This document shows positions 1 through 64,000 of a stretch of DNA of 64,000 nt, one piece after another. A model generated the notes under the pieces. The model did not search any database. It saw only the letters and a list, made by a program, of their open reading frames with translations, and was not told the DNA's origin. The position numbers and the translations under genes were made by a program. The stretch's first letter is position 1; the number at the start of each line of letters is the position of its first letter. The stretch comes from a virus: the IMG/VR virus record IMGVR_UViG_3300048924_000191, positions 179,379 through 243,378 of that record; one strand, 5' to 3'.

Positions 1-455
1 ACGCTGAACCCGCTTTTGGTAAAGCGAGCTTTGAGCAGCCGATAGATCTGCAAGTTCATGAAGCCCGGAATCTGCTCAGGCGCGGATACCCAGATGATGG
101 GCTCGATTGTCTGCTCAGTCAGCGGCACCACTGGGTAGCCACATTCCTCACAGTTCTCTCCGATGAACGGAGTTCCTTTGGTGTGTCGACAAGGACACGC
201 CGGGATATTCGAGAACACATCTCCATCGTACCGGCTATACACCAACCGGTTGAACTTCTCCCGTCCAGGCTCAGTGCTCAAATCGAGCTCGTTTGCCAGA
301 ATGGGCCGAATCTCCAGCCGGCGGAAGACGTCATCAAAGTCAACCACCGTCGGGTAGATCCCCTTACGACCCGGATACCGCTGTCTGGGTGCGTGTATAT
401 CTTCGAGGATCTGGTCCGTGAAGTCTTCGTAAACCGCGGTAGAGAGTTGCGCCAT
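1..455 (-). CDS. RNA polymerase beta'-like zinc-finger protein, partial (phiKZ gp55-like)
   Basis: The gene starts at an ATG preceded by a GGAGG site and runs off the left edge, so only about 151 N-terminal residues are present. Near residues 85-110 it has CPC, then TKG, then GENCEECG, resembling zinc finger I of beta' (C-x-C, a Gly-rich loop, C-x2-CG). This is followed by IEPIIWVSAPEQIPGF, which parallels the 'HIELA-P-HIWF' stretch after the finger in cellular beta'. Its position just downstream of the candidate chimallin matches phiKZ gp54-gp55, where gp55 is a non-virion RNAP subunit. The zinc-finger reading is direct; the RNAP assignment combines motif and synteny. A hairpin with a U-tract separates it from the upstream gene and may lower its expression. 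Confidence 0.6.
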   Translation of the reverse strand, partial: MAQLSTAVYEDFTDQILEDIHAPRQRYPGRKGIYPTVVDFDDVFRRLEIRPILANELDLSTEPGREKFNRLVYSRYDGDVFSNIPACPCRHTKGTPFIGENCEECGYPVVPLTEQTIEPIIWVSAPEQIPGFMNLQIYRLLKARFTKSGFS

Positions 456-489
456 AATACCTCCGCAAAGACAATAAAGAAAAAATCAA

Positions 490-511
490 GAGGGGTGGAA
501 ACCCACCCCTC
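490..511 (-). terminator. Intrinsic terminator after the candidate chimallin gene
   Basis: The inverted repeat GAGGGGTGG / CCACCCCTC has a short A-rich loop. For minus-strand transcripts it is followed by a T-rich tract (A-rich on the plus strand, 465-488). It lies between the shell-protein gene and the RNAP-subunit gene, so it could attenuate read-through. Confidence 0.75.
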
Positions 512-536
512 GAGATCTCACTTGCCTGCGAAGCGA

Positions 537-2588
537 TTAACGACGATCCCAGTCATCGCTGAAGAAGCGACCACCACGACCTTCGCGATCACGATCGCGG
601 TCACGACCACGACGACGGCTCACGCCGCCTTCGGAGATTGCCTGCGACGAGAACAGACGGTTACCCACCGAACGACGACCCGACAGGGTGTCGCCACCGG
701 CGATGTACGGGCTCATGCGGGACTTGTCCAGGGCGGACGCGAGAGCCGGCAGCAGGTTCTTCTGGAAGACCAGCTGTTCGGCAGTCTGTACGACATGGAT
801 GTCCGGCACGAACTTGCGCAGGATGTGGTAACGCTCGGACAGGTTGTAGTCGACGGTGTGGCGGCTGTCTTCGAAGGTGAACTGGTAGTCGCGAACGAGC
901 TCCAGATCTTTCGAACCAGCACGGGTCAGCACAGCCGGTACGTTCCACTCGCTCAGCGGACGCAGAGTCGAGGTGTCCGGGTCGGTCCAGGTACCGATCA
1001 GAACGCGAGTACCCGCGGATTCAACAGGCAGAGGCATGCTGCCGCCGTTCATTTCGCGGTATTCTTCGCGGAAGCGGTCGTCGGTCAAAACGTCCCAGGC
1101 ATCGTACAGCTTGGTGCACAGGGCGTCGACTTTCGACTTGCTTTCCTCGGTGGCGATCTTCTCGAAGATCGACAGGATTGCGGCGTTCTGGCCGGAACTG
1201 GCGGTGACCATACCGAACGACACGTCGCGCTTGAAGAACGCGTCGATGAAGTCGGCGAAGTCGTCGTCGTTCATGTTGCTGGTGACCAGGTCCATTGCGT
1301 CGCGACGCTGATCATCTTCCAGATCCGCCAGCAGGGCGATATCCTTCAGATCGAACACCGGCTTGACTTTGCCACCGACGGTCTTGCGAGGACGCGCCAT
1401 GTTGGTCCAGCGGTAGTCGTTCGACAGCAGAGCCACGGAGCCCAGCGCCAGACCTACCAGACCCAGGCTGTTCGGGTAACCGTCGACCGGGGCGATGGAG
1501 TTGATGTTGATAACGCCCTGCATGAAGGCGGTTTCGTCATCTTCGTCGCGGCGGCGGGTACGCTTACGGCTCAGGCGGTTGCGGTCACGATCGTTGTCGT
1601 CGTCCTGGATGAACATATCCAGAGAGCAACGGGCTTCGACCATCGGAGTACGCTCGTACAGATCGTCCTCGTCATCGTCGGTCCGTTCCGAGTAGTGCGA
1701 AGTTACCAACGCATCGGTACGGATCGGCAGGCCGGAGGTGTCGTGGCCGAACGGCTGGTTGTAATCGATGGTGGCTTCCAGACGGTCGCCGCTGTCGATC
1801 AGTTCCGGACGCAGAGCGAACTCGCTGATTGCGTCTGGATTGCTGGCGTCCAGGATTTCCTGACGGTAACCGCACAGGGCATCGATGGCATTGTCGAAGA
1901 TCTGAGCAACCACGCGGTTGTTTTCTTTCTCGGAGACTTCCGAGATCAGATCCGCCAGGATCACCTGCGAGTTGACCAGCACGACACGTTTGCAACCCAG
2001 GCCGGCCGCTTCTTCACGAATGCCTTTGGTGTAGGCGTCGTTCATGCGGTCTTCCGGCAGCACCAGCGCCTCGTAGTTGTCGCCACGAGATACCGCGTTG
2101 CGGGTGGTCTGGGAACCCGGCTGCTCGATGCAGAGGGTGTAGACCAGAGTTACGCCGCCCGGGATCAGTTTCGGCAGAGGCAGGCAGACCAGCAGGGACG
2201 GCAGAGCACGCGAGCCTTTACGGCCGGTATACGGCAGAACCTGGAAGCGCGACTGCTGGATGTCCGGGTGGATGTTTGGATTGTCGAAGGTCTTGGCAGC
2301 CTTGAAGGTATCCATCAGGATAGCCAGGGCAGCGTCAGAAACACCCGACATTTGCGGGCGGTTCATGGCACGACCGAGGGACGCCATGTTGAAGCCACGG
2401 CCTTCGTCTTCTTCTTCACCACGACGCCCGCGCTTACCGCCACGGTCGCTGCGGTCACGGTCGCGGCCACCACGATCTTCATCACGGTCGCGGTCACGGT
2501 TTTCGGTGCGGTTCTCGCGGCCTTGATCGCCGGTCGACTTGTCGCCGCCGGTTGGTTCGTCGTCGAGTACCAGATCGTCATTGCTCAT
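537..2588 (-). CDS. chmA: Candidate chimallin, major phage-nucleus shell protein (phiKZ gp54-like)
   Basis: A 683-residue protein is predicted to be the structural subunit of the proteinaceous shell that encloses replicating phage DNA. The main support is synteny: in phiKZ the chimallin gene is followed in the same direction by an RNAP subunit gene, as here, and PhuZ and the tubulin-side genes lie nearby. The folded core (about residues 65-340 and 370-655) is compatible in size with the roughly 600-630 residues of known chimallins. Three low-complexity Arg/Asp-rich stretches are added: about residues 15-65 at the N-terminus, about 330-350 inside, and the last 25 residues. These look disordered and highly charged. 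An element of the GTTAAA-N13-TACATAG type lies upstream and the 5' leader is hairpin-rich. The alternative is another abundant early or structural protein; I could not align it to a chimallin. Confidence 0.6.
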   Translation of the reverse strand: MSNDDLVLDDEPTGGDKSTGDQGRENRTENRDRDRDEDRGGRDRDRSDRGGKRGRRGEEEDEGRGFNMASLGRAMNRPQMSGVSDAALAILMDTFKAAKTFDNPNIHPDIQQSRFQVLPYTGRKGSRALPSLLVCLPLPKLIPGGVTLVYTLCIEQPGSQTTRNAVSRGDNYEALVLPEDRMNDAYTKGIREEAAGLGCKRVVLVNSQVILADLISEVSEKENNRVVAQIFDNAIDALCGYRQEILDASNPDAISEFALRPELIDSGDRLEATIDYNQPFGHDTSGLPIRTDALVTSHYSERTDDDEDDLYERTPMVEARCSLDMFIQDDDNDRDRNRLSRKRTRRRDEDDETAFMQGVININSIAPVDGYPNSLGLVGLALGSVALLSNDYRWTNMARPRKTVGGKVKPVFDLKDIALLADLEDDQRRDAMDLVTSNMNDDDFADFIDAFFKRDVSFGMVTASSGQNAAILSIFEKIATEESKSKVDALCTKLYDAWDVLTDDRFREEYREMNGGSMPLPVESAGTRVLIGTWTDPDTSTLRPLSEWNVPAVLTRAGSKDLELVRDYQFTFEDSRHTVDYNLSERYHILRKFVPDIHVVQTAEQLVFQKNLLPALASALDKSRMSPYIAGGDTLSGRRSVGNRLFSSQAISEGGVSRRRGRDRDRDREGRGGRFFSDDWDRR

Positions 2589-2669
2589 GTGTTGCTCCTA
2601 AAGGACAATTGTCTTGCGATAATGGATTGCACAACTTCTCCTAATCGCGTCAGAGATTCCCGATCACGA

Positions 2670-2718
2670 CTCACCGTCGTGAGCCCATCGGGCCTAGATT
2701 TCCCGGTGTGCAGCCGGG
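2670..2718 (-). promoter_or_regulatory. Hairpin-rich leader of the candidate chimallin gene
   Basis: Two small inverted repeats lie in the 5' untranslated region: CTCAC/GTGAG around a CGTC loop, and CCCGG/CCGGG around a 7-nt loop. A GCCC/GGGC pair lies between them. They could stabilise or regulate the leader. The rest of 2589-3011 holds the promoter-like element at 2853-2878 and no convincing gene; a 71-codon minus-strand ORF at 2735-2950 has no supporting feature. Confidence 0.4.
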
Positions 2719-2852
2719 TATAATGCGATTCGGTTCAAACCTTATATTGCCAAAGTAAAGTCTTACATCGAATCTCCCCTTCTGAATCAGTACAGTAATG
2801 TACTAACGTGATATTTTTAATCACAATCATCGTCACGTTTGTATCACGATGA

Positions 2853-2878
2853 TAATGTATCACCCACGAATCTTTAAA
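2853..2878 (-). promoter_or_regulatory. Promoter-like element GTTAAA-N13-TACATAG (variant)
   Basis: On the minus strand it reads TTTAAA, 13 nt, TACATTA, with TGA just before TACATTA as in the other copies. It lies about 265 bp upstream of the candidate chimallin start. It has the same architecture as elements at 36370, 36719, 38276, 38626 and 60266. Confidence 0.55.
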
Positions 2879-3011
2879 CGTGGTGGTAATACAATGAAGG
2901 CGGAGTTGCGTAATTCTCCCCGGTCCAGGGACCTGCGGCAGACAGGTCATGTGAGTTCTTCACATATAATGGATATTGTCCGTAACTTTTTACATAGCGA
3001 GGGTAGAGTGG

Positions 3012-4124
3012 ATGTTCCAGCTATTTGATTCGAGGAATATCTTTGATCGCTCGCCGTTCCAGTACGCCAGGATGGACTACCTGCGAGAGCGGGTTGGTGA
3101 GAACTACAAGAAACTGGTGGACCAGCGGCGCTGGACTACGGGGCGGTTGGACAGCTCGCATTTACTGCGGTCTATCCTGCTCGGCCTCGCTGTTGAATTC
3201 AAGGGAGATCTACAGCAATACATTCAGGCAGTGGGGGCAGCTGAGCGAAGAGTCGTACCTACGCTGAACCTGACATCTTCCTACAGCCGTGGGCGGTTGT
3301 TCACCGAAGGCGTCTTCTACAACGACTGTCCTGAAATCATCATCGCCGCTCCAAGCTTTGATTGGACGGTCATGGATCTGTGGAAGGACTACCGGAAACT
3401 CAGTGCAGTAACGGTACTGTCTCACCCCATCACAGACATCGATGTAGTCGAGTTGGGGGTGATGAACAACTTCACCGTCAACAAACGGTTGGACTTGGCA
3501 ATCATCGCTATCGACATTCCGCTCCTGGCGGCGCAATGGCAGCTGTGGAGAGCCGGTAACCCAGACGGTACACCAGAACACTTCCTGACGGAGGTTCCTC
3601 TGGTAGGGGCGGTGAAGAGCCACCTCAACATCGCTTTCTTCAACAAGGTACGTGCGGCCATGGGGATCATCCCCTACATCAAGGCACGCACCAACCTGAC
3701 GTTCCAGCAGTTCCCGGCAGATGGCCCAGCCAACGACTTGGCAGCAACTGTAGTCAAGAACATCACGTCCAAGGCTATGCATGAGAACCAGATCCTCTCC
3801 AGCATCCCTGTGATCTTTGGCGACAACTATCTGGACAGCGTCAGGTTCCCTGATGTGATGACGAGTTTCCAGATTGCCTGGGCGGATCAGGCTTTCAAGA
3901 TGGACCCGGCTTCTGTAGTGCTTGAATGCATGAAGTACGTCGGAGACTCTCGTCTTCTGGATGTTCTCAAAATCATCCGCAGGACTTTGATTCAGAACGA
4001 AGAAGCCAAGACGCTGACGACAGGTTTGACCACCGCCGCTAGCGCCCTTCTCATGGATCGATTGACGGGGCTGGTAGTATCGCGTTTACCTAATCCGTTG
4101 GGTGTTGAAGAACCAACAGCATAA
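3012..4124 (+). CDS. Conserved jumbo-phage protein of unknown function
   Basis: The protein has 370 residues from the ATG at 3012, preceded by GAGGGTAGAG; an in-frame ATG 36 nt upstream is less likely because it lies in an AT-rich promoter-like stretch. I do not recognise a family. The protein is mixed alpha/beta, without a signal peptide or membrane segment, and begins MFQLFDSRNIFDRSPFQ. It is divergent from the candidate chimallin gene and convergent with the next gene, with a strong hairpin between. In phiKZ the gene beside chimallin on this side encodes a protein of unknown or virion-associated role, so a structural role is possible but unproven. Confidence 0.6.
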   Translation: MFQLFDSRNIFDRSPFQYARMDYLRERVGENYKKLVDQRRWTTGRLDSSHLLRSILLGLAVEFKGDLQQYIQAVGAAERRVVPTLNLTSSYSRGRLFTEGVFYNDCPEIIIAAPSFDWTVMDLWKDYRKLSAVTVLSHPITDIDVVELGVMNNFTVNKRLDLAIIAIDIPLLAAQWQLWRAGNPDGTPEHFLTEVPLVGAVKSHLNIAFFNKVRAAMGIIPYIKARTNLTFQQFPADGPANDLAATVVKNITSKAMHENQILSSIPVIFGDNYLDSVRFPDVMTSFQIAWADQAFKMDPASVVLECMKYVGDSRLLDVLKIIRRTLIQNEEAKTLTTGLTTAASALLMDRLTGLVVSRLPNPLGVEEPTA

Positions 4125-4127
4125 GAC

Positions 4128-4158
4128 TACAGGGAGTGGGGAATCCCCACTCCCTGTA
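4128..4158. terminator. Convergent terminator hairpin
   Basis: The near-perfect inverted repeat TACAGGGAGTGGGG / CCCCACTCCCTGTA lies between convergent genes. The right arm ends CTGTATGCCGTC, a base sequence shared with several other terminators in the window. No clear U-run is present on either side. Confidence 0.65.
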
Positions 4159-4163
4159 TGCCG

Positions 4164-4580
4164 TCAAAGGACGGAGACGGCTTGTTGGGCCAGGTCTTCT
4201 TGTTCTTCGGTGTTGACGATACGCTGTTGGCTGAAGTGCAGGTGCAGGATCTCGCCATCGGTGACGTCGTTTGCTGCACGGATCATCAGCTCTTGCACCG
4301 ATTCGCCTTCTTTACCTTCGTACACGGCCGACAAGATCTCACCGCCGTTGGCAGGTCGGATTGCCAGATAGATAGTCGGCGGACCTAACGTTACCGACGC
4401 TACGTTTTGAATCACTTCGTTGACTATTGCTTGTGCCATCACAAAACCCTTCATGGTCGGCAAACGTTTAGCGACATCCCGCATGACTTCTTCCGAAGAC
4501 TGTTGGGCGGCTTGAGGGACCCTGATCGACGTACGGCAACTCTGGGCCCGCTGACTCAGTTCGAACACATCGATATTCAT
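4164..4580 (-). CDS. Small protein of unknown function
   Basis: The 138-residue protein has a helical N-terminal half rich in Gln and Ala. Its C-terminal part contains IYLAIRPANGGEILSAVYEG and GEILHLHFSQQRI, which look like beta-hairpins. No family is recognised. Its start codon overlaps the stop codon of the upstream 52-residue zinc-knuckle gene (ATGA), which points to translational coupling within the polymerase operon. The stop is followed immediately by the CGGCATACAG terminator base. Confidence 0.55.
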   Translation of the reverse strand: MNIDVFELSQRAQSCRTSIRVPQAAQQSSEEVMRDVAKRLPTMKGFVMAQAIVNEVIQNVASVTLGPPTIYLAIRPANGGEILSAVYEGKEGESVQELMIRAANDVTDGEILHLHFSQQRIVNTEEQEDLAQQAVSVL

Positions 4581-4735
4581 TGTCGATTCTCCTTATTCTG
4601 ACAATGGGCGCAGAAGCCGCAATACTCACACCAAGGCACAGGTGGTGGCGCTGTCGGAACCGTTGTCGGCAGTGGTTTGCGGACTATCTCTGGACCAGCC
4701 GTGATGCGGTAGAGCAGATACATTAACCATTTCAT
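4577..4735 (-). CDS. 52-residue protein with CxxCxxCxxC metal-binding knuckle
   Basis: The start overlaps the stop of the polymerase gene and the stop overlaps the start of the next gene (ATGA in both cases), which strongly supports real translation. The protein opens with MKWLMYLLYRITAG, a hydrophobic stretch too short to be sure of as a membrane anchor. It has a Pro/Thr-rich linker and ends with CEYCGFCAHC (Cys36, 39, 42 and 45), a compact four-cysteine site likely to bind zinc or an iron-sulphur cluster. A polymerase- or membrane-associated accessory role is inferred only from its position. Confidence 0.65.
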   Translation of the reverse strand: MKWLMYLLYRITAGPEIVRKPLPTTVPTAPPPVPWCEYCGFCAHCQNKENRQ

Positions 4736-6858
4736 ATTTTCATCCCAAGGAAGTCGAACACCAAACGGTAGTTGTTTCGGTCAACAATGTGCAGACCGGT
4801 GGATTCCAGCGTGCGGTAGAAACCTTCGTTGATCTGGTAGGTCAGCTTACGCACGTTGGCCGCAGACTGGATCTCTACAGGCAACCCACACTGCTTGATC
4901 GACATGGTCGGCAGATACACTGTCGGCAGTTCTGTACGGCCGTGCTTCGCCATCCACGCAATCATACGTTCAGCCAACGCTCGGTCTTCGATCTCAGCCA
5001 GCCATTCCTGCGTTTTGGTTTTGTTCACCAACTCGGTAGTGACTTTAACCACAGGGATAGGCGGTTGAATCGATTCACCGTACTTTGGACCAAACACTTC
5101 TTGCCACATCTCGAAGTAAGGGACCTTGTTGGTCTCAGGTTTGATCGACGCAGACTTCAGGTAGGTGTACTCACCGCGCATGATCGAACGGATAGTGTCC
5201 AGTTCGAACTTAGCCACTTCTTCCAGCAGCTCTTTGGCCGAGATCTGTTCACTGTTGTTGGCAGCGTCCAGGATCTTACGGCGCATGCGGTCACCGCCTT
5301 GCAGCGTTTGTTTCTGGGTGGACGAACCACGCAGCCCCACGCCTTTGGTTTCAGTCTCGTCTTCTTCGTAGATGTTACCTTCCCGCATCGACATCAAGGC
5401 GTAATAGTGCTTCGCCAAGTTAGTCCGAGCAAAGACTGGGAAGCCGTACTCGTTCTTCATCGCCAGACGGAAGGTGTTGGCAACTTCCACACCAACGTTG
5501 GCAGACAACATAGCCAGCGAGTGCGCAATGCACTGACACGCCATGTACGTCGCCAGATACCAGATCCGGTCGTTAACCTCACCACGAATCATGTTACCCG
5601 AGTACCACTGCACCCAGTATTCGGTAGTGAAGATCGAGGAGTCAGTATCCGCTGCCAGACAGGCACGACGCTGGATAGACTTCAGACTCGCCACAGTGGG
5701 AGGCAGGTGATCAGGTACGAACAGACCAGAGATAAAGTCGGACCACTTCGCAGAGGACTGCATGAACTTCTGAGCAGTCTTACCGATGGTCTTCCAACCT
5801 TCCGGATTGTTCTCTTTCACCAGCTCGTGAGTTGTACCCTTGAGCACAGAGGCACACAAGGCGTTCACGTAAGCGATGTCAGTAGCATCCAGAGACTTCA
5901 GTGCTACGTCGGTATCGATATCGTCGGGAATGTCCGAAAGATCCAACGCGATCAGCTCGGACATCATTTGTCGAATGATGTCCGGGTTGTGCTTGGCTAC
6001 GTGGAACATGTCGCCAGAATACACGACAGCTGCGCGCTCCAGCGGAGTCATGCCCTCAGCCAGCTGCAAGAACTTCTCCAGCTCGTGCGGGATACGCCAG
6101 TACAGTCTACCAGAGTACTCGACCATGTCGACCACATCTTGAGCGGTCGGATAAACCAGATCGTACTTGGTGATGGTCTCCTGCATCCGATCGAGGTTTT
6201 CGATCGTTAAGATAGCCATTAAGTTTGCCCTGGCTATCTCTGGCGTATGGTAGTGCTTCGATCCCATGAGGAACCGTTCTACCGTGGCGTTACCGTAACC
6301 TGCGGCAGCACGGCAAAGCGAAGTCAGACTGGAGTGACCTGTCGCCAGATACAGCGCGTTACCTTCAAAGCCCCGCTGTCCAGATACCGAGTTGATTCGG
6401 ATCTTACGGGCATTCTGGTCGTAGTCCGCCAATGCAGACTTGAGCATCTCGCCCAACTGCTTGAACTGGAACATCGCCTTCTTGGACGTCTTACGGGCTT
6501 TGATGTTGTCGTCCTGCCATTCCGCAGTAACTGACTTCTCAACTTCCGGACGTTCATACACCACCATCGACGGCGAAACAATACGACCGCTGTCAGTGAT
6601 CTCCTGCACGTAGTTCAGGAAACTGGTGGTATCTTCTACCCGATGTCCTTTGGCTTTGCTGATCAGCTGGGTCATGGCCGGATCTTTGATCGCGAGCTCT
6701 TTCCCTTCCTTGATCTTTTCTTGAACGAACTTCAGACTCCCCGTGTAACCACGACGGAGCATCAGCGAAATGTACTTGGCGTTCTGCCTGACGTAACCAC
6801 GGCGAATGTCCAGGTTACGACGGTACTGCTCTACTGGGCGAACAAACGGGTTAGCCAT
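4732..6858 (-). CDS. Family B DNA polymerase, C-terminal palm/thumb half (split polymerase)
   Basis: The 708-residue protein carries PolB palm and thumb motifs in order. Motif B-like KIRINSVSGQRG is near residue 154, followed by LTSLCR (the 'T..GR' helix). Motif C ADTDSS is near residue 404, where the two Asp would bind catalytic metal. KHYYAL and ETKGVGLRGSS near residues 484-510 match the K-x-Y and KG thumb motifs. Motif A (D-x2-SLYPS) and a 3'-5' exonuclease domain are absent, so another gene must supply them, as in split jumbo-phage polymerases. In motif B the usual NS-x-YG reads NSVSG. The start at 6858 follows the stop of the upstream gene by 2 nt; a GTG at 6885 is an alternative. It would act in genome replication inside the phage nucleus. 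Confidence 0.85.
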   Translation of the reverse strand: MANPFVRPVEQYRRNLDIRRGYVRQNAKYISLMLRRGYTGSLKFVQEKIKEGKELAIKDPAMTQLISKAKGHRVEDTTSFLNYVQEITDSGRIVSPSMVVYERPEVEKSVTAEWQDDNIKARKTSKKAMFQFKQLGEMLKSALADYDQNARKIRINSVSGQRGFEGNALYLATGHSSLTSLCRAAAGYGNATVERFLMGSKHYHTPEIARANLMAILTIENLDRMQETITKYDLVYPTAQDVVDMVEYSGRLYWRIPHELEKFLQLAEGMTPLERAAVVYSGDMFHVAKHNPDIIRQMMSELIALDLSDIPDDIDTDVALKSLDATDIAYVNALCASVLKGTTHELVKENNPEGWKTIGKTAQKFMQSSAKWSDFISGLFVPDHLPPTVASLKSIQRRACLAADTDSSIFTTEYWVQWYSGNMIRGEVNDRIWYLATYMACQCIAHSLAMLSANVGVEVANTFRLAMKNEYGFPVFARTNLAKHYYALMSMREGNIYEEDETETKGVGLRGSSTQKQTLQGGDRMRRKILDAANNSEQISAKELLEEVAKFELDTIRSIMRGEYTYLKSASIKPETNKVPYFEMWQEVFGPKYGESIQPPIPVVKVTTELVNKTKTQEWLAEIEDRALAERMIAWMAKHGRTELPTVYLPTMSIKQCGLPVEIQSAANVRKLTYQINEGFYRTLESTGLHIVDRNNYRLVFDFLGMKI

Positions 6859-6860
6859 CG

Positions 6861-7127
6861 TTACAGAATCTCTCGTTGTTGACACACTGGGGGTTGGTCT
6901 GGCGTATCGCCGAAGTGGCCGGCAGCGCCTTGGGACGACTCAAACCTCGACCCGCAGTGGAAACATACCCACGCCTTATCGTGCATGGTGTACGACACGG
7001 AATCATCTTCCGTACCACGGACCAGATCGACTCGCATGCCGAATTTGGTCCTGAACTCCGTCATTGCTTTGTAGAGTTCTTCTTCGTCGACAATGGGATC
7101 GACGACGGTGAGTGTGAGTCGGCTCAT
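6861..7127 (-). CDS. Small C2H2-like zinc-finger protein upstream of the DNA polymerase
   Basis: In this 88-residue protein the C-terminal third has CFHCGSRFESSQGAAGHFGD and then PPVC, a CxxC, 12 residues, His, then Cys pattern like a degenerate C2H2 finger. The N-terminal half is acidic and predicted alpha/beta. It ends 2 nt before the polymerase start, so the two are probably cotranscribed and coupled. A GTTAAC/TGATGTAG promoter-like element and an AGGAGGG site lie just upstream, making it the first gene of the polymerase operon. A DNA- or polymerase-binding role is inferred from the finger and the position. Confidence 0.65.
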   Translation of the reverse strand: MSRLTLTVVDPIVDEEELYKAMTEFRTKFGMRVDLVRGTEDDSVSYTMHDKAWVCFHCGSRFESSQGAAGHFGDTPDQPPVCQQREIL

Positions 7128-7145
7128 GACCTTCCCTCCTGTTAA

Positions 7146-7170
7146 CTACATCAGTTGGACGTTCGTTAAC
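7146..7170 (-). promoter_or_regulatory. Promoter-like element for the polymerase operon (weak match)
   Basis: On the minus strand it reads GTTAAC, 11 nt, TGATGTAG, close to GTTAAA-N11-TGATACATAG. It sits between the upstream terminator and the 88-residue zinc-finger gene. A second GTTAAC flanks it, so the whole is also an imperfect inverted repeat. Confidence 0.4.
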
Positions 7171-7185
7171 AAAAAAAAAGACCAC

Positions 7186-7213
7186 CCTACCCGCCCCTTT
7201 CGGAGCGGGTAGG
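7186..7213 (-). terminator. Intrinsic terminator of the small-gene array
   Basis: The stem CCTACCCGC / GCGGGTAGG is followed on the minus strand by nine consecutive T (plus-strand A-run 7171-7179). It ends the 7.2-11.7 kb minus-strand gene run. Confidence 0.85.
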
Positions 7214-7219
7214 TGTGCG

Positions 7220-7618
7220 TCACGGGTTGACGTACTCGAACGAGAAGTTCTCGATACCAGACTTGAGCGCCATGGTCTTGAGCGATTCGATCTGCTCGTC
7301 GGTGGCGTCAGGTAGACGCATGATCCGAGGGACGTTACCGCCACTCTCGATCGAGGTCTCGATGATCCACGGAATGCCGTAGTAACTCGGCACGCTGTTC
7401 GCGTCAATGAATTTGGCATAGAGGTAATCGGTATATCTCACCGGCTTTGGGTCGGGGATGAACGGCAGGTACTGGCGGTGATCTGCCACCGGGTCCTCAC
7501 CGATCGCCAGGAGAGTCTGTGCATCCAAGAAGCTAATCAACTTCAAGTTACGCAGTTTCTCCCCGGCAACAGTGGTGAAGGTCAGCGTTTGGCCGACCGC
7601 ATTGTTGTCCAACTTCAT
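7220..7618 (-). CDS. Array gene 11: unknown protein
   Basis: This 132-residue protein starts at the ATG at 7618 (a GTG two codons upstream is possible); GAGGAG precedes it and overlaps the upstream stop. It has a beta-rich N-terminus (GQTLTFTTVAGEKLRNLKL) and ends SGIENFSFEYVNP, a short strand like those closing the other array proteins. It is the last gene before the strong terminator. No family is recognised. Confidence 0.55.
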   Translation of the reverse strand: MKLDNNAVGQTLTFTTVAGEKLRNLKLISFLDAQTLLAIGEDPVADHRQYLPFIPDPKPVRYTDYLYAKFIDANSVPSYYGIPWIIETSIESGGNVPRIMRLPDATDEQIESLKTMALKSGIENFSFEYVNP

Positions 7619-7620
7619 CG

Positions 7621-7959
7621 TCACTCCTCCAAGACAGCCAGGTAATAGCCGTCCTTATCAAACTCCAGGGACTTCACTTGACCCGTACGCATCAGGTCGA
7701 AGAGATTCACATCATCCACTTGAAGGAAGAGTTGTTCCAGATAGAAGCACCCGTAGCCCAGCTCTATTTCTTCGAAAGCCTTATCGTTGCCAGACATGGC
7801 ATTGAGGCACAACTGGACATGCTCCTCATAATCCATGGGGTGGCAACTGTGTTGCGGCGGGTAAGTGTCACAGGGCTCGTACTGGAACTCTTGATAGGCT
7901 AATGCCTGCAGAGCTAAGTAGAACTTAGGACTATACCCAATGAAGGAATGTTCTCCCAC
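7621..7959 (-). CDS. Array gene 10: unknown protein
   Basis: The protein has 112 residues, probably from a GTG. It is Tyr-rich and acidic, with helical segments and a C-terminal VKSLEFDKDGYYLAVLEE, a strand-turn-strand ending of the kind repeated along this array. Three residues near the middle (C, H and C in EPCDTYPPQHSCHP) could bind metal. Function unknown. Confidence 0.5.
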   Translation of the reverse strand: MGEHSFIGYSPKFYLALQALAYQEFQYEPCDTYPPQHSCHPMDYEEHVQLCLNAMSGNDKAFEEIELGYGCFYLEQLFLQVDDVNLFDLMRTGQVKSLEFDKDGYYLAVLEE

Positions 7960-7977
7960 TCGGGTTCTCCAGTCAGT

Positions 7978-8421
7978 TTAAACGACCATCATTATCACGT
8001 TACAGTATATCTTCCGGTTAGCGCCGGTGAGACTGACTGTACCTTCGACTACCTTTGCTCCAACATACCCTAAGTGCTTTGTGTAACGAGCTATTGCTGG
8101 GTAGAAGGAGTTGACTACGTAATCGGCAACGATCAGCGCGTCTTCGAAATCTTTGACTCGGCCTTTGTCACACAACTCCATGGCTTTCTTCGCGAGTAGC
8201 CCTGGATCGGTAGTCGGTGGAGACTTAATCGAATCGTAATCCGTGAGAATGCCGGCAAGGTCATACCCCAAATCACATACTTCGTAATCCACCTGGTTAA
8301 TGAACTTGCGGGTCAGGTCAGTCACATCAACTACGACGTAGGACTTATCGCCGCGGTTATTGGACGCTGATGACCTGTCGTCGCTTGTTGAGTTCGATGA
8401 CCGTAAGTGATTTCGGATCAT
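7978..8421 (-). CDS. Array gene 9: unknown protein
   Basis: The protein has up to 147 residues, but the start is uncertain. The segment overlapping the upstream gene (8357-8421) is Ser/Asn/Arg-rich and looks like out-of-frame sequence; recognisable protein begins at YVVVDVTDLTRKF. The body is helical (FEDALIVADYVVNSFYPAIARYTKHLGYV) and ends ANRKIYCNVIMMVV, a C-terminal strand. No family is recognised. Confidence 0.5.
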   Translation of the reverse strand: MIRNHLRSSNSTSDDRSSASNNRGDKSYVVVDVTDLTRKFINQVDYEVCDLGYDLAGILTDYDSIKSPPTTDPGLLAKKAMELCDKGRVKDFEDALIVADYVVNSFYPAIARYTKHLGYVGAKVVEGTVSLTGANRKIYCNVIMMVV

Positions 8422-8725
8422 GGGAGATGACCTCAATGTCTTCCAGGGCCGTTACGGGAAACCCGCACTGACCCACTGTGTTGTACAGCAAGTCGTACAG
8501 CCTGAGTGCTGGGTGACCCCGCGGTAAGTCCGGAAACATCCCAAACGGTGGTGGCCACGACAGCTGATGATTGGCAAACGGCATTTGCTCTGCAAACTGC
8601 CCAGCTCGGATACGCAGGATTGACATCGCAAACGAAAGCTGCTCTTGCGTCCTGTATCCAATTAAGCACTCGCTGTGAAAACTCACGCGATGCGGAATGC
8701 GGTTCAGTGGGATTAGGTTGGACAT
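8357..8725 (-). CDS. Array gene 8: unknown protein
   Basis: This 122-residue protein runs from MSNLIPLNRIPHRVSF to VIELNKRRQVISVQ. The segment MPFANHQLSWPPPFGMFPDL is Pro-rich. It ends with two short strands (KSLTVIELN, RRQVISVQ), the pattern shared across the array. An alternative frame over the same DNA (8433-8753) has lower-quality sequence and was rejected. Function unknown. Confidence 0.5.
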   Translation of the reverse strand: MSNLIPLNRIPHRVSFHSECLIGYRTQEQLSFAMSILRIRAGQFAEQMPFANHQLSWPPPFGMFPDLPRGHPALRLYDLLYNTVGQCGFPVTALEDIEVISHDPKSLTVIELNKRRQVISVQ

Positions 8726-8728
8726 CAG

Positions 8729-9049
8729 TCACCCCCAAATGAGTTTGAGACACGCAAGGTCTCGTCGGACTTCAGTATTGACGCTGACTAAGAACGCTTT
8801 GCGGTTAGCTAACTTGAAATGAACGCCGGCTCCTTCTAGAGCATTGAGGATATAACTGGACACTCGCTCGATGTCATTTGCATCAAGGTTGTAGTCCTCC
8901 TGCAAGATTTCGATGACGTCATCTTCCAACCACTGTTCGTAGTTAGCCAGCGTCAATATCCAACACGACAGCATATAAGCCACGGTATCTTCCTCGATAC
9001 CGTGGTGTCTGCTGATTTCGATCATGAGTGTTTCGGTACGTTCCATCAC
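8729..9049 (-). CDS. Array gene 7: unknown acidic helical protein
   Basis: In this 106-residue protein the first 75 residues are acidic helices (YEQWLEDDVIEILQEDYNLD). Then comes GAGVHFKLANRKAFLVSVNT, two strands joined by a turn. This matches the endings of array genes 5, 6 and 9, so they may be distant paralogues. The start overlaps the stop of the upstream gene by 4 nt. Confidence 0.55.
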   Translation of the reverse strand: MMERTETLMIEISRHHGIEEDTVAYMLSCWILTLANYEQWLEDDVIEILQEDYNLDANDIERVSSYILNALEGAGVHFKLANRKAFLVSVNTEVRRDLACLKLIWG

Positions 9050-9471
9050 ATCCTCTCTCGACAGATTGTAACGGAGATCACACGGCCTGACTTTGGGAGG
9101 TAAACCCTATCGAAGAAGATCTGACTATCCTCGTGTCGCAGATAGTCTTTCAGGTACTTCACTATCCGGCGAGTTTCCCGATAGTCACTGCCGTGCAGAA
9201 CTGAGATCTCCTCGATGATACCGACATCGGATTCGACGTGGTGGTCGTGAGAGTGTTCCTGAAGGATGTCTACGAGATTGGCCAGAGCTTGGTACTCACA
9301 CTCTACCCAGAACTCAAACAACGCCCTCAGCAATTCACCGCTGATCTCCTCCCGAGTCGAACCTTGATAGTCCTCAGTCAACTCAAGACAGCTGATCGCA
9401 AGTTCTACCTTATCGATCAGCACCTGGTCAACATCGAAGACAAATGGCTCATCTTCGTTGTATTCCCTCAT
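9046..9471 (-). CDS. Array gene 6: unknown acidic protein
   Basis: The 141-residue protein starts MREYNEDEPFVFDVDQ. The ATG at 9471 is preferred over an upstream one that overlaps the previous gene more deeply. A helical body (KYLKDYLRHEDSQ) leads to FDRVYLPKSGRVISVTICRE, a clear beta-hairpin. The start and stop overlap neighbours by 4 nt, implying a coupled operon. Confidence 0.6.
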   Translation of the reverse strand: MREYNEDEPFVFDVDQVLIDKVELAISCLELTEDYQGSTREEISGELLRALFEFWVECEYQALANLVDILQEHSHDHHVESDVGIIEEISVLHGSDYRETRRIVKYLKDYLRHEDSQIFFDRVYLPKSGRVISVTICRERM

Positions 9472-9863
9472 GAGACCACCAGTACATCGCCGTGTCGTGA
9501 CCACTCGACAGTGAAGATCTCTTCGGGGAACTCTCTGAGATCGTTCGGGAGGATATTCTCCAGTTCCATCAGCAGGTACTTGTACCGACGGTACTTGCCG
9601 ATGAACAACCCACTCAGGCCAAGGAACTCCCCGTACAGTCGTTCCCGTTCGATTTCCTTGACTTTATCGAGATCATTGAGAATGCGCTCAAACCCGTCGA
9701 ATGCATCATGGTCTCCTTCCAACAAGAGCGATACCAGCAAGAGACTGTACGTCTTGCGGATCACTTGGGATTTTACGAGCGGGTTGGAGACGTAGTCCGC
9801 CAGAGCCAACACCGCGCTGCCGGCATCTCGATCGATATCCAGCATTACTTTACGACGCGTCAT
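9468..9863 (-). CDS. Array gene 5: unknown acidic protein
   Basis: The protein has 131 residues from MTRRKVMLDIDRDAG. Helical segments (YKYLLMELENILPNDL) precede EEIFTVEWSRHGDVLVVS, the same helix-then-hairpin ending as array gene 6. It overlaps the next gene by 4 nt. Function unknown; small size, acidity and coupling suggest accessory early proteins. Confidence 0.6.
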   Translation of the reverse strand: MTRRKVMLDIDRDAGSAVLALADYVSNPLVKSQVIRKTYSLLLVSLLLEGDHDAFDGFERILNDLDKVKEIERERLYGEFLGLSGLFIGKYRRYKYLLMELENILPNDLREFPEEIFTVEWSRHGDVLVVS

Positions 9864-9882
9864 TTCTCTGCCTTCCTTCCAT

Positions 9883-10467
9883 TCATTCCAAGGGATCATT
9901 GGCCGTGCCAAGAGGTGGGGACAGTTCACCGGACTTGATGCGGGCTACGAAGTCATCTTCGATGGCTCGCTTGGCCAGCTCGGCAAACTTGTCGATTTCG
10001 GCTTGGGAGAGATCGTACTCTTCGATCACCTCGATCAAGACATGATTGCCGTCGACCATTACCACATCGGTGACGTTGAGCATGTCCTTGATAAACGAGA
10101 ACGTCCGCAGCATTGCTGACTTGTACTGGGAGTACCAGGAGTCGAGCATCACCGCCAGATTGTCGATGTTGTCCATTTCTGGTGGTTGGTTGGTCATCAA
10201 CATCAGACCTTCCCACGCACGCGTATCGTTCAGGAACGCCAGCGTCAACGCAGCTTCCAGAATCGGGGCTGGGTCGAGGTTGGTTGACTGCGCGACATCA
10301 TCGAGACCGAGATGGTCGCAGGTAAGAATGAATCGATGAAAACGGTTCCCGATCGTCTGTGTCTCTAGACAGTGATCGGAAGTCACGTAACTTCTTGTCG
10401 AAGTCGAGGGGGATGAACTCTCCAGCTTCTCGACAAGCTTCGAGGAAATCTTCGAATCGTTGCTCAC
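9883..10467 (-). CDS. Array gene 4: unknown protein, start uncertain
   Basis: The protein has up to 194 residues from a GTG at 10467 preceded by GGAGG at good spacing. Using that start gives a 170-nt overlap with array gene 3 in another frame, which is unusual. The first 50 residues are low-complexity (Ser/Thr-rich), so the true start may be later or one of the two frames may contain an error. The confident part begins near FHRFILTCDHLGLDD and includes MVDGNHVLIEVIEEYDL, the array-type strand-turn-strand, here followed by an extra helix. Confidence 0.5.
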   Translation of the reverse strand: MSNDSKISSKLVEKLESSSPSTSTRSYVTSDHCLETQTIGNRFHRFILTCDHLGLDDVAQSTNLDPAPILEAALTLAFLNDTRAWEGLMLMTNQPPEMDNIDNLAVMLDSWYSQYKSAMLRTFSFIKDMLNVTDVVMVDGNHVLIEVIEEYDLSQAEIDKFAELAKRAIEDDFVARIKSGELSPPLGTANDPLE

Positions 10468-10837
10468 GGGGGCCTCCGGGCAATAGAAAGTGAATTGTGA
10501 TCACATGGTCGTCGGGGAAGATCCGAGCCTCTGTGAACGTCCAGTCAAACTCAGCAGTCAGGCGCACCTCACGGCGTACGTGTTCTGTGAATTGAATAAC
10601 CGTGTTGGTGATTACCGCTCTGGCTTCAGGGGTGATTCTGAGTTTGTCTAGTTTCTGGTAAGGCGTCTCGGCCATCCAATCAAACGTACTAACCGCGGAG
10701 GCCAATAACAATTCGATTGGTTTATCGTGAGCGTAGAAGATGTCGTCGCCACCTTCCTCGAAAGCCCTTTTCAAACGACGGTACCACGATCGGGTTTCTA
10801 AGACGATGACATTACCAGGAGTGCTCGCCACAACCAT
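10298..10837 (-). CDS. Array gene 3: unknown protein
   Basis: This 179-residue protein contains a helical N-terminal region (SWYRRLKRAFEEGGDD), then FDWTFTEARIFPDDHVITIHFLLPG, a beta-hairpin like those in the other array genes, then an additional C-terminal helix. The last 40 residues are Arg/Ser-rich and share DNA with array gene 4, so this C-terminus is doubtful. Confidence 0.5.
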   Translation of the reverse strand: MVVASTPGNVIVLETRSWYRRLKRAFEEGGDDIFYAHDKPIELLLASAVSTFDWMAETPYQKLDKLRITPEARAVITNTVIQFTEHVRREVRLTAEFDWTFTEARIFPDDHVITIHFLLPGGPREQRFEDFLEACREAGEFIPLDFDKKLRDFRSLSRDTDDREPFSSIHSYLRPSRSR

Positions 10838-11258
10838 ACTCCTTCCCGAAACGCCTCATCCAGTCTTCGAGACGGAAGTCTTCCCCCATGGTGATCGAAA
10901 CCTGTTCACCGTGGCGATGGAGGTCGAAGTAGTGCCATGTTGGGAATTCGGCAAATTGACGTAACCACTGATCTACTCTGGTAATAAGCTCATCCGCTAA
11001 GTCATGCGGACTGAAATGTCGGTCGATCGATACTGGCATCATCCTAAGGTACGTTTCAGCCGAGAACTCAGCACGGCGTTTAGTCCAGGTCATCTTCTCG
11101 GTGAAGAAGTTATCGATAACTGCCCAGACCACCTCGCCGCATTGAACACGATCACGTCTGTTGAAGTCGATATCGTTCTTCTTCAGTTCGTGGGCCAGCC
11201 ATGACGCGATGTCATGGAAATCGATGAGACAGCTGTCTCCAGGCTCTTTCAATTGCAC
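10812..11258 (-). CDS. Array gene 2: unknown protein
   Basis: The protein has 148 residues, probably from a GTG at 11258, overlapping the end of array gene 1. A helical body (DIASWLAHELKKNDIDF) leads to WHYFDLHRHGEQVSITMGED, an array-type hairpin, and a short Trp-rich tail. No family is recognised. Confidence 0.55.
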   Translation of the reverse strand: MQLKEPGDSCLIDFHDIASWLAHELKKNDIDFNRRDRVQCGEVVWAVIDNFFTEKMTWTKRRAEFSAETYLRMMPVSIDRHFSPHDLADELITRVDQWLRQFAEFPTWHYFDLHRHGEQVSITMGEDFRLEDWMRRFGKEYGCGEHSW

Positions 11259-11640
11259 TGTTAGTCCCCATCATCAAAATGTCGCCTTCCAGGAAGAAGG
11301 TAATCCCGTTCTCTGTGACGTCGAAGTCACGAGGCGCTGGCAGAATGCGCAACAGGTCTATTCGTTCTGCGTGGGCAACGGTTAGTAATCGCCCTCGCTC
11401 TTCCTGGAAATTGTTTGGAATAGCGTCCAGCAAATGGGCACTCACGGTTGGTACTGCATGGGCCTTACTGTATACATTGGCAAACCACGTCTCATAGACG
11501 GCTGGTTCAAAAGGCCCTCCATTCTCCATCTTTCGACGCAGATCCTTCAGATCCACCACGGCGATCTTTGGACGTCTGAATAACTGGGATGGGTTCGAGT
11601 CGACACGGGCGGCTCTACCATCTATGTTCCATCTTGACAT
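11212..11640 (-). CDS. Array gene 1: unknown protein
   Basis: The protein has 142 residues from MSRWNIDGRAARVD. The ATG at 11640 is preferred because the sequence upstream is Arg-rich and unlike its neighbours. It contains PKIAVVDLKDLRRKM and ends with FDVTENGITFFLEGDILMMG, again strand-turn-strand. It is the first gene of the run, and no element of the 26-bp type was seen upstream. The stretch 11684-11697 contains GTAACAAAGTACGC, which recurs at 13118. Confidence 0.55.
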   Translation of the reverse strand: MSRWNIDGRAARVDSNPSQLFRRPKIAVVDLKDLRRKMENGGPFEPAVYETWFANVYSKAHAVPTVSAHLLDAIPNNFQEERGRLLTVAHAERIDLLRILPAPRDFDVTENGITFFLEGDILMMGTNSAIERAWRQLSHRFP

Positions 11641-11766
11641 CGATAAGCCCCCTGGTGTGTACATGATTAGCTGACTACGTAACAAAGTACGCCAATAGCT
11701 CCTGAGACGCTCTCTCGCACGTTTTCTCATCTGGCCCTACCGACGACAAAAAGAAAAGAAGAAAAG

Positions 11767-11797
11767 CTCACCACAGGCCGTTTAGGACTGTGGTGAG
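11767..11797 (-). terminator. Intrinsic terminator after the zinc-ribbon gene
   Basis: The stem CTCACCACAG / CTGTGGTGAG has an 11-nt loop. A T/C-rich tract follows for minus-strand transcription (A/G-rich on plus, 11744-11765). It separates the PhuZ-side genes from the small-gene array. Confidence 0.8.
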
Positions 11798-11802
11798 TAG
11801 GT

Positions 11803-12027
11803 CTAGCCAAATGACGGTATCGAGATACTGTCAGCAAATTCTGGCAACGTCGGCCGATTGATGACCTCATGCAAGTGAGGGTCGTATTTCTCTTCGGGGA
11901 ATGCACCGTGCCACTCACCGTGGATACAACGTCCGCAGAGTTGCTGCCCTCCGGAGTTTTCGCTCACGCTACAGCGCAAGTGATCCAGGTTGCCGCAATT
12001 ATCGCAGCAGAACCACATGTTGATCAT
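11803..12027 (-). CDS. Small zinc-ribbon protein
   Basis: The 74-residue protein has Cys residues arranged FCCDNCG, then LRC, then LCGRC, about 20 residues apart, a typical zinc ribbon. The C-terminal half is His/Pro-rich and ends with SISIPSFG. It lies downstream of PhuZ, separated by a strong hairpin, so it may have its own promoter. A nucleic-acid or protein adaptor role is plausible but unproven. Confidence 0.65.
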   Translation of the reverse strand: MINMWFCCDNCGNLDHLRCSVSENSGGQQLCGRCIHGEWHGAFPEEKYDPHLHEVINRPTLPEFADSISIPSFG

Positions 12028-12055
12028 GACGGCTTTCCTCAGTGAACGACATACA

Positions 12056-12075
12056 GCGGGGACCGAAGTCCCCGC
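12056..12075 (-). terminator. Hairpin downstream of phuZ
   Basis: A perfect GCGGGGAC / GTCCCCGC stem closes on a stable CGAA-type tetraloop (TTCG on the other strand). It is flanked by ACATACAG, the recurring terminator base. It lacks a T-run, so its efficiency as a terminator is uncertain. Confidence 0.6.
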
Positions 12076-12093
12076 CGCAGTCAGGTTGGTCTG

Positions 12094-13101
12094 TTAGAAC
12101 AGACCGGTCTCGTCATCGGCTTTACCGGAACCGCCCAGGAGGGAGACAACCGGAGCCTTGACTTGCTGTTGCTGTTCGAGATCCGTACGTTGCTTGATCA
12201 GGTCCTTGAACAGCGAAGCTGCCGAAGCAGTAGATACCGCGAAGTAGAACGAGTTCGCGTAGACATCGCCTTCGTTGTTGCGCATGTAGCCGGCGGTGTC
12301 GTAGACGGAGTTCAGCTTCGGAATGGTTTCGTTACGATCACGCGCCACGGCTGCGTAAGCAGCGATCGGCATTTCCAGATCTTTGAACTTGTTGACATCT
12401 GCGGCGATGTGCAGCAGAGCCACGCCAGGACCGAAGTGGGTGACGGTGTGGTAGTCGAACACGTTGTTGACGTCGGCAGTGTCCATCGATTCGTTCATGC
12501 CGCTGAACAGGATCGACATCGCAGCCAGGTCGAAGGTAGGACCGACGTTGTTGGCATCGCGGGACTTGCTTTCGTCGTTCTTGTGCAGTGCGATCACGAT
12601 CGGACGGCCGGTGGTGCGGGTGGTGTCTTCCATACCGGTCAGGGTGCGGATGAAGTTGTCGACACGCTTGTAGCTCTCGTTGGAGCTGACGGCCAGGATG
12701 GCGCAGTGGTGGCCTTTCTGGTGCAGGTACTTGACCATGATTTGCGCGATGGCAGGACCAGTACCGCCGGTCAGGCTGGTGACGATGATGTTCTTGTCAC
12801 CCGGCTGGAACTTGGACGTGATGTCCGGCATTGCAGCCAGTACCGCAGCACCCACCGCTTTACGGTCACCGCCAGCACCATCCATCACGGTACCGTCTGG
12901 ACGCTTGACGTGGTAGACCTTGTCAGCCGAAACGCCGACCAGGTTGGACAGCGAGGTATCGACGAAAGCGTATTGCTCATCACCCAGCAAGTGGGTGTGC
13001 TTCGGCGAATTGTCCTGATAGGCGCGCAGGATGTTGGCGCCAGTACCACCAGCGGCGTAGATGCGTACGGTGCGACGTTGTGCGGTAATCAATTCAGACA
13101 T
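12094..13101 (-). CDS. phuZ: PhuZ-like phage tubulin/FtsZ homologue
   Basis: This 335-residue GTPase is predicted to polymerise into the spindle that centres the phage nucleus and moves capsids in phiKZ relatives. N-terminal YAAGGTGANI (about residues 14-23) is the first nucleotide-binding loop. LTGGTGPA near residue 112 is the tubulin signature, with Pro-Ala where [SA]-G is usual. DTADVNNV near residue 207 corresponds to the catalytic T7 loop (FtsZ D-x-ADV). The C-terminus has a Gln-rich helix and an acidic tail, KADDETGLF, resembling the acidic tail used for lateral or longitudinal contacts in PhuZ. Length is close to known PhuZ proteins. It diverges from the next gene across a 79-bp promoter region. 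Confidence 0.93.
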   Translation of the reverse strand: MSELITAQRRTVRIYAAGGTGANILRAYQDNSPKHTHLLGDEQYAFVDTSLSNLVGVSADKVYHVKRPDGTVMDGAGGDRKAVGAAVLAAMPDITSKFQPGDKNIIVTSLTGGTGPAIAQIMVKYLHQKGHHCAILAVSSNESYKRVDNFIRTLTGMEDTTRTTGRPIVIALHKNDESKSRDANNVGPTFDLAAMSILFSGMNESMDTADVNNVFDYHTVTHFGPGVALLHIAADVNKFKDLEMPIAAYAAVARDRNETIPKLNSVYDTAGYMRNNEGDVYANSFYFAVSTASAASLFKDLIKQRTDLEQQQQVKAPVVSLLGGSGKADDETGLF

Positions 13102-13115
13102 CTTGTATCTCCAGT

Positions 13116-13129
13116 GGATTGTAACAAAG
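13116..13129. promoter_or_regulatory. Recurrent 14-bp motif in the phuZ divergent promoter region
   Basis: GTAACAAAGTACGC lies between the divergent phuZ gene and the gene at 13181. The same 14 bases occur at about 11684, upstream of the small-gene array. It may be a promoter or operator; no other evidence. Confidence 0.35.
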
Positions 13130-13180
13130 TACGCAAGGCAGTGGTATGTCCACTACGAATCGCAATACGGAGGGTGGTTT

Positions 13181-14020
13181 ATGGACCCGATCTCTGTCGC
13201 GATGGTCCGCATCATGAATGGCGGTATCCCTCGTGACATTCTGAAACAGGTGTTTACTGCAAGACGCTATGACCCGACGGCTGACGATCGTTACTTCGAC
13301 AACTCGTTAGGTACATCGATTGAGGAACAGATCCGCCTCAAAGTCATTGAAGGTCGCGTGGCGATCGACATGAGCGTTATCGGTGGTACCGAAGTCACTC
13401 TGCCCATGCGGATGGCTCAACGTGAATACGTCGATGCATGGAACGTGATCTACCGATTCGACCGCAGGTTCACGGGCGGGCGGCGGATCATCTCGGTTTC
13501 GGAGATGACGTACGGCATGACTCAAGCGCTAGGCACCGGGGGTTCTCCTGGTTACGACAGCCGTGCGAGTCAATTCATGCTCAACTCTCGTAACCTTCTA
13601 CGAGCAACGACCGGTGTCGGTACGCTTTCGACGTCCTACGTCCAGCTCATCGGTCCCAACGCTGTACTGGTCAACGATGTCAACCAAGTGATCGGCGATT
13701 CCCTGTTGCGGTGTCGTCTGGCGCACGAAGCGAACTTCAACGACATCCAGCCTGCTTACTGGCATGACTTTGGCGAACTGATTGTCAGAGCGCTCAAGTC
13801 TTACATCTGGGCACAGCTGGTGATCGACATCGACGAGAACCAGATCCGCGGTGGTGCAACCATTGGCCGCATCCGTGAGATCGTTGACGGTTACGCTGAT
13901 GCTGAACAGATGTACATGGAGTTTCTCCAGAACGACTGGGCGAAGCTTCGTATCCTTTCTGACCCTCAGCAGATGCGGAAGATCAGCAAGTGGATTCTCG
14001 GCGGCAGGCCTCATCGGTAA
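13181..14020 (+). CDS. Conserved protein of unknown function beside phuZ
   Basis: The protein has 279 residues from MDPISVAMVRIMNGG, preceded by CGGAGGGTGG; an upstream in-frame ATG would read back into phuZ. The sequence is globular and mixed alpha/beta, with no signal peptide or membrane segment. It is one of few plus-strand genes in this half. A structural or assembly role would fit jumbo-phage organisation, but I recognise no family. Confidence 0.6.
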   Translation: MDPISVAMVRIMNGGIPRDILKQVFTARRYDPTADDRYFDNSLGTSIEEQIRLKVIEGRVAIDMSVIGGTEVTLPMRMAQREYVDAWNVIYRFDRRFTGGRRIISVSEMTYGMTQALGTGGSPGYDSRASQFMLNSRNLLRATTGVGTLSTSYVQLIGPNAVLVNDVNQVIGDSLLRCRLAHEANFNDIQPAYWHDFGELIVRALKSYIWAQLVIDIDENQIRGGATIGRIREIVDGYADAEQMYMEFLQNDWAKLRILSDPQQMRKISKWILGGRPHR

Positions 14021-14060
14021 CGTCATGGTGGTAATGTATCACCAGAAATCCGTAGAGTAT

Positions 14061-14085
14061 CGGAGAGGGGTTTCGCCCCTCTCCG
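14061..14085. terminator. Convergent terminator hairpin
   Basis: The inverted repeat CGGAGAGGGG / CCCCTCTCCG has a TTTCG loop and lies between convergent genes. TATGCCGTC, part of the recurring terminator base, follows. Confidence 0.65.
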
Positions 14086-14094
14086 TCTATGCCG

Positions 14095-14604
14095 TCACTG
14101 TACCGATTCGCCTTTGAGCATCAAGTGCAAGGCATCCTTCTCATCCACAACGAGATGACCTTCGTCACGGAGCATGTCTTTGATCTCACCGTCACCATTC
14201 ATCAGGTAGAGGATCTTGGACATGCCTTGCGGTACAGTGTCCTCTGGACGAACGACTTGGACGACCTGATAGACATCACTCGTTTTGAGTTCAGGTACAT
14301 ACACGCCGTTGATCACGTTGTTCACTGCATTGTCTGCGTTCATGCTCGGCAAGCCGGAATGCACACCGTCACTGGAGCCCTCAGTGGAATAACCGAGGGT
14401 TGGGATGTGTACTCTCCATCCCTTGCTTTCCAGACTGTCTGCGATCTTGATCACCTCAGCAGTGATGTTGTCATCCTGCATAGGTAATTCAATCAGTACG
14501 TCTCCCTGAGAGACGTACCCTTCCTCGTTAGCAAACTTCGCTGACGTAGGATCGGCTTTTTCCATCGAGAGAGCATCGTCAAGCAGTTTAGCGTAAAGAG
14601 ACAT
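14095..14604 (-). CDS. Acidic protein of unknown function
   Basis: The 169-residue protein begins MSLYAKLLDDALSMEKADPTSAKF. It contains IKIADSLESKGWRVHIPTLG, which resembles the widespread phage 'L...GY.V' helix-strand unit, and QVVQVVRPEDTVPQGMSKIL. A long hairpin-rich non-coding region lies upstream and may be its leader. No family is recognised. Confidence 0.55.
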   Translation of the reverse strand: MSLYAKLLDDALSMEKADPTSAKFANEEGYVSQGDVLIELPMQDDNITAEVIKIADSLESKGWRVHIPTLGYSTEGSSDGVHSGLPSMNADNAVNNVINGVYVPELKTSDVYQVVQVVRPEDTVPQGMSKILYLMNGDGEIKDMLRDEGHLVVDEKDALHLMLKGESVQ

Positions 14605-14981
14605 GGTAAGAAATCCTCAAAGAAGTAATCAAATCAATACATCCCATTAACATTCCATAATACTTAAAGTACTTAAACGACGTCATAGAGCCAGGTGGTT
14701 TTAGGACCACCTGGCATTTGAATAAGTTTTCTTAGATACGATTCTTTTATCCGGTAACTTTTTACGATGGCTCTATAGGGCCTTCGGCCCTATTAAGAAG
14801 ATTCTGTCCGACTTCGCTTCGCTGGTCTACCAGAATCCTGGTTTATCCCTATCACCATCCAACCCGGATGTTTACTTCGTAAACATCCACCCTTCCTTCC
14901 TCTTTCCCAAGATGAATTTGAGTGGAACATAGAATAACTACAGCCCAGTAAGAACTCACCGAGAGCAAAAAAAAAGAAAGA
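14605..14981. ncRNA. Hairpin-rich non-coding region
   Basis: About 375 bp contains no credible gene but several strong inverted repeats: CCAGGTGG/CCACCTGG (14691-14714), ATAGGGC/GCCCTAT with a UUCG-type loop (14775-14793) and GGATGTTTAC/GTAAACATCC with a TTC loop (14866-14888). AGATTCTG and CAGAATC flank a TTCGCTTCG segment at 14798-14840. A GTAAAAAGTTAC motif (minus strand) at about 14754-14765 resembles promoter-like sites at 2985 and 34372. It could be a structured leader of the downstream minus-strand gene or a separate small RNA. The type given is an inference. Confidence 0.4.
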
Positions 14982-15007
14982 GGTAGAGGAGCCGAAGCCC
15001 CTCTACC
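14982..15007 (-). terminator. Intrinsic terminator
   Basis: The stem GGTAGAGG / CCTCTACC is followed on the minus strand by T-rich sequence (plus-strand A-run 14967-14975). It terminates the 15.0-18.1 kb minus-strand operon. Confidence 0.85.
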
Positions 15008-15010
15008 GAA

Positions 15011-15451
15011 TCATTGAATGATGATCGCACCGTCGGTGATGTAACCGACGTGACGGAACTGACGGATCAGGTGAACCATGATTGGGTCGATGGCAGCACG
15101 CACCCACCATTGATCGAATGTCTCGCCTTCGTTCATCGGAAACTCGATGACGACTACGTTACTCGAGTCGGTGAGAGCGCGCTTAGCCAATTGACTTGCC
15201 CAGACATGGGTTCGGAGCTTTCGTTTGCGGTTGACGTGTTTCCGGTAGTAGTCACTGACTGCATCGAACCACACCGTCCCCACGAAGTAGAACCACTCTT
15301 CATCATCGCCTGCGTGTTTCCGCAGTTTGTCCATGACCTCGACCTTGTCGACGATGTAGAGAATTTCCCGACGGTTCGATCGGTATTCTTTACTCTTCTT
15401 CATGCACTCGTCGTTAGCGATCGAACATCGGGTTACTTCAGAAAGCTCCAT
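15011..15451 (-). CDS. Unknown protein with array-type C-terminus
   Basis: The 146-residue protein starts MELSEVTRCSIANDEC; the upstream extension is Arg-rich and overlaps the previous gene. It ends HLIRQFRHVGYITDGAIIIQ, a helix followed by a strand-turn-strand like the small-gene array at 7.2-11.7 kb. Last gene before a strong terminator. Function unknown. Confidence 0.55.
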   Translation of the reverse strand: MELSEVTRCSIANDECMKKSKEYRSNRREILYIVDKVEVMDKLRKHAGDDEEWFYFVGTVWFDAVSDYYRKHVNRKRKLRTHVWASQLAKRALTDSSNVVVIEFPMNEGETFDQWWVRAAIDPIMVHLIRQFRHVGYITDGAIIIQ

Positions 15452-15461
15452 GTCCGTCTCC

Positions 15462-15812
15462 CTACTCGTCAAACCCCGTGTTGTCTTCGATCTCAGCCTT
15501 CCAGCGCCCACCGGCGGCTTCCAGAGAAATACCGTCAACATGACCGCCGTAGTGCTTCGCTACGCGCCGCAACAAGATCGGGTGGTAGTTGTGGTCGCCC
15601 ATGAGGACATCGCTCCCACAGAGCTTGTCGAGGAGACCTACGTCCACGTTCTCCACCTTTCCGTCAGGGTGGACTACCTGGATACCGTACCACTTGCAGT
15701 AGTTCTCCATGGTCACGATCGGCACGTCGTGCTTCTCGACGTAGATCAGTGGGAGACCACGCCAGGAGTAGTGGATATGGACCGGCGTCTTTTCGCGTTC
15801 TTGCTCAGACAT
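15462..15812 (-). CDS. Unknown small protein
   Basis: This 116-residue protein (MSEQEREKTPVHIHYSWRG) contains CGSDVLMGDHNYHPILLRRV and several His/Tyr residues; no known motif. Its start overlaps the stop of the upstream acidic gene, so the genes are translationally coupled. Confidence 0.55.
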   Translation of the reverse strand: MSEQEREKTPVHIHYSWRGLPLIYVEKHDVPIVTMENYCKWYGIQVVHPDGKVENVDVGLLDKLCGSDVLMGDHNYHPILLRRVAKHYGGHVDGISLEAAGGRWKAEIEDNTGFDE

Positions 15813-16039
15813 TATTCTTCCTCGTCCGGCTCTTCACCGGGTGGTGGTTTCATGGATTCGCGCATCTCTTCAGCCTCGACGCGCTCTTGTTCTTCGACCA
15901 CGTAGATCCGACGGATCTGAGGAACGGTCATACCGTCGAAGTCGCCCTTGTTGGCACGGACCTCGTAGTCTTCCATCGCTTCTGGGTCGAAGTTCTCACC
16001 CATGTCAGCGATTGGGTATTTACTCTCTTTCTTGCTCAT
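15812..16039 (-). CDS. Small acidic protein
   Basis: The 75-residue protein starts MSKKESKYPIADMGENF and ends PPPGEEPDEEE. The C-terminal half is very Glu-rich and helical or disordered. It overlaps the upstream gene by 20 nt. An acidic mimic or adaptor is possible, but nothing specific supports it. Confidence 0.5.
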   Translation of the reverse strand: MSKKESKYPIADMGENFDPEAMEDYEVRANKGDFDGMTVPQIRRIYVVEEQERVEAEEMRESMKPPPGEEPDEEE

Positions 16040-16550
16040 GCTCTTCTCCAAACATCCGCACAGACAGTTGGTATAAATCTTTGGCGGAGTTGATGATTTC
16101 GAAATCGGTTGGTGTGCGCTCAGCCCAGGCACGCTCACAGAAGGTGTAATCGGGACACCCTTCACCGATAACCTTGTAGACGTGCTTCTTGCACAACACC
16201 ATACCGAACCATTTGTAGAGGCGTTTGAAATACGTGACCCTAGTGTATTCCCGAATCTCGTACATCACGCCCATTTGAGGAGTCCACCGCTTAGCGCGGG
16301 TGATCTCCTCTTCGTGACTACCCTCCTTACCGACAATCAATTGGCCGAGTGGAATGGTTTTGATATTCGGCAGTCCGTCACTGTTGATCCCACGGATCAA
16401 TGCCAGGTACGTCCACCGCAATTGGAAGCCAGTGGTGTCAGTGATAGACCCAATGTCGACTTCGCCCCGGTTGTACAAGACTTTGTCGAACGCGATCAGA
16501 ATCTTCTTGTGACCTCCTTTGGAGTCACGACTTTCCTGGAATTGAATCAT
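16020..16550 (-). CDS. Unknown protein
   Basis: The protein has 176 residues. It contains FDKVLYNRGEVDIGSITDTT and a basic, aromatic-rich middle (TRVTYFKRLYKWFGMVLCKK), with Cys at CPDYTFC. The family is not recognised. It sits in a run of coupled minus-strand genes with an 8-nt gap to the next. Confidence 0.5.
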   Translation of the reverse strand: MIQFQESRDSKGGHKKILIAFDKVLYNRGEVDIGSITDTTGFQLRWTYLALIRGINSDGLPNIKTIPLGQLIVGKEGSHEEEITRAKRWTPQMGVMYEIREYTRVTYFKRLYKWFGMVLCKKHVYKVIGEGCPDYTFCERAWAERTPTDFEIINSAKDLYQLSVRMFGEEHEQERE

Positions 16551-16557
16551 ACAGACC

Positions 16558-17373
16558 TCAGAACTTGGTGATAGACACGCCGTTGTTGAGGAAGGTACGT
16601 TCCTCCAGTTGATTCATACGAAGGTCGGTGATGACCCCTGGAGCTTTACGAACGAACTCGAGGTCTTTGCGTAGAAACGCAATACCGCCTTTGCTGTCGT
16701 CAATGCGATGGCAGAACGGTTGTGGAACATTGGGACAGATCTTCATGTGCTCTGGCGCTACCCACAACCGCCCTCTGAGCGGCCGTCCATACATCGAACG
16801 GATCTCACTGGTCAGGTATTTCGGCCAATCGCTCAGCCCGCCCTCATCCTCACGATGGGCCATGTCGGTACATTCGGCCTGATTCATCCACCAGAGGAGG
16901 AAATCATCCGGTTTAGGCGGCTCTTCTGGAAGTTCCAGCTCAGCCGATGTAGCCGACTCGATCTGCTGGTTGGCTTCTTCAGCTTCACGCAAGATCAGCT
17001 GCCAACGATGCGCTGGTCCGCAATGTGCCCACTGACCCCAGACTTTGGGTGAGAACTTCTCAACCCATTCGTCCGGTGGCTGGAACCGATCGGTGAACGT
17101 GTAGTGGGTAAGACCAGACTCGAAGATCTCGATGTCTCGAGCTTCAGGCCAGGCCTTACTGATCAACTGCACGTCCTCGGCGTAGGCGACGATGATGCAA
17201 CCTTCCACCTTATCGCCGTAGGTGCCGGTACACCACCATGGATGCGGCCAAGGCCAGTGTGCTTCCACCGGCCGACAGTCCGTGTAGTCGGAGTGAAACC
17301 GCACACGATGTACGACCTTCCCTTCCGGCACTGGGGCTTTGATGATTTTGTGTTGAATTACTTCTACGGCCAC
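16558..17373 (-). CDS. Unknown 271-residue protein
   Basis: It starts MAVEVIQHKIIKAPVPEGKV. Trp, His and Cys are frequent (HWPWPHPWWCTGTYG; WGQWAHCGPAHRW; CPNVPQPFCH), which could form metal sites. A Glu/Pro linker lies near residues 145-155. No catalytic signature recognised. The start almost abuts the upstream stop. Confidence 0.55.
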   Translation of the reverse strand: MAVEVIQHKIIKAPVPEGKVVHRVRFHSDYTDCRPVEAHWPWPHPWWCTGTYGDKVEGCIIVAYAEDVQLISKAWPEARDIEIFESGLTHYTFTDRFQPPDEWVEKFSPKVWGQWAHCGPAHRWQLILREAEEANQQIESATSAELELPEEPPKPDDFLLWWMNQAECTDMAHREDEGGLSDWPKYLTSEIRSMYGRPLRGRLWVAPEHMKICPNVPQPFCHRIDDSKGGIAFLRKDLEFVRKAPGVITDLRMNQLEERTFLNNGVSITKF

Positions 17374-17374
17374 G

Positions 17375-18136
17375 TTAGACCTCCCAGGACAGTTTGAAAT
17401 CGCCAGCGATCGCGATGGTCAATTGCTTGAGCGTCGGGATGTAGCTGACGGTAAAGCCGGCGTCGTTCAGACGACGGGTGCTGTCCAGATCCAGTTGGCC
17501 ATCGACCAGGATACGACGGCGCAGCTTCTTGACGATAGCGAGGTAGGTCGGAGAGGACGCTTCAGCTTCGGTGTCAGCCTGAATCTGTGCAGGCGTACGT
17601 GCAGGCTTGCCCAGACGCACATCAGGATCTGGCGACACCACACCGCGGAAGATTTCCAGGTACTTGATAATCGAGTCGAGTTCACTCCACTTCACCGATG
17701 GGATACAGCCACCCAGAACCAGACGTTCCGGTTCTTGCAGCATCTTCTCGTGGAACTCGTTCAGCGGAGTCATCGGAACCTCGACCTTCCCGATCACACG
17801 AGGTTTGCCGATGCTGAGCTCAGTGACAGGCCCTGCTGGGGGAGTTTGCTCCCAAACGATTTCGGCATCGACGATCTTGGACTTCTCCGAGCGACGATTG
17901 ACCACCGCGTTGTGGACGATCTGCTGGAACTCTTCTTCCGACATCATCGGCATGCTTTCGAAGCTGGTGTCTTTGCCCAGTTCAGCGTCCAGTTCACCAG
18001 CCTTCACGGCACGGTCCACGACACCACTGAAGAATTCCTGAGACAGTTGCTCGTGGGTCATCAGATGTTCTTCTTGCATGTAGGCCATCAGACCAGCCAT
18101 GCGGGAATTTTGTTGCGAAGTGATAAATTGAGTCAT
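17375..18136 (-). CDS. Conserved phage protein with C-terminal 'GF.V..I' domain
   Basis: The protein has 253 residues from MTQFITSQQNSRMAG, preceded by a good GGAG site; the longer frame has an implausible hydrophobic leader. The N-terminal half is helical and Met/Glu-rich. The C-terminus reads RRLNDAGFTVSYIPTLKQLTIAIAGDFKLSWEV, a helix-strand-strand ending seen in many tailed-phage proteins. It leads the 15.0-18.1 kb operon. Function unknown. Confidence 0.6.
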   Translation of the reverse strand: MTQFITSQQNSRMAGLMAYMQEEHLMTHEQLSQEFFSGVVDRAVKAGELDAELGKDTSFESMPMMSEEEFQQIVHNAVVNRRSEKSKIVDAEIVWEQTPPAGPVTELSIGKPRVIGKVEVPMTPLNEFHEKMLQEPERLVLGGCIPSVKWSELDSIIKYLEIFRGVVSPDPDVRLGKPARTPAQIQADTEAEASSPTYLAIVKKLRRRILVDGQLDLDSTRRLNDAGFTVSYIPTLKQLTIAIAGDFKLSWEV

Positions 18137-18170
18137 GGTATTTCTCCAATGGTTCATCAAACGGCATACA

Positions 18171-18194
18171 GGGAGGTATCCGAAGACACCTCCC
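18171..18194 (-). terminator. Terminator-like hairpin
   Basis: An imperfect GGGAGGTATC / GACACCTCCC stem with a CGAA loop lies between two minus-strand genes, flanked by CGGCATACAG, the recurring terminator base. There is no U-run. Confidence 0.5.
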
Positions 18195-18227
18195 CAAATG
18201 ATCAATAACAAGGGTAAGAACTTACCT

Positions 18228-18398
18228 TCAGTCCACGTCTTCAGCGCAGGACTTGCAGTAGAACTCATGGGTGTAGGTACCGTTACTTACGGGTCTGGAA
18301 ATCTTCACGACCGCCCGCTTCGTACAGTTGTTTCCGTCGCAGTCCTGGACGTCACCTGAGTGTAAGTGTTCGCGTTTGACTTGTTTCACTACTTCCAT
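18228..18398 (-). CDS. 56-residue zinc-binding protein
   Basis: It starts MEVVKQVKREHLHSGDVQDC and is preceded by GGGGAGG. Cys/His positions (QDCDGNNC, then YCKSC about 25 residues later) form a two-knuckle zinc site. The protein is small and basic at its N-terminus. It lies divergent from the plus-strand gene at 18445. Confidence 0.65.
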   Translation of the reverse strand: MEVVKQVKREHLHSGDVQDCDGNNCTKRAVVKISRPVSNGTYTHEFYCKSCAEDVD

Positions 18399-18444
18399 TT
18401 CGATGTCCTCCCCGGACAGTTTATTGCAGTGATTCGTGTTGGGA

Positions 18445-19728
18445 ATGTACGATCTAATTCTTTTTGGATCGAATCATTTGACTCTCTCATCCTATCGGAA
18501 CGAACGTATGGAGAATATCAAGTCTGTAATGGACCGGCATTGCAAGCATCTGACGTTCGATAAGTCGATGCTCACCCGTGTCCAAGCGTACCAAATGCAG
18601 TTCGCCAACAAGAACGAAGCGCACATCACCTTCTTCGGCGGAAACCTCATGGGCGTTGAAGCCGTTCGCTTCAAACCCGAAGATCGGAACAAGTGGTTCG
18701 AAGAAGTTCTCGAAGTCGACGAGACAGCACTCGAAGATGACCTGCACGCATTGCCAGAAGTTGTGACGCACCGTCATGTATCTTCTGACGTGATGAACTT
18801 ATCGTGTGTCTGGGTCATTCACAAGTTCCTCACCTCCGACAAACTCAACGACGATCAGAAGTACGACGGCGCTATGGCCTCTGCCCTGATCCTGCAATAC
18901 AAGTTCATCACCTCGATCATGACCAACATGTTTCACTGGTCAGCCGATCCAATCATCGCACAAGCCACCTACGCGGCGCTCAGCAAGCGTTTCGGCTTGA
19001 AGGTGGCTGGTACATGGGGTGAGCTGCTAAGACAGCGTGCAGACGACATTGTGCGCAAAGGCGGTCTGCACTACCAACGTCTGGTGAAGTTCGATAAAGA
19101 CATCGACTACATCGTCAACGATATCCAGGGTCGAATCAAATCCTTCCTCAACAACATCCGTGACGTGTTCGAGATTGTTCGTCACTCGCCCGAGATGCAG
19201 ATCCGAAACTTCGGGAGCACGATCGAGTTGGATGGGGAGATCAAGATTCGAGATACGACCCGTATGGTTACCCAGTACCGTAACTATTTACTGGAGATCC
19301 TCCCAGACAGGAACGCTTTCATCATCAACGAGTTGGTTGGGGTGATTGCCAAGACTGTACCGCAGATGACCAATGACTTGCTGACGAAGGTCTTGACGTA
19401 CTTCGCTAACAACGCTTCGGTCAAAGCCGACCCACGGGTTCAGCGAATCTGCGATCTGGTACTCCAGCATGCGTTCAACCATCTGGCAACCAACCCCGAC
19501 ACGATGTTGTCGAAGTCTGACCTCCCGGGCTTGATCCGCAAGATGCGAAACCTCTACCAGGCCAGTCGGACCACCAACCCGATGATCCTGGAGATGCGTG
19601 AGTTGACTGAGGCTATTGCCAAAGTCGCTACTGGGTCGAAGAACAAAGTGCTCATCCCTGCGATCCGTAACGCAGCGTTGCTGTACATCCTGGTGCGTGC
19701 GTTCACGTACAACCACTACCGCAAGTAA
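18445..19728 (+). CDS. Conserved jumbo-phage protein next to the terminase
   Basis: The protein has 427 residues from MYDLILFGSNHLTLSS (a GTG three codons upstream is possible). It is largely helical, with a long alpha-rich C-terminal half (LTKVLTYFANNASVKADPRVQRICDLVLQ). It is convergent with the terminase gene. Its position matches the gene preceding terminase in phiKZ (gp24-like), whose role I do not know. A virion or assembly protein is likely. Confidence 0.6.
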   Translation: MYDLILFGSNHLTLSSYRNERMENIKSVMDRHCKHLTFDKSMLTRVQAYQMQFANKNEAHITFFGGNLMGVEAVRFKPEDRNKWFEEVLEVDETALEDDLHALPEVVTHRHVSSDVMNLSCVWVIHKFLTSDKLNDDQKYDGAMASALILQYKFITSIMTNMFHWSADPIIAQATYAALSKRFGLKVAGTWGELLRQRADDIVRKGGLHYQRLVKFDKDIDYIVNDIQGRIKSFLNNIRDVFEIVRHSPEMQIRNFGSTIELDGEIKIRDTTRMVTQYRNYLLEILPDRNAFIINELVGVIAKTVPQMTNDLLTKVLTYFANNASVKADPRVQRICDLVLQHAFNHLATNPDTMLSKSDLPGLIRKMRNLYQASRTTNPMILEMRELTEAIAKVATGSKNKVLIPAIRNAALLYILVRAFTYNHYRK

Positions 19729-19732
19729 ACGA

Positions 19733-19766
19733 CATACAGCCGGTGGGGAGACCCACCGGCTGTATG
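19733..19766. terminator. Convergent terminator hairpin with CATACAG base
   Basis: A perfect CATACAGCCGGTGGG / CCCACCGGCTGTATG stem has a four-base loop. The GACATACAG / CTGTATGCTGTC ends match other terminators here. Confidence 0.75.
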
Positions 19767-19771
19767 CTGTC

Positions 19772-21988
19772 TCAGTAACGACGGAACGGTGCTTTGATCC
19801 CGTTGTAGATACTCTTGCCACTGAAGACAGGGGTGGAGTAACGGGCGCGAGCATCTTCGTACTTCTGCTCTTTCGCTTCTTTCGACGCACGATCCATGGA
19901 ACCGACCGTATCTTCATCTGTCCGATCTGCCAGTTCTGACTTGGCAGACTTGAGGCGTGCTTGATAGTACTGAATCTCGACCGCAGACCGAGCCTTCTCC
20001 ATCTTGTCTTCCAAAGCACGGATGTTGGCCTGCAGACGTTCTTCCCGGTTGAACTTCGCAAGTTCTTTCGGCGTCTGGTCGTTGTTGGCGAACCGGAGTT
20101 TGGAGAGGACTTCACGAGGATCGATACCGTAGTGATCCAGGTTACGAGCATATCGCAGGAACCAGTTAGCGATCAGCCACGAGATGACATGGTCGTCGTG
20201 CCCGGAGGCTTGGTGGTCGATACGACCCTTACGCATCACGAGGCTCGAAAGCTCGTCCACGAGTTGTGGGTCGCGAATCAACGTAGCCGACTGGTTAGTC
20301 GCAGCACGCAGCACGTCAGAGTACAACTCAGTACGCAGATCACTGTTGGTGTTGAAACCAAAATCACTGCGAAACGGCGCGTACTTACGTTCAGACGGAG
20401 AACCGATCGAGTATTCCCGATAGGTCTTGCGATCCCGTTCGGTATCATCAGCGCGGTCAACGACTCGGCTGTAGATCCGACGACCTGGGTCCACACCTTT
20501 GAGCGGCAGCTTCAGAATCAGCTTGTCGCCAATACCAGCCCAGGAGGACTTGTTCTCAGGGACCAGCGTCATCATGTCGAAGAGTACCATGAAATCAACC
20601 AGCCAATCCCCGAAGTGCTCGAGGAAGGTTTCGTTGACCATGAAGGCAAACAGACTCTCAGTGGTATCCGTCGCAATCGCCACGCCAGTGATCGCATCTC
20701 GACCAACGGCGTTGGAGGTATCGAGACCCATGACCGAACGACGAGCCAAAGCTTCTTCGTACGGAACGTGGAATCGGATACGGTAATGGCGCTTCGGATC
20801 GATCCGCTCGATGACCTCGTTGTTGACCCAGTTCCTGATCTTGTTCAGCAGTTTCTCAGGGATTGGGTTGGAGGCACTACCGAACGTCCACTGACTCAGA
20901 TAGTCACGCTTGGTCTGATCCAGGGATGCGGATGCACGGTTGATCTTTTCTTTCAGCCATTCGTCGGTGTAACCCAACTGTCGGTGGTTGAAGGAGATGT
21001 CCACCCGAGGTACGACCTTGTCGTTACTGTTTGCGCAAATGATGCTAACAGCTTCGGCACGGTTCTTGGCGTCGTACAGGAACTCGCCGAACGGCATGGC
21101 CACCTTTTTGATCTTGTTGTACACGTACTGACCAGAGTCGGTCGACAAGTCACCGGCCGTAGTTGTGAACAGCAGGAAGTGGATAGCCCCTTTACGTGCG
21201 GCTTCGTCAAACGTCTGAGTGCCGGCAGCAATCATCGCTGGGATGGAAATTGCGGCATACGGCAAGAATGGTGGTTCGTCAGAGGTGATGACCGTAGGCG
21301 ATTGACCACGGGCCACGTTGTTCGCTGCTTCCGGATCGCCTTGCGGGATGTAGGTCTTGGTCCGGTTACCACGAGCGAAGTTGGTGAACTCGTGCTGGTT
21401 GTCCGTATCCTTGCCGGTGAGTTCCCACATCCATTTCGGCAATGACGCACGAATCTCTTTGTATTCGCGGATTTCCTCTTTACGCAAGTCGGACTTGGTG
21501 AAGAGAATGTGCTGCGAGCCGTACGCCCAAAACATGTGCCAAGCCACGATCAACATACGGGTGTTCAGCGACTTACCCGTCTGACGGATCTGCTGGAGAT
21601 ACACAACGAACGAATTGAGCACCGACCAGAACAGCGCGATGTTACCCCGGTTGGCAATCAGAGGTCCAGAGCCACCACCCGACTTGGCAGGTACCCGCAT
21701 GATCTCACGCAGTACGAACCATGGGTTGTGCTCAGCCTCAAGGAGGATCAGCTCTTTCTGGTCGTCAGTGAGGTCTTCGCTATAGACGTTAACCCCAGAC
21801 AACGAAGCGTTGTACAGCGTGAGCGGGAAGTACCAATGCTTGATCCCCATCTCTCGAAACTTGTAAGACTGTTCCAACCAGCTTTGATTTCGAGTTCCCT
21901 TCAACACGCCGAAGCGTGTCTCCAACCCTGGGATATCCGGCACAGCGGTCGGATACTTTTCCCAGTCCTCTTCGTAGAGAATTGGCAT
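19772..21988 (-). CDS. terL: Terminase large subunit (phiKZ gp25-like)
   Basis: This 738-residue DNA-packaging motor combines ATPase and nuclease. Walker A is QQIRQTGKS near residues 135-143, followed by Walker B PTVITSDEPP near residue 234 with the catalytic Glu after Asp. The C-terminal RNase H-fold nuclease begins at VMGLDTSNAVGRDA near residue 420; a later Asp pair in HDDHVISW supplies the metal site. It is followed upstream on the same strand by three virion genes and then the divergent sheath gene, the phiKZ gp25-gp30 order. A coiled, charged C-terminal tail (EERLQANIRALEDKMEKARS) may contact the portal or small subunit. Confidence 0.93.
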   Translation of the reverse strand: MPILYEEDWEKYPTAVPDIPGLETRFGVLKGTRNQSWLEQSYKFREMGIKHWYFPLTLYNASLSGVNVYSEDLTDDQKELILLEAEHNPWFVLREIMRVPAKSGGGSGPLIANRGNIALFWSVLNSFVVYLQQIRQTGKSLNTRMLIVAWHMFWAYGSQHILFTKSDLRKEEIREYKEIRASLPKWMWELTGKDTDNQHEFTNFARGNRTKTYIPQGDPEAANNVARGQSPTVITSDEPPFLPYAAISIPAMIAAGTQTFDEAARKGAIHFLLFTTTAGDLSTDSGQYVYNKIKKVAMPFGEFLYDAKNRAEAVSIICANSNDKVVPRVDISFNHRQLGYTDEWLKEKINRASASLDQTKRDYLSQWTFGSASNPIPEKLLNKIRNWVNNEVIERIDPKRHYRIRFHVPYEEALARRSVMGLDTSNAVGRDAITGVAIATDTTESLFAFMVNETFLEHFGDWLVDFMVLFDMMTLVPENKSSWAGIGDKLILKLPLKGVDPGRRIYSRVVDRADDTERDRKTYREYSIGSPSERKYAPFRSDFGFNTNSDLRTELYSDVLRAATNQSATLIRDPQLVDELSSLVMRKGRIDHQASGHDDHVISWLIANWFLRYARNLDHYGIDPREVLSKLRFANNDQTPKELAKFNREERLQANIRALEDKMEKARSAVEIQYYQARLKSAKSELADRTDEDTVGSMDRASKEAKEQKYEDARARYSTPVFSGKSIYNGIKAPFRRY

Positions 21989-22014
21989 GTGAATTCCTTA
22001 GCGACATAGAGCCA

Positions 22015-22037
22015 CTGGGGAGGCAGAGCCTCCCCAG
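22015..22037 (-). terminator. Terminator-like hairpin before terL
   Basis: A perfect CTGGGGAGGC / GCCTCCCCAG stem with an AGA loop lies between the 572-residue virion gene and terL, flanked by CGACATAGAG. No U-run; it may be a processing or partial-termination site. Confidence 0.55.
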
Positions 22038-22042
22038 ATAAC

Positions 22043-23761
22043 TCAGACCTGATGGACTGGCAGACCACTCACACCCAACTGTAGTTCGCCAGCGGTCAGT
22101 TTCCTGATCCAGCGTACGTACAGCGTCGCACCTTCTGGCAAGTCATTGACGAACGTCAAGTCCTGCTTCCATTGCGAAATAGGGAATGTGAACGACTGGG
22201 TACGAGTCACGATGATGAAGTGAGTCGGTGGTGGCGACTTGTTCTCGGTCTGTGGATCGTACAGCGGCTCTGCCGTGTAGAAGACGCTATCCAGCCACGC
22301 TTCCTGCGTGTCCAGCCCTTGCGAGATGTTGACGGTACTGAGACCAGCGCCAGTAGCGTGGACGACAGCTTCAAGCTTATCGCCGTACCACTTCTTCTGG
22401 TTGCCCGCAAACTTGACCTTCCAGTTGCTGGCCCGTTGACCACCAGACCGCAGCAGAGAGATCTGCACTTGCTGTGCATGACGCTCATCGCCGTAGCGCT
22501 GATCGAGTTCCTTCAACCGCACACCAAACGTCAGGTGCTGAGTCGAGGTGAACTCCAATCCGTCAAAGGCAGGTGACATCTCCGACAGCTCGACAGCCGA
22601 CTTCGGAACACGGTACCCAACCTGACGAGTCAGATCGAACATCCAGAATTCCAGAGCGTACCCAACGACGTCGGATACCCAGGTCGGGAAGGCGAACAGT
22701 TTCAGAGTGCGGGTCGGGTCAGCCGGCAGACCGACGATGACGTACGGCACCAACACGTCGCCGTTTGCCGACGTACCTTGCAGGTACGAGTACTCGGCAG
22801 CAGGGTTTGGCGTGTAGGACAGCGACACCTCGTGCGGCGTACCACTGATCGATGGAGACCAGTACTTGAAACCAAGCAGTTTGAACTTGCCGTTGGCGTC
22901 TTCGTCAACCACGTCGTCGATGACATAACGACCGCTGGTGTACGTCACCTTCGCTCGCATCATGAGCGTTGCCATGGTAGCGTTGGTGTAGATCTCCAGC
23001 GTGTTCGGCTTGGTAGCCGACAGGTACGGGCTGAGCAGTTCGATGGACTCGATACGCTCAAGGTCGTCTTCAGGGTGACGAACGATATTGGTGTTGTACA
23101 CCAGACACCGAGCCACGTCAGTCGGAGCACCGGCCTTGTTGTAAGTCACTACCGAAACAGGTTGACCGTTCGGCAGGTTCTTCATCGTGAAGCCCATCAC
23201 AGGCGCCCAGATTGCCCGGTTGTTCGGATCTGGGTTCCAGGCCAGCGACAACGGAATCTCAGGACCCACGTAATCACCGTTCTGGCGATAGAAGGCACTG
23301 ATGATTTCACCGCTGTCTTTGTCGACGTCGGTTCCGTTGAAGACCAGGATGTGGTCAGCCTGCTCACCGTAGGCGTGCAGACGGGAGTTGATATCCAGAC
23401 GGTGAGGGGTTACGCGGGTGTCGATCATGACCCGGAACGATTCGCTCAGCTTACCCGGACCACCACCCAGCAGCTTGTCTTCATCATCGACATCGTCGTC
23501 GTTGTGAGGAATGTGCCAAGCCACCAGATCGGCAACAAAGGTGGTGGGGTCGACCCTCGCCACGCGTTTGAAGCCGTTGGTGTAGTCGATGATGCTGTCG
23601 TCTTCTCGAGGGACGTACTCACCTTCGCCTTTGATGATCTCACTACCGCTGTCCATGTCGCGGTACTTGTAGAGATCCTTGATGTTGAACTGCAAGCTAC
23701 GGCGGTCATCGTTCAGGATGACACTATCGCCATTGCTGAGCTGCTGTTTAGTTTCAGCCAT
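22043..23761 (-). CDS. Virion structural protein (phiKZ gp26-like by position)
   Basis: The protein has 572 residues. It is beta-rich with many Tyr/Thr strands (EVSLSYTPNPAAEYSYLQG; THFIIVTRTQSFTFPISQW), and an acidic loop (HNDDDVDDED) lies near residue 90. No enzymatic motif is seen. It lies between terminase and the 876-residue virion gene, matching phiKZ gp26. Likely a tail, neck or baseplate component. Confidence 0.65.
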   Translation of the reverse strand: MAETKQQLSNGDSVILNDDRRSLQFNIKDLYKYRDMDSGSEIIKGEGEYVPREDDSIIDYTNGFKRVARVDPTTFVADLVAWHIPHNDDDVDDEDKLLGGGPGKLSESFRVMIDTRVTPHRLDINSRLHAYGEQADHILVFNGTDVDKDSGEIISAFYRQNGDYVGPEIPLSLAWNPDPNNRAIWAPVMGFTMKNLPNGQPVSVVTYNKAGAPTDVARCLVYNTNIVRHPEDDLERIESIELLSPYLSATKPNTLEIYTNATMATLMMRAKVTYTSGRYVIDDVVDEDANGKFKLLGFKYWSPSISGTPHEVSLSYTPNPAAEYSYLQGTSANGDVLVPYVIVGLPADPTRTLKLFAFPTWVSDVVGYALEFWMFDLTRQVGYRVPKSAVELSEMSPAFDGLEFTSTQHLTFGVRLKELDQRYGDERHAQQVQISLLRSGGQRASNWKVKFAGNQKKWYGDKLEAVVHATGAGLSTVNISQGLDTQEAWLDSVFYTAEPLYDPQTENKSPPPTHFIIVTRTQSFTFPISQWKQDLTFVNDLPEGATLYVRWIRKLTAGELQLGVSGLPVHQV

Positions 23762-23804
23762 TGCGAATACCCATGATTGAGAGGGGAGTTACCTCCCCTG
23801 TCGA

Positions 23805-26435
23805 TTACGAAAGACCTACGGATTCCCAAGTCTGGTGGGGATGCGGGTGGTCGCGCTGATCGTGTTCGAAGCCTTCCTCGACAATGACTAGATGACGGTT
23901 CAAGACAACGTTGTTGTTCAAGAACAGTTTGATCGCTCGGTCAAGGACACGATACTGATACACGTTAAGTTCAATCACACCAGTTTCAGGGTGCGGGTGA
24001 ATCACGACGAACTGTTCGTCTACGTCGTTGAGTGCTGGGTCGTACTTGAGAATCCAGTCGTACCCTGCCAGACGTTTACGCAGCCAGTCATCGCTGTACT
24101 CACCCTTGAACTCGTCCATCGGCAGAATGCCGTTGAGCATGTCGTAGATCAGCTTCGTGGTGAACGGACTGAACACCTGCCACCAATACTCGATCGGCGT
24201 AGGGTTCGGTTGTTCTGGTAGAGGAAGTTCGACAGTCAGGTAATCTTCCACCTTCTTGTCGATCACCTCAGCGGCTTCGAGCAACGTGTACGTGTCGGTA
24301 TCCGTTACACCCAGCATGTTGATCACCGGGTGCTGGACCATGTACGGCAGCCCGTTACGTGCGATCTCCGGCAACGTCTGGTTGTCCTCGGTAAAGCCGA
24401 GTTCATCGCGGGTGTAGATCGCCCCACCGATGCAGACGTGATTCACCTTGTCTTCCCGCACGTTGTAGCGCGAGTTGTGACTCAGTTGCCGGTACGCCAC
24501 GAAACCAGTTTCAGCCGGAGGTCTTGCCGACATATCCGACTTGCAGAAGCTGCGACTACGCAGGTGGATGTCTTGCACCGGCCCTGGCTTCAGATATGCC
24601 TTGTTGACAATACAGAACTCAGGGAACTCGAAGTAGTAATCGATCTCCGGTACGAGCTCATGTCCGTTCATCCAGATGTTGGTCTGACCAAACGGAATGT
24701 CAAGCACGCCCACTGCAGATACACGACCCACACGGATCTCATCGGCGTTGAGGCTGAATGCCAACAGATCGTCCCGGTAGTTCAGTTGCAGGTCATACGC
24801 CAAGAAGTCGACGCTGTTGCGAACTGCCGTGCTGAACTTCGCACGGTCCACGTACCAGACCACCTTTCCGCCTTGGATCTTGTAGTACCGCTCATCGCCA
24901 GTGATGTCCTGCCAATCGTTCTTGCGGACACCGTTGTAGATGTGGCTGATGTAGAAGCGGTAATCCATGGTCGGATCGATCACCGTGCCGTCGACATCGA
25001 AGTCAGTCGACGAACCATCCCCACCGTACCCGTAGAACCCTTCGAGGTAACGGGTATTGTTGTTGCGGATCGGGTATTCGTACGACGCATCGTGCAGATA
25101 CCACCCGAGCAACGTGCCATCGGCCGCGTACTCGTAAATCGTCGAACGATCCCACAAGCCTTCAGGCAGCGTAGCCCACTTGTCGGTACCTGGGGTGACT
25201 TTGATCGGCGTGTTGTTGATCCGCTTGCTAATGGCGTTGTAGCCCAAGGCCTTCTCTACCATCAAGCGAGTGATCCCACCCTGGGGCGCTGCCATGACTT
25301 TCGGGTAGAAGCTGTCTTCCAACTCGGCAGCTTGCCACACCTCCATGGACTTCTCGCCAATCATCGCCTTGATCCGTTGTGGTTCAGGCAGACGGAACAG
25401 ATCCTTGATGTGGTGCGCTTCATCCGGTAGAGGACGATTCTTCCCACTGTCGCGGATAATCAGCTCAAGGCGCAAGTCATGGTTCCAGGTCCAATCACGA
25501 TCGTACTCGATGTACGCAGCCAGGTAAGCCTGACCAATAGCGTAATCGCGATGCGTCACCATCCGAATCGAATCCGGTTGGTTGAAGTGGTAATAGTACC
25601 CGGTATACACCGCTGCCTTGGTGTAGCGTAGCAGATAGATGTCGATATCGTCGTAGAAGTCGACTGTCTCACCGAGACCTGCTCGAGTGATCAGATACTT
25701 GCCGATCTCATCCATCCGACTATCAAACGGCAGGATGTCTTTGACCAACACTTCGACCACTTCCTTGACGGTAGCATCGCGGTAGTATTCGATCACATCG
25801 CCCAAGTTGGCGGTTGTTGGGTTGATATCCTTGACGCGCATGCCGTTGACAAACGCCCACGCATAACCCTGCTTCTGCTGGGCAGCTCGCCACATGTTCT
25901 GGTACAGGATGAACTCGTTCTGAGTGGTCGGAACGATACCCTCGATCTCGATACCGCCATTGAAGGGGTACTTGCTCGAGTCATCCATCGCCAACCCAGA
26001 CCGCCAACGGATGTAGGGTTGTTCGAGACCGAGGTTGGCAACCTTAGGCGTATGTAGGAATGCGATGACCAAAGCGCCCATTCCGGTGTACAGGAAGTAA
26101 GCGCGGTGGGTCGGGAAGTGTTTCCCCTGCTTGGTGTAGAGGTCGACCAGCAGAGAGGTCGCAATGCAATGCCCACGCACAGCAACCCACTTGTTGACGA
26201 TAGTGTCCATTCCCACCAAAACCGGCGGAAGATCACCGATCATGAAACAGTGGTAGAACTCGCCTTGGGTTGGTAGGTTGTAAACACGCATGCCGATCTT
26301 GACGCTCGACAGAGCACCGAGTCTCGGGCTGAAACGGGTGGGTGCAACGATGTACTGCCGGTCCTGACCTGGTCCACACCAGATCCGACGGTAGGCATCG
26401 TTGACCAGGAAGTCGGCCGGTTGTCTCATGTTCAC
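23805..26435 (-). CDS. Large virion structural protein (phiKZ gp27-like by position)
   Basis: The protein has 876 residues. It is rich in aromatic and beta sequence, with repeated Tyr/Asp/Gly stretches (EGFYGYGGDGSSTDFDVDG) typical of tail-fibre or baseplate-wedge proteins. The C-terminus is His-rich (HDQRDHPHPHQTW), which could coordinate metal as in some phage fibre tips. It overlaps the upstream gene by 4 nt. The assignment rests on size, composition and synteny. Confidence 0.65.
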   Translation of the reverse strand: MNMRQPADFLVNDAYRRIWCGPGQDRQYIVAPTRFSPRLGALSSVKIGMRVYNLPTQGEFYHCFMIGDLPPVLVGMDTIVNKWVAVRGHCIATSLLVDLYTKQGKHFPTHRAYFLYTGMGALVIAFLHTPKVANLGLEQPYIRWRSGLAMDDSSKYPFNGGIEIEGIVPTTQNEFILYQNMWRAAQQKQGYAWAFVNGMRVKDINPTTANLGDVIEYYRDATVKEVVEVLVKDILPFDSRMDEIGKYLITRAGLGETVDFYDDIDIYLLRYTKAAVYTGYYYHFNQPDSIRMVTHRDYAIGQAYLAAYIEYDRDWTWNHDLRLELIIRDSGKNRPLPDEAHHIKDLFRLPEPQRIKAMIGEKSMEVWQAAELEDSFYPKVMAAPQGGITRLMVEKALGYNAISKRINNTPIKVTPGTDKWATLPEGLWDRSTIYEYAADGTLLGWYLHDASYEYPIRNNNTRYLEGFYGYGGDGSSTDFDVDGTVIDPTMDYRFYISHIYNGVRKNDWQDITGDERYYKIQGGKVVWYVDRAKFSTAVRNSVDFLAYDLQLNYRDDLLAFSLNADEIRVGRVSAVGVLDIPFGQTNIWMNGHELVPEIDYYFEFPEFCIVNKAYLKPGPVQDIHLRSRSFCKSDMSARPPAETGFVAYRQLSHNSRYNVREDKVNHVCIGGAIYTRDELGFTEDNQTLPEIARNGLPYMVQHPVINMLGVTDTDTYTLLEAAEVIDKKVEDYLTVELPLPEQPNPTPIEYWWQVFSPFTTKLIYDMLNGILPMDEFKGEYSDDWLRKRLAGYDWILKYDPALNDVDEQFVVIHPHPETGVIELNVYQYRVLDRAIKLFLNNNVVLNRHLVIVEEGFEHDQRDHPHPHQTWESVGLS

Positions 26436-27343
26436 TTCATCCCGGTGAGGTGGTTCATGTTCTTGATGAACTCTTTGTCGTCCCCACGGCTGATCAGCTT
26501 CTCGATGATCTTGCCGAGTCCACTCTTCTGGTAGGTCCGTTCCTTACAAGCGGTATAGACCATGGCCATGAAGGCAGGCGGGTACTCCAGAGCCACAGCC
26601 ACAGCTTCACGGTACTGAGGACCGAAGTTGAAGCCGAGTGCAGAATAGAAGTAATCGACGATGAGGTTGTGCAGACGCTCGGTGTCGAGCTTCTCGATAA
26701 CCCACTTGACGAAATCGCGGATGTTGTTCAGTCGAGGAACTTCCCCGAGGAACTGCTCGATGGTCACCATGTCGAACCCTGGGATCAATCGAGTAGCGCG
26801 AGTAAGCAGGCGTTCGCGATCGTCAGCCGTCGGATGTTCCGGCAGTGGGTTGAACAACTGGATGTAGTAGACCGCAGCCAGAATGCGGAACTGCTGCATC
26901 TGACCAAACTCCAGACCCAGACGAACCATTGGACCGGAGATCCAGTTGATGAAGATCTTCGCTGGGAAGTTGCCGAGGTTCAGCAGGTCCGCAGCGATAC
27001 CTTTATTCTGCTGGGTGTACCACATCTCAACCAGATGACCGTAGAGTACGGCATGGTTGTAGACGTCAAGCTTTACTGGCGTACGGTCTGCACGCAGCAA
27101 CGAACGACCATCGATGACCACCGAAGACTCCAGGTTTGGGGAATCGAGTTTGGTGATCGGTTGGCCGTACGGTTGGAACGTATCCACTCCCGCAGGAACC
27201 AGCTTTACGCCGGGTGCTCCTTGAGCAGTTACCAGCGCAGAATCGATTTCAAGGCGTCTGATCCCCGAGAAAGTTTTCGAGAGATCGTAACGCGAACAGG
27301 GAGTGGTTTGATAGGGCGTAAGGAACATTGCTCGCGTCTCCAA
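26432..27343 (-). CDS. Virion structural protein (phiKZ gp28-like by position)
   Basis: The protein has 303 residues, starting METRAMFLTPYQTTPCSRYD. Mixed alpha/beta; ends with FIKNMNHLTGMK. It is divergent from the tail sheath gene across a 150-bp promoter region. In phiKZ the gene at this place encodes a virion protein. No motif of known function. Confidence 0.6.
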   Translation of the reverse strand: METRAMFLTPYQTTPCSRYDLSKTFSGIRRLEIDSALVTAQGAPGVKLVPAGVDTFQPYGQPITKLDSPNLESSVVIDGRSLLRADRTPVKLDVYNHAVLYGHLVEMWYTQQNKGIAADLLNLGNFPAKIFINWISGPMVRLGLEFGQMQQFRILAAVYYIQLFNPLPEHPTADDRERLLTRATRLIPGFDMVTIEQFLGEVPRLNNIRDFVKWVIEKLDTERLHNLIVDYFYSALGFNFGPQYREAVAVALEYPPAFMAMVYTACKERTYQKSGLGKIIEKLISRGDDKEFIKNMNHLTGMK

Positions 27344-27352
27344 CTTATGTGA

Positions 27353-27378
27353 GTTAAAAAGTTACAAATTAGTACTTG
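27353..27378 (+). promoter_or_regulatory. Promoter-like element upstream of the tail sheath gene
   Basis: It reads GTTAAA, 13 nt, GTACTTG on the plus strand, with internal AAGTTAC. The spacing equals that of the minus-strand copies, but the right half-site matches only partly (GTACTTG for TACATAG). The remaining 115 bp to the sheath start holds a small GGTC/GACC hairpin and a TGGGAG ribosome site. Confidence 0.4.
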
Positions 27379-27493
27379 GCGCAGAAACAAAAATAGTATG
27401 CTAACTCCAGCGTATCGGTCATCGACCGGCTGAAGTTAGGCAACCATACCATTCCCCGACGTTCTGCGCAGAACTTACTCCTGGGAGTTAACC

Positions 27494-29575
27494 ATGCCTG
27501 TCGCTCAAACCAGTTCTCTGCCGCGGGTTAATTTCCGCGGGACGGACGACCGTAGCCCGGTGAATATCGCTACGCCTTCCGAAGCGTTGCCGATCCGTAT
27601 CCCACTGTTCATGGACTTTGCGCCATGGGGTGAGGAAAACCGCGCTCGCTACATCAACACCAACACCGCCACGGCTTTGTACGGTTCCGACCTGCTCGAG
27701 CCGCTGTCGCCTTTCTTCACTCACCAGACCCAGTTCCTGAAGTCTCACCTGGAAGCTGGTGGTAAAGCACTGCTCCTGGGTCTGCGTCCTGCTGACGCCA
27801 AGCAGGCTACCGGCCGTATGGTCCTCGACCTTGTCGCCGACGACATCCCGCTGTACGAGCGTAACCTCGACGGCAGCTTGAAGTTCGACGGCACTGGCGC
27901 TCGCATCCCGACTGGCGATACCGTTCCTGGTTTCCGTGGTCAATGGCGTGTGGTCGAAATCGTTGCAGGTCCTGAAGGTACCAACGGCTATGGCGCAGGT
28001 TCTCGTGCTGCCGGTGCTCTGGTATCGGTCAAGGACGGTAGCGTGTCCGAAGTGGTTCCGGTCACTGACTGGGCTGCTCGCTTCCGTGGTGCTCGCGGTA
28101 GCAACATCGGCTTCCGCATGTGGGCTCCAACCAGCAAGTCGTCTGAACCTCTGGACGAAAGCCTGGTAGAGCAGCTGAAGTCTCGGCTGTACCGCATTCA
28201 GATGATCGAACGTGCGACCTCGGCTTCGACCGCATCGCCGATTCGTACCATCACTGCAGAATCCTACTGTACCTTCAGCTTCAAGAAGGGCGTGGTCGAT
28301 CGCTCGACTCGCACGCAGTACAGCTTCGACAAGGCCATCGTGCCACGTTACGAGTCGAAGAAGGAAACTGCCTTCACCGGTTTCGGTCCGATGGAAAAGG
28401 CGTTCGCTTACGATGCCAACATCACCGAGTTGCTGACCAAGCTTTCCGAAGCTGAAGCAGCGCACACCGGCGAAGACTTCAGCGACATCCACCTGTTCAA
28501 CTTCCTGTCGGGCGTTGACATGGACGGTAACCCTTACCACACGTTCGTGCTGGAAGGTCCGACCACTGGTGGCGTGTACCTGAACGAGACCTCGAACCTG
28601 TACCTCAAAGGTGGTAGCGACGGTACTCTGACCCCAGAAGGCTACAACACTCTGGTTGACGAGTTGTTGACCAACATCGAGAACTCGCCGATTCCGTTCA
28701 AGTCGATCGCGCGCATGCCGTACGACTCGGTCTGGGATTCCGGTTTCCCGCTGGCAACCAAGATCAAGTTCGGCAAGTTCCACCAGATCCGTCCAGACGT
28801 GCTGATCCACTGCTGCACCCAGGACGTGTCCAAGCGCATCAACACCTCGGCCGAGGACTCCTCGATCGGCGTGGCTCTGCGTTCGGCCTTCCGCTCCATG
28901 CAGGAATCCGCCGAGTTCGGTACCAAAGCCATGCGCTTCTGCCTCGTGCCGAACGCCGGTTATCTGATCGAGGATGACTACGATCAGCTGGTTCCGTTCC
29001 TGGAATACCTCTGCATCCTCGGTGCCAAGTACCTGAGCTCGGACTCCGGTTCGATGACCAGCGAGTTCACCTTCGGCCGTGGCGAGAAGACCATCATCAC
29101 TCGTTACCGCGACCACAACGCCGTCTTCCGCGACGACGATGTGCGTGTGAACGACTGGGACAACGGTCTGAACCTCGCCACCGAGTACGACATGTCTCGT
29201 CTGGCCTGGCTGGGCGTGCAGTCGATCCACGAGGACCACACTTCGGTACTGCACAGTTACCTGAACGTGGTCATCATCTGTAACCTCACCCGGATCGGCC
29301 ACATCGTCTGGCGTGAACTGGCAGGTGACGATCAGTTGGAAGACGATGCGTTCCTGGAAGAAGTAGAACGCCGCGTCATCGCGAAGACCACCAACCCTGA
29401 CCGTTACGACGGTCGTGTTGACGTGACGCCGAACGCGTACTACACCGCGCTGGATGAGGCGATGGGTACCGCATGGCACCTCGACATCAACATGGAAGGT
29501 GAAGGTCTGCGCGGCGTGGAGAACCTGGCCATCATCGCCCAACGTCGCCGCAACGAGGATACTGCCAATGGCTAA
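27494..29575 (+). CDS. Contractile tail sheath protein (phiKZ gp29-like)
   Basis: The protein has 693 residues, very close to the roughly 695 of phiKZ gp29. It begins MPVAQTSSLPRVNFRGTDDR, and the gene lies directly before a tail-tube gene with an 8-nt overlap. The body contains FFTHQTQFLKSHLEAGGKAL and FGRGEKTIITRYRDHNAVF. The C-terminal region (HEDHTSVLHSYLNVVIICNLTRIG, then WHLDINMEGEGLRGVENLAI) resembles the conserved sheath-core handshake strands. Codon use is strongly biased to C-ending codons, consistent with high expression. Confidence 0.88.
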   Translation: MPVAQTSSLPRVNFRGTDDRSPVNIATPSEALPIRIPLFMDFAPWGEENRARYINTNTATALYGSDLLEPLSPFFTHQTQFLKSHLEAGGKALLLGLRPADAKQATGRMVLDLVADDIPLYERNLDGSLKFDGTGARIPTGDTVPGFRGQWRVVEIVAGPEGTNGYGAGSRAAGALVSVKDGSVSEVVPVTDWAARFRGARGSNIGFRMWAPTSKSSEPLDESLVEQLKSRLYRIQMIERATSASTASPIRTITAESYCTFSFKKGVVDRSTRTQYSFDKAIVPRYESKKETAFTGFGPMEKAFAYDANITELLTKLSEAEAAHTGEDFSDIHLFNFLSGVDMDGNPYHTFVLEGPTTGGVYLNETSNLYLKGGSDGTLTPEGYNTLVDELLTNIENSPIPFKSIARMPYDSVWDSGFPLATKIKFGKFHQIRPDVLIHCCTQDVSKRINTSAEDSSIGVALRSAFRSMQESAEFGTKAMRFCLVPNAGYLIEDDYDQLVPFLEYLCILGAKYLSSDSGSMTSEFTFGRGEKTIITRYRDHNAVFRDDDVRVNDWDNGLNLATEYDMSRLAWLGVQSIHEDHTSVLHSYLNVVIICNLTRIGHIVWRELAGDDQLEDDAFLEEVERRVIAKTTNPDRYDGRVDVTPNAYYTALDEAMGTAWHLDINMEGEGLRGVENLAIIAQRRRNEDTANG

Positions 29576-30434
29576 CTTGAGGTACAAGGATACGCTGACC
29601 AACAAAGGGTCGGCCTCTACCGCTCAAACCACCATCCTGAACCTCGCGGTCCAGGGTCAACAAGGTTACCTGACGGATATGGCTTTCTATCCGTCGGCAA
29701 CCGACTACATCAACAAGAACCTGATCATCAAGGTTCTGCAGATCCCTCTGGGTCTGATGATGATGCCGAATGCGCAGGCCTACATCGCTGCGTACAAGAA
29801 CATCATCGAGAACTGGATGCAGGGCTGGTCTGGCTTCAACCAGACGCTCAGCGTGGAATCGCAAGAAACCGCTCTGGGTAACGCCGGTGAGATGTTCCAG
29901 ACCCCTGGCCGCGTGAGCCGCGCTCGTTCGCAGATCACGTCGACCATTGTGGAGAAGGATCGTCGTCCGATCATCCGCTTCCTGAAGGACTACGTCCGCT
30001 ACCTCATCGGCGACCCGGATACCGGTCACCCGCTGTTGTCGGCGGTGTCCAACGAGTTCACCGACCAGCTGGCCGACGTTTACGCCGGTTGCATCCTGGC
30101 CTGGGAACCGGACAAGACCTTCCGCTACGTGGAAAACGCGTGGATGATCGCGAACTTCTACCCGAACGGCGAAATCGGCGAGGACACTGGTCAACGTGTT
30201 CTGCAACAAGCCGGTGAGACCCGCACCTACAACCTGCAATGGGCAGGCTGGCAGAAAGTGGGCTACGCTGTCGAGAAGCTGGCACAAGGCTTCATGGATG
30301 CTGTTCGTGTCACTGGTATCGATCCGTCGTACCAGCAGACCGCTGTGAAGTCTGTCGACGCCAACACCGCGGCAGTACCGACTGGCTTCCAGGAGCAGAT
30401 CACTGCCATGAAGTCGAACATGGTTCGTCCGTAA
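29568..30434 (+). CDS. Tail tube protein (phiKZ gp30-like)
   Basis: The protein has 288 residues from MANLRYKDTLTNKGSAST; the ATG overlaps the sheath stop. Order and size match phiKZ gp30, which forms the inner tube that DNA passes through. Predicted beta-rich with helices; ends GFQEQITAMKSNMVRP. The two genes form a short plus-strand operon ended by a strong terminator. High-expression codon bias continues. Confidence 0.85.
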   Translation: MANLRYKDTLTNKGSASTAQTTILNLAVQGQQGYLTDMAFYPSATDYINKNLIIKVLQIPLGLMMMPNAQAYIAAYKNIIENWMQGWSGFNQTLSVESQETALGNAGEMFQTPGRVSRARSQITSTIVEKDRRPIIRFLKDYVRYLIGDPDTGHPLLSAVSNEFTDQLADVYAGCILAWEPDKTFRYVENAWMIANFYPNGEIGEDTGQRVLQQAGETRTYNLQWAGWQKVGYAVEKLAQGFMDAVRVTGIDPSYQQTAVKSVDANTAAVPTGFQEQITAMKSNMVRP

Positions 30435-30450
30435 GGGCTGACCAAGAGCA

Positions 30451-30488
30451 CCACACTGCGCTTCGGCGCAGTGTGGGCTTTATTTTTG
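30451..30488 (+). terminator. Intrinsic terminator of the sheath-tube operon
   Basis: The stem CCACACTGCGC / GCGCAGTGTGG with a stable TTCG loop is followed on the plus strand by TTTATTTTTG. Textbook rho-independent structure. Confidence 0.93.
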
Positions 30489-30515
30489 TTTACGTGATTA
30501 GGGAAGGGATCATAC

Positions 30516-30833
30516 ATGTCTGCACAACAAACACTGCTTGGTGCGTTGAAGGAGCTGGAAGGCGATTTAGCGGTCACTGGACGTGGAACTGGGGGCATCG
30601 TATACATGGACGCTCCAAATGCTTCTGAAGGCGTCCGTAGGGTCTTAGAGAGCCTGTCTGAAGTTGGTAATGTCGTCAACTACAGCCAAAACATCTGTGA
30701 TGTGCGTTTCCTTGAAGGTAGCGATTACCGAATCGATGAAATCAGCATGACGCGTGAGTCGATGATCAACACGCTGGCTGGGAAGTTGGTATTGCCCAAA
30801 GGTACCAAGTTCAACATTACCTCACGTCGATAA
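30516..30833 (+). CDS. Small unknown protein after the tail tube
   Basis: The protein has 105 residues, MSAQQTLLGALKELEGDLAV, preceded by GGGAAGGG. Predicted alpha/beta; ends LPKGTKFNITSRR. It is separated from the tube gene by the terminator, so it has its own promoter or depends on read-through. Family unknown. Confidence 0.6.
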   Translation: MSAQQTLLGALKELEGDLAVTGRGTGGIVYMDAPNASEGVRRVLESLSEVGNVVNYSQNICDVRFLEGSDYRIDEISMTRESMINTLAGKLVLPKGTKFNITSRR

Positions 30834-30850
30834 ACAAAAAAAAAGAAAGC

Positions 30851-30880
30851 TACAGGAGCAGGCTTGCGCCTGCTCCTGTA
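30851..30880 (-). terminator. Intrinsic terminator with CTGTATGCCGTT base
   Basis: A 13-bp stem TACAGGAGCAGGC / GCCTGCTCCTGTA with a TTGC loop is followed on the minus strand by CTTTCTTTTTTTTTG. It ends the 30.9-32.9 kb minus-strand operon. Confidence 0.9.
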
Positions 30881-30903
30881 TGCCGTTAACCTCACTTGAG
30901 GAT

Positions 30904-31047
30904 CTAGGGCTTTCTCAACTTCTTCAACAGCCGTCGTCGCGCATTCTTCTTACGCAACGATAGGTTATTGAATTGTTGTCTTACGCGTTTCTTATCCACT
31001 GGCGGTTCAACGTAGTTGATCATGTCGCCGTCGAAGTCAGCCGTCAT
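30904..31047 (-). CDS. 47-residue basic protein carrying an ADFDGD motif
   Basis: It starts ATG with GAGGAG just upstream and lies 4 bp after the stop of the upstream gene. Residues 3-8 are ADFDGD, the signature of the Mg-binding loop of multisubunit RNAP beta' (NADFDGD), followed by MINYVEPP where beta' has QMAVHVP. The rest is highly basic (RKKNARRRLLKKLRKP) and probably helical and nucleic-acid-binding. The other beta' sequence here, at 49002-50678, carries its own ADFDGD. This is either chance or a peptide related to an RNAP active-site loop; a function cannot be assigned. Confidence 0.6.
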   Translation of the reverse strand: MTADFDGDMINYVEPPVDKKRVRQQFNNLSLRKKNARRRLLKKLRKP

Positions 31048-31051
31048 GACC

Positions 31052-31639
31052 TCACTCCTCGAACGGATTGAGAGGACACTCTTTCAGTTCGACCATCCCG
31101 ACCTTCTGATCGCCCACTTGATAGTAGGCGTTACCGGTACGAAACTTCGCGTCGACGTTCACCACGACCAGATGTCCGTAGACCCTGAAAGTGATTCGCT
31201 CACCATCCCCAGCCTTGTTGTAGGTGGAGTGGGTGAGTTCCACGCTACGGTCTTTGTGGTTGTAGGCGGTGATCTTCAGCGAACCTTCGTCAACGACGTG
31301 AATGAACAGAGACATGTCGTTGACTTGGCGATTACCGTACAGCTTACCGCCCAGGGACAACTGCACCTTCTTCTTCACCGCCGCTGCAATACCCGGCTCG
31401 CAGAGAACTGACTCTGGGAAAGGTTCAGGTTTCACACCGCGAGCGCGCTGGCTGAACTGACTCTCGCCACCGAAGTATTCGATCTCAAGGATCTCGCGGA
31501 TGATTTTCGGCCGAGGAGCTGGCTTGATACCCAGCCGGCGTTCGAGGTTCTCCACCATGTTGAACACGTCATTGATGCGGATCTGCCACGGTTCCAGTGA
31601 CGATTGGTCCAGCTGGAGATTCATTTGTTCTTTCGACAT
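31052..31639 (-). CDS. Unknown protein
   Basis: The protein has 195 residues. The N-terminus is helical (FNMVENLERRLGIKPAPRPK), with a C-terminal beta-rich domain (ITFRVYGHLVVVNVDAKF). The body includes VQLSLGGKLYGNRQVNDMSL. No known family. It lies between the ADFDGD peptide and a 92-residue gene in one operon. Confidence 0.55.
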   Translation of the reverse strand: MSKEQMNLQLDQSSLEPWQIRINDVFNMVENLERRLGIKPAPRPKIIREILEIEYFGGESQFSQRARGVKPEPFPESVLCEPGIAAAVKKKVQLSLGGKLYGNRQVNDMSLFIHVVDEGSLKITAYNHKDRSVELTHSTYNKAGDGERITFRVYGHLVVVNVDAKFRTGNAYYQVGDQKVGMVELKECPLNPFEE

Positions 31640-31647
31640 ACTTGTCC

Positions 31648-31926
31648 TTAAGACTTCAGATTTTTGGTCATGGATTTGAACAACTCCCCGGCTTCATTCA
31701 TGACGCGGGAGTATTCGTTCTTGGACAACCTGGGACGACATCGTGCGAGGTCGGCACGAAGAGCGCGGTACCAGCTGCCGGCCAGAGTCGGGTCAGCGTA
31801 GTGGCGTTGAGTAATCCCCAACGCCACCTGACGTGCTGTACCATCGAGACAGCCTACAGCGAATGCCGTGAACATCTCCGGTATTTCGAAATACCCAGGA
31901 GCTGCTTTAAGTTGCTCACGGTCCAT
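31648..31926 (-). CDS. Unknown small helical protein
   Basis: The protein has 92 residues, MDREQLKAAPGYFEIPEMFT. Alpha-helical and basic at the C-terminus (MTKNLKS). Starts 3 bp after the upstream stop, so coupled. Function unknown. Confidence 0.55.
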   Translation of the reverse strand: MDREQLKAAPGYFEIPEMFTAFAVGCLDGTARQVALGITQRHYADPTLAGSWYRALRADLARCRPRLSKNEYSRVMNEAGELFKSMTKNLKS

Positions 31927-31929
31927 GTC

Positions 31930-32901
31930 TTACTCCAGGTGGTGCTGCGTCATGGCGATCTGGAGCAGGTAGTAGAAGTGGATGCCAGTGCCAGTCAGCA
32001 GGTAATTGCGTTCCTCATACGCCATGAGATTACGGCTGACCAGGGTATTGACCATGAAGCTCCAGGCACCATCGCCGAACTGTGTACAGGCTTCTTCTTG
32101 CAGCGCCCAACGCTGTTCGAACTCAGCATCGAACAGAGCCGGATCAACGAAGCGCAGAGAGCGCTGAAGGAACGTCAGCAGTTCGTCAATGATAGACGTA
32201 GGCTGTTGCTCCAACAGGCCCCACAGAAGAACGTGAGCCAGCTCTGTCATGACGAAGCCATACTCACTGTCGTCGCGAGTCATCAGTTCGTGCTGGTCTA
32301 CAGCCACGTCTACAGCGCCCAGAGACAGACCGATGGCACCGAGGCTGATGTACGTTGCCAGCACTTGCTCATTGACCGTGTGGACGATGGCAGAAGCCGC
32401 AGGGTTTTCACCTTCGAGCAGATTGACGATCCGAATGGAACGAGGGTAACGCAGATCCAGGTTCTCCTGATCGTACACCACACCAGACACCGAGAAACCT
32501 TTGGTAGTATTTGGGTAGTAACTTTCAGTACGGACCGTGATGGCATCCTTGGTGTGCTCGGACACGTCAGCGCCGACGGGGTGGATCACGATCATGTTCT
32601 TCGAGAAGTGAACGAACGCACCTGCCGAATGATCCGGACGATTATCACGAACCACACGATACCCGCTGGCGTTCATCACGGCGATGATATCAGCGCCCTG
32701 ACTGAAACCCTGATTGAGAAGGTCTTCATCACGCAGGTCGGTCTCAATGCATTCACGCACCACTTGCGGATGGATGTTACTGCCTTCCCAGCTCATGCTG
32801 CGAACCTCACTGCCCTGAGGAATCTTCAGGATGTCGATGAGTTCGTTAACCATGTCGCGACGGCTGGTACCCAATACAACTTTGAGGGGATTCTGTTTCA
32901 T
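31930..32901 (-). CDS. Unknown protein leading the 31-33 kb operon
   Basis: The protein has 323 residues, beginning MKQNPLKVVLGTSRRDMVNEL. The N-terminal domain is alpha/beta (ADIIAVMNASGYRVV; NMIVIHPVGADVSE), the C-terminal half helical. No catalytic signature recognised. A virion or assembly role is possible by position near tail genes. Confidence 0.55.
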   Translation of the reverse strand: MKQNPLKVVLGTSRRDMVNELIDILKIPQGSEVRSMSWEGSNIHPQVVRECIETDLRDEDLLNQGFSQGADIIAVMNASGYRVVRDNRPDHSAGAFVHFSKNMIVIHPVGADVSEHTKDAITVRTESYYPNTTKGFSVSGVVYDQENLDLRYPRSIRIVNLLEGENPAASAIVHTVNEQVLATYISLGAIGLSLGAVDVAVDQHELMTRDDSEYGFVMTELAHVLLWGLLEQQPTSIIDELLTFLQRSLRFVDPALFDAEFEQRWALQEEACTQFGDGAWSFMVNTLVSRNLMAYEERNYLLTGTGIHFYYLLQIAMTQHHLE

Positions 32902-32961
32902 GGTGTATCTCCAGTGTGATCTGCATGATTAGTGCAGTAATTAGAAAAGTAACGGCATAAA

Positions 32962-32980
32962 GCCCGGCGCTAGGCCGGGC
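32962..32980 (-). terminator. Hairpin between the RNA locus and the 31-33 kb operon
   Basis: The inverted repeat GCCCGGC / GCCGGGC has a 5-nt loop and is flanked by CGGCATAAAG, a variant of the recurring terminator base. It would end transcription from the tRNA locus. Confidence 0.6.
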
Positions 32981-33060
32981 GATATACTTGATAGGTCAGC
33001 GCCCCCGGATTTTCACCGAGACCCTACGTCACCCGCGTACGTGGTTTCTCTCCACTACCT

Positions 33061-33143
33061 CCCAGTACCACGGGAGGGCAGGACTTGAACCTGCGACTTA
33101 CGCTTCGTTTCCGTTGCTCTAAATGTTGAGCTACACGCTGGGA
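33061..33143 (-). ncRNA. Degenerate tRNA-like sequence
   Basis: It has a clear tRNA D-arm (TAGCTC...GAGCA) and T-arm (GCAGG, loop TTCAAGT, CCTGC), but the sequence between them offers no canonical anticodon loop (no U33 in place). Past the T-arm a 6-bp hairpin (CCTCCC/GGGAGG) separates it from the strand that would pair the 5' end (CCCAG/CTGGG). Either a decayed tRNA or a tRNA-like element. Confidence 0.4.
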
Positions 33144-33218
33144 AATTGCTGGCTGTACCGGACTAGTCCCGGTGACCGTCGTGTCTGACCCAGTACCCAG
33201 ATCAGCGGTGCTTCAGAC

Positions 33219-33333
33219 TACCATTGTGGCGGGATTCGAACCCGTATGAGTTCCTCACATCAACGGCACGGATGCCGGAGCCGATCTACAACGGCCATCA
33301 CCAGGTGGAGTTGCACCACCCCCTACAATGGTA
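33219..33333 (-). ncRNA. tRNA-like RNA A (115 nt, extra arms)
   Basis: A perfect 9-bp terminal stem (TACCATTGT / ACAATGGTA) encloses a T-arm (CGGG, loop TTCGAAT, CCCG) at the 3' side. At the 5' side is a second T-arm-like hairpin (GGTGG, loop TGCAACT, CCACC). After that comes GGTGATGGCC, then an arm with an 8-nt loop containing TTGTAGAT, a CGGCA/TGCCG hairpin and a TGAG/CTCA hairpin. It does not fit a standard cloverleaf by hand folding. It shares architecture and the GGTGATGGCC box with tRNA-like RNA B. Confidence 0.4.
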
Positions 33334-33394
33334 ACGCGCGTACCCCAACATTCCAGCCCTTTCACGGCTATCCGGTTTGATAGGATACGAACAA

Positions 33395-33425
33395 GGCCCC
33401 AAGTGGTGGATTCGAACCACCTCAG
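33395..33425 (-). other. Isolated T-arm-like element
   Basis: GGTGG, loop TTCGAAT, CCACC is followed by ACTTGGGGCC. No matching 5' acceptor strand was found within 100 nt, so I could not complete a tRNA here. Confidence 0.35.
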
Positions 33426-33539
33426 AAGGATGAACGACGTTTACCAAAGTTTACGTACAAGCCAGCTGTGCCTGCGTCATGGTAAGCGTATCGAACATCT
33501 ATTCCTGACAACCCATCTGTGACCGAGGGATAAAACAGA

Positions 33540-33649
33540 GCCTAGGGTGGGAGTCGAACCCATATGCCTGAAACTTAAGTGACGTACCGCTGTACGGTAC
33601 GTGCCACCCCGTGGCCATCACCGAGAGGTTTCGAACCTCTCCCCTAGAC
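33540..33649 (-). ncRNA. tRNA-like RNA B (110 nt, extra arms)
   Basis: The terminal stem GTCTAGG / CCTAGGC (one G-U pair) encloses a 5' T-arm-like hairpin (AGAGG, loop TTCGAAA, CCTCT). The same GGTGATGGCC box as in RNA A follows, then a GCCAC/GTGGC hairpin and a perfect 8-bp hairpin ACGTACCG / CGGTACGT. Last are a segment with CTTAAGT and a 3' T-arm (loop TTCGACT). Same layout as RNA A, so the two look like paralogues. Confidence 0.4.
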
Positions 33650-33850
33650 GTAAATCTTACAAAGAGCATAAGGTCAGGCAGTCCGTAGACTGCCGTACCA
33701 AAGGAATAAGGCCGCCTCCAACTGCCGGCACAGAAACCCGTTGGAGGACTTACGCTTGAAGCATCACTGACGTCCCCAGCGATCAAGGAGCCTTCATACG
33801 CTTCAGGCTTATTTGGCTGCGGTGATAGGTTGAGTCTATTCTTCCAGTCA
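33650..33850 (-). other. Hairpin-rich upstream part of the RNA locus
   Basis: It contains GGCAGTC-TACG-GACTGCC (a UNCG-class tetraloop hairpin near 33678-33695), an 8-bp stem CCTCCAAC / GTTGGAGG spanning a 17-nt loop (33715-33747) and AGCCT/AGGCT near 33800. Translated frames across it show only the Ser/Pro/Arg-rich pattern typical of RNA genes, so I see no protein here. The stretch 33851-33985 shows nothing I can name. Confidence 0.4.
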
Positions 33851-33985
33851 CTTGCCCAGCAGGGTACGGCGCTTTGCCTCCGGAGTTATCCTGATAGACC
33901 AAGATAACGACGAATTTTACTTTGTAGCTATGAAGATCCGAGAGGGCGGTGCGCCTAGGGTAGGTGACGCTCGGATCTAAAGAAA

Positions 33986-34061
33986 TGGCTCCACGACCTG
34001 GACTCGAACCAGGGACCTGCGAGTTAACAGCCCGTTGCTCTACCGACTGAGCTATCGTGGA
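33986..34061 (-). tRNA. tRNA-Asn (GTT)
   Basis: A full cloverleaf on the minus strand with encoded CCA: acceptor TCCACGA/TCGTGGA, D-arm TAGCTC...GAGC, anticodon loop CTGTTAA (GTT), T-arm CCTGG/CCAGG with TTCGAGT loop. One mismatch at the base of the anticodon stem. Confidence 0.95.
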
Positions 34062-34068
34062 ATGAAAG

Positions 34069-34145
34069 TGGCGCCGCGTAGGGGACTTGAACCCCTGACC
34101 CCTAGCGTGACAGGCTAGTGCTCTAACCAGCTGAGCTAACGCAGC
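34069..34145 (-). tRNA. tRNA-Asp (GTC)
   Basis: A full cloverleaf on the minus strand with encoded CCA: acceptor GCTGCGT/ACGCGGC (one G-U), D-stem GCTC/GAGC, anticodon stem CTAGC/GCTAG around CTGTCAC (GTC), T-arm AGGGG/CCCCT with TTCAAGT loop. It lies 7 nt upstream of tRNA-Asn. Confidence 0.96.
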
Positions 34146-34391
34146 GATTTGGACATCTTTAGATTCTCGTGAGAGATGGCCAGAACTCACATCTCGCCGG
34201 CAGGCGGAACGCGCAGGGTAAACCTCGCATCGCCTCGCTGGCATCGTCCGAAACCGCGGCCAAGCAGCCCAAATGGCAGCAGCGCGTTTCCGGAAGCCGA
34301 GAACAACCGAACGCAGCCACGAGCAAGTAGGACGTTAGGCAGTTCTCGAACATAAGATACTACCTGATCTGTAACTTTTTACAGGAGTGTC
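34146..34391. other. Intergenic stretch upstream of the tRNAs
   Basis: No convincing gene: a 64-codon minus-strand ORF (34159-34353) has Cys/Arg-rich low-quality sequence. Near 34372 the minus strand reads GTAAAAAGTTAC, a motif also found near 2985 and 14755, possibly the promoter for the tRNA locus. Confidence 0.35.
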
Positions 34392-34730
34392 TTATTTTGC
34401 TCGCCGTGGCATGTTGACCACGACCACTTGTGAACGCTCAGGATGAGCGAACATGTCTTTCGGACAACGTCCGGCGACGGAGTAACCACGCGGATGTTTC
34501 ATGTACACCATCTTCGCAGCCAACAGCTGACGGACCTGGGAAGACTTATTGAGCTTGACGTCGCTCAATGCATTGCAGATGTCTCGCAAGTTAGCGTCGT
34601 TGGTGACGTGCTCTTTGGTGTGATCGAGTCGAAACACAACACGCAGATCGAACTCCTTGCGCAGTGCTGCTTCGAACTTACCGATGGTGCTGACATCGTG
34701 GTTGCTCAAACGATGTACGATTTCCGACAT
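34392..34730 (-). CDS. Unknown protein, paralogue of its upstream neighbour
   Basis: The 112-residue protein's core NHDVSTIGKFEAALRKEF, then LRVVFRLDHTK, then a region with KLNKSSQVRQLLAA aligns by eye with the 146-residue upstream protein (HELKNIGDLETAFHREYGIR; VVIRLHPKTT). Both then have Tyr-x-[KR]-P-x-RG. A tandem duplication is likely. Basic C-terminus. Function unknown. Confidence 0.6.
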   Translation of the reverse strand: MSEIVHRLSNHDVSTIGKFEAALRKEFDLRVVFRLDHTKEHVTNDANLRDICNALSDVKLNKSSQVRQLLAAKMVYMKHPRGYSVAGRCPKDMFAHPERSQVVVVNMPRRAK

Positions 34731-34757
34731 GGTGACGCTCCTTCTGGATGATTTTGC

Positions 34758-35198
34758 TTATTCGCCGAAACGGATGTTCTTTACCAAAGTATTACCGCTT
34801 GCTACCACACCTGCCTTACCGATGAATTCGATCTCGGCCTTTTCCAGATCGATACCTTCAGCAAAAACGCCGCCACGATAAGGCCGCACGTATTCACGAA
34901 TAGCAGCACGCAACTGCGCAACGGTGCGGACAGCAGTAAAGTCGTTCGAGACCTTATCGCTAAGATCATGAACTTGCGTACCGGTCCATTTGATGGTGGT
35001 CTTCGGATGCAGTCGGATCACCACGCGGATACCATATTCGCGATGGAAGGCAGTCTCCAGATCGCCGATGTTTTTGAGCTCGTGTCGACCTAGCCCGGTC
35101 TTGGATTTACCGCCCATCGCTTTGCCGACAGCCTTGGTGGACTTGCTGAAGTTATCCAAAGCTTGAGCTGCGGTTGCGTACTTACGTTTGCTGTTCAT
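34758..35198 (-). CDS. Unknown protein, paralogue of its downstream neighbour
   Basis: The protein has 146 residues. A basic N-terminal extension (MNSKRKYATAAQALDNFSKS) is followed by the shared domain HELKNIGDLETAFHREYGIR and TVAQLRAAIREYVRPYRGG. The extension and the extra C-terminal IEFIGKAGVVASGN are absent from the paralogue. No family recognised; a small nucleic-acid-binding protein is one possibility. Confidence 0.6.
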   Translation of the reverse strand: MNSKRKYATAAQALDNFSKSTKAVGKAMGGKSKTGLGRHELKNIGDLETAFHREYGIRVVIRLHPKTTIKWTGTQVHDLSDKVSNDFTAVRTVAQLRAAIREYVRPYRGGVFAEGIDLEKAEIEFIGKAGVVASGNTLVKNIRFGE

Positions 35199-35208
35199 GC
35201 CGTTCCCC

Positions 35209-35634
35209 TTAATGATCGAAGTAAACCAGAACGCGAATGTCTGGACGAGTCTTCAATTCGAAAAATTCTTCCAGGAAGTCATCGACATCGCCCGCATCGC
35301 TGTTATCGCGGAAGAGGACTTCAGACAGATAGTCACGCCAATCCCACCCGCTTCCCGTAGGTTGACCGTCCAACAACATCGGCTGGTCGAAGTTGAACGT
35401 CAGCAGATCTTCGAGCATGAACCAGCAATGCCCGTAATCGCTATCAAGGTACTCGCGGTACGTGGTGCCGTCCGGTATCCCAGCAGTGCCGATGAAACGA
35501 TCGTGCTGGTGACCGAACTCCTTACCCAAGAACATAGCGGCGAATTCATCGGACGGCTTGTGGCTGACCTCATCGATCTTCTTCCACTTACCGTCTGTCT
35601 GCACTTCCAAGTAATAGTAGATTGCTTGACCCAT
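35209..35634 (-). CDS. Unknown acidic protein
   Basis: The protein has 141 residues, MGQAIYYYLEVQTDGKWKK. Beta-rich N-terminus, then an acidic Asp/Trp/Tyr-rich segment (GSGWDWRDYLSEVLFRDNSD) and a strand at the C-terminus (IRVLVYFDH). Many small phage proteins with 'YYYLE...DGKWK' starts exist, but I cannot name a function. Confidence 0.55.
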   Translation of the reverse strand: MGQAIYYYLEVQTDGKWKKIDEVSHKPSDEFAAMFLGKEFGHQHDRFIGTAGIPDGTTYREYLDSDYGHCWFMLEDLLTFNFDQPMLLDGQPTGSGWDWRDYLSEVLFRDNSDAGDVDDFLEEFFELKTRPDIRVLVYFDH

Positions 35635-35671
35635 CATAAACTCCTTCGTTACAAAAAATAAAAAGAGAGGG

Positions 35672-35703
35672 CATACAGCCGGGACCGAAGTCCCGGCTGT
35701 ATG
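35672..35703 (-). terminator. Intrinsic terminator, longest CATACAG-type stem
   Basis: A perfect 14-bp stem CATACAGCCGGGAC / GTCCCGGCTGTATG with a CGAA loop is followed on the minus strand by CTCTTTTTATTTTTTG. It ends transcription from the 156-residue gene. Confidence 0.9.
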
Positions 35704-35758
35704 TGTCGCGCGTCGCTAGGACGTTGGCCGTTCCAGGCGGCGCGCCAACCAGGCCGAA

Positions 35759-36229
35759 TCAGTTGGCGAAGGTGCTGGCTGCGCTTTCGCCCAGATAGCT
35801 GACGACCTTCTTCAGGTCGGTCTTCTTGCGGCCGCTGCCCAGGATGACGTCGGTGGTGGAGACGCCGAACTTCTGCCACGGTTTGCCCATGGCGGTGCCG
35901 GAACGCTCGCGCTCGTAGCTGTTTTCGATGGTGCTGTAGCCCAGCTTGACTTTCAGCGAACCGGACTTCAGTTCCGGGTTGGCTTTCATGTGGTCTTGCT
36001 GCAGCTCGCCGTGGGCCAGGGCCAGACCGGCGGTGATGTCCAGGGTGAAGTCTTGGCTGTCTTTCAGGCCGTCCATGGTCAGGGTCGGCGGCAGGAAGCG
36101 GGCGAAGACGTCATCGAGTTGCTTCTCGTCCTTGGGCACGGTCACGTTGGTGGTTGCATCCAGTACCAGCTCCGGCTTGACAGCGTCGGCGATTTCGCGG
36201 ATACGTGGGTTCAGTTCTTCACGGGACAT
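35759..36229 (-). CDS. Probable abundant small protein, unknown function
   Basis: The protein has 156 residues, MSREELNPRIREIADAVKPE. Codon use is heavily biased to G/C-ending codons, as in the sheath and candidate chimallin genes, suggesting high expression. Mixed alpha/beta, C-terminus KKVVSYLGESAASTFAN. It has its own promoter-like element (36370-36395) and a strong terminator, so it is monocistronic. Possibly a virion decoration or early abundant protein. Confidence 0.6.
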   Translation of the reverse strand: MSREELNPRIREIADAVKPELVLDATTNVTVPKDEKQLDDVFARFLPPTLTMDGLKDSQDFTLDITAGLALAHGELQQDHMKANPELKSGSLKVKLGYSTIENSYERERSGTAMGKPWQKFGVSTTDVILGSGRKKTDLKKVVSYLGESAASTFAN

Positions 36230-36369
36230 GGGGCATTTCCTTGATGGTAGTGTTGCTGATGGATCGAGAGGACTCTCGAGGGTTTCGTTCGTTCACATGA
36301 CAGTGAGTGTTTGTAACTACTTACAAGCAACCCATGAAGGATTGCGAGAAGATGCTGGAATCACGATGA

Positions 36370-36395
36370 TAATGTATCGCTGTGTTTTGGTTAAC
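36370..36395 (-). promoter_or_regulatory. Promoter-like element GTTAAA-N13-TACATAG (variant)
   Basis: Reads GTTAAC, 13 nt, TACATTA on the minus strand, about 140 bp upstream of the 156-residue gene. It directly follows the terminator of the 66-residue gene. Confidence 0.55.
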
Positions 36396-36418
36396 TTCGC
36401 AAAAAAAAAAGAATGGTA

Positions 36419-36444
36419 GAGCAGCACCCGAAAGGGTGCTGCTC
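36419..36444 (-). terminator. Intrinsic terminator
   Basis: An 11-bp stem GAGCAGCACCC / GGGTGCTGCTC with a GAAA loop, then ten T on the minus strand (plus A-run 36401-36410). Confidence 0.93.
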
Positions 36445-36452
36445 TCATACCG

Positions 36453-36653
36453 TCACTCTTTCGGAGTGAACGCTTTCTTCATCAGCTTGTAGCCGCCGAA
36501 GACGGCCAGGCCCGCGACAGCAGCGCCGACGACGACAGCGCCGACTGGGTGAGCGGAGGCGAGGTCTTTGGCACGGGTAACCAGAGTGGCGCCGCGGATA
36601 GCTTCAGCAGTAACAGCAACAACAGCAGCAGCGCCTTGGATTTCAGCAGCCAT
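36453..36653 (-). CDS. Small single-pass membrane protein
   Basis: The protein has 66 residues: an Ala-rich N-terminal helix, then HPVGAVVVGAAVAGLAVFGG, one transmembrane segment (about residues 35-55), then a basic tail KLMKKAF. Layout suggests N-out/C-in or holin-like topology, but a single Gly/Ala-rich pass is not diagnostic. A 26-bp promoter-like element and a strong terminator make it a single-gene unit. Confidence 0.65.
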   Translation of the reverse strand: MAAEIQGAAAVVAVTAEAIRGATLVTRAKDLASAHPVGAVVVGAAVAGLAVFGGYKLMKKAFTPKE

Positions 36654-36718
36654 GGTAAATCTCCTTGTGTCTTAAATAGGTAGGGTATTGCTAAGAGGTT
36701 GGTATTGATTCGGAACAG

Positions 36719-36744
36719 CTATGTATTACTGAAAATCTTTTAAC
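36719..36744 (-). promoter_or_regulatory. Promoter-like element GTTAAA-N13-TACATAG
   Basis: Exact GTTAAA, 13 nt, TACATAG on the minus strand, 66 bp upstream of the 66-residue membrane-protein gene. Confidence 0.65.
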
Positions 36745-36749
36745 TGCGA

Positions 36750-37742
36750 TTACTTCATGAGGCGTGCGTTTGCGATCGTGTTGTTTACCAGATCGTTGAC
36801 GTACGCAGGATCAGCTGTGCGCAGTTGGACCATCAGATTGGTGATCTGAACTGGTGTCATGTGTACAGCTGTGATGCGCAGCGCCAGACGTGCACGACGG
36901 TAGCGATCGCCAGTTTCCGGAAGCATGCCGGCCAGTTCTTCCACTCGTTCTTGCAGAGTGTTGTCAGGCGTACCGGTCAGATAGGCTTCGACCCGCGCCA
37001 TGATAGCGGTGAGATCTACCTTGTCCGGATCTTCGATCTTGGCCCTTGCATGGACTTGGGTCATCTCCATGCGTGCACGCGCCTCTACTGGGAGTTCGGT
37101 AGAGAACGGAAGCCGTGCTGGACCACCATGATCCAGGTTAGGGAAGCTCCCGTAGTTCAGCAACGTGAACGACTCGTCGAACCCTTCGCCACGAGGCTCG
37201 TCTTCTATCGTTCCCGGCGCTGGCGCAAGGATGTCCTTGACCCCGTTAAGGTGATCACCCTCGAAGTCTTCCGGAACACTGTCGCCGATGACGATTTCGC
37301 GATTCACCAACCAACCCACTTTGGCGTGGATGGGGAGCATGTTGGCGATATTGCAAATGCGCGAGACAACCTCGGAGATACCCACGCCGTAACCGTCTTT
37401 ACCGCCCATCGCTTGATGGATGGATTCGAAGGTCACCGCACCCGTGGGGTACAGACCCGACAGTGGAGCCGGTACGTTTTGAACAACCACCTCGTTCTCG
37501 CCGCCGGTGAAGCGGTCGAAGAAGATCACGTTACCGACAGGGGTAACGATCCCCACGACACGACGGTTGTTCTCAGGGCCGGTGTTGAAGCGGAAGCGAG
37601 TGCCCATAGGCAGACCCAGAGCCATCGACATCATGGGTTCGAAGTAACCGGTGCTACCACGAAACTCTTCCTTGTATTCGATGTCCACGATCTTGCGAGT
37701 GTTTTCTTCGAACAGGGAGGTGAGGAATTCTGCTGCGTTCAT
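36750..37742 (-). CDS. Unknown protein, possible structural role
   Basis: The protein has 330 residues, MNAAEFLTSLFEENTRKIVD. A beta-rich N-terminal domain (GTRFRFNTGPENNRRVVGIV), a Pro/Gly linker and a helical C-terminal domain (LRITAVHMTPVQITNLMVQL). Its leader shares TACACCGTCTTAGGAG with other genes in this block (38210, 60033). Function unknown. Confidence 0.55.
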   Translation of the reverse strand: MNAAEFLTSLFEENTRKIVDIEYKEEFRGSTGYFEPMMSMALGLPMGTRFRFNTGPENNRRVVGIVTPVGNVIFFDRFTGGENEVVVQNVPAPLSGLYPTGAVTFESIHQAMGGKDGYGVGISEVVSRICNIANMLPIHAKVGWLVNREIVIGDSVPEDFEGDHLNGVKDILAPAPGTIEDEPRGEGFDESFTLLNYGSFPNLDHGGPARLPFSTELPVEARARMEMTQVHARAKIEDPDKVDLTAIMARVEAYLTGTPDNTLQERVEELAGMLPETGDRYRRARLALRITAVHMTPVQITNLMVQLRTADPAYVNDLVNNTIANARLMK

Positions 37743-37805
37743 TGTGTTGTCTCCTAAGACGGTGTAAGGACCCTACACCCGTAAGGTCCCGTTGATTGAA
37801 TGAAA

Positions 37806-38210
37806 TTAAACGGCAGGGCTCAGGCTGAGCTTGAAGTTGGTGTTTGTGTTCACCACTTTCGCGATCAGACTGGTAGAGAACGCGATACCAGCGGCGTGTT
37901 GCTCAACGCCGTTGTTCAGGCCGGCCATGACTTCCTGGAAGAAGTCGTCAGCGATCGGCTCGATCACGCCATCGACTTGCAGGCCGGTGATCGACCATGG
38001 ATCGACGTTGGCTACCGAGTTCTCGATGATGTCGATTTCCTCGGCGGTGAGTTCTTCAACGGGACGAGCGTGCAGTTCTTGCAGCTTGTCGTTGATGGCG
38101 TTGAACTGCACCAGCGCTTCAGGAGAGAAGCGGGCAGAGGGTTCGCCTTCGGTAGCCACGATGCGAGCAATGATGGTGGCTTCCAGAGTTTGTGTGTTCA
38201 GTGCTTTCAT
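37806..38210 (-). CDS. Unknown small acidic protein
   Basis: The protein has 134 residues, MKALNTQTLEATIIARIVAT. Acidic helices, then a C-terminal strand pair (FSTSLIAKVVNTNTNFKLSLSPAV). Preceded by the leader TACACCGTCCTAGGAGG and a 26-bp promoter-like element at 38276-38301. Strong GC codon bias suggests good expression. Confidence 0.6.
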   Translation of the reverse strand: MKALNTQTLEATIIARIVATEGEPSARFSPEALVQFNAINDKLQELHARPVEELTAEEIDIIENSVANVDPWSITGLQVDGVIEPIADDFFQEVMAGLNNGVEQHAAGIAFSTSLIAKVVNTNTNFKLSLSPAV

Positions 38211-38275
38211 TTCAGTGTCCTCCTAGGACGGTGTATGACTCATTAGTGAGTCAGCATTGGTTTGATTCATGACAA

Positions 38276-38301
38276 CTATGTATCATTGAAACTATTTTAA
38301 C
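38276..38301 (-). promoter_or_regulatory. Promoter-like element GTTAAA-N13-TACATAG
   Basis: Exact GTTAAA, 13 nt, TACATAG on the minus strand. Its left half overlaps the stop codon of the upstream 51-residue gene, so the element has been kept inside coding sequence. Confidence 0.65.
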
Positions 38302-38447
38302 TTCGATATTTCTTCCTTCAATTGGACCTTCATCTTCTGGCCCAATTCGCTCTTATCTGTCCAGACTTTGACAGTAAGATACGCGCTCCCAAGAAGGCTG
38401 GTAATACCAACCACGTTGACAACTACCTTAAAGACTGAGAGGTTCAT
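38292..38447 (-). CDS. 51-residue membrane protein
   Basis: Starts MNLSVFKVVVNVVGITSLLG, a hydrophobic stretch of about 22 residues likely to span the membrane, then a charged tail (KSELGQKMKVQLKEEISKLK). The start overlaps the stop of the 47-residue gene (ATGA). Together they resemble a two-component small membrane-protein pair (for example holin/antiholin or spanin-like), but nothing specific identifies them. Confidence 0.7.
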   Translation of the reverse strand: MNLSVFKVVVNVVGITSLLGSAYLTVKVWTDKSELGQKMKVQLKEEISKLK

Positions 38448-38587
38448 TCTCCACGTTCCTTCTTGCCGTCGGCACGACCCTTATACGCCATTGCGATAAT
38501 GACACCGCCAGCGGCAGCGCCGATGATAGCGGACTGCACAGCCACGCGTGCGATCAGAAAGAGAGCATAACCGTTCGGTATATTCAT
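38444..38587 (-). CDS. 47-residue membrane protein
   Basis: MNIPNGYALFLIARVAVQSA followed by IIGAAAGGVIIAMAYKG gives one or two hydrophobic segments with a Gly/Ala-rich core, then a basic tail KGRADGKKERGE. AGGAG site 6 nt upstream and a perfect promoter-like element further up. Coupled to the 51-residue gene. Function unknown; membrane localisation is inferred from hydrophobicity. Confidence 0.7.
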   Translation of the reverse strand: MNIPNGYALFLIARVAVQSAIIGAAAGGVIIAMAYKGRADGKKERGE

Positions 38588-38625
38588 GATGTTTCTCCTG
38601 ACAGGGTTGTATTGATTCACGTTGG

Positions 38626-38651
38626 CTATGTGTCAGTGTAAAATCTTTAAC
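38626..38651 (-). promoter_or_regulatory. Promoter-like element GTTAAA-N13-TACATAG (variant)
   Basis: GTTAAA, 13 nt, CACATAG on the minus strand, 39 bp upstream of the 47-residue gene. One mismatch in the right half. Confidence 0.6.
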
Positions 38652-38670
38652 TTTAATTCAACGGCATAAA

Positions 38671-38702
38671 GACCACCTACGGCCGCAAAGCCGTAGGTGG
38701 TC
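38671..38702 (-). terminator. Terminator hairpin after inner-body-like genes
   Basis: A 12-bp stem GACCACCTACGG / CCGTAGGTGGTC with an 8-nt loop, flanked by ACGGCATAAAG. It ends the 38.7-44.6 kb minus-strand block; the U-run is weak. Confidence 0.75.
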
Positions 38703-38708
38703 AGGCCA

Positions 38709-40106
38709 TCACTCGATCTTGTCGACGACGTTCTTGATGAGGGACGCCATGAGGGTGGTGGTGTACACCGCCTGCTCATAGACAACACTCTCCAGACCGG
38801 CGATACGACCAGCTGCATCTTCCAGCGCCGAGCACACACCCTTCAGATCGGACTTCTCTTCCGAGGTCAGCGTTGCGGTATTGCCGCGAGCAGACTTCAG
38901 AGCCGATTCGAAGTCGTCCAGGTTCAGACGATCGGTGGTGAACTTCACGTAACCACGAACCATTTCAGCCGCTTTCACCAACTCTTCGTAGGTGGCAGCA
39001 GACTTCATCTTCGAGGCATTGACGTGCTGGTGATACTTGTCGACGCCTTTCTTGATCGCATCGACATCACTTGCCGTATGCAGGGCGTCGTTAACGCCAT
39101 GAGCGAACCGGTTACCGTTCTGCCCGATGGCGCCTTGGATGGCGGCATGACGTACGGAACCGACAAACAGCTTCCAGGTAGCGGTACCCACACCCTTGGC
39201 CAGACCCATCTTCGAGAAGCTGTGTTCGTTGGAGCGCGAGAAGACAGGAACTGCCAGGTGAGCCATCTTGCCAGGCTTGTCTTTGGCGTTGATGGTGAAG
39301 TTACCCAGCAGACCGCCCTTAGCAGTCGCAACGTTCGACAGTTCACCGAAGTGACGGCCATTCATTGCGTTAGCCACACCAGCCTTGACATTGGTACCCA
39401 GCAGGGACTTGGCCATCGATACGACTTCGGACAGACCCTTAAGCGCAGCGTCGTGAGCGTGAGTCAGAAGTTCGGTCTGGCGATGCAGAGCAGCGTCCAG
39501 GTCGTTGACTTCTTTACCTTCCACAGTCAGGAACCGACGGAAGCCGTCGTGCTTGAGGATCACACCGCCTTCACGTAGTTTGGCTGCGATCGGAGTCAGC
39601 ATGTGCATGGCTTCTTCGAGGGCCTTGTTAGCGCTCTCGAGTTTGGCCTTGTCACGACGCAGGAACTCCATGATGCGACCTTCCGCACTGAAGTCCAGAG
39701 TGAGCGCACGGCACTCACGAGCGATCTCAGCCGAACGACGCGCATCACGCGCCAGACCACGCATCCGACCTTCATCACTGCCTGCCGATTCGAACGACTC
39801 AGCAGTCGCCGGCAGCTTCCAGGCGCGTACCACGGTGTTGAACTCGCGGTGCAGGCTTTCGATCGCCACTTCAGCAGTCAGGGTGTCGTTGGCTTCGGCC
39901 AGTACTTCAGCACGATCGCCAATCTCATCCAGGTGGTCAGCCACTTCACCAGCGTCAGCCGCAGAAGAGATCTCAGCCGCCAGACTGTTTTCGGTCACGT
40001 CGTCCAGGCGATGAACGACGGCGTCGTCGACCGCACCGGTGTCCTCAGGCGTGATAGCGCCCGATTCGGCGGTGTAGCCTTTCAACAGCTCTTCGATGTC
40101 ATTCAT
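38709..40106 (-). CDS. Inner-body/ejected head protein-like, paralogue 1
   Basis: The protein has 465 residues, almost entirely helical. Acidic N-terminal region (residues 1-75) likely a removable propeptide in view of the nearby prohead protease. It ends YEQAVYTTTLMASLIKNVVD, closely matching YDQALYTTTRLAILARDI in the adjacent gene. In between, both contain a '[RE]YGTTVRA / REFNTVVRA' segment and a 'HNGVARFMTRHNG / HDGFRRFLTVEGK' segment. phiKZ-type phages have multi-member paralogous head inner-body families cleaved by the prohead protease. Assignment is by architecture and location. Confidence 0.55.
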   Translation of the reverse strand: MNDIEELLKGYTAESGAITPEDTGAVDDAVVHRLDDVTENSLAAEISSAADAGEVADHLDEIGDRAEVLAEANDTLTAEVAIESLHREFNTVVRAWKLPATAESFESAGSDEGRMRGLARDARRSAEIARECRALTLDFSAEGRIMEFLRRDKAKLESANKALEEAMHMLTPIAAKLREGGVILKHDGFRRFLTVEGKEVNDLDAALHRQTELLTHAHDAALKGLSEVVSMAKSLLGTNVKAGVANAMNGRHFGELSNVATAKGGLLGNFTINAKDKPGKMAHLAVPVFSRSNEHSFSKMGLAKGVGTATWKLFVGSVRHAAIQGAIGQNGNRFAHGVNDALHTASDVDAIKKGVDKYHQHVNASKMKSAATYEELVKAAEMVRGYVKFTTDRLNLDDFESALKSARGNTATLTSEEKSDLKGVCSALEDAAGRIAGLESVVYEQAVYTTTLMASLIKNVVDKIE

Positions 40107-40118
40107 GTTGGGAAACCC

Positions 40119-41486
40119 TTACGAAATGTCGCGAGCCAGGATGGCCAGGCGAGTGGTGGTGTAGAGCGCCTGATCGTACAGGATCTCGCTGACGACGTAG
40201 ACGTTCCACGCAGCGTGACTCAGAGCGCCGATCGCCTTGCTCTTGGTAGCGCTGTGGGCGTCGTCCAGTTCGTTGAAGACGTTCCAGTCCATGGTCGCGT
40301 CGGTGTACTTGTTGTACGCCAGCACGAGATCGAAGACCTGCTTCATGTCCTGAGCAGATGCCGCGCTGGTAACGCTGGACCGGTCCTTAACGTACCGGGA
40401 CATGGTTTTACCCATAGCCACACCACCAGCTGCTGCGGCGACAATTGGACCGATTGCCGGACCACCAATTGCGAGGGTGAGCAGAGTAGCAGCGTTACCA
40501 GAAGCCACACCACCAGCCACGGCAAAGATACCGCCGGCAACACGAGAACCTACCGTGCTGTGGATGTCCTTGGTGTGGCGGTAGTAGTAAGGAACCGGCA
40601 CTTCGGACTTCTTGATCTCGACAGTGTGGTTACCCATCAGGAAACCGACGCTGGTCGACAGTTCGTTGATGGCCTTGAACTCACCGGACGACAAGATCTG
40701 CTCGATGGTCAGCTCAGGGTTGGCCTTGACCTTGGCAACGGCGGTATGGATCGCAGCCATCGCGCTGTGGATAGCGCTGTGAGCTTTGGCCATCCACGCG
40801 GCTTCTTCTTTGATCGCCGCCGGCAGGTTGGTCACCGCACCGTTGTGGCGAGTCATGAAGCGAGCAACGCCGTTGTTGTGGACGATCTTCGGCTGATCTT
40901 TCAGTTCGGCGATGTTCGCCTCGACACGGCGGGAAGCGTTCTGCAATGCAGCGCGTGCGGTTTCCAGGCGCGCCTTGTGACGACCCAACACCTTGACGAT
41001 ACCGGACGATTCGGTCGAAACATCAGCCAGGTTGAGAGCGGCTTGATTGGCGATACCGCCGAACTTACGGCTGTCGTTCTTGATCGCAGTCGCGCGCTCG
41101 ATTGGCGTTTGGGCAGCTTCGGTGGAATAGGACTGCCACGAAGCTTGCATGCCGAAAGCACGCACGGTGGTGCCGTATTCACGAACCAGACCTTCGACGG
41201 TGATTTCAGCCACCTTCAGTTCGGTTTCGCTTGGCGCATCTTCGCCGGTCTTGGCGAGTTGGGTCTCGACGACTTCGGCGCGATCGGCGATGTCGTTCAG
41301 AGTACCGCCCAGATCTTCGGAGCGCTTCAGGTCTTCGACGATCGAGGCAACGGTAGGTTCACCAGCGCCGTCGGCTTGATCCATCAGGGAGCTGTCGAGT
41401 TCTTCGATCGGACCTTCGGTCGGCATGTCAACGACAGCCGCTTCGGTGGTCAGCTGCGACAGCATATCGGCAATATTGTGGCTCAT
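40119..41486 (-). CDS. Inner-body/ejected head protein-like, paralogue 2
   Basis: The protein has 455 residues from MSHNIADMLSQLTTEAAVVD; an upstream ATG would overlap the protease gene. Helical and acidic N-terminus; the middle has a glycine/alanine-rich hydrophobic stretch (GGIFAVAGGVASGNAATLLT, then GGPAIGPIVAAAAGGVAMG) not found in paralogue 1, which could insert into a membrane or line a channel on ejection. The C-terminal Tyr-Thr-rich box is shared with paralogue 1. It lies directly downstream of the protease. Confidence 0.55.
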   Translation of the reverse strand: MSHNIADMLSQLTTEAAVVDMPTEGPIEELDSSLMDQADGAGEPTVASIVEDLKRSEDLGGTLNDIADRAEVVETQLAKTGEDAPSETELKVAEITVEGLVREYGTTVRAFGMQASWQSYSTEAAQTPIERATAIKNDSRKFGGIANQAALNLADVSTESSGIVKVLGRHKARLETARAALQNASRRVEANIAELKDQPKIVHNNGVARFMTRHNGAVTNLPAAIKEEAAWMAKAHSAIHSAMAAIHTAVAKVKANPELTIEQILSSGEFKAINELSTSVGFLMGNHTVEIKKSEVPVPYYYRHTKDIHSTVGSRVAGGIFAVAGGVASGNAATLLTLAIGGPAIGPIVAAAAGGVAMGKTMSRYVKDRSSVTSAASAQDMKQVFDLVLAYNKYTDATMDWNVFNELDDAHSATKSKAIGALSHAAWNVYVVSEILYDQALYTTTRLAILARDIS

Positions 41487-41496
41487 GGGGAGGTTC

Positions 41497-42294
41497 TCAC
41501 CATCTGAAGGTTGCGGGAACTTGAATGGAGCGCTTGTGCTCTTCATACAAGGAATTGAGGATCTTGACGTGCGGCATGCTTTCGAAGCTCTCGGCGTTCA
41601 TGGCTTCAGGAACGCTGTTACGCAACCGCTGCAAGTTGAACTCCACTTCGACCTTGTCCAGGATGAGCGTAACGTCCTTGGATTCCAGCGAAGGAGTGTT
41701 GTACTTCGACGCCACCGCAATCCCCGGAGTGGTGACACTGTCCCAGGTGATGATCTTGGTGATGTGTTTGCGACTGGTAGCGAAGTCACGACGCGCAAAG
41801 CTGCGAATCGAATACGCCACATCCGCATGCGGGTTTTCCAACAGCAGACGGAATTCGTCAGCCTTGTACCCAGCAGGTTTGACTTCGCCAATGACGGCGA
41901 CAACCTTGCGGCCTTTCTCGTCAGTCACAGTGTTGAACGACAACTTGATAGCACGGATGTGCGACGAGGTGTTGGTCTCCAGGATCGAGCAGATACGAGC
42001 AAACCAATCCGCATCGCTTTGACCTGGTTGACGAACTGGGTGACCCCACTCGCTGTACATCCGACCGCCCTTCAGTTCAGCCAGGAAATCACGATCGTTC
42101 TCGATGTAGCGCATTGCTGTCGCTTCATCGTAGATCCAACCGCCATTACCAAACGCTGCGAAGGCGCCGAGGATGATCTCGTAGTAACCGTTGTCGAGTT
42201 GTTTGAGGATGCCTTTCTTGAGCGTCCCTTGCAGCGCGACGTTACTGTACGTCGCAAAATACTGCTGGTCGCTTCTAGCCGCTGCTGCGCCCAT
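41497..42294 (-). CDS. Prohead serine protease (phiKZ gp175-like)
   Basis: The 265-residue protein should mature the head by cleaving scaffold and inner-body propeptides. GRMYSEWGHPVRQPG has the catalytic-type His at about residue 84, as in the GEYGHP-like motif of T4 gp21-type proteases. HIRAIKLSF and VAVIGEVKPAGYKADEFRLL follow, then DVAYSIRSFARR, with the likely nucleophilic Ser near residue 163. Its place before gp176-, gp177- and gp178-like genes matches phiKZ gp175. The usual extended C-terminal tail is helical here. Confidence 0.8.
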   Translation of the reverse strand: MGAAAARSDQQYFATYSNVALQGTLKKGILKQLDNGYYEIILGAFAAFGNGGWIYDEATAMRYIENDRDFLAELKGGRMYSEWGHPVRQPGQSDADWFARICSILETNTSSHIRAIKLSFNTVTDEKGRKVVAVIGEVKPAGYKADEFRLLLENPHADVAYSIRSFARRDFATSRKHITKIITWDSVTTPGIAVASKYNTPSLESKDVTLILDKVEVEFNLQRLRNSVPEAMNAESFESMPHVKILNSLYEEHKRSIQVPATFRW

Positions 42295-42306
42295 GTTGGT
42301 TTTCCT

Positions 42307-43029
42307 TTATTGGCGCAAGAACCATTCCACTCGTTCGTTACGCTCCGCAGGGTGGGCCAGTGCAGAAGTCTGGCCGGGGCTGTAGAACGAACCGCCGGTT
42401 TTGGTACTGAAGTTGTTTGCGCCGTAGCTGACGTTCTTGAACCCGACGATGACCGGCGGCTTGGTTTTGAAGAGTTCCTTGGAACCCAACTGTTCGCGGT
42501 AGAACTTTGTCGGGTCATCGGGATTGCGACAGAGTCGCCCAGCACCAAACTCCAAAATGGCAGGATCTGCGCCGATCGTCACACCATTGTCGCGCCCAGT
42601 GTTCATGAACATCCAGGCAAGGTCCTCTTGATCGTAGTACCACGGGATCTTGGCCTTACCCCAATGTTCAGTGAAGATCGGGTGCGGGAGGTTGTCGTTC
42701 ATCACCAGATTGACGTTGGCAATGACCTTGGAACCCTTGTCGTAATGCAGCTCGATGTAACGGACGTTGTCGACCACCACCTTACCGATACGGTCCGGTT
42801 CTGTCCGGACCATGTTGGTTTGAGTGCAAGACGCGTAGAAGTTGTCCTCGGTAATGATAGCCATGAAACCGAGAATGTTCGTAACGTCTTCAATCAAAGC
42901 CAGTCCCCGTTCGGCGAACCGTTCGGGGATCTGGACTCTGAGGGGTTCTAACGCAACCAGTGCCTCACCAACCAACTTGAGGCAACTGTCTACCCGTTCC
43001 TTCGAGCGAATGTAGTCACTTTTTCTCAT
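42307..43029 (-). CDS. Structural or assembly protein (phiKZ gp176-like by position)
   Basis: The protein has 240 residues, MRKSDYIRSKERVDSCLKLV. Helical N-terminus, then a beta-rich half (NVRYIELHYDKGSKVIANVN). No known motif. Lies 12 bp upstream of the protease gene in one operon. Confidence 0.6.
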   Translation of the reverse strand: MRKSDYIRSKERVDSCLKLVGEALVALEPLRVQIPERFAERGLALIEDVTNILGFMAIITEDNFYASCTQTNMVRTEPDRIGKVVVDNVRYIELHYDKGSKVIANVNLVMNDNLPHPIFTEHWGKAKIPWYYDQEDLAWMFMNTGRDNGVTIGADPAILEFGAGRLCRNPDDPTKFYREQLGSKELFKTKPPVIVGFKNVSYGANNFSTKTGGSFYSPGQTSALAHPAERNERVEWFLRQ

Positions 43030-43048
43030 GACGATTCGCCTTTACGGA

Positions 43049-44434
43049 TTAGGCTGCACGTTCAGCCGAGATCTGCGATGCCACCCACAGCGAGATGTAA
43101 CGCAGGGTCGCCAGGAAGTCGAACTGAGTTTCAGCCATGCCTGGGTTCTGCTTCTCGATATCGAGCATGATGTCGATGAACCGAGCAGCGTCGGTGTGGG
43201 CGTACCAGGTCACGCAGATGCAGGTGGCGATCAGGTAGATCGGCTCAGCATCACGCCACTCGGAACTCAACACCTGATCGACCACAGTACGCAGACGGCT
43301 CCAGGCGCGCTCTTTGTCGTCACCCTCGATAACCATCTTGCCTTGTTCAACCACAGCGTCCAAGTCAGCCCGCAGCGAGTTCATGATGGCTTTGCGGGAG
43401 TTCGCTTTGCGATCCTGCGCAGCCGCCTGCTGACGAACCAGACGGTCCTTCTCGTAAGCGGCCATCATGCGCTCGATGTTTTCAGGTACCAGCAGCGCTT
43501 GACCACGATGAGGACGACCCAGAATCTCGTTACCCATCAGGGCTTCGACGGTCAGACCTTTCTCCAGCAGATCGCGGTACACTTCACCACACAACACAAC
43601 CTTCTCGCCCGGACGGATGATCAGGGAGCTGTAGATGTTGGTATCACGAATCGAAGTACCCAGACGAGCCAGCACTGCCATCGCTGCCTTACCAGCCACG
43701 TTGGACATGACGGCACGGTTGGCGTTGTAGTTGCTCAGCGTACCAGGCACGCCTTCTTTCGGCTGGCTGATCGCTTGCAGGACGATGCTGGCAGGCAGCG
43801 AGTAGACGTCGTCCAGCTGAGTAACGTTACGCACACCACCAACTACTTCGATGATTTGCTTCAGGCCTTCACCGCCGTTGGCAGACAACAGCTCAGCCAT
43901 GTCGGTGTTGAAGTCCTGGTCGTTGGTGACCTGCACCAACTGGAGGATTTCGTCAGGCTCGTACGAACCGAGGTTGATCGCGCCCGGGCTGTTGGCAGTC
44001 GGGACATCGTTCCAGCGGTCGATCAGATCACGGCCGATGTGGCTGGTGTAGATTTCCGGCACGTACTTGATATCGAACTCGATCGGCGGACGGCCAGACT
44101 GGTAGCTGTCCATCATGTCGGAATACGACTGGAGCACACGGCGGATGTGAGGCATGACCTCGGTGCGGGTGAACGACAATGTGCTGCGTACTGCCGAAAC
44201 GGCGCCGTTCAGGTAGGTCTTGCGAACTTCGTTGTGACGCTCGTCACGAGAGCAGTCCACGATTGCGCTGATGGCGCCGTCGTAGGTAGCCTTCTCCGGA
44301 TCGATACCGGCGATGGACAGCTCATGGACCAGCAGGGCCAGAGGGGTGTTGGCGACAGGAGTCAGGATCAGACCGTCGCTGCTGAGTTTCTGCGTCAGAG
44401 CTACTACGCTCTTCAGTGCATTTGGATCAAGCAT
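43049..44434 (-). CDS. Structural protein (phiKZ gp177-like by position)
   Basis: The protein has 461 residues, MLDPNALKSVVALTQKLSSD. Mainly helical, with no membrane segment or enzymatic motif. Very strong GC codon bias suggests abundance in the virion. Overlaps the upstream 64-residue gene by 8 nt. Confidence 0.6.
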   Translation of the reverse strand: MLDPNALKSVVALTQKLSSDGLILTPVANTPLALLVHELSIAGIDPEKATYDGAISAIVDCSRDERHNEVRKTYLNGAVSAVRSTLSFTRTEVMPHIRRVLQSYSDMMDSYQSGRPPIEFDIKYVPEIYTSHIGRDLIDRWNDVPTANSPGAINLGSYEPDEILQLVQVTNDQDFNTDMAELLSANGGEGLKQIIEVVGGVRNVTQLDDVYSLPASIVLQAISQPKEGVPGTLSNYNANRAVMSNVAGKAAMAVLARLGTSIRDTNIYSSLIIRPGEKVVLCGEVYRDLLEKGLTVEALMGNEILGRPHRGQALLVPENIERMMAAYEKDRLVRQQAAAQDRKANSRKAIMNSLRADLDAVVEQGKMVIEGDDKERAWSRLRTVVDQVLSSEWRDAEPIYLIATCICVTWYAHTDAARFIDIMLDIEKQNPGMAETQFDFLATLRYISLWVASQISAERAA

Positions 44435-44621
44435 AGCGGGTCTTCTCGGTCAGGACGTTGTTGAGGGTCGAAGACGCCAGAACGCGAATGGCGTTTTGGG
44501 TGAGTTTCTCGCCTTCGAGTTCACCGGCAACCTCGTTGCCAACGATCTCACAGGCGATAGCCGTGACGAGATCGACTGCCGAGCCAAGCACTGGCAGGTT
44601 GTTCAATTCATTAGGGGTCAT
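44427..44621 (-). CDS. Small helical protein upstream of the gp177-like gene
   Basis: The protein has 64 residues, MTPNELNNLPVLGSAVDLVT. Amphipathic helices, acidic middle (EVAGELEGEKLTQ). Coupled to the next gene by overlap. It follows the hairpin after the RNAP beta gene. Unknown function. Confidence 0.6.
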   Translation of the reverse strand: MTPNELNNLPVLGSAVDLVTAIACEIVGNEVAGELEGEKLTQNAIRVLASSTLNNVLTEKTRYA

Positions 44622-44643
44622 CTATCCCACCTCTTAAAGTGCA

Positions 44644-44669
44644 TACGTCCGCCCAAGAGGGCGGACGTA
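44644..44669 (-). terminator. Hairpin after the RNAP beta gene
   Basis: An 11-bp stem TACGTCCGCCC / GGGCGGACGTA with an AAGA loop. No U-run, so it may only partly terminate and allow read-through into the structural genes. Confidence 0.6.
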
Positions 44670-44682
44670 CTGTTTGTCGACC

Positions 44683-47600
44683 TTAGCCAAAATACATCTG
44701 GAACGCTTCCTCACCCACGTACCGCATGAGGGTGTTGGTGGAGCCGCCCGAGAACGGTCCGAGGATGATACGGTCGATTGGCGATTTGGCACCGAAGATC
44801 ATGTCGATCGGTTCGTTGGTAGTCAGCGTACGGTTGTTGCCGAACAGCGTCTCACCCACGGTCGACTTCATCTGGTTCCCCACCACCAACTTATCCGCAG
44901 TACCCATCGGTACACCCACAGTCATGTGGACGATGATGACGGCTTGTTGGTTCTCCAGAGCATTCTTGCCGATCCGCACGCCGCGAGGTACTTGCCCGGA
45001 GGTATAGTCCTTGCCAAGACGACGTGCTTTACGACGACGCTCCTTCTCCGCCAAGGTCACGATCGCTTGCAGCGACTCCGACATGTCGTCGACATCACCA
45101 CAATAGAAGACCTCAACTTTCGATACCACACCAACAGCCCCAGCCTCTGGCGCCATGCCGGCCAGACGTCCCATGACCTCACGGTCTGCTTCGTCATACA
45201 GTCCGTCATCGGAGGAGACTGCACCCCTGATATCGCATAGAATTGTCTTAAGATCCACCGTATCGCCTACATTGACGAGGTTGTTAATCTCGTAATCAAA
45301 GTTGACGGTGATTGGTTTCTCTTTCGACACGTAGGTACGCATCCGTTGAGCAAAGGCGATCGACAGAGAGCAGGAGTCCTCTACCGTGTACACTGCCTCA
45401 CGAAGCGCAATCCTAGCCATGCACCCAGCCATGTAGTCAACACGACGTGGGTTGATTGGGTCAGGCTTGAAGAACCCACGGTTGTACGCCAATACATCGA
45501 ACTCATTGACTTTGTCGCCGAGTTTGAACGTAGTCGCCAGGGTGTTCGGATAGGACGAACCTTCCGCATTGGTGTGGATCAGACCCAACTCATGCCGTTC
45601 CACTCGACCGTCTTCGTACTTGACCGCGATGTGGTCAGCAGACAGCTCCGTGATCTCACCCTTACCGGTTGCAGTTACGGCGAACTCAGGACCTTCACGA
45701 CCTGCGATCGCACGCTCCATGCCGGTACGCGCAGCAGGGACTTCATAACCCTCGGCCATGATACCGTGACCGTGCTGTACGTTGATGAAGTTACGGCGTT
45801 TCGGATCGTCACCCTCTGCGTCGAATGCCAGTTGAGCCGACGTCGACATGATGCAGGAGTTACCGTCACGCTTAGCGTCGTACAGACGCACCGTACCACG
45901 GGTAGTGGTCAGGTTAGCGTTAGGTGACATGTAGGTAATGATCGCCACGTCACCGGAGTCGACAGTACCCTCGGACATGAAGCCCAAGTCTTCCATCGGG
46001 AACAGACGAGCAGAGGCCACCATCGCACGACGACTTCGCCCACCGCGGCCTGTGTACGTCACCACTTCCCGTTCCCGTAGAGCGTGGATTGGGTTGATGT
46101 TGTTCACTGGCGATGTGGTTGGGTCCATCACGAGGATGTTGGTTGGATCGTTCGGGTTGATCGTTACCGACCCCCGGCCGCCTGCTGCACGAGCATTGTA
46201 CTGACGCACAGCTTTCGCCAGCGTTTCGTAAATGATGCCCGGTACGCGTTCGTAACCACGGATACGCTCCAGCAGTTCCACCCGCTTGTTCTTGTCCTCC
46301 CGGCGGTTGCTGACCTGAGCGGTGGTCAACATCTCCACCGAACGAATCAACAGACCCGTAAAGGTCCGAGGCTCGCCCATCCACTTCAGCAGATCTTCCG
46401 TGATTGGATCGACAAACAACGTGTTGAGAGAATCCAGCTCGCGCAGATAACGACTACCGATACGCGAACGGTCCAATACAGCAGCGTACACGTCCTTATC
46501 GTTGAACATACCCGAGTTGTAGGACTTGATCGACTCGTGGAACAGATTGAAGCCACTGAAGATCATCGACACCATTGGGTTGTTGCGGTCGAACACCAGC
46601 GTCTCGTTCTTGAAACGTACGGCGAACTCATCCTGAGTCAGGTTAGCACGTTCGCTCATGAGCACGCGCCGTACCTTCGCCTTGGTGATCTTGAGCAACC
46701 CATCCAGCCCCAGCAGGTAACCCAAGGCAACCCCGATAGGGATGTTCTTGGAATAGACCTTGACCTCAGCCATCATGGTTGGTGTAACGCCAGCCTCGAT
46801 CGGAATCCCACACAGCTCGAAGATACTACCCTCGTCTTCCAGCTTCCCGCCAGTGATCGAATAGACCGCACCGATCTTGTCCATGATCAATGCGCCTTTC
46901 GGTCCGCGACCCACCAACACCCAACCATCTTTCTCAAACGCCAGTTCGCGTTCGCTGTAGTCGTTCTGAGCAATGCGACGACGGTGGTCGAACCAGAAGT
47001 TCAACTTACCCGCACTGAAGCTCAGAAGACGTTCAGAGATCTCGGTGTAGATCAACGGAACATCGGCCTTATAGTCAACCACGGTACTGAGCACCGCTTT
47101 GTGGACTACAGGGTCTTGCGTGTCCTGCGCTTTCATCACCAGACGCTCAACGAACCAACGGTTCATGTCAAACGTCTTACGCTCAGATCGCTCCACGAAG
47201 ACCTTCGAGTAGTAACTCGACAGCGCCACACGAGACGGCGAGATCTTGCGGATCGGCAAGTCGGTACGCTGCTTACGCATGCGGTACTCAGTGCCTTTGT
47301 ACAGGAACGTGCCATTCGGACGAAGGCGAGGGATTGCAAACCGAACTGTCGACGGTAGACCTACAGCCGGAACCAGTTTCACGATGTGGATCTCGTTGTC
47401 CGTCACCGCGTCTTGTTCGTATTCGACTGTATAGCCAGTCACTGCCACTGGAGACTTCTGGATCGCCATGACGCAACGCAGGATATCCTTACGCAACGTC
47501 TTCTCGATGTACTGCTTGTCGAACTCATCCACACGCGAATGGAGCATCGACCGATCAATGACGGTTTTGTCGTCAGTGATGGGCTTTGGCTCAATGATCA

Positions 47601-48999
47601 GGTCTTCTTCGGCGATCTTCATCGCCTCGACCAAAGACTCACCAGACCCGTACGGGTCTTTGATGTTCTTGTGAGCTTCTGCAAGGCGCTTCAGACGGTT
47701 GTGGTCAGCAGGGCTGAGGAAACCCTTGAGCTGCAACTCGTCGGCTTTGATAAGCATCGCTGAGCCGTCTGCTTCAAGCGCTACGTGCTTGGTCTGCAAC
47801 ACATCGATGTCGATGGTTTTGGTGTCGATGACGTTACCTTCTTCATCGAACACTTCTTCCGTCTGCGACGCAGTGCGCACGCGCTCCAGATCCTCGAGTT
47901 CCTTCTCGAGTGCCGAAATGGTTTCGATCTCGTCGATAACCACGTCGTCTTCGTCCACCGTCTCGTTGGCGTCCATCCCAAACTCGAGATCGTCCAACTT
48001 CTCGTCTGGGGTGTCGATGGTAACAACCTTCTCGTCGACCACCTCTTCCTTGGTAGGTGTTTCGAGTGGCGAAGTAGCCTGGTGCAGTTTGTACAACATG
48101 CGCAGGAACTTCAGCTGGAAGATCTTCGATTCCATGCCAGACAGCTTGACGATCGGAAGCTCTACCTGAGCATTCGGATCTTTCTTGAGCTGCTCCTGAA
48201 CGGCCTTGTATTCTTCGATCACCTCTTTAGGGGAGATGATGAAGTCGTCCAGCCATTTCAGGTTGACCGAGACCCAGCCATTCAACCGACGGAAGATCAG
48301 GTTGATTTTGCCGTATTGCTCAGGATCGATTTGACCGAACAGCGATTCCTTACGCAATGGACCTGCCCACTTGAACAGATCGGCCATGGTCAGCATCTCA
48401 GCGCTACCGAAGTGCTTGAGCGTATCGCTACTCTGACGAGCAGCCAGCTCTCGCAACTGCGTCAGCGTCGGCATGACGTCTGGCAGATCGATCTCGATGA
48501 ACTGTTGACGGCGTGAGGTCCTGGTCGTCTTGTTGACGTTCAGCACCACTTCCTTCATCACGTTGTACCACTGATAATAGCTGGAACGGAACGTAGGTGG
48601 GTACTTGACCAGATGCGACAACATTGCGTAGTTGAATACAGGCAACACGCGGTCATCCAGATCCAGGCGTTCCAAGTTCTTCAACGGACGGAACGCACGG
48701 TTCTTGCGACGGAACTCGGTGATCATGCCCTGAGCGTTGGTGTACTTACGCTGAGGACCACCGATTGGATCGTGATACTGGGTTTCGTGATAGATGTAGA
48801 TAACACCCGGGATACTGCGCAGCATGGGATCGCTGATTTGCGGACCCATGGTAACGCCATCCACCGGAGCGAAGTGCAGCAAAGCCCGCTTCGGCAGTTG
48901 GAGACGAGCGATCGGATAAACGACCGGGATGTCCAACTGAGAGTTCTTGAACAGACCAAAGCGGCGGTTGTACACAGAGTACTCGAGCATCTCCGCCAC
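44683..48999 (-). CDS. Virion RNA polymerase beta subunit, large part (phiKZ gp178-like)
   Basis: The 1438-residue protein starts at a GTG 8 nt after AAGGAG. Near residue 966 NNINPIHALREREVVTYTG followed by GRGGRSRRAM parallels the beta fork '[21 protein letters not shown]'. Near residue 1370 ADKLVVGNQMKSTVGE matches 'GDKMAGRHGNKG', keeping both catalytic-centre lysines. EPIDMIFGAKSPIDRIILGP follows. The C-terminal clamp part of beta is missing and should be encoded elsewhere (phiKZ gp149 role). An acidic, probably disordered insertion spans about residues 310-405 (Glu/Asp-rich, VVDEKVVTIDTPDEKLDD). The protein is packaged and transcribes early genes in phiKZ; same role inferred. Confidence 0.88.
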   Translation of the reverse strand: MAEMLEYSVYNRRFGLFKNSQLDIPVVYPIARLQLPKRALLHFAPVDGVTMGPQISDPMLRSIPGVIYIYHETQYHDPIGGPQRKYTNAQGMITEFRRKNRAFRPLKNLERLDLDDRVLPVFNYAMLSHLVKYPPTFRSSYYQWYNVMKEVVLNVNKTTRTSRRQQFIEIDLPDVMPTLTQLRELAARQSSDTLKHFGSAEMLTMADLFKWAGPLRKESLFGQIDPEQYGKINLIFRRLNGWVSVNLKWLDDFIISPKEVIEEYKAVQEQLKKDPNAQVELPIVKLSGMESKIFQLKFLRMLYKLHQATSPLETPTKEEVVDEKVVTIDTPDEKLDDLEFGMDANETVDEDDVVIDEIETISALEKELEDLERVRTASQTEEVFDEEGNVIDTKTIDIDVLQTKHVALEADGSAMLIKADELQLKGFLSPADHNRLKRLAEAHKNIKDPYGSGESLVEAMKIAEEDLIIEPKPITDDKTVIDRSMLHSRVDEFDKQYIEKTLRKDILRCVMAIQKSPVAVTGYTVEYEQDAVTDNEIHIVKLVPAVGLPSTVRFAIPRLRPNGTFLYKGTEYRMRKQRTDLPIRKISPSRVALSSYYSKVFVERSERKTFDMNRWFVERLVMKAQDTQDPVVHKAVLSTVVDYKADVPLIYTEISERLLSFSAGKLNFWFDHRRRIAQNDYSERELAFEKDGWVLVGRGPKGALIMDKIGAVYSITGGKLEDEGSIFELCGIPIEAGVTPTMMAEVKVYSKNIPIGVALGYLLGLDGLLKITKAKVRRVLMSERANLTQDEFAVRFKNETLVFDRNNPMVSMIFSGFNLFHESIKSYNSGMFNDKDVYAAVLDRSRIGSRYLRELDSLNTLFVDPITEDLLKWMGEPRTFTGLLIRSVEMLTTAQVSNRREDKNKRVELLERIRGYERVPGIIYETLAKAVRQYNARAAGGRGSVTINPNDPTNILVMDPTTSPVNNINPIHALREREVVTYTGRGGRSRRAMVASARLFPMEDLGFMSEGTVDSGDVAIITYMSPNANLTTTRGTVRLYDAKRDGNSCIMSTSAQLAFDAEGDDPKRRNFINVQHGHGIMAEGYEVPAARTGMERAIAGREGPEFAVTATGKGEITELSADHIAVKYEDGRVERHELGLIHTNAEGSSYPNTLATTFKLGDKVNEFDVLAYNRGFFKPDPINPRRVDYMAGCMARIALREAVYTVEDSCSLSIAFAQRMRTYVSKEKPITVNFDYEINNLVNVGDTVDLKTILCDIRGAVSSDDGLYDEADREVMGRLAGMAPEAGAVGVVSKVEVFYCGDVDDMSESLQAIVTLAEKERRRKARRLGKDYTSGQVPRGVRIGKNALENQQAVIIVHMTVGVPMGTADKLVVGNQMKSTVGETLFGNNRTLTTNEPIDMIFGAKSPIDRIILGPFSGGSTNTLMRYVGEEAFQMYFG

Positions 49000-49001
49000 A
49001 G

Positions 49002-50678
49002 TTAAACTCCTTTCATGTGCTTGAGTTCGACTTCAGTTGGCTGACGTACGTGGTCGAAGCGACCCGTGAGGTTACGGATGACCAGGTCAGTCGTGTCATA
49101 AGACACGCTGGCACGAGGACGTCCAGACGGCATGACCCAGGCTTCTCGCGTACCGAGATAATGTTCAGTTTCAGCCAACGCTTCATCCGACATCGCCGAA
49201 GTAGCAGAACCGGTATCACCGTCGAAGTCAGCGCCGAGGCCAGACAGACGACTTGGGTGAGGAGACTCGGAGTCATGGAACGACGACAACCCGTATTTGG
49301 GGTATTCGTTCGCAATGCCATCCGGACCTTCAATCGGCTCCCAGTTGTGGTCGAGCTCACGACGCATCTCACCGATCGTGGTAGATCGCACGTAGATCCG
49401 CGAAGGGTACGTGGAGTTTTCCGATTCGATCGGGTAACGGACAACGTCGGTGAAGTACTTCGCCCACTTGTTGTAACCACACAGATACAGCAACTCGATC
49501 AACGTCATCGGGTGAACGTGTTCACGGTTGAAACCGTTCGGGAGTTCGTCAATGCTGTCGAACACCTTAAAGGTACCCTCGCCCAGATAGACGAGTTTCA
49601 GGTAATGACCTGCGATTTCAACAGGACGCTGACGCGCTTCGATGTTGACGAGTGAGTTGATCAGACCCCGCATCCCGTCTTCGGTCACCCAGCTGTCCCG
49701 TTCGGTAGGGCTGAGAGACACCCACGTCTGTTTCAACGTGTCTTTATCGATCAGGGGTACATCGCCCTCACCTGCGTTCATCAACTGCTCAAGGAAGCCT
49801 GTACGCAGCCAGTGGATAACCAGCGGCGCCATACTCGTCGCAGTCTGGTGGACACCCAGCACCGTAGCGTCATAGCCGGGTACGTTCGGGGAGTCAAGGT
49901 GAGCACCAGAGGTGTTCATCGCCGTCAGTACGTTTCGCGTACCCTCGTGAACGCGGCTACTGGCCCAACGATCTCGCTGGAAACCATTCTTGCCACCGAT
50001 GATACCTTCGATGTAATCGAACAACGCATTGACCGCAGCCTGAAGTGCAGAACGGTTGTGATCGTAAGCCGGCGACTCCATGTCTCGACTCGGCGTGATC
50101 GATTTACTGATCGCCAAGATCCGGTAGTAGAAGTCGTTGATCTCGTGCTTGACCACACGTCCATCGTCACCCATTTCCAGGTCACGCATACCGGCAGGCA
50201 TAACCGGAATGTTGATGGTGGTCCAACGATGCCGCCACCGCTCCAGGAAGTCGACCGTATCGCTGCGAGACAGAGAATCGTTCTTGACGAGCTCGATCTC
50301 ATTCATGTGACGGAAGAAGAACGAATACCCACTCTCCGCATCTTCCTCGATGCTGACCACGAAGTCTTTGCGAATCGGGTCAAACTTCGCTGTCCTCGCA
50401 CCCGACAGGATGTCGCCGTACAACGACTTGACGTTGAGGAGTTCACGGTAGACCTTCGGGTGGATGATCCGTACACCCAACTGAATCTTGCCGTAGGTCT
50501 GATCGCGCTCCTTCGAACCGACCATCCCAAAGATCCGGGTCGAGAACAAACCGTCCGGGTGGAAGTTGCTGGTAGCGCCCTCCATGATGTCCAGACGGGT
50601 GATCGGGGCGATGTGCCTGAGATCAGCGTCTTCCGTATGGAGAATCCAAATAAGCGCCGGAAGTCCTTCAGGAATCAT
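49002..50678 (-). CDS. Virion RNA polymerase beta' N-terminal/core part (phiKZ gp180-like)
   Basis: The protein has 558 residues. N-terminal ITRLDIMEGATSNFHPDGLF then STRIFGMVGSKERDQTYGKI corresponds to the beta' opening, but without the zinc finger. LSGLGADFDGDTGSATS near residue 485 holds the three Mg-binding Asp of the RNAP active site. The rest of beta' (bridge helix, trigger loop) is absent, as expected for a split subunit completed by a gp80-like protein elsewhere. The stop is 2 nt before the beta start, so the two are coupled. Divergent from the giant tail gene across 60 bp. Confidence 0.9.
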   Translation of the reverse strand: MIPEGLPALIWILHTEDADLRHIAPITRLDIMEGATSNFHPDGLFSTRIFGMVGSKERDQTYGKIQLGVRIIHPKVYRELLNVKSLYGDILSGARTAKFDPIRKDFVVSIEEDAESGYSFFFRHMNEIELVKNDSLSRSDTVDFLERWRHRWTTINIPVMPAGMRDLEMGDDGRVVKHEINDFYYRILAISKSITPSRDMESPAYDHNRSALQAAVNALFDYIEGIIGGKNGFQRDRWASSRVHEGTRNVLTAMNTSGAHLDSPNVPGYDATVLGVHQTATSMAPLVIHWLRTGFLEQLMNAGEGDVPLIDKDTLKQTWVSLSPTERDSWVTEDGMRGLINSLVNIEARQRPVEIAGHYLKLVYLGEGTFKVFDSIDELPNGFNREHVHPMTLIELLYLCGYNKWAKYFTDVVRYPIESENSTYPSRIYVRSTTIGEMRRELDHNWEPIEGPDGIANEYPKYGLSSFHDSESPHPSRLSGLGADFDGDTGSATSAMSDEALAETEHYLGTREAWVMPSGRPRASVSYDTTDLVIRNLTGRFDHVRQPTEVELKHMKGV

Positions 50679-50738
50679 GCATATTCCCCTTTAGAACGAA
50701 GTTGTATGAGTAAGAGCCTCCCTTAGGAGTCCCGTTTT
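50679..50738. promoter_or_regulatory. Divergent promoter region, RNAP operon versus giant tail gene
   Basis: Sixty bp between two ATGs. Contains CATATTCCCC on one side and TTGTATGAGTAAGAG then TTAGGAG on the other; TATG occurs just upstream of the plus-strand gene and could be a start site of the phiKZ late type. No 26-bp element here. Confidence 0.35.
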
Positions 50739-53700
50739 ATGGCTAAGAATGACAAGGTGGACTTCGGTGAAGCCGACCTGGATGACTTCAATTTCGACGC
50801 GCTCGACTTTGGAGACCCGTTCGAACAGAAAGCTCCAAAATCCGGTGGTGCTCGTGAGGCTGTTACTGAGTTTGCCTCCAGTGCGGTACATGCAGCGAAA
50901 GATCGCTTGCTGGATCGCGGCACCATCCGTCGACTGATTTCTGGGGGCCTGCATAAAGGTTACACGCAGGCCTTCAACGCATACGATGCCATCGAGGGCG
51001 GGCTTGCTGATATCATCAAGGACAACGCTACCGAACTGAACGGTACGTTGCTCAACATGAAGCGCAAGACCGATCGCTGGAGTCCTTTGGCAAAACGCAT
51101 GATGCCAAAGTTCTTACGCGACGCAATGGAGGATGCGGACTATGCCAATAGTTCCAGTTCTTCATCGTCCGGTGGTAATGACGAGCTGAACATTAACCTC
51201 GCTGGACTGGATAAGCTGTTTGCCAGTCAGATGAAGGATCAAACCGATCGCAAGATTGGTGACGCTATTCGCGACAACCGGGAACAGAAGCGCTTCATGA
51301 CCGAGGCGCAACTGCAACTGAACATCGGTCGTGGTATTGGTCGTCTGGTAGGCTATCAAGATAACGTCACGATCAACTACCACCGCAAGTCGCTCGAGAT
51401 CGGTTACCGCCAACTCGACGTTGCTGTGCGTATGCTGCAACTTCAAAACCAGCACTTCTCGGAGTCTGGTGAGACGCTCAAACTCATCCTCAAGAACACG
51501 GGCCTTCCTGACTTCGTGAAGATGAAACACATCGAAGTGCTCAAGCAGACGATGGCGAATAAACTCGCCTCGAACGCCATGAACACGGTCGGTAACTGGG
51601 CGTCCAACTTCTTCACTGGGGTTAAACAAAACTCCTCCGACATGCTCGGTGCGTTCCTCCAGTTCCGCGACACGATCGAGAGCCAGACTCAGTTGGGACA
51701 ATCGAGAGCTTCGGCTTTCGGTAGTACACTCGGCGGCATGGCAGGTAGTTTCGCAGGCGGCGCAGCTGAACAAGGTCTCCATGCTGTTGTTGAAAGACTC
51801 AAGCCGTACCTCTCCAAGATCCCGGGCTTTGATCGGGTAGGTGAGAATCTGCGCTCTACCTTCACCGGCATTCCGCAGAAAATCAACGCCTGGAGTAAAT
51901 CCGAGAATACCAAAGACGGCATCTCAGGTTGGATAGAGGAGGGATTGAAGTCACTCTTCGACACCTACACTGCAACCGGTAGTATTTCCGGCATGCCATC
52001 CATCGAGTTGGACCAGCCTGCGATCTTCGATAACCTCTTCCACAAGAGCGTAACCGAAGTCATCCCAGGCTACCTGGCCAGCATCGATAAGTGGATCAAG
52101 GTAGTGGCCACTGGTGAAGACCAGGAAGAGATGGCGTACAGTCACTACACGGGCGGTATGGTGAGTCGCTCCACGCTGAACGAACAACATGTTCGCGTGT
52201 CGTTGAAGAACAACACCGGTAAAGCACTGCGTCAGGAGATCGACGGACTGCTGCGAGACATGGGCGCGGCTGACCTTTCTAACGAAGCCCAGCGTGCACT
52301 ACGTCGCCGTTTGATGAAAGACCTGGCGGGCGGTAACCCATTCAATCCATCGAAGTACGTGGAAGTCGGTGCGTGGGATAACACCGAGGAATGGATCGCC
52401 GATGAGATCATCACGTTCGTTGCTAACCGCTTTGATCTCGATCCTAGCGGTCAACCGGTCAGTCAGTCCACTGAGAGTAAGGAACGGCTGAACAACTTCA
52501 CCGAACGGTACGATGCAACTCAACGCCGTATGCCAGAATTTGGCCAGCGGATGAACGTACTCCAGAAAGTGACTGGGCGTCGAGCTTGGCGTGAACTGGG
52601 TCTGTCGAAGTACAACGGTATCGAAGGCGATAACATCGACCTGGACGCTGTGTATGACCGGGTGCTGGACAACGACGATATTGCGTTCGATCCAAGTGCC
52701 AAGGTTCCGACCGACAAGAAAGAACTGGCAGAGTACCTCAAACGCAAGAAGAAAGCCGAGGAGGATCTCCTGCGTTACGGTATCGGCAACAACGACAAGG
52801 TTGACGTCGATGCTGGAGTCGCTTCTTCCAGATTCGGTCCTCGTCGTGCAAAAGCCGATCGGGTAACTGAAGAGCTTAAGCTGGATCTGTCCAATGCGTT
52901 TGAGAACATGCCGAAAGCGTTTGACGCCAACGTCAAGTTCCCTGACTTGATGATGACCTCCGATGAGATCACTCAAGGTAAGCTCGATACTGTCGTCGAT
53001 GCGTTGACGGCCAGTAACGGGTTCTTGGAAGCGATTCTGGAATCCATCCCGTACGCTGGCATTGCCGGGCACGGAGAAGACGGTGAAGGTCCTGGTCCTG
53101 AAGACAGTCCTGACACCGGCGGTGGTGGTAGTGGCCGTCGTGGTTGGGGTCGTCGTATCCTGGGTGGATTGGGTTGGGCGACTAAAGGCGCTGCGAAGGG
53201 ACTGTACGGTTACTTCAAAGGCTCCTACAAGATGATCGGTAAGGGCCTGTTTGGCGGCGCTAAGCTGGCTAACTGGGCAGCGCGTGCACCATTCCGCTCG
53301 ATCACAGGTCTGGGTGTTACTGACATCTATCTGCGCGGTTCTGAAGATCCAGTCATGACTGCTCGCGACATCCGTCGTGGGTTCTACATGGACGTCAAGT
53401 CCGGGAAGATCATCGAGTCCTTGAAGGACATCGGTGGTGCAGTACGTGACATCAGGACCAACCTGCTCGTCCTGACGGAAGAAGACTTCGCTGCCGGACT
53501 GTATAGCGGCGATGGCGAATCCTTGGCCGGGTACTTGAGTCGCAAAGCCATGGGCCTTGCCGGTACGCTGGCTCGTGGGATGGGTTGGTACATGGGTACC
53601 ACGTACGGCCTGATGTGGAAAGGCGCCAAGAAACTCACTGAGGTCGCTTGGGATCAGTTCGTGCAGTTCGATGCTTACTTCCCTGGTGAAGACGAACCCC

Positions 53701-56700
53701 GCATCACGTCCAAGAAAATGAAGCGCGGTTACTATCGCGACGAGGAAGGTCAACCAATCATGTCCCTCAAGGACATTAAAGGCGCCGTCTACGACATCGA
53801 GGGTAACCTCGTCGTCAGTCTCGAAGAGCTGCAGAAGTACAAGTCCTTCTACACCCGCAATGGTTCGTTGCTCTACACCTTCGGGCGTGGTGTCGTGAAC
53901 CTCGGCGGTAAGGCGCTGGAACTTGGCGCTAAAGCCGCGGTCTGGTACGGGAAGCAGATTGGTAAGTTCTACAAGGGAATGTGGAGCGCCAGTAAGTGGG
54001 CCGCACGTAAGGTCGGTGGGTTGTTTGGAATCGGCAAAGGCGGATCGTCTCACGGCGCTATGGGCGGCATGGATGACGAGCTGGGCGAGACCATGGTGGA
54101 AATCCAAGGTCGTCAGCTCGACACTCAGCTGGAGATGCTGAACATCCTGCGTACTGCGTTCGACAAAGCACCTGTTCGTGGAGACACGGACGGTAACGGC
54201 GTACGCGATTGGTCGTGGCGTGACATCCTGGATCGTCGTAAGGCGGCGAAGGATAAAGACGTCGTAGAGGGCGGTGACAACTCGGACGTAGTTGACGCAC
54301 TCGATAAGCTGGGGGATCGTCTCGATACCAAGCTTGAAGACCTGATCGAAACCACCGAAGAGGCTGGTGAAAACAGCTGGCTGGAAAACGCAGCTGACAT
54401 GGCCGATATCAAGGACGGCATGGGTGGTGGTAAGCGTGGACGTCGCGGTGCTCGCAGACCCCCTCGAGGGAAAGCGGGTTGGCTTCGCCGTGGATGGGAA
54501 GCGACGAAGGCGGGTGCGAAGTGGGCATGGAACAGTCCTATGCTTCGAGCCGGTGCGATGTTTGCAGGTACCACATTGTTGCGTGGTGGGGCGATGTTAC
54601 TGGGCGGTGCCGCTAGCTTGATCGGTGGTGCTATCAGTCTGCCTGCTCTTGCAATCGCTGCTGTGGTGGGTGTTGTGGCGTATGCCGGTTACCGGTACTA
54701 CAAAGCGAACCAGGCGAAGAGCTTCCCGCTGTTCTATCTTCGGATGGCGCAGTACGGTGTTAACGGTACCGATGAGAAGCGCGTTGCTGCAATGCTCGAA
54801 GTCGAGAAGCAGGCTGCTGCAGGTCTGCGTATTGGAGCTGACGGTAAAGCCACCATGGATGCTAGCGGCATCAACATGGATGCACTGGCTCAGAAGTTCG
54901 GCCTGGATTCCCAAGAACGCGTGCAGCAATTCGCCAATTGGGTAGGTCAGCGCTTCCGTCCAGTGTTCCTTGCGCACAGCACAGCCATGCAACAGATCCA
55001 CGGTCACACCAACCTCGCTGAAGCCGACAAGGGCATCGGGGATGGAGACCTTGAGATGTTCATGTCGTCGGTCAACCTACCAGGGATGGATAAGGTCTAC
55101 GACGATGTGGATACCTCGCCGTTCGATTCGGATCTGGACATGGACGCCGATGATGTTAAGTCGGCAGTGGCTAACGTCCGCGATCGTCGCAACATGGATA
55201 AGCTGTCTGGTAAGGCTAACAACATAGCGGACAAAGTAGCGGTGGCTGGTGTAACAGCTACTGCGGCAGCGGCTGCTAACCAGAAGGCCGATGGCGTGAC
55301 ACGTCTCAACGTTTCGGCGAAGGGGAGTGACGATCCACGTCAGATCGCATCTGGACTTAAGTTGACGGCTACGGGCTTGGCAGGGGCGGGTGGTGCCGCG
55401 ATGATGTACGCTGCCAAAGCCAGTGCTCAGGCGAGGATCTCTTCGCTCAACATCCCAACGGCGGTGCGTTACAAGACGTACGGTCTGGTGGAGTTCGAGC
55501 TGCCTAAGTGCACACAGTTGCAACAGGTGGAAGAGGTCTATTGGGACAACGTGGTGTACTCGGGTACCAGCAAGGCAACATTCGCAGGTGACGAGGACAA
55601 GCTGAAGCAGAAGGTGTTCGACATCTTCAAGCCAGCCACTGACTTGGAACACGAGGAAGTGACCCGTTGGTTGGAGTATCGTTTCATTCCAGCATTCCTA
55701 CAATACTGCATCTCGATCCGTCGTCGTTACAATGGCGACGCTCGAGACGGTTGGCGTAACCTCACCGGCACCCTCATGAAGGAAGTGTTGGATGAGACAA
55801 CGAGAGCAGCGGTGGAAACCATGTTCTCCAGCCGAAGTGTGTGGGAAGTCCAGAACTCGCCATGGCCTGGCTACCAACTGGAGAAACTTCCTGGGTCGAC
55901 CAAGATGTATATCGAGGCTCTCGATACGGGCGATACCAGTAAGGTACTTGACGTACAGGGAATGGAATCCCAAGCAAGGACCCAAGCGTCGAACAACGAC
56001 TACGGGACTAAGCTGTCCAACATCGCGCTGGGTAACACTCGCGCTAACCCAATCGGTCCGGGTGTTGGCAACAACAACTCGACCATGGGGAACTACGCCA
56101 ACATCTTCAGTGGTAAATCTGTTGCTGGTGGTGCTTCCGGTCAATCGCCTGCGGGTTACGGCGACGGTAGCATGCTGTACAAGGGATCGTTCGGTAACGT
56201 GGTCCAACACCCTGGTGGTGGTACGGGCGGTGATATCAACTCACTTCCTGATAACCGTGGTGCAGGTCTGGCTGAAATGGGGCCGATCATCACTGGTGCG
56301 GCGAAGATGGTTGGGTTTGATCCTACGATCTCTCTCAACGTTGCAGCCACCGAATCGGGTCTCGACCCGAAAGCCAGTAGCGGTATCGCTAACGGGTTGT
56401 TCCAGTTCATCGACACGACCTGGGACTCGATGCTGACAAGGTACGGTCCAAAGTACGGCATTGCGCCAGGCACCCCTCCGACTGATCCTCGGGCTAACGC
56501 CATCCTCGGCGTCTGCTACCTCAAGGAAAACTACGAGGGCTTGAAGCAGTCGTTGGGTAAAGACATCACTGACCTTGACCTCTACATGGCCCACTTCTTG
56601 GGCTTGGGCGGTGCGAAGCGGTTCTTGGCCGCTCCGCGTGGCGATGCGGCGTACCTGCACGTTGGTAACGGTTCGGCAACTCCTCAGAAGAGAAAACGCG

Positions 56701-57485
56701 ACGGTGGTAACGCCGTGGTTGGTTCCAACGCGTCGATCTTCCTGAAGGACTACAAGTCGCCCAACCCAACCAACTATCGGAACGTCGGTGAGATTCTGGC
56801 AGAGATGGATCGTCGGATGAACATCGGTCGGAAGAAAGCAGGGAACCCAGCCAGCAGCACAGCGACTTCGGAAACGCCGTCTTCGGTACCGTCTAACGGA
56901 GCACCGAGCGATACCACACCGGCGAACGGTGGCGTGGCTGCTGGTGGTGATGCTCCGGCAGCGGCGGGTGCAGGCGGTCCAGCAATCCCTGGTGTTAGTT
57001 CGCCAGCGGTATTGGCAGGTGCAGGTGGCGATAAGACCACTCCATCATCAGTACTGGATCAAGCGGCGGCTGCGTCTTCGAGTGCTTCGGCCTCGTCGAT
57101 CCCAGCGAGCGATCCTGCTCCGGCTACACCTGGTCCAGACCTGTCGTCGTTGGACGATCTGAAACCAGCAGGCTTCCAACCATCGGCTCCACAACCTACC
57201 CCAGTGTCTGCTTCGCAAGCGGCTGCTAAAGCTGCAGCGGATAGTTCTGAGATTGCATCGCAAGCCAACATGGAGTCCACCAACTCCATCCTTAATGAAC
57301 AGCTCTCAGTGGCCAAGGATAGCCGTCAACTGTTGGCTGACATCAAAGGGCTGTTGGAAAGTGGTGCGTTGATGAAGACACCGGCTGACCCACAGCAACA
57401 AACCCCACGGGCAGGCCAACTCGCTAAGAGTGAACCCTTCCCACGTAATCCTGTCAGCAACAAAAGGACGGATGCGGTAACGTGA
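50739..57485 (+). CDS. Giant tail-associated lytic transglycosylase (phiKZ gp181-like)
   Basis: The protein has 2248 residues, nearly the size of phiKZ gp181. It probably degrades peptidoglycan during DNA injection. A lytic-transglycosylase domain spans about residues 1850-1960: AKMVGFDPTISLNVAATESG with catalytic Glu1872, then GLFQFIDTTWDSML and AHFLGLGGAKRFLA. Upstream, residues about 860-925 and 975-1040 hold two copies of a roughly 60-residue unit (RGFYMD...SLKDIGGAV; RGYYRD...SLKDIKGAV), alternating with Gly/Ala-rich amphipathic or membrane-like segments. A further hydrophobic Gly/Ala segment lies near residues 1260-1320. The tail (residues 2030-2190) is Ala/Pro/Ser-rich, a flexible linker. 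Confidence 0.9.
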   Translation: MAKNDKVDFGEADLDDFNFDALDFGDPFEQKAPKSGGAREAVTEFASSAVHAAKDRLLDRGTIRRLISGGLHKGYTQAFNAYDAIEGGLADIIKDNATELNGTLLNMKRKTDRWSPLAKRMMPKFLRDAMEDADYANSSSSSSSGGNDELNINLAGLDKLFASQMKDQTDRKIGDAIRDNREQKRFMTEAQLQLNIGRGIGRLVGYQDNVTINYHRKSLEIGYRQLDVAVRMLQLQNQHFSESGETLKLILKNTGLPDFVKMKHIEVLKQTMANKLASNAMNTVGNWASNFFTGVKQNSSDMLGAFLQFRDTIESQTQLGQSRASAFGSTLGGMAGSFAGGAAEQGLHAVVERLKPYLSKIPGFDRVGENLRSTFTGIPQKINAWSKSENTKDGISGWIEEGLKSLFDTYTATGSISGMPSIELDQPAIFDNLFHKSVTEVIPGYLASIDKWIKVVATGEDQEEMAYSHYTGGMVSRSTLNEQHVRVSLKNNTGKALRQEIDGLLRDMGAADLSNEAQRALRRRLMKDLAGGNPFNPSKYVEVGAWDNTEEWIADEIITFVANRFDLDPSGQPVSQSTESKERLNNFTERYDATQRRMPEFGQRMNVLQKVTGRRAWRELGLSKYNGIEGDNIDLDAVYDRVLDNDDIAFDPSAKVPTDKKELAEYLKRKKKAEEDLLRYGIGNNDKVDVDAGVASSRFGPRRAKADRVTEELKLDLSNAFENMPKAFDANVKFPDLMMTSDEITQGKLDTVVDALTASNGFLEAILESIPYAGIAGHGEDGEGPGPEDSPDTGGGGSGRRGWGRRILGGLGWATKGAAKGLYGYFKGSYKMIGKGLFGGAKLANWAARAPFRSITGLGVTDIYLRGSEDPVMTARDIRRGFYMDVKSGKIIESLKDIGGAVRDIRTNLLVLTEEDFAAGLYSGDGESLAGYLSRKAMGLAGTLARGMGWYMGTTYGLMWKGAKKLTEVAWDQFVQFDAYFPGEDEPRITSKKMKRGYYRDEEGQPIMSLKDIKGAVYDIEGNLVVSLEELQKYKSFYTRNGSLLYTFGRGVVNLGGKALELGAKAAVWYGKQIGKFYKGMWSASKWAARKVGGLFGIGKGGSSHGAMGGMDDELGETMVEIQGRQLDTQLEMLNILRTAFDKAPVRGDTDGNGVRDWSWRDILDRRKAAKDKDVVEGGDNSDVVDALDKLGDRLDTKLEDLIETTEEAGENSWLENAADMADIKDGMGGGKRGRRGARRPPRGKAGWLRRGWEATKAGAKWAWNSPMLRAGAMFAGTTLLRGGAMLLGGAASLIGGAISLPALAIAAVVGVVAYAGYRYYKANQAKSFPLFYLRMAQYGVNGTDEKRVAAMLEVEKQAAAGLRIGADGKATMDASGINMDALAQKFGLDSQERVQQFANWVGQRFRPVFLAHSTAMQQIHGHTNLAEADKGIGDGDLEMFMSSVNLPGMDKVYDDVDTSPFDSDLDMDADDVKSAVANVRDRRNMDKLSGKANNIADKVAVAGVTATAAAAANQKADGVTRLNVSAKGSDDPRQIASGLKLTATGLAGAGGAAMMYAAKASAQARISSLNIPTAVRYKTYGLVEFELPKCTQLQQVEEVYWDNVVYSGTSKATFAGDEDKLKQKVFDIFKPATDLEHEEVTRWLEYRFIPAFLQYCISIRRRYNGDARDGWRNLTGTLMKEVLDETTRAAVETMFSSRSVWEVQNSPWPGYQLEKLPGSTKMYIEALDTGDTSKVLDVQGMESQARTQASNNDYGTKLSNIALGNTRANPIGPGVGNNNSTMGNYANIFSGKSVAGGASGQSPAGYGDGSMLYKGSFGNVVQHPGGGTGGDINSLPDNRGAGLAEMGPIITGAAKMVGFDPTISLNVAATESGLDPKASSGIANGLFQFIDTTWDSMLTRYGPKYGIAPGTPPTDPRANAILGVCYLKENYEGLKQSLGKDITDLDLYMAHFLGLGGAKRFLAAPRGDAAYLHVGNGSATPQKRKRDGGNAVVGSNASIFLKDYKSPNPTNYRNVGEILAEMDRRMNIGRKKAGNPASSTATSETPSSVPSNGAPSDTTPANGGVAAGGDAPAAAGAGGPAIPGVSSPAVLAGAGGDKTTPSSVLDQAAAASSSASASSIPASDPAPATPGPDLSSLDDLKPAGFQPSAPQPTPVSASQAAAKAAADSSEIASQANMESTNSILNEQLSVAKDSRQLLADIKGLLESGALMKTPADPQQQTPRAGQLAKSEPFPRNPVSNKRTDAVT

Positions 57486-57488
57486 TAA

Positions 57489-57510
57489 GTGGGCGGGATA
57501 TCCCGCCCAC
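57489..57510 (+). terminator. Hairpin after the giant tail gene
   Basis: A 10-bp stem GTGGGCGGGA / TCCCGCCCAC with a 2-nt loop, followed by CTCTTTTC on the plus strand. Likely partial terminator between the two large plus-strand genes. Confidence 0.7.
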
Positions 57511-57537
57511 CTCTTTTCAGTGACGTGGAGACACGTA

Positions 57538-59525
57538 TGGCAAAGAAACGAATCTTGGATGCGGAGTGGGCAGGTAATGCCTTCCTCGCACCTCGAAGCG
57601 CGCTCAGTGATGCGACGAACAACATGCGTCGGTTCTACACGTCGACTTCCCGTAAGTTCACGGACACTTCACTCGGCGGTAGTTTCGAGATCAACCCGCT
57701 GTCCCAACTGACGGCAAACTGTGACTTCAAACATCCATCCATCTACAGTGCTTCGTTAGGTACTGGACGGTGGTACGGGGAGGTTCTGCAAGATTCTGCG
57801 CAATTGATTCACGTCCGTTGTGGTGTCCCTCAATTCAACACCATGACCAACTTCTTCGGCAACTTCTACAACGTCTACGCAGGTTCCATGGCTCGTTCGG
57901 GTCGTGCGCCTTCGGTGTGGTTCGAAGTAGGACGAGTGGCAGGGGTGATTGGCACGCTACCATTACAGCCTTTCATCTTCGCGGGTTCTGTGGTGAAGTT
58001 CTTCCTCGGCATGCCGCGGTCGAAGTACTACTACCTCAAGCCATCGATGTACTCGTTCTGGTACGCGATGAGTGGTTTTGTCAACGCCGTCTTCGTGAAC
58101 CTCGGTCTGTCGCCACACTTCTCCAACGCAGACCAACGGCAGTTCATGGACCCCAACGTCATTCCTGACGATCGTGACATCACCTCGATGCACCGGATGA
58201 TTCCGGATGTGGTGATGAAGGATGGTGGTATCGACGTCTTCGCCCTGGCTACCAAACCTCAGCGTCTGGCTAACCAGTACTTCGAGAAACTCAACGAAGT
58301 GATGGATGGGTTGACTGATAACCCTGCTACTCGTGACGAAGAGTTGCGTACGCTGCTGGCTAAAGGTGTCGATGCTGGCATCAAGGCGATCCAAGATCCG
58401 GGTGCTTCGCTCAAGGAGTACGAAGACGCTTACCTCAAGTTCAACGGTAAGTTCAAGAACGACAGTTCGTATGCGTCGGACTCTGTTGGCGAAGACAAAG
58501 ACTACTTCGACCAGATGCAGGAAGCTTTCCGTGCAGAACGTCGGATGGGTGCTGACTTCGTTACCTTCCGGGTGAACTACACCGGCAGTAACTCCGACAG
58601 CTGGAACAACCAGGCAGGCGATCCTTCGATCAAGTCCGAGATCAACAACATGTCGTCCAAAGCACGAGCGGCACGTTTCAACATCATGGACGGTAACGTT
58701 GGTGGTCCGCTCGGTACGTTGGTGGGTATTGCGTCTGACATCGCTAAAGGCATTCTTACTTCGGCTCAGGTCGAGGGCTTCATTGCGGTGGCAGGTAACG
58801 CCTTTGCTGACATCCAGCGTACGTACGAATCGTCGTCCTGTGACGTCAACCGTACGACCTTCACCATCCCTCTGCGTTCTTGGGCTGCGGATGACTGGGT
58901 ACGTCTGAAGAACCTGTTCATTCCACTGGGCGCTATCTTTGCGATGGCATTGCCGCGAGCAACGGGTCGTGCTTCCTACGACGGTCCTCCATTGCTCGAG
59001 ATCTTCAACCGCGGCCACACGTTGATTCGTGAGGGCATGGTGGAGTCGATCACGGTGGAGCGGAACGTGGGCGATATCGGGATGGGTCGTGAAGCGAAGA
59101 CACTCGGTATCGACGTCAACGTCACAATCATCGACATGTCTACCATGGTTTCGATGCCAATCAACCCTGGCTTCTCTGGCGTGAACGGTGTGTTCTCGTT
59201 GGCGGTTGAAGGCATCGGTGCTGCTGGCGGTGCTGTGTCGGGCGCGGGTGCCAGCGCAGGTGCTTCGGCCGGTGAGACAGTAGCGGCTGCTTTGTCCAAG
59301 TCGACCTACGGCGAGGATAACAAGTACACCGACTATCTGGCTACTCTGACTAGTCTTCCATTGGAAACGCTCATCAACGGCACTCGTCGTTGGAGACTGA
59401 ACATGGCTCGTACGCGAGCTGAGTTCAACCAGTGGAAATCTGCTAACCGCGTGGTATCCGGCTTGATGGATAACTTCACCGGTGAGATGATCAAAGCTAC
59501 AGGTGCTCCGACCAGCCGTCCGTAA
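57538..59525 (+). CDS. Large virion structural protein downstream of the transglycosylase
   Basis: The protein has 662 residues from MAKKRILDAEWAGNAFLAPR, preceded by GTGGAGA; the longer frame begins inside the hairpin. N-terminal region has a hydrophobic stretch (GRVAGVIGTLPLQPFIFAGS) and WYAMSGFVNAVFVNLG. The C-terminal part has a Gly/Ala-rich segment (GAAGGAVSGAGASAGASAG). Position matches the phiKZ gp182/183 region of virion proteins, probably tail or baseplate. No enzyme motif. Confidence 0.65.
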
Positions 59526-59543
59526 ACAAAAAAAAAGAAAGCC

Positions 59544-59571
59544 ACAGCCAGGACCGCGAGGTCCTGGCTGT
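59544..59571 (-). terminator. Intrinsic terminator with CTGTATGCTG base
   Basis: An 11-bp stem ACAGCCAGGAC / GTCCTGGCTGT, then CTTTCTTTTTTTTTG on the minus strand. It lies between convergent transcription units. Confidence 0.9.
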
Positions 59572-59583
59572 ATGCTGTTGTGG

Positions 59584-60033
59584 TTATTTAGCGATCTTGT
59601 TATAAGCATCGATCAACCACTGCGGGGCAGGTTGGGGGTCGGTGTATTCGGACACTACCGACACACCCACTTCATTCCAACGATAGTCCTGCTTGCGGGT
59701 ATCGCCTTTAGGGACGATCCAGCAAGCAGGTTTACCGAAGTACGGCATGAGATCGAGTTCGATGTCAAGATCGTTCTCAGCCACGATCGGATCATCCGCG
59801 AAACGAAACACTGGGATCATCTCGTGGGTAGTCATGTCGTACTCGAACACCATCCCTTCCATTACTTTCGCCGCCGCTTCCCAACCCATGTCTGGGTCTT
59901 GAATGGCGAACGACCCGACGATACCGAACTTAGCCGGAGCAGGTACCATCAGACATGGGGTGTCGGGTAGATCCATTTTAAGGATCTGTTCGATGGTGTA
60001 TAATTCGCCACGGCGTGGTTTATTAGTGTTCAT
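59584..60033 (-). CDS. Unknown protein
   Basis: The protein has 149 residues, MNTNKPRRGELYTIEQILKM. Alpha/beta with an acidic segment (DDPIVAENDLDIELDLMPYF) and a Pro/Trp C-terminus. Leader contains AATACATCGACCTAGGAGG, like the genes at 37742 and 38210, so these may share post-transcriptional control. No family recognised. Confidence 0.55.
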   Translation of the reverse strand: MNTNKPRRGELYTIEQILKMDLPDTPCLMVPAPAKFGIVGSFAIQDPDMGWEAAAKVMEGMVFEYDMTTHEMIPVFRFADDPIVAENDLDIELDLMPYFGKPACWIVPKGDTRKQDYRWNEVGVSVVSEYTDPQPAPQWLIDAYNKIAK

Positions 60034-60071
60034 TGTAGTGACCTCCTAGGTCGATGTATTGACGGCATAAG

Positions 60072-60093
60072 CGGGGCGACTTGCGCCGCCCCG
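60072..60093 (-). terminator. Hairpin after the 41-residue gene
   Basis: The inverted repeat CGGGGCG / CGCCCCG with an 8-nt loop is flanked by ACGGCATAAG, the recurring terminator base. No U-run. Confidence 0.6.
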
Positions 60094-60098
60094 ATAGA

Positions 60099-60224
60099 TC
60101 AGCTTACGGCAGGTGCCGGACGCTTGCTCAGTACTTCAGCTTCCAGCAGACGGCGCTTGTAGCGGCCGGACATCATGAGCGCACCGATAATCATGCCAGC
60201 GCCCAGGAACAGGAAACGGTCCAT
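60099..60224 (-). CDS. 41-residue membrane protein
   Basis: MDRFLFLGAGMIIGALMMSG forms one hydrophobic segment directly at the N-terminus, followed by a basic stretch (RYKRRLLEAE) and a Pro/Ala tail. AAAGGAGAATCACC precedes the ATG. A perfect promoter-like element (60266-60291) and a downstream hairpin make it a single-gene unit. Unknown function; resembles other tiny jumbo-phage membrane proteins expressed early. Confidence 0.7.
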   Translation of the reverse strand: MDRFLFLGAGMIIGALMMSGRYKRRLLEAEVLSKRPAPAVS

Positions 60225-60265
60225 GGTGATTCTCCTTTACAAAGGGGATGGTTGATTCAATCCCA

Positions 60266-60291
60266 CTATGTATCATCATAAATCGTTTAAC
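60266..60291 (-). promoter_or_regulatory. Promoter-like element GTTAAA-N13-TACATAG
   Basis: Exact GTTAAA, 13 nt, TACATAG on the minus strand, 42 bp upstream of the 41-residue gene. Its left half overlaps the TAA stop of the upstream virion gene. Confidence 0.65.
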
Positions 60292-61303
60292 TTGCCTGTG
60301 TGAACAGAGCTCCTGGGTACATCAGGGTCATGACGTCGTACGGTGTCTTCGGAGGGTAACTGATAGCCGTCAGACAGTAGGACCGCTGAGGTTCTTCGAG
60401 GAACCACAGTTTCTTGGCGTCAGCGCTCGACACTTGGAAAGGTTCGAGGTTTGGAATCAGAACGCCATTGCGGTTGTACTTGTCCCAGTTGGGATTGATG
60501 CGCACCAACGTATTGATCAACTCGATCCGTTTGGCAGGATAGGTCGGAGGAGTGTCGTTGGTCCCGAAGAAGAACTGAGTCAGGATCATGTTGATTGCAT
60601 CTGGGTTACGCTCGAGGAACGCCGCAACGCCAATCTTGTCGATGACCTTGTTGATCCCGGCGAGGTCAGATCCATAGACCGCATCTGTGGAGATGTAGGC
60701 CCACGCGTTACGACGAACCTGCTCGTTACGAGAATCCTCGATCACGTAGTCAACAAGATCCGGAATACCGTAACTCATCAATGCTGAAGCGATGCCTGAG
60801 ATGATCGCACTCTCAGCCTCGATGTTGATGATGCTGGCCAACTCGGAGTTACCAGTCATCTCAGCAATGAACTCGAACAACGAGGAGGCGTCCTTGACAT
60901 CCACTACGTTGACGATACTCGGAATGCCGTTGAACAACACATCGATGTTCTTCTTGGCATTCGGTCCAATCAACGTACCGGCAGCATCACCAATGACGTT
61001 CTTGAGACTCCCGCCCAACTGACCCAACAGATTGGGAAGTGACGTACCCATCGCACCAAGCGCACGATCGATCATGTCCTGACGATCGATGTTGCCCTTC
61101 TTGGCAGCCATGATTATCTGCGCAAGTTGTTTTGGCGAATTCTTGTTGGTGTAAAGACCATCAACAGCATCGGCGTAAATGCCCTTGACGCTGTCGTACA
61201 TGCTGTTGTGTGATTCTTGTGAGGCTACCCCGTACGCATCTTGTACGAGTACCTGAGTGCTACCATCCCCTTGGAAGAGGGTAGACGAAAGACGGCCGGT
61301 CAT
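60287..61303 (-). CDS. Structural protein, possibly baseplate or tail tip
   Basis: The protein has 338 residues from MTGRLSSTLFQGDGSTQVLV. Hydrophobic, Ile/Gly/Ala-rich middle (SLPNLLGQLGGSLKNVIGDA) and a C-terminus rich in Pro/Tyr (CLTAISYPPKTPYDVMTLMY). It contains NSMYDSVKGIYADAVDGLY. No catalytic motif. Location near the giant tail genes suggests a tail-end virion protein, as for phiKZ genes beyond gp181. Confidence 0.55.
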   Translation of the reverse strand: MTGRLSSTLFQGDGSTQVLVQDAYGVASQESHNSMYDSVKGIYADAVDGLYTNKNSPKQLAQIIMAAKKGNIDRQDMIDRALGAMGTSLPNLLGQLGGSLKNVIGDAAGTLIGPNAKKNIDVLFNGIPSIVNVVDVKDASSLFEFIAEMTGNSELASIINIEAESAIISGIASALMSYGIPDLVDYVIEDSRNEQVRRNAWAYISTDAVYGSDLAGINKVIDKIGVAAFLERNPDAINMILTQFFFGTNDTPPTYPAKRIELINTLVRINPNWDKYNRNGVLIPNLEPFQVSSADAKKLWFLEEPQRSYCLTAISYPPKTPYDVMTLMYPGALFTQAS

Positions 61304-61356
61304 ACGGACACTCCAATGAGGTTGGCTACACACCATAGACAAAAAAAAAGACGGCA

Positions 61357-61384
61357 TAGAGCGGTGGGTTTCCCCACCGCTCTA
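61357..61384 (-). terminator. Intrinsic terminator of the NADAR operon
   Basis: A 12-bp stem TAGAGCGGTGGG / CCCACCGCTCTA with a TTTC loop, then TCTTTTTTTTTG on the minus strand. Confidence 0.9.
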
Positions 61385-61387
61385 CTT

Positions 61388-61921
61388 TTACGCAGCTTGC
61401 TGGTAACGCTCTCGGAGATCGATGAAGAACTCCGTCAGCCACCGCACATCTTTCGGTTCTACGATCTGATACTTCTTGCGGATCACCTGCGCTGGCGAAA
61501 GTCCGGACAGTTCAGCATCCGTGAATTGACGTTTCGCAGCGTAGTAGTAATAGTGCTCGAGTGGAAGTGTCGATTCCGTCAAGAGCTGTTTGAGCTCAGG
61601 ATGGTTCTCGAACTTCCATTCCAACGCCACCTTGAAGTCTTCCTGGAACTTGTCGTACCAGACAGTCTTCAATTCCTTACCGTACGCCTTCGACTGGAAC
61701 CCGTCCATGGAACGGAATTCTTCGTATTGGAGTCCGGTCTTCAGGTAATACCACAGACCCTCGGCAGTACGGAAACGGCCATGTACAGGGTGCTGTACAG
61801 CAACGTCCGCCAGGTTAGTACCGAGACGACCCAACCGAGTCGCCCCACGAGTATAGAAGTTGATGTGGGTAATACCGTCATTCGCAGGGTTCAGCTCCAA
61901 AAGTCTTTCATCACTCAGCAT
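61388..61921 (-). CDS. NADAR/YbiA-like (DUF1768) protein
   Basis: The protein has about 177 residues from MLSDERLLELNPANDG (other in-frame ATGs lie up to 63 nt upstream). By eye it follows E. coli YbiA in order: INFYT (YbiA INFYS), GRFRTAEGLWYYLKTG (TSEHYFQAQKF), SKAYGKELKTVW (ARMGRDR...W) and KVALEWKFENHPELKQLLTE (RKALRAKFEQHAELRALLLA). The Glu of TAE and the Lys, Gly, Trp and KF positions are retained. NADAR enzymes hydrolyse ADP-ribose-type N-glycosidic bonds, including removal of ADP-ribose from guanine in DNA. A counter-defence role (against DarT-type toxins) is plausible but inferred. Confidence 0.72.
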   Translation of the reverse strand: MLSDERLLELNPANDGITHINFYTRGATRLGRLGTNLADVAVQHPVHGRFRTAEGLWYYLKTGLQYEEFRSMDGFQSKAYGKELKTVWYDKFQEDFKVALEWKFENHPELKQLLTESTLPLEHYYYYAAKRQFTDAELSGLSPAQVIRKKYQIVEPKDVRWLTEFFIDLRERYQQAA

Positions 61922-62351
61922 CTTCTTCATCCTCGTCGTCATCGTCCTCGAGATTTGCAGGAGGGACGTAACGATTACGCACAAGCACCTTGTGGATGTT
62001 ACTGTAGTTGTTGGGGAAGTTCAGTTGTATCGTGTACTGAACGGATTCAGCACCCAATACGGCGACCCCTTCTTCAAACCGTTTCAAAGGAAGCCGGTCC
62101 TTGGTTAGGGCACGCGTCAGGTTGCTTTTGTCCTGATCGACACGCTTCTTGTCCACCTCGCCCTGGGCGTTGGTGTGGAGCCTCGTGAAATACCGCTCGA
62201 CACGATGTTCCCACTCACTTGGCATGATGCCTTGCGCAATCAGCATATCGCGAAAAAGAATGGCGAGGACGTTAGTGGCCTCCCCCTTCTTTTTGTCAGG
62301 CGCTAACAACAGCTCCCTGAAGGTGGTTTTCTGTTGAGACCTTGTTTTCAT
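61911..62351 (-). CDS. Unknown protein upstream of the NADAR-like gene
   Basis: The protein has 146 residues, MKTRSQQKTTFRELLLAPDK. Helical N-terminal domain (ATNVLAILFRDMLIAQGIMP), beta C-terminal part (VQYTIQLNFPNNYSNIHKVL) and a very acidic tail (NLEDDDDEDEEDAE). It overlaps the NADAR start, so the two are coupled and may act together. N-terminal helical segment is T4-Y05I/terminase-like in flavour, but not assignable. Confidence 0.55.
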   Translation of the reverse strand: MKTRSQQKTTFRELLLAPDKKKGEATNVLAILFRDMLIAQGIMPSEWEHRVERYFTRLHTNAQGEVDKKRVDQDKSNLTRALTKDRLPLKRFEEGVAVLGAESVQYTIQLNFPNNYSNIHKVLVRNRYVPPANLEDDDDEDEEDAE

Positions 62352-62415
62352 TTCTACATCCTTCGGGCGTGTCCGAACTTACGCGTGGGCGATGGTTCGG
62401 CAAACAGGACTGGTA

Positions 62416-62919
62416 CTACTTACTTACAGCGAGAGTGAGACAGAACTCAAGGACCGTACAAGTATCTTTCACCACGGGCGTGAACTCACGACGTAGGTAC
62501 GGATACAGGACGTGTTGCTCATCCAGTTGTTCTTTCTCAAAGAGGTTATGTATGATTACGATCTTTTCCGTTAAGAGTCTCACAACGCTCTCAATGGCCC
62601 TGTAGCCAAACTTATGACTATACAGGTAGTCTGGCATCCGAACACGCAGAACCTCGCGTCTACGGTCCTTCCAGCCAGGCAGGATCGCTTCCTCGTCGGT
62701 AACGTTGAGGATCAGAAACTCCAACCGCTCGAACAGCTGGGTCAGCGTATCCGAATACATGGGTGGAGCCACATCGAGGTGGTTGATAGTGAGTTCCCCG
62801 TAAACGAGTTCCTCAAACCGTTTAGCCAACTCGAACATTCGTTCCCAGGGTTCGTCCGGTAAGGGTTCCGGCGGTGGGTCCTGGATGTCAAACAACCACC
62901 GTATAAATCGTCTGAACAT
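62416..62919 (-). CDS. Unknown protein
   Basis: The protein has 167 residues, MFRRFIRWLFDIQDPPPEPL. N-terminal amphipathic aromatic helix could associate with membrane; then a Pro-rich linker and an all-helical domain (ERMFELAKRFEELVYGELTI). Divergent from the plus-strand gene at 62957. The interval 62352-62415 contains nothing else. Confidence 0.55.
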   Translation of the reverse strand: MFRRFIRWLFDIQDPPPEPLPDEPWERMFELAKRFEELVYGELTINHLDVAPPMYSDTLTQLFERLEFLILNVTDEEAILPGWKDRRREVLRVRMPDYLYSHKFGYRAIESVVRLLTEKIVIIHNLFEKEQLDEQHVLYPYLRREFTPVVKDTCTVLEFCLTLAVSK

Positions 62920-62956
62920 ATCCCCCTCCTAAGAGGGCATAAGGGAGAAACGAGAA

Positions 62957-63391
62957 ATGAGCCAAGATATCCTGACCACTGCCGACCTGACCAACCCATC
63001 GGAAGCCGTGCGGTTTACTCAACGCGCCCGTCGGGTGATGTTCGATGAACTTACAGAAGGCGGGGCCAAACTGACCGACAACTTCAAAGAGGTGAAAGAA
63101 CTCCTCAAGGACGTTGACGCCACGGCACTGCTGACCCGTAAACTCGACATCGAAGAGTCGGCCAGTAACGAAGCAACTCGTGCGCTCAACAACCACAGAC
63201 AACTGCGTGAAATGCTGGGTGGGCGAGACCCGTTCCGTCGTGATGACGACTCTCCACTGCCTGTGGCTGAGCGAGTGGAAGGTGCTCTACCAGGACAGTT
63301 GCCTAATGTTCCGGTTCGCTTTGTTCCGGGGGAACTTGATCAAGGAGAGCAGCAACTCGTTGTTGCCGACTTTGTTCAACAAGCCGAATGA
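62957..63391 (+). CDS. Unknown helical protein
   Basis: The protein has 144 residues, MSQDILTTADLTNPSEAVRF. An amphipathic helical core (FKEVKELLKDVDATALLTRK, then EESASNEATRALNNHRQLRE) could be a coiled coil, followed by a Pro-rich extended tail. Overall shape is compatible with a small terminase or scaffold-like protein, but no specific motif supports it. Its last 89 bp overlap the convergent gene on the other strand. Confidence 0.55.
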   Translation: MSQDILTTADLTNPSEAVRFTQRARRVMFDELTEGGAKLTDNFKEVKELLKDVDATALLTRKLDIEESASNEATRALNNHRQLREMLGGRDPFRRDDDSPLPVAERVEGALPGQLPNVPVRFVPGELDQGEQQLVVADFVQQAE

Positions 63392-64000
63392 TCTCAGGGT
63401 TGTAACAAACCCTCGAGGTTGCGATGTATTGCAACGCCACCGTTTTGATGAGCATGGCGCTGCGGCAGAGGAACGGGTTGCGGATCTCTGGCGTAGCGTC
63501 TGGCACCACACCGCTTGAAGCAATCATCGGTGTGATCAAAACGAATGTCGGGATGGGATATTCCAACAACGTCGTCATGTAATGGTGAGCGAACCAGTCT
63601 TCGTGGTTGTAGATCGCCATCATTTCGTACGAGTGGTCGAGCATCCGAGGCGTGAGATCTTTGGGATCGACGTACACCGTCCTCACCACTACCTCTTGAG
63701 GCATGTAGTGTTCGACCGACCGGCGGATGACTTCAGCCGACTCTGCGTCTAGGTCGTAAGGCCAGAGATTGATGTCGAGCGCCATCGACTCTACCTGAGC
63801 GCCGCGCAACATGTCCGCCCGTCCCTCAAGCATGTCCTGCCGCAGGTCGAAGACGAAGTTGGACAGCTTGGAGTAGAAGATCGTATCGATGTCCCGAGCG
63901 GCATACAGCTTTTGGAACTCAGCGTCATCGATGACGCCGTTGGTGAGCTCGTGAAAATTGTTGTCGACGTGTCGATCCCGATAGGCATCAGAATTAACCA
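63303..64000 (-). CDS. Unknown protein, 5' end beyond the window
   Basis: The frame is open to the right edge (232 codons seen). Contains FYSKLSNFVFDLRQDMLEGR, then a beta-rich domain (VVVRTVYVDPKDLTPRMLDH; PTFVLITPMIASSGVV) and a Gln-rich C-terminus. An internal ATG at 63833 is unlikely to be the true start because good coding sequence extends upstream. Convergent with, and overlapping, the 144-residue gene by 89 bp. The 'DLRQDMLEGRADMLRGAQ' region is typical of tail or virion proteins, but identity is unknown. Confidence 0.55.
   Translation of the reverse strand, partial: VNSDAYRDRHVDNNFHELTNGVIDDAEFQKLYAARDIDTIFYSKLSNFVFDLRQDMLEGRADMLRGAQVESMALDINLWPYDLDAESAEVIRRSVEHYMPQEVVVRTVYVDPKDLTPRMLDHSYEMMAIYNHEDWFAHHYMTTLLEYPIPTFVLITPMIASSGVVPDATPEIRNPFLCRSAMLIKTVALQYIATSRVCYNPEIIRLVEQSRQQRVAALLDQVPPEQSEPEH

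Follow-up and report, generated by a model that had tools for sequence, protein, structure and literature searches.

In a phage genome we find, downstream of tRNA-Asp and tRNA-Asn, a non-coding minus-strand stretch of ~1 kb (33,985-32,994) that contains several tRNA-like modules, one of which (module D) is very probably a nested pair, i.e. a circularly permuted tRNA situated inside an outer tRNA; the anatomy proposed here for the stretch overall is held with the same confidence. tRNA genes with swapped order are common in phage sequences, whereas the open-access papers searched here list them for archaea and algae only. An earlier sequence-only reading of this DNA had reported tRNA-like RNAs next to normal tRNAs, an observation that is confirmed; the nested permuted tRNA and the spread of such genes in phages go beyond it.

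The DNA that was analysed, hereafter the window, is a stretch of 64 kb that comprises bases 179,379-243,378 of a 243,378-base viral record. We take its source to be a phiKZ-like jumbo phage on the strength of its RNA polymerase beta-type subunit, which shares 50% identity with the subunit of Pseudomonas phage pPa_SNUABM_DT01 and ~39% with those of phiKZ-type phages. The only standard tRNAs called in the window (by ARAGORN and the Rfam models) are tRNA-Asn and tRNA-Asp, both of them fully canonical, as had been noted before (Table 1). The anticodon arm of tRNA-Asn (34018-34035) carries six changes relative to contig G004, a 98% identical relative, with the stem remaining paired, and the region upstream of the tRNAs (34200-34499) is predicted to fold with unusual stability on either strand (z about -3.8). 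A promoter scan found no sigma-70-type site, and the hairpin that follows the stretch, which has too few T, was not picked up in a terminator scan. Between the end of tRNA-Asn and this hairpin there is no convincing protein gene: a 95-aa ORF (33499-33786) was rejected on account of a one-base deletion in the 98% identical relative, and a 153-aa ORF because it overlaps both tRNAs.

Table 1. Features of the tRNA cluster and of the adjoining non-coding stretch (positions in the window)
Feature	Positions	Strand	Remarks
tRNA-Asp (GTC)	34069..34145	minus	opens the cluster; canonical, with an encoded CCA
tRNA-Asn (GTT)	33986..34061	minus	canonical, CCA encoded
5' part of the stretch	33653..33985	minus	several hairpins, e.g. 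ATCGCTG-GGGACGT-CAGTGAT; the relative has ATTACTG, still paired
Module B, tRNA-like	33540..33649	minus	acceptor GTCTAGGG/CCCTAGGC, T-arm TGGG-TTCGACT-CCCA, no CCA
T-arm C	33405..33421	minus	GGTGG-TTCGAAT-CCACC, then ACTTGGGG; convincing acceptor partner absent
Module A, tRNA-like	33219..33333	minus	acceptor TACCATTGT/ACAATGGTA, T-arm CGGG-TTCGAAT-CCCG, no CCA
Module D, probable outer tRNA	32994..33140	minus	inner tRNA at the position of the anticodon loop; 3' end ACCT
Module D, probable inner circularly permuted tRNA	33035..33103	minus	21/21 stem pairs, 3' half first
Terminator-like hairpin	32957..32982	minus	GCCCGGC-CTAGC-GCCGGGC, then TTTAT; also in relative G001, behind a different gene

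The probable nested pair of module D

The inner unit of module D starts with the 3' half of a tRNA, namely the 3' strand of the anticodon stem (GCGTA), AGTC, the T-arm GCAGG-TTCAAGT-CCTGC and the 3' strand of the acceptor (CCTCCCG). After a linker of 6 nt between the acceptor strands (TGGTAC) the 5' half follows, which consists of the acceptor strand TGGGAGG, TA at positions 8-9, the D-arm GTGG-AGAGAAA-CCAC, G26 and the 5' strand of the anticodon stem (TACGC). The unit thus has what is expected of a permuted gene, i.e. a 3' half that lies upstream, all four cloverleaf stems and an intervening sequence, and its complete pairing compares with a best value of 18 pairs in 4,000 shuffles of the stretch. 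When the unit is put in normal order, ARAGORN calls a tRNA-Arg(ACG): the joined loop, AAACGAA, reads Arg(ACG), with an A at position 33.

The outer tRNA is made up of the acceptor CAGCGTG/GGCGCTG, the D-arm GCTC-AACATTTA-GAGC and the T-arm CTCGG-TGAAAAT-CCGGG, and it encloses the inner unit as CAGCGTG-TA-GCTC-AACATTTA-GAGC-A-ACG upstream and CGT-AGGGT-CTCGG-TGAAAAT-CCGGG-GGCGCTG-A-CC downstream. Its pairing amounts to 18 of 21 and was equalled in 1 of 100 shuffles of the flanks. The D-loops of both tRNAs are without GG and CCA is not encoded. All eight helices that make up the nest are present in the unconstrained minimum free energy (MFE) structure of the 147 nt (33140-32994), which has -53.1 kcal/mol as compared to -50.3 kcal/mol for the nested structure, with mean pair probabilities of 0.54-1.0. 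The termini of the inner tRNA run on into the outer tRNA, and the anticodon stems of the two are joined via an internal loop, so that an anticodon loop is absent. The anatomy also bears on two further T-arms, at 33416 and 33089, which had been described as lacking a partner: both are present, but the one at 33089 does have a partner and looked orphan because its tRNA is permuted.

Modules A and B and the stretch as a whole

In total, the stretch holds four T-arms (T-loops at 33558, 33416, 33240 and 33089), where 0.003 are expected and a maximum of 1 was seen in 4,000 dinucleotide shuffles. Two of these belong to modules A and B, for which the sequence-only reading had it right that they represent minus-strand RNAs of 110-115 nt with closed stems, a genuine 3' T-arm and an additional hairpin at the 5' side. 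The closing stems that adjoin the T-arm are perfect (9 bp in A, 8 bp in B) and the extra 5' hairpins, GGTGG-TGCAACT-CCACC in A and GAGAGG-TTCGAAA-CCTCTC in B, both have a 7-nt loop. The other arms are GCCG-TTGTAGAT-CGGC, CGGCA-TCCG-TGCCG and a variable-like TGAG-GAA-CTCA in module A, and GCCA-CGGGG-TGGC and ACGTACCG-TACAG-CGGTACGT in module B. Neither module has an anticodon loop: A has an arm with a UCCG tetraloop and B one with a 5-nt loop. The box GGTGATGGCC that they share occurs in exactly two copies in the 64 kb, at 49 nt from the T-arm in module A (33293-33302, one position away from where it had been placed before) and at 51 nt in module B (33613-33622, as given before). In short, each of the two modules combines an acceptor stem and a T-arm with arms that are capped and a D-loop-like box that lacks a stem. 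The pattern GGTGATGGC...T-arm was discarded, as it matches mostly ordinary tRNAs that carry that string in their D-loop. In the case of T-arm C, the search for an acceptor partner returned implausible candidates only.

Covariance models did not call ordinary tRNAs that had been overlooked. The best score of the Rfam tRNA model (RF00005) is 28.7 bits at 33134-33077, just under the cut-off of 29, and it has no hit in modules A and B; the tRNA-Sec model (RF01852) reaches 22.4 bits in module A (cut-off 47), and ARAGORN calls no tmRNA in the window. The folding stability gives a mixed picture, with z = -3.4 for 33985-33010 and z = -3.6 for module B, and z = +0.1 for module A, which is no better than shuffled sequence.

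One explanation of the above is that the whole stretch forms a single large ornate RNA of the GOLLD/ROOL type, of which the tRNA modules are structural parts. It would fit the length and stability of the stretch, its location next to phage tRNAs and the candidate long-range 5'-3' helix by which the MFE structure joins both ends; likewise, GOLLD and ROOL are found in the vicinity of tRNA islands, and there are GOLLD RNAs that contain tRNAs (PMC12286853). Nevertheless, the GOLLD and ROOL covariance models are unmatched in the stretch at gathering score and up to E 10, the candidate helix competes with the outer T-arm of module D, and the nested pairs are separate units ending in ACCA in related phages (see below). 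We consider this explanation unlikely. The more general suggestion of the sequence-only reading, a new structured RNA, is supported, this RNA being made of tRNA-like parts.

The sole homologue of the stretch that we found is in contig G004 (98% identical). Distant blastn searches in named phages yielded short tRNA pieces only, 29 related phage records gave short matches only, and a search with the D-arm pattern returned only G004; in G001, a relative with 64% identity in the RNA polymerase subunit, the tRNA cluster is absent at the corresponding place and only the terminator hairpin is shared. With this single, 98% identical homologue there is no covariation inside module D. Between the window and G004, modules A and B together differ at 2 of 219 sites and module D at 0 of 143, as compared to 41 of 727 third codon positions in the four adjacent genes. 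The divergence is thus lower than that of third codon positions, with p = 0.0014 for A and B and p = 8e-6 when D is included, the former being the safer figure in view of the mosaic genomes and of a tract next to D that G004 shares unchanged.

These figures bear on the idea that the modules are decaying tRNA genes devoid of function. Phage tRNA clusters lose and gain genes, and the failure of the standard models on the modules could be read in the same way. Decay would, however, not be expected to leave perfect closing stems and four consensus T-arms, nor does it agree with the low divergence of modules A and B or with the fact that the crosswise-paired nest is found again in other phages, and we hold it to be very unlikely. 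The absence of anticodon loops bears on a second idea, namely that the modules are decoys for anticodon nucleases of the host. Phages counter such nucleases, and tRNA-like RNAs that adjoin phage tRNAs might serve that end, but modules A and B and the folded module D, in which the two anticodon stems merge, do not present the anticodon loop, which is the site that these nucleases cut. On this anatomy the decoy idea is largely excluded and we give it hardly any credence.

Permuted and nested tRNAs across phages

A scan of 2.3 Mb for units with 20-21 of 21 pairs and no overlap with a linear tRNA call recovered 40 distinct permuted tRNAs, a count that comes from a pattern-enriched sample and is not a frequency, against 0 in reversed-sequence controls. 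Permuted readings that overlapped linear tRNA calls were discarded as false positives. To avoid circularity, T-arm-to-D-arm junctions were also picked by T-loop, D-arm string and spacing only, and acceptor pairing was tested afterwards. The 46 orphan junctions, for which neither half is part of a linear tRNA, show on average 6.26 of 7 acceptor pairs versus 3.17 for random partners (39 of the 46 have at least 6 of 7), whereas the 43 junctions between ordinary tandem tRNAs show 3.16 versus 3.12.

In many of the permuted tRNAs, the 3' half is immediately preceded by what could be an anticodon loop (Pro TGG, Thr TGT, Asn GTT, Gly GCC; Trp CCA with A33). Published genomes are among the sources. Klebsiella phage KP13-16 (OP617741.1) carries two such tRNAs (~15947-16021 and 16251-16318) that are unannotated and missed by ARAGORN, with homologues of one or both in FBKp34, phi1_175008, KP13-26 and KP2025. 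Within these homologues the acceptor stem shows a single double change, from G-C to A-U; across four Klebsiella homologues 93.5% of cells are paired, and the covariation, with this one double change and too few sequences, is not beyond that of shuffles. By eye, Cronobacter phage LPCS28 (OM638103.1; L300 7960-8100) has a permuted Ser-like tRNA with a long variable arm, ACCA encoded inside the linker and a GGATGC/GCATCC flank helix.

In many permuted tRNAs the flanks pair into such a helix on which the tRNA is situated, the 5' side bearing a CAGCA motif (L294 4006-4080 and 4310-4377; L298 4065-4136 and 4207-4273; likewise in L078, L191, L244 and L277), and similar elements occur without a tRNA (L298 3870-4015). 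In tRNAs of normal order, inserts of ~40-55 nt were seen in the region of the anticodon arm (L300 7700-7945 in LPCS28; L297 4370-4483 in Klebsiella phage FBKp34), each of which comprises a hairpin of 5-6 bp and, after it, TATTCAGCA or TTTACAGCA. These short phage tRNA introns are far smaller than group I introns and share a hairpin followed by the CAGCA motif, a putative link to the permuted genes: the CAGCA flank helix apparently corresponds to this insert, with the hairpin loop as the place of opening. Two other RNAs were met at such loci, namely a RAGATH-27 Rfam match barely over the cut-off directly upstream of a permuted tRNA (L257 26-107 and 183-251) and a ROOL RNA (323 bits; L227 3148-3722) at a phage locus that also has a permuted tRNA and numerous ordinary ones.

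The nested architecture, as judged from complementarity, recurs in sequence that is unrelated to the window. In G013, a distant phiKZ-like phage (L165), three nested pairs lie in tandem (1496-1664, 1931-2074 and 2079-2230), each ending in ACCA, the first with an inner tRNA that is opened at the variable arm. In a further phage contig (L233 7682-7829), inner and outer tRNA of a nested pair each reach 21/21, and G007, likewise a distant phiKZ-like phage (L164, 1520-1368, minus strand), has an apparent single nested pair, judged by eye. For L165 and L233 the case rests on complementarity at canonical spacing, because the best fold of RNAfold prefers other pairings and lacks their anticodon stems. 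Outside any nest, G025 (L172) carries a 41-bit tRNA whose anticodon arm, GGCC-GTA-GGCC, is anticodon-free, and beside the tRNA cluster of G007 there is a candidate ncRNA of ~120 nt (L164 ~1890-1765, minus strand) with CTGTAGGGC/GCCCTACAG closing it and TTTTTAT after its end.

Possible roles and known systems

We propose that the stretch 33,985-32,994 is the non-coding part of the tRNA cluster and supplies tRNA-derived modules that display no anticodon loop; in module D, the anticodon stems of the two tRNAs very probably stand end to end and the tandem halves pair crosswise, the 5' and 3' halves of the outer tRNA flanking the inner unit with its 3' half, linker and 5' half. The stretch would be co-transcribed with the tRNAs, as we assume from order and strand. 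Host enzymes that read the acceptor/T-arm (RNase P, 3' endonucleases) would cut this transcript at the modules; such cutting is probable because these enzymes recognise acceptor/T-arm units, and the ACCA encoded in the G013 nests agrees with tRNA-like processing. The stable products may then act as non-decoding tRNA mimics, which would bind proteins that read the body of a tRNA and not its anticodon. Decoding is unlikely in the window because the anticodon is not displayed and the D-loops of module D are without GG. We favour the mimic over nuclease decoys or decay, and as a complete mechanism, from co-transcription and excision to protein binding, it is a tentative proposal that falls somewhat short of probable.

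A different outcome would be that module D is the precursor of a working tRNA, in a scheme modelled on the maturation of permuted tRNA genes in algae and archaea: the flanks would be cut, the halves ligated at the anticodon loop to give a circular intermediate, the linker opened by RNase P and 3' trimming, and CCA added. The Arg(ACG) call for the reordered inner unit, the ordinary anticodon loops upstream of the 3' half in many permuted tRNAs of other phages and, by reading the sequence, the ACCA in the linker of the LPCS28 tRNA are consistent with it. So is the finding that, of four named isolates searched, three have a T4-type RNA ligase (RtcB was found in none). On the other hand, the D-loops, the A at position 33 and the missing CCA of module D argue against it, and the outer tRNA and modules A and B would be left unaccounted for. 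Neither a T4-type RNA ligase nor RtcB was found in the window's record (possibly incomplete), G013 and G007, and ligase-dependent maturation was rejected for the jumbo phages on these grounds. For module D we regard a working-tRNA precursor as fairly unlikely; where a permuted tRNA has kept its anticodon loop intact, that it matures into a working tRNA is the better guess. A broader scheme, which we consider doubtful, would combine a class of interlocked tRNAs, processed into double-headed mimics that are free of an anticodon, with many phage permuted genes whose halves are joined by a separate mechanism that might be connected with the ~40-55-nt introns.

Circularly permuted tRNA genes are known from red and green algae, the Bigelowiella nucleomorph and Thermofilum pendens (PMC3978253, PMC4033280), and a survey of tRNA gene diversity has permuted genes in archaea and algae and none for bacteria (PMC4033280). 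The window resembles them in that the 3' half comes before the 5' half and an intervening sequence joins the acceptor ends; it differs in its bacteriophage source, in an intervening sequence that is very short (6 nt) and in a permuted unit that probably lies inside another tRNA without a free anticodon loop. The endonuclease that acts on bulge-helix-bulge motifs is not known to occur in bacteria. There is a resemblance between modules A and B and tmRNA, a permuted tRNA-like bacterial RNA with an acceptor and T-arm and no normal anticodon arm, but tmRNA does not contain nested cloverleaves. GOLLD and ROOL (PMC12286853) are large structured ncRNAs beside phage tRNA genes, as is the stretch, which differs in the absence of a covariance-model match and in being built from tRNA modules. 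In phiKZ (AF399011), tRNA-Asp and tRNA-Asn occur in the same order and are 82% identical to those of the window, but a protein gene follows directly downstream and a permuted tRNA is absent in the stretch that was read. A ~100-nt ncRNA of phiKZ was rejected as a counterpart, being the PHIKZ298 3'UTR product (PMC8545117), where a permuted tRNA is absent. A second annotated tRNA-Asn of phiKZ (L020 4690-4836) is preceded by an apparent truncated 5' part of another tRNA.

A search of the open-access literature for permuted tRNAs together with phages returned nothing relevant. The dozens of permuted tRNAs in phage contigs and published Klebsiella phages, missed by a standard finder, suggest that counts of phage tRNAs are too low and that the processing of permuted tRNAs may be within the abilities of phages or their hosts. 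As to the window, its nested form without an anticodon hints that some tRNA-shaped RNAs have a role beyond decoding.
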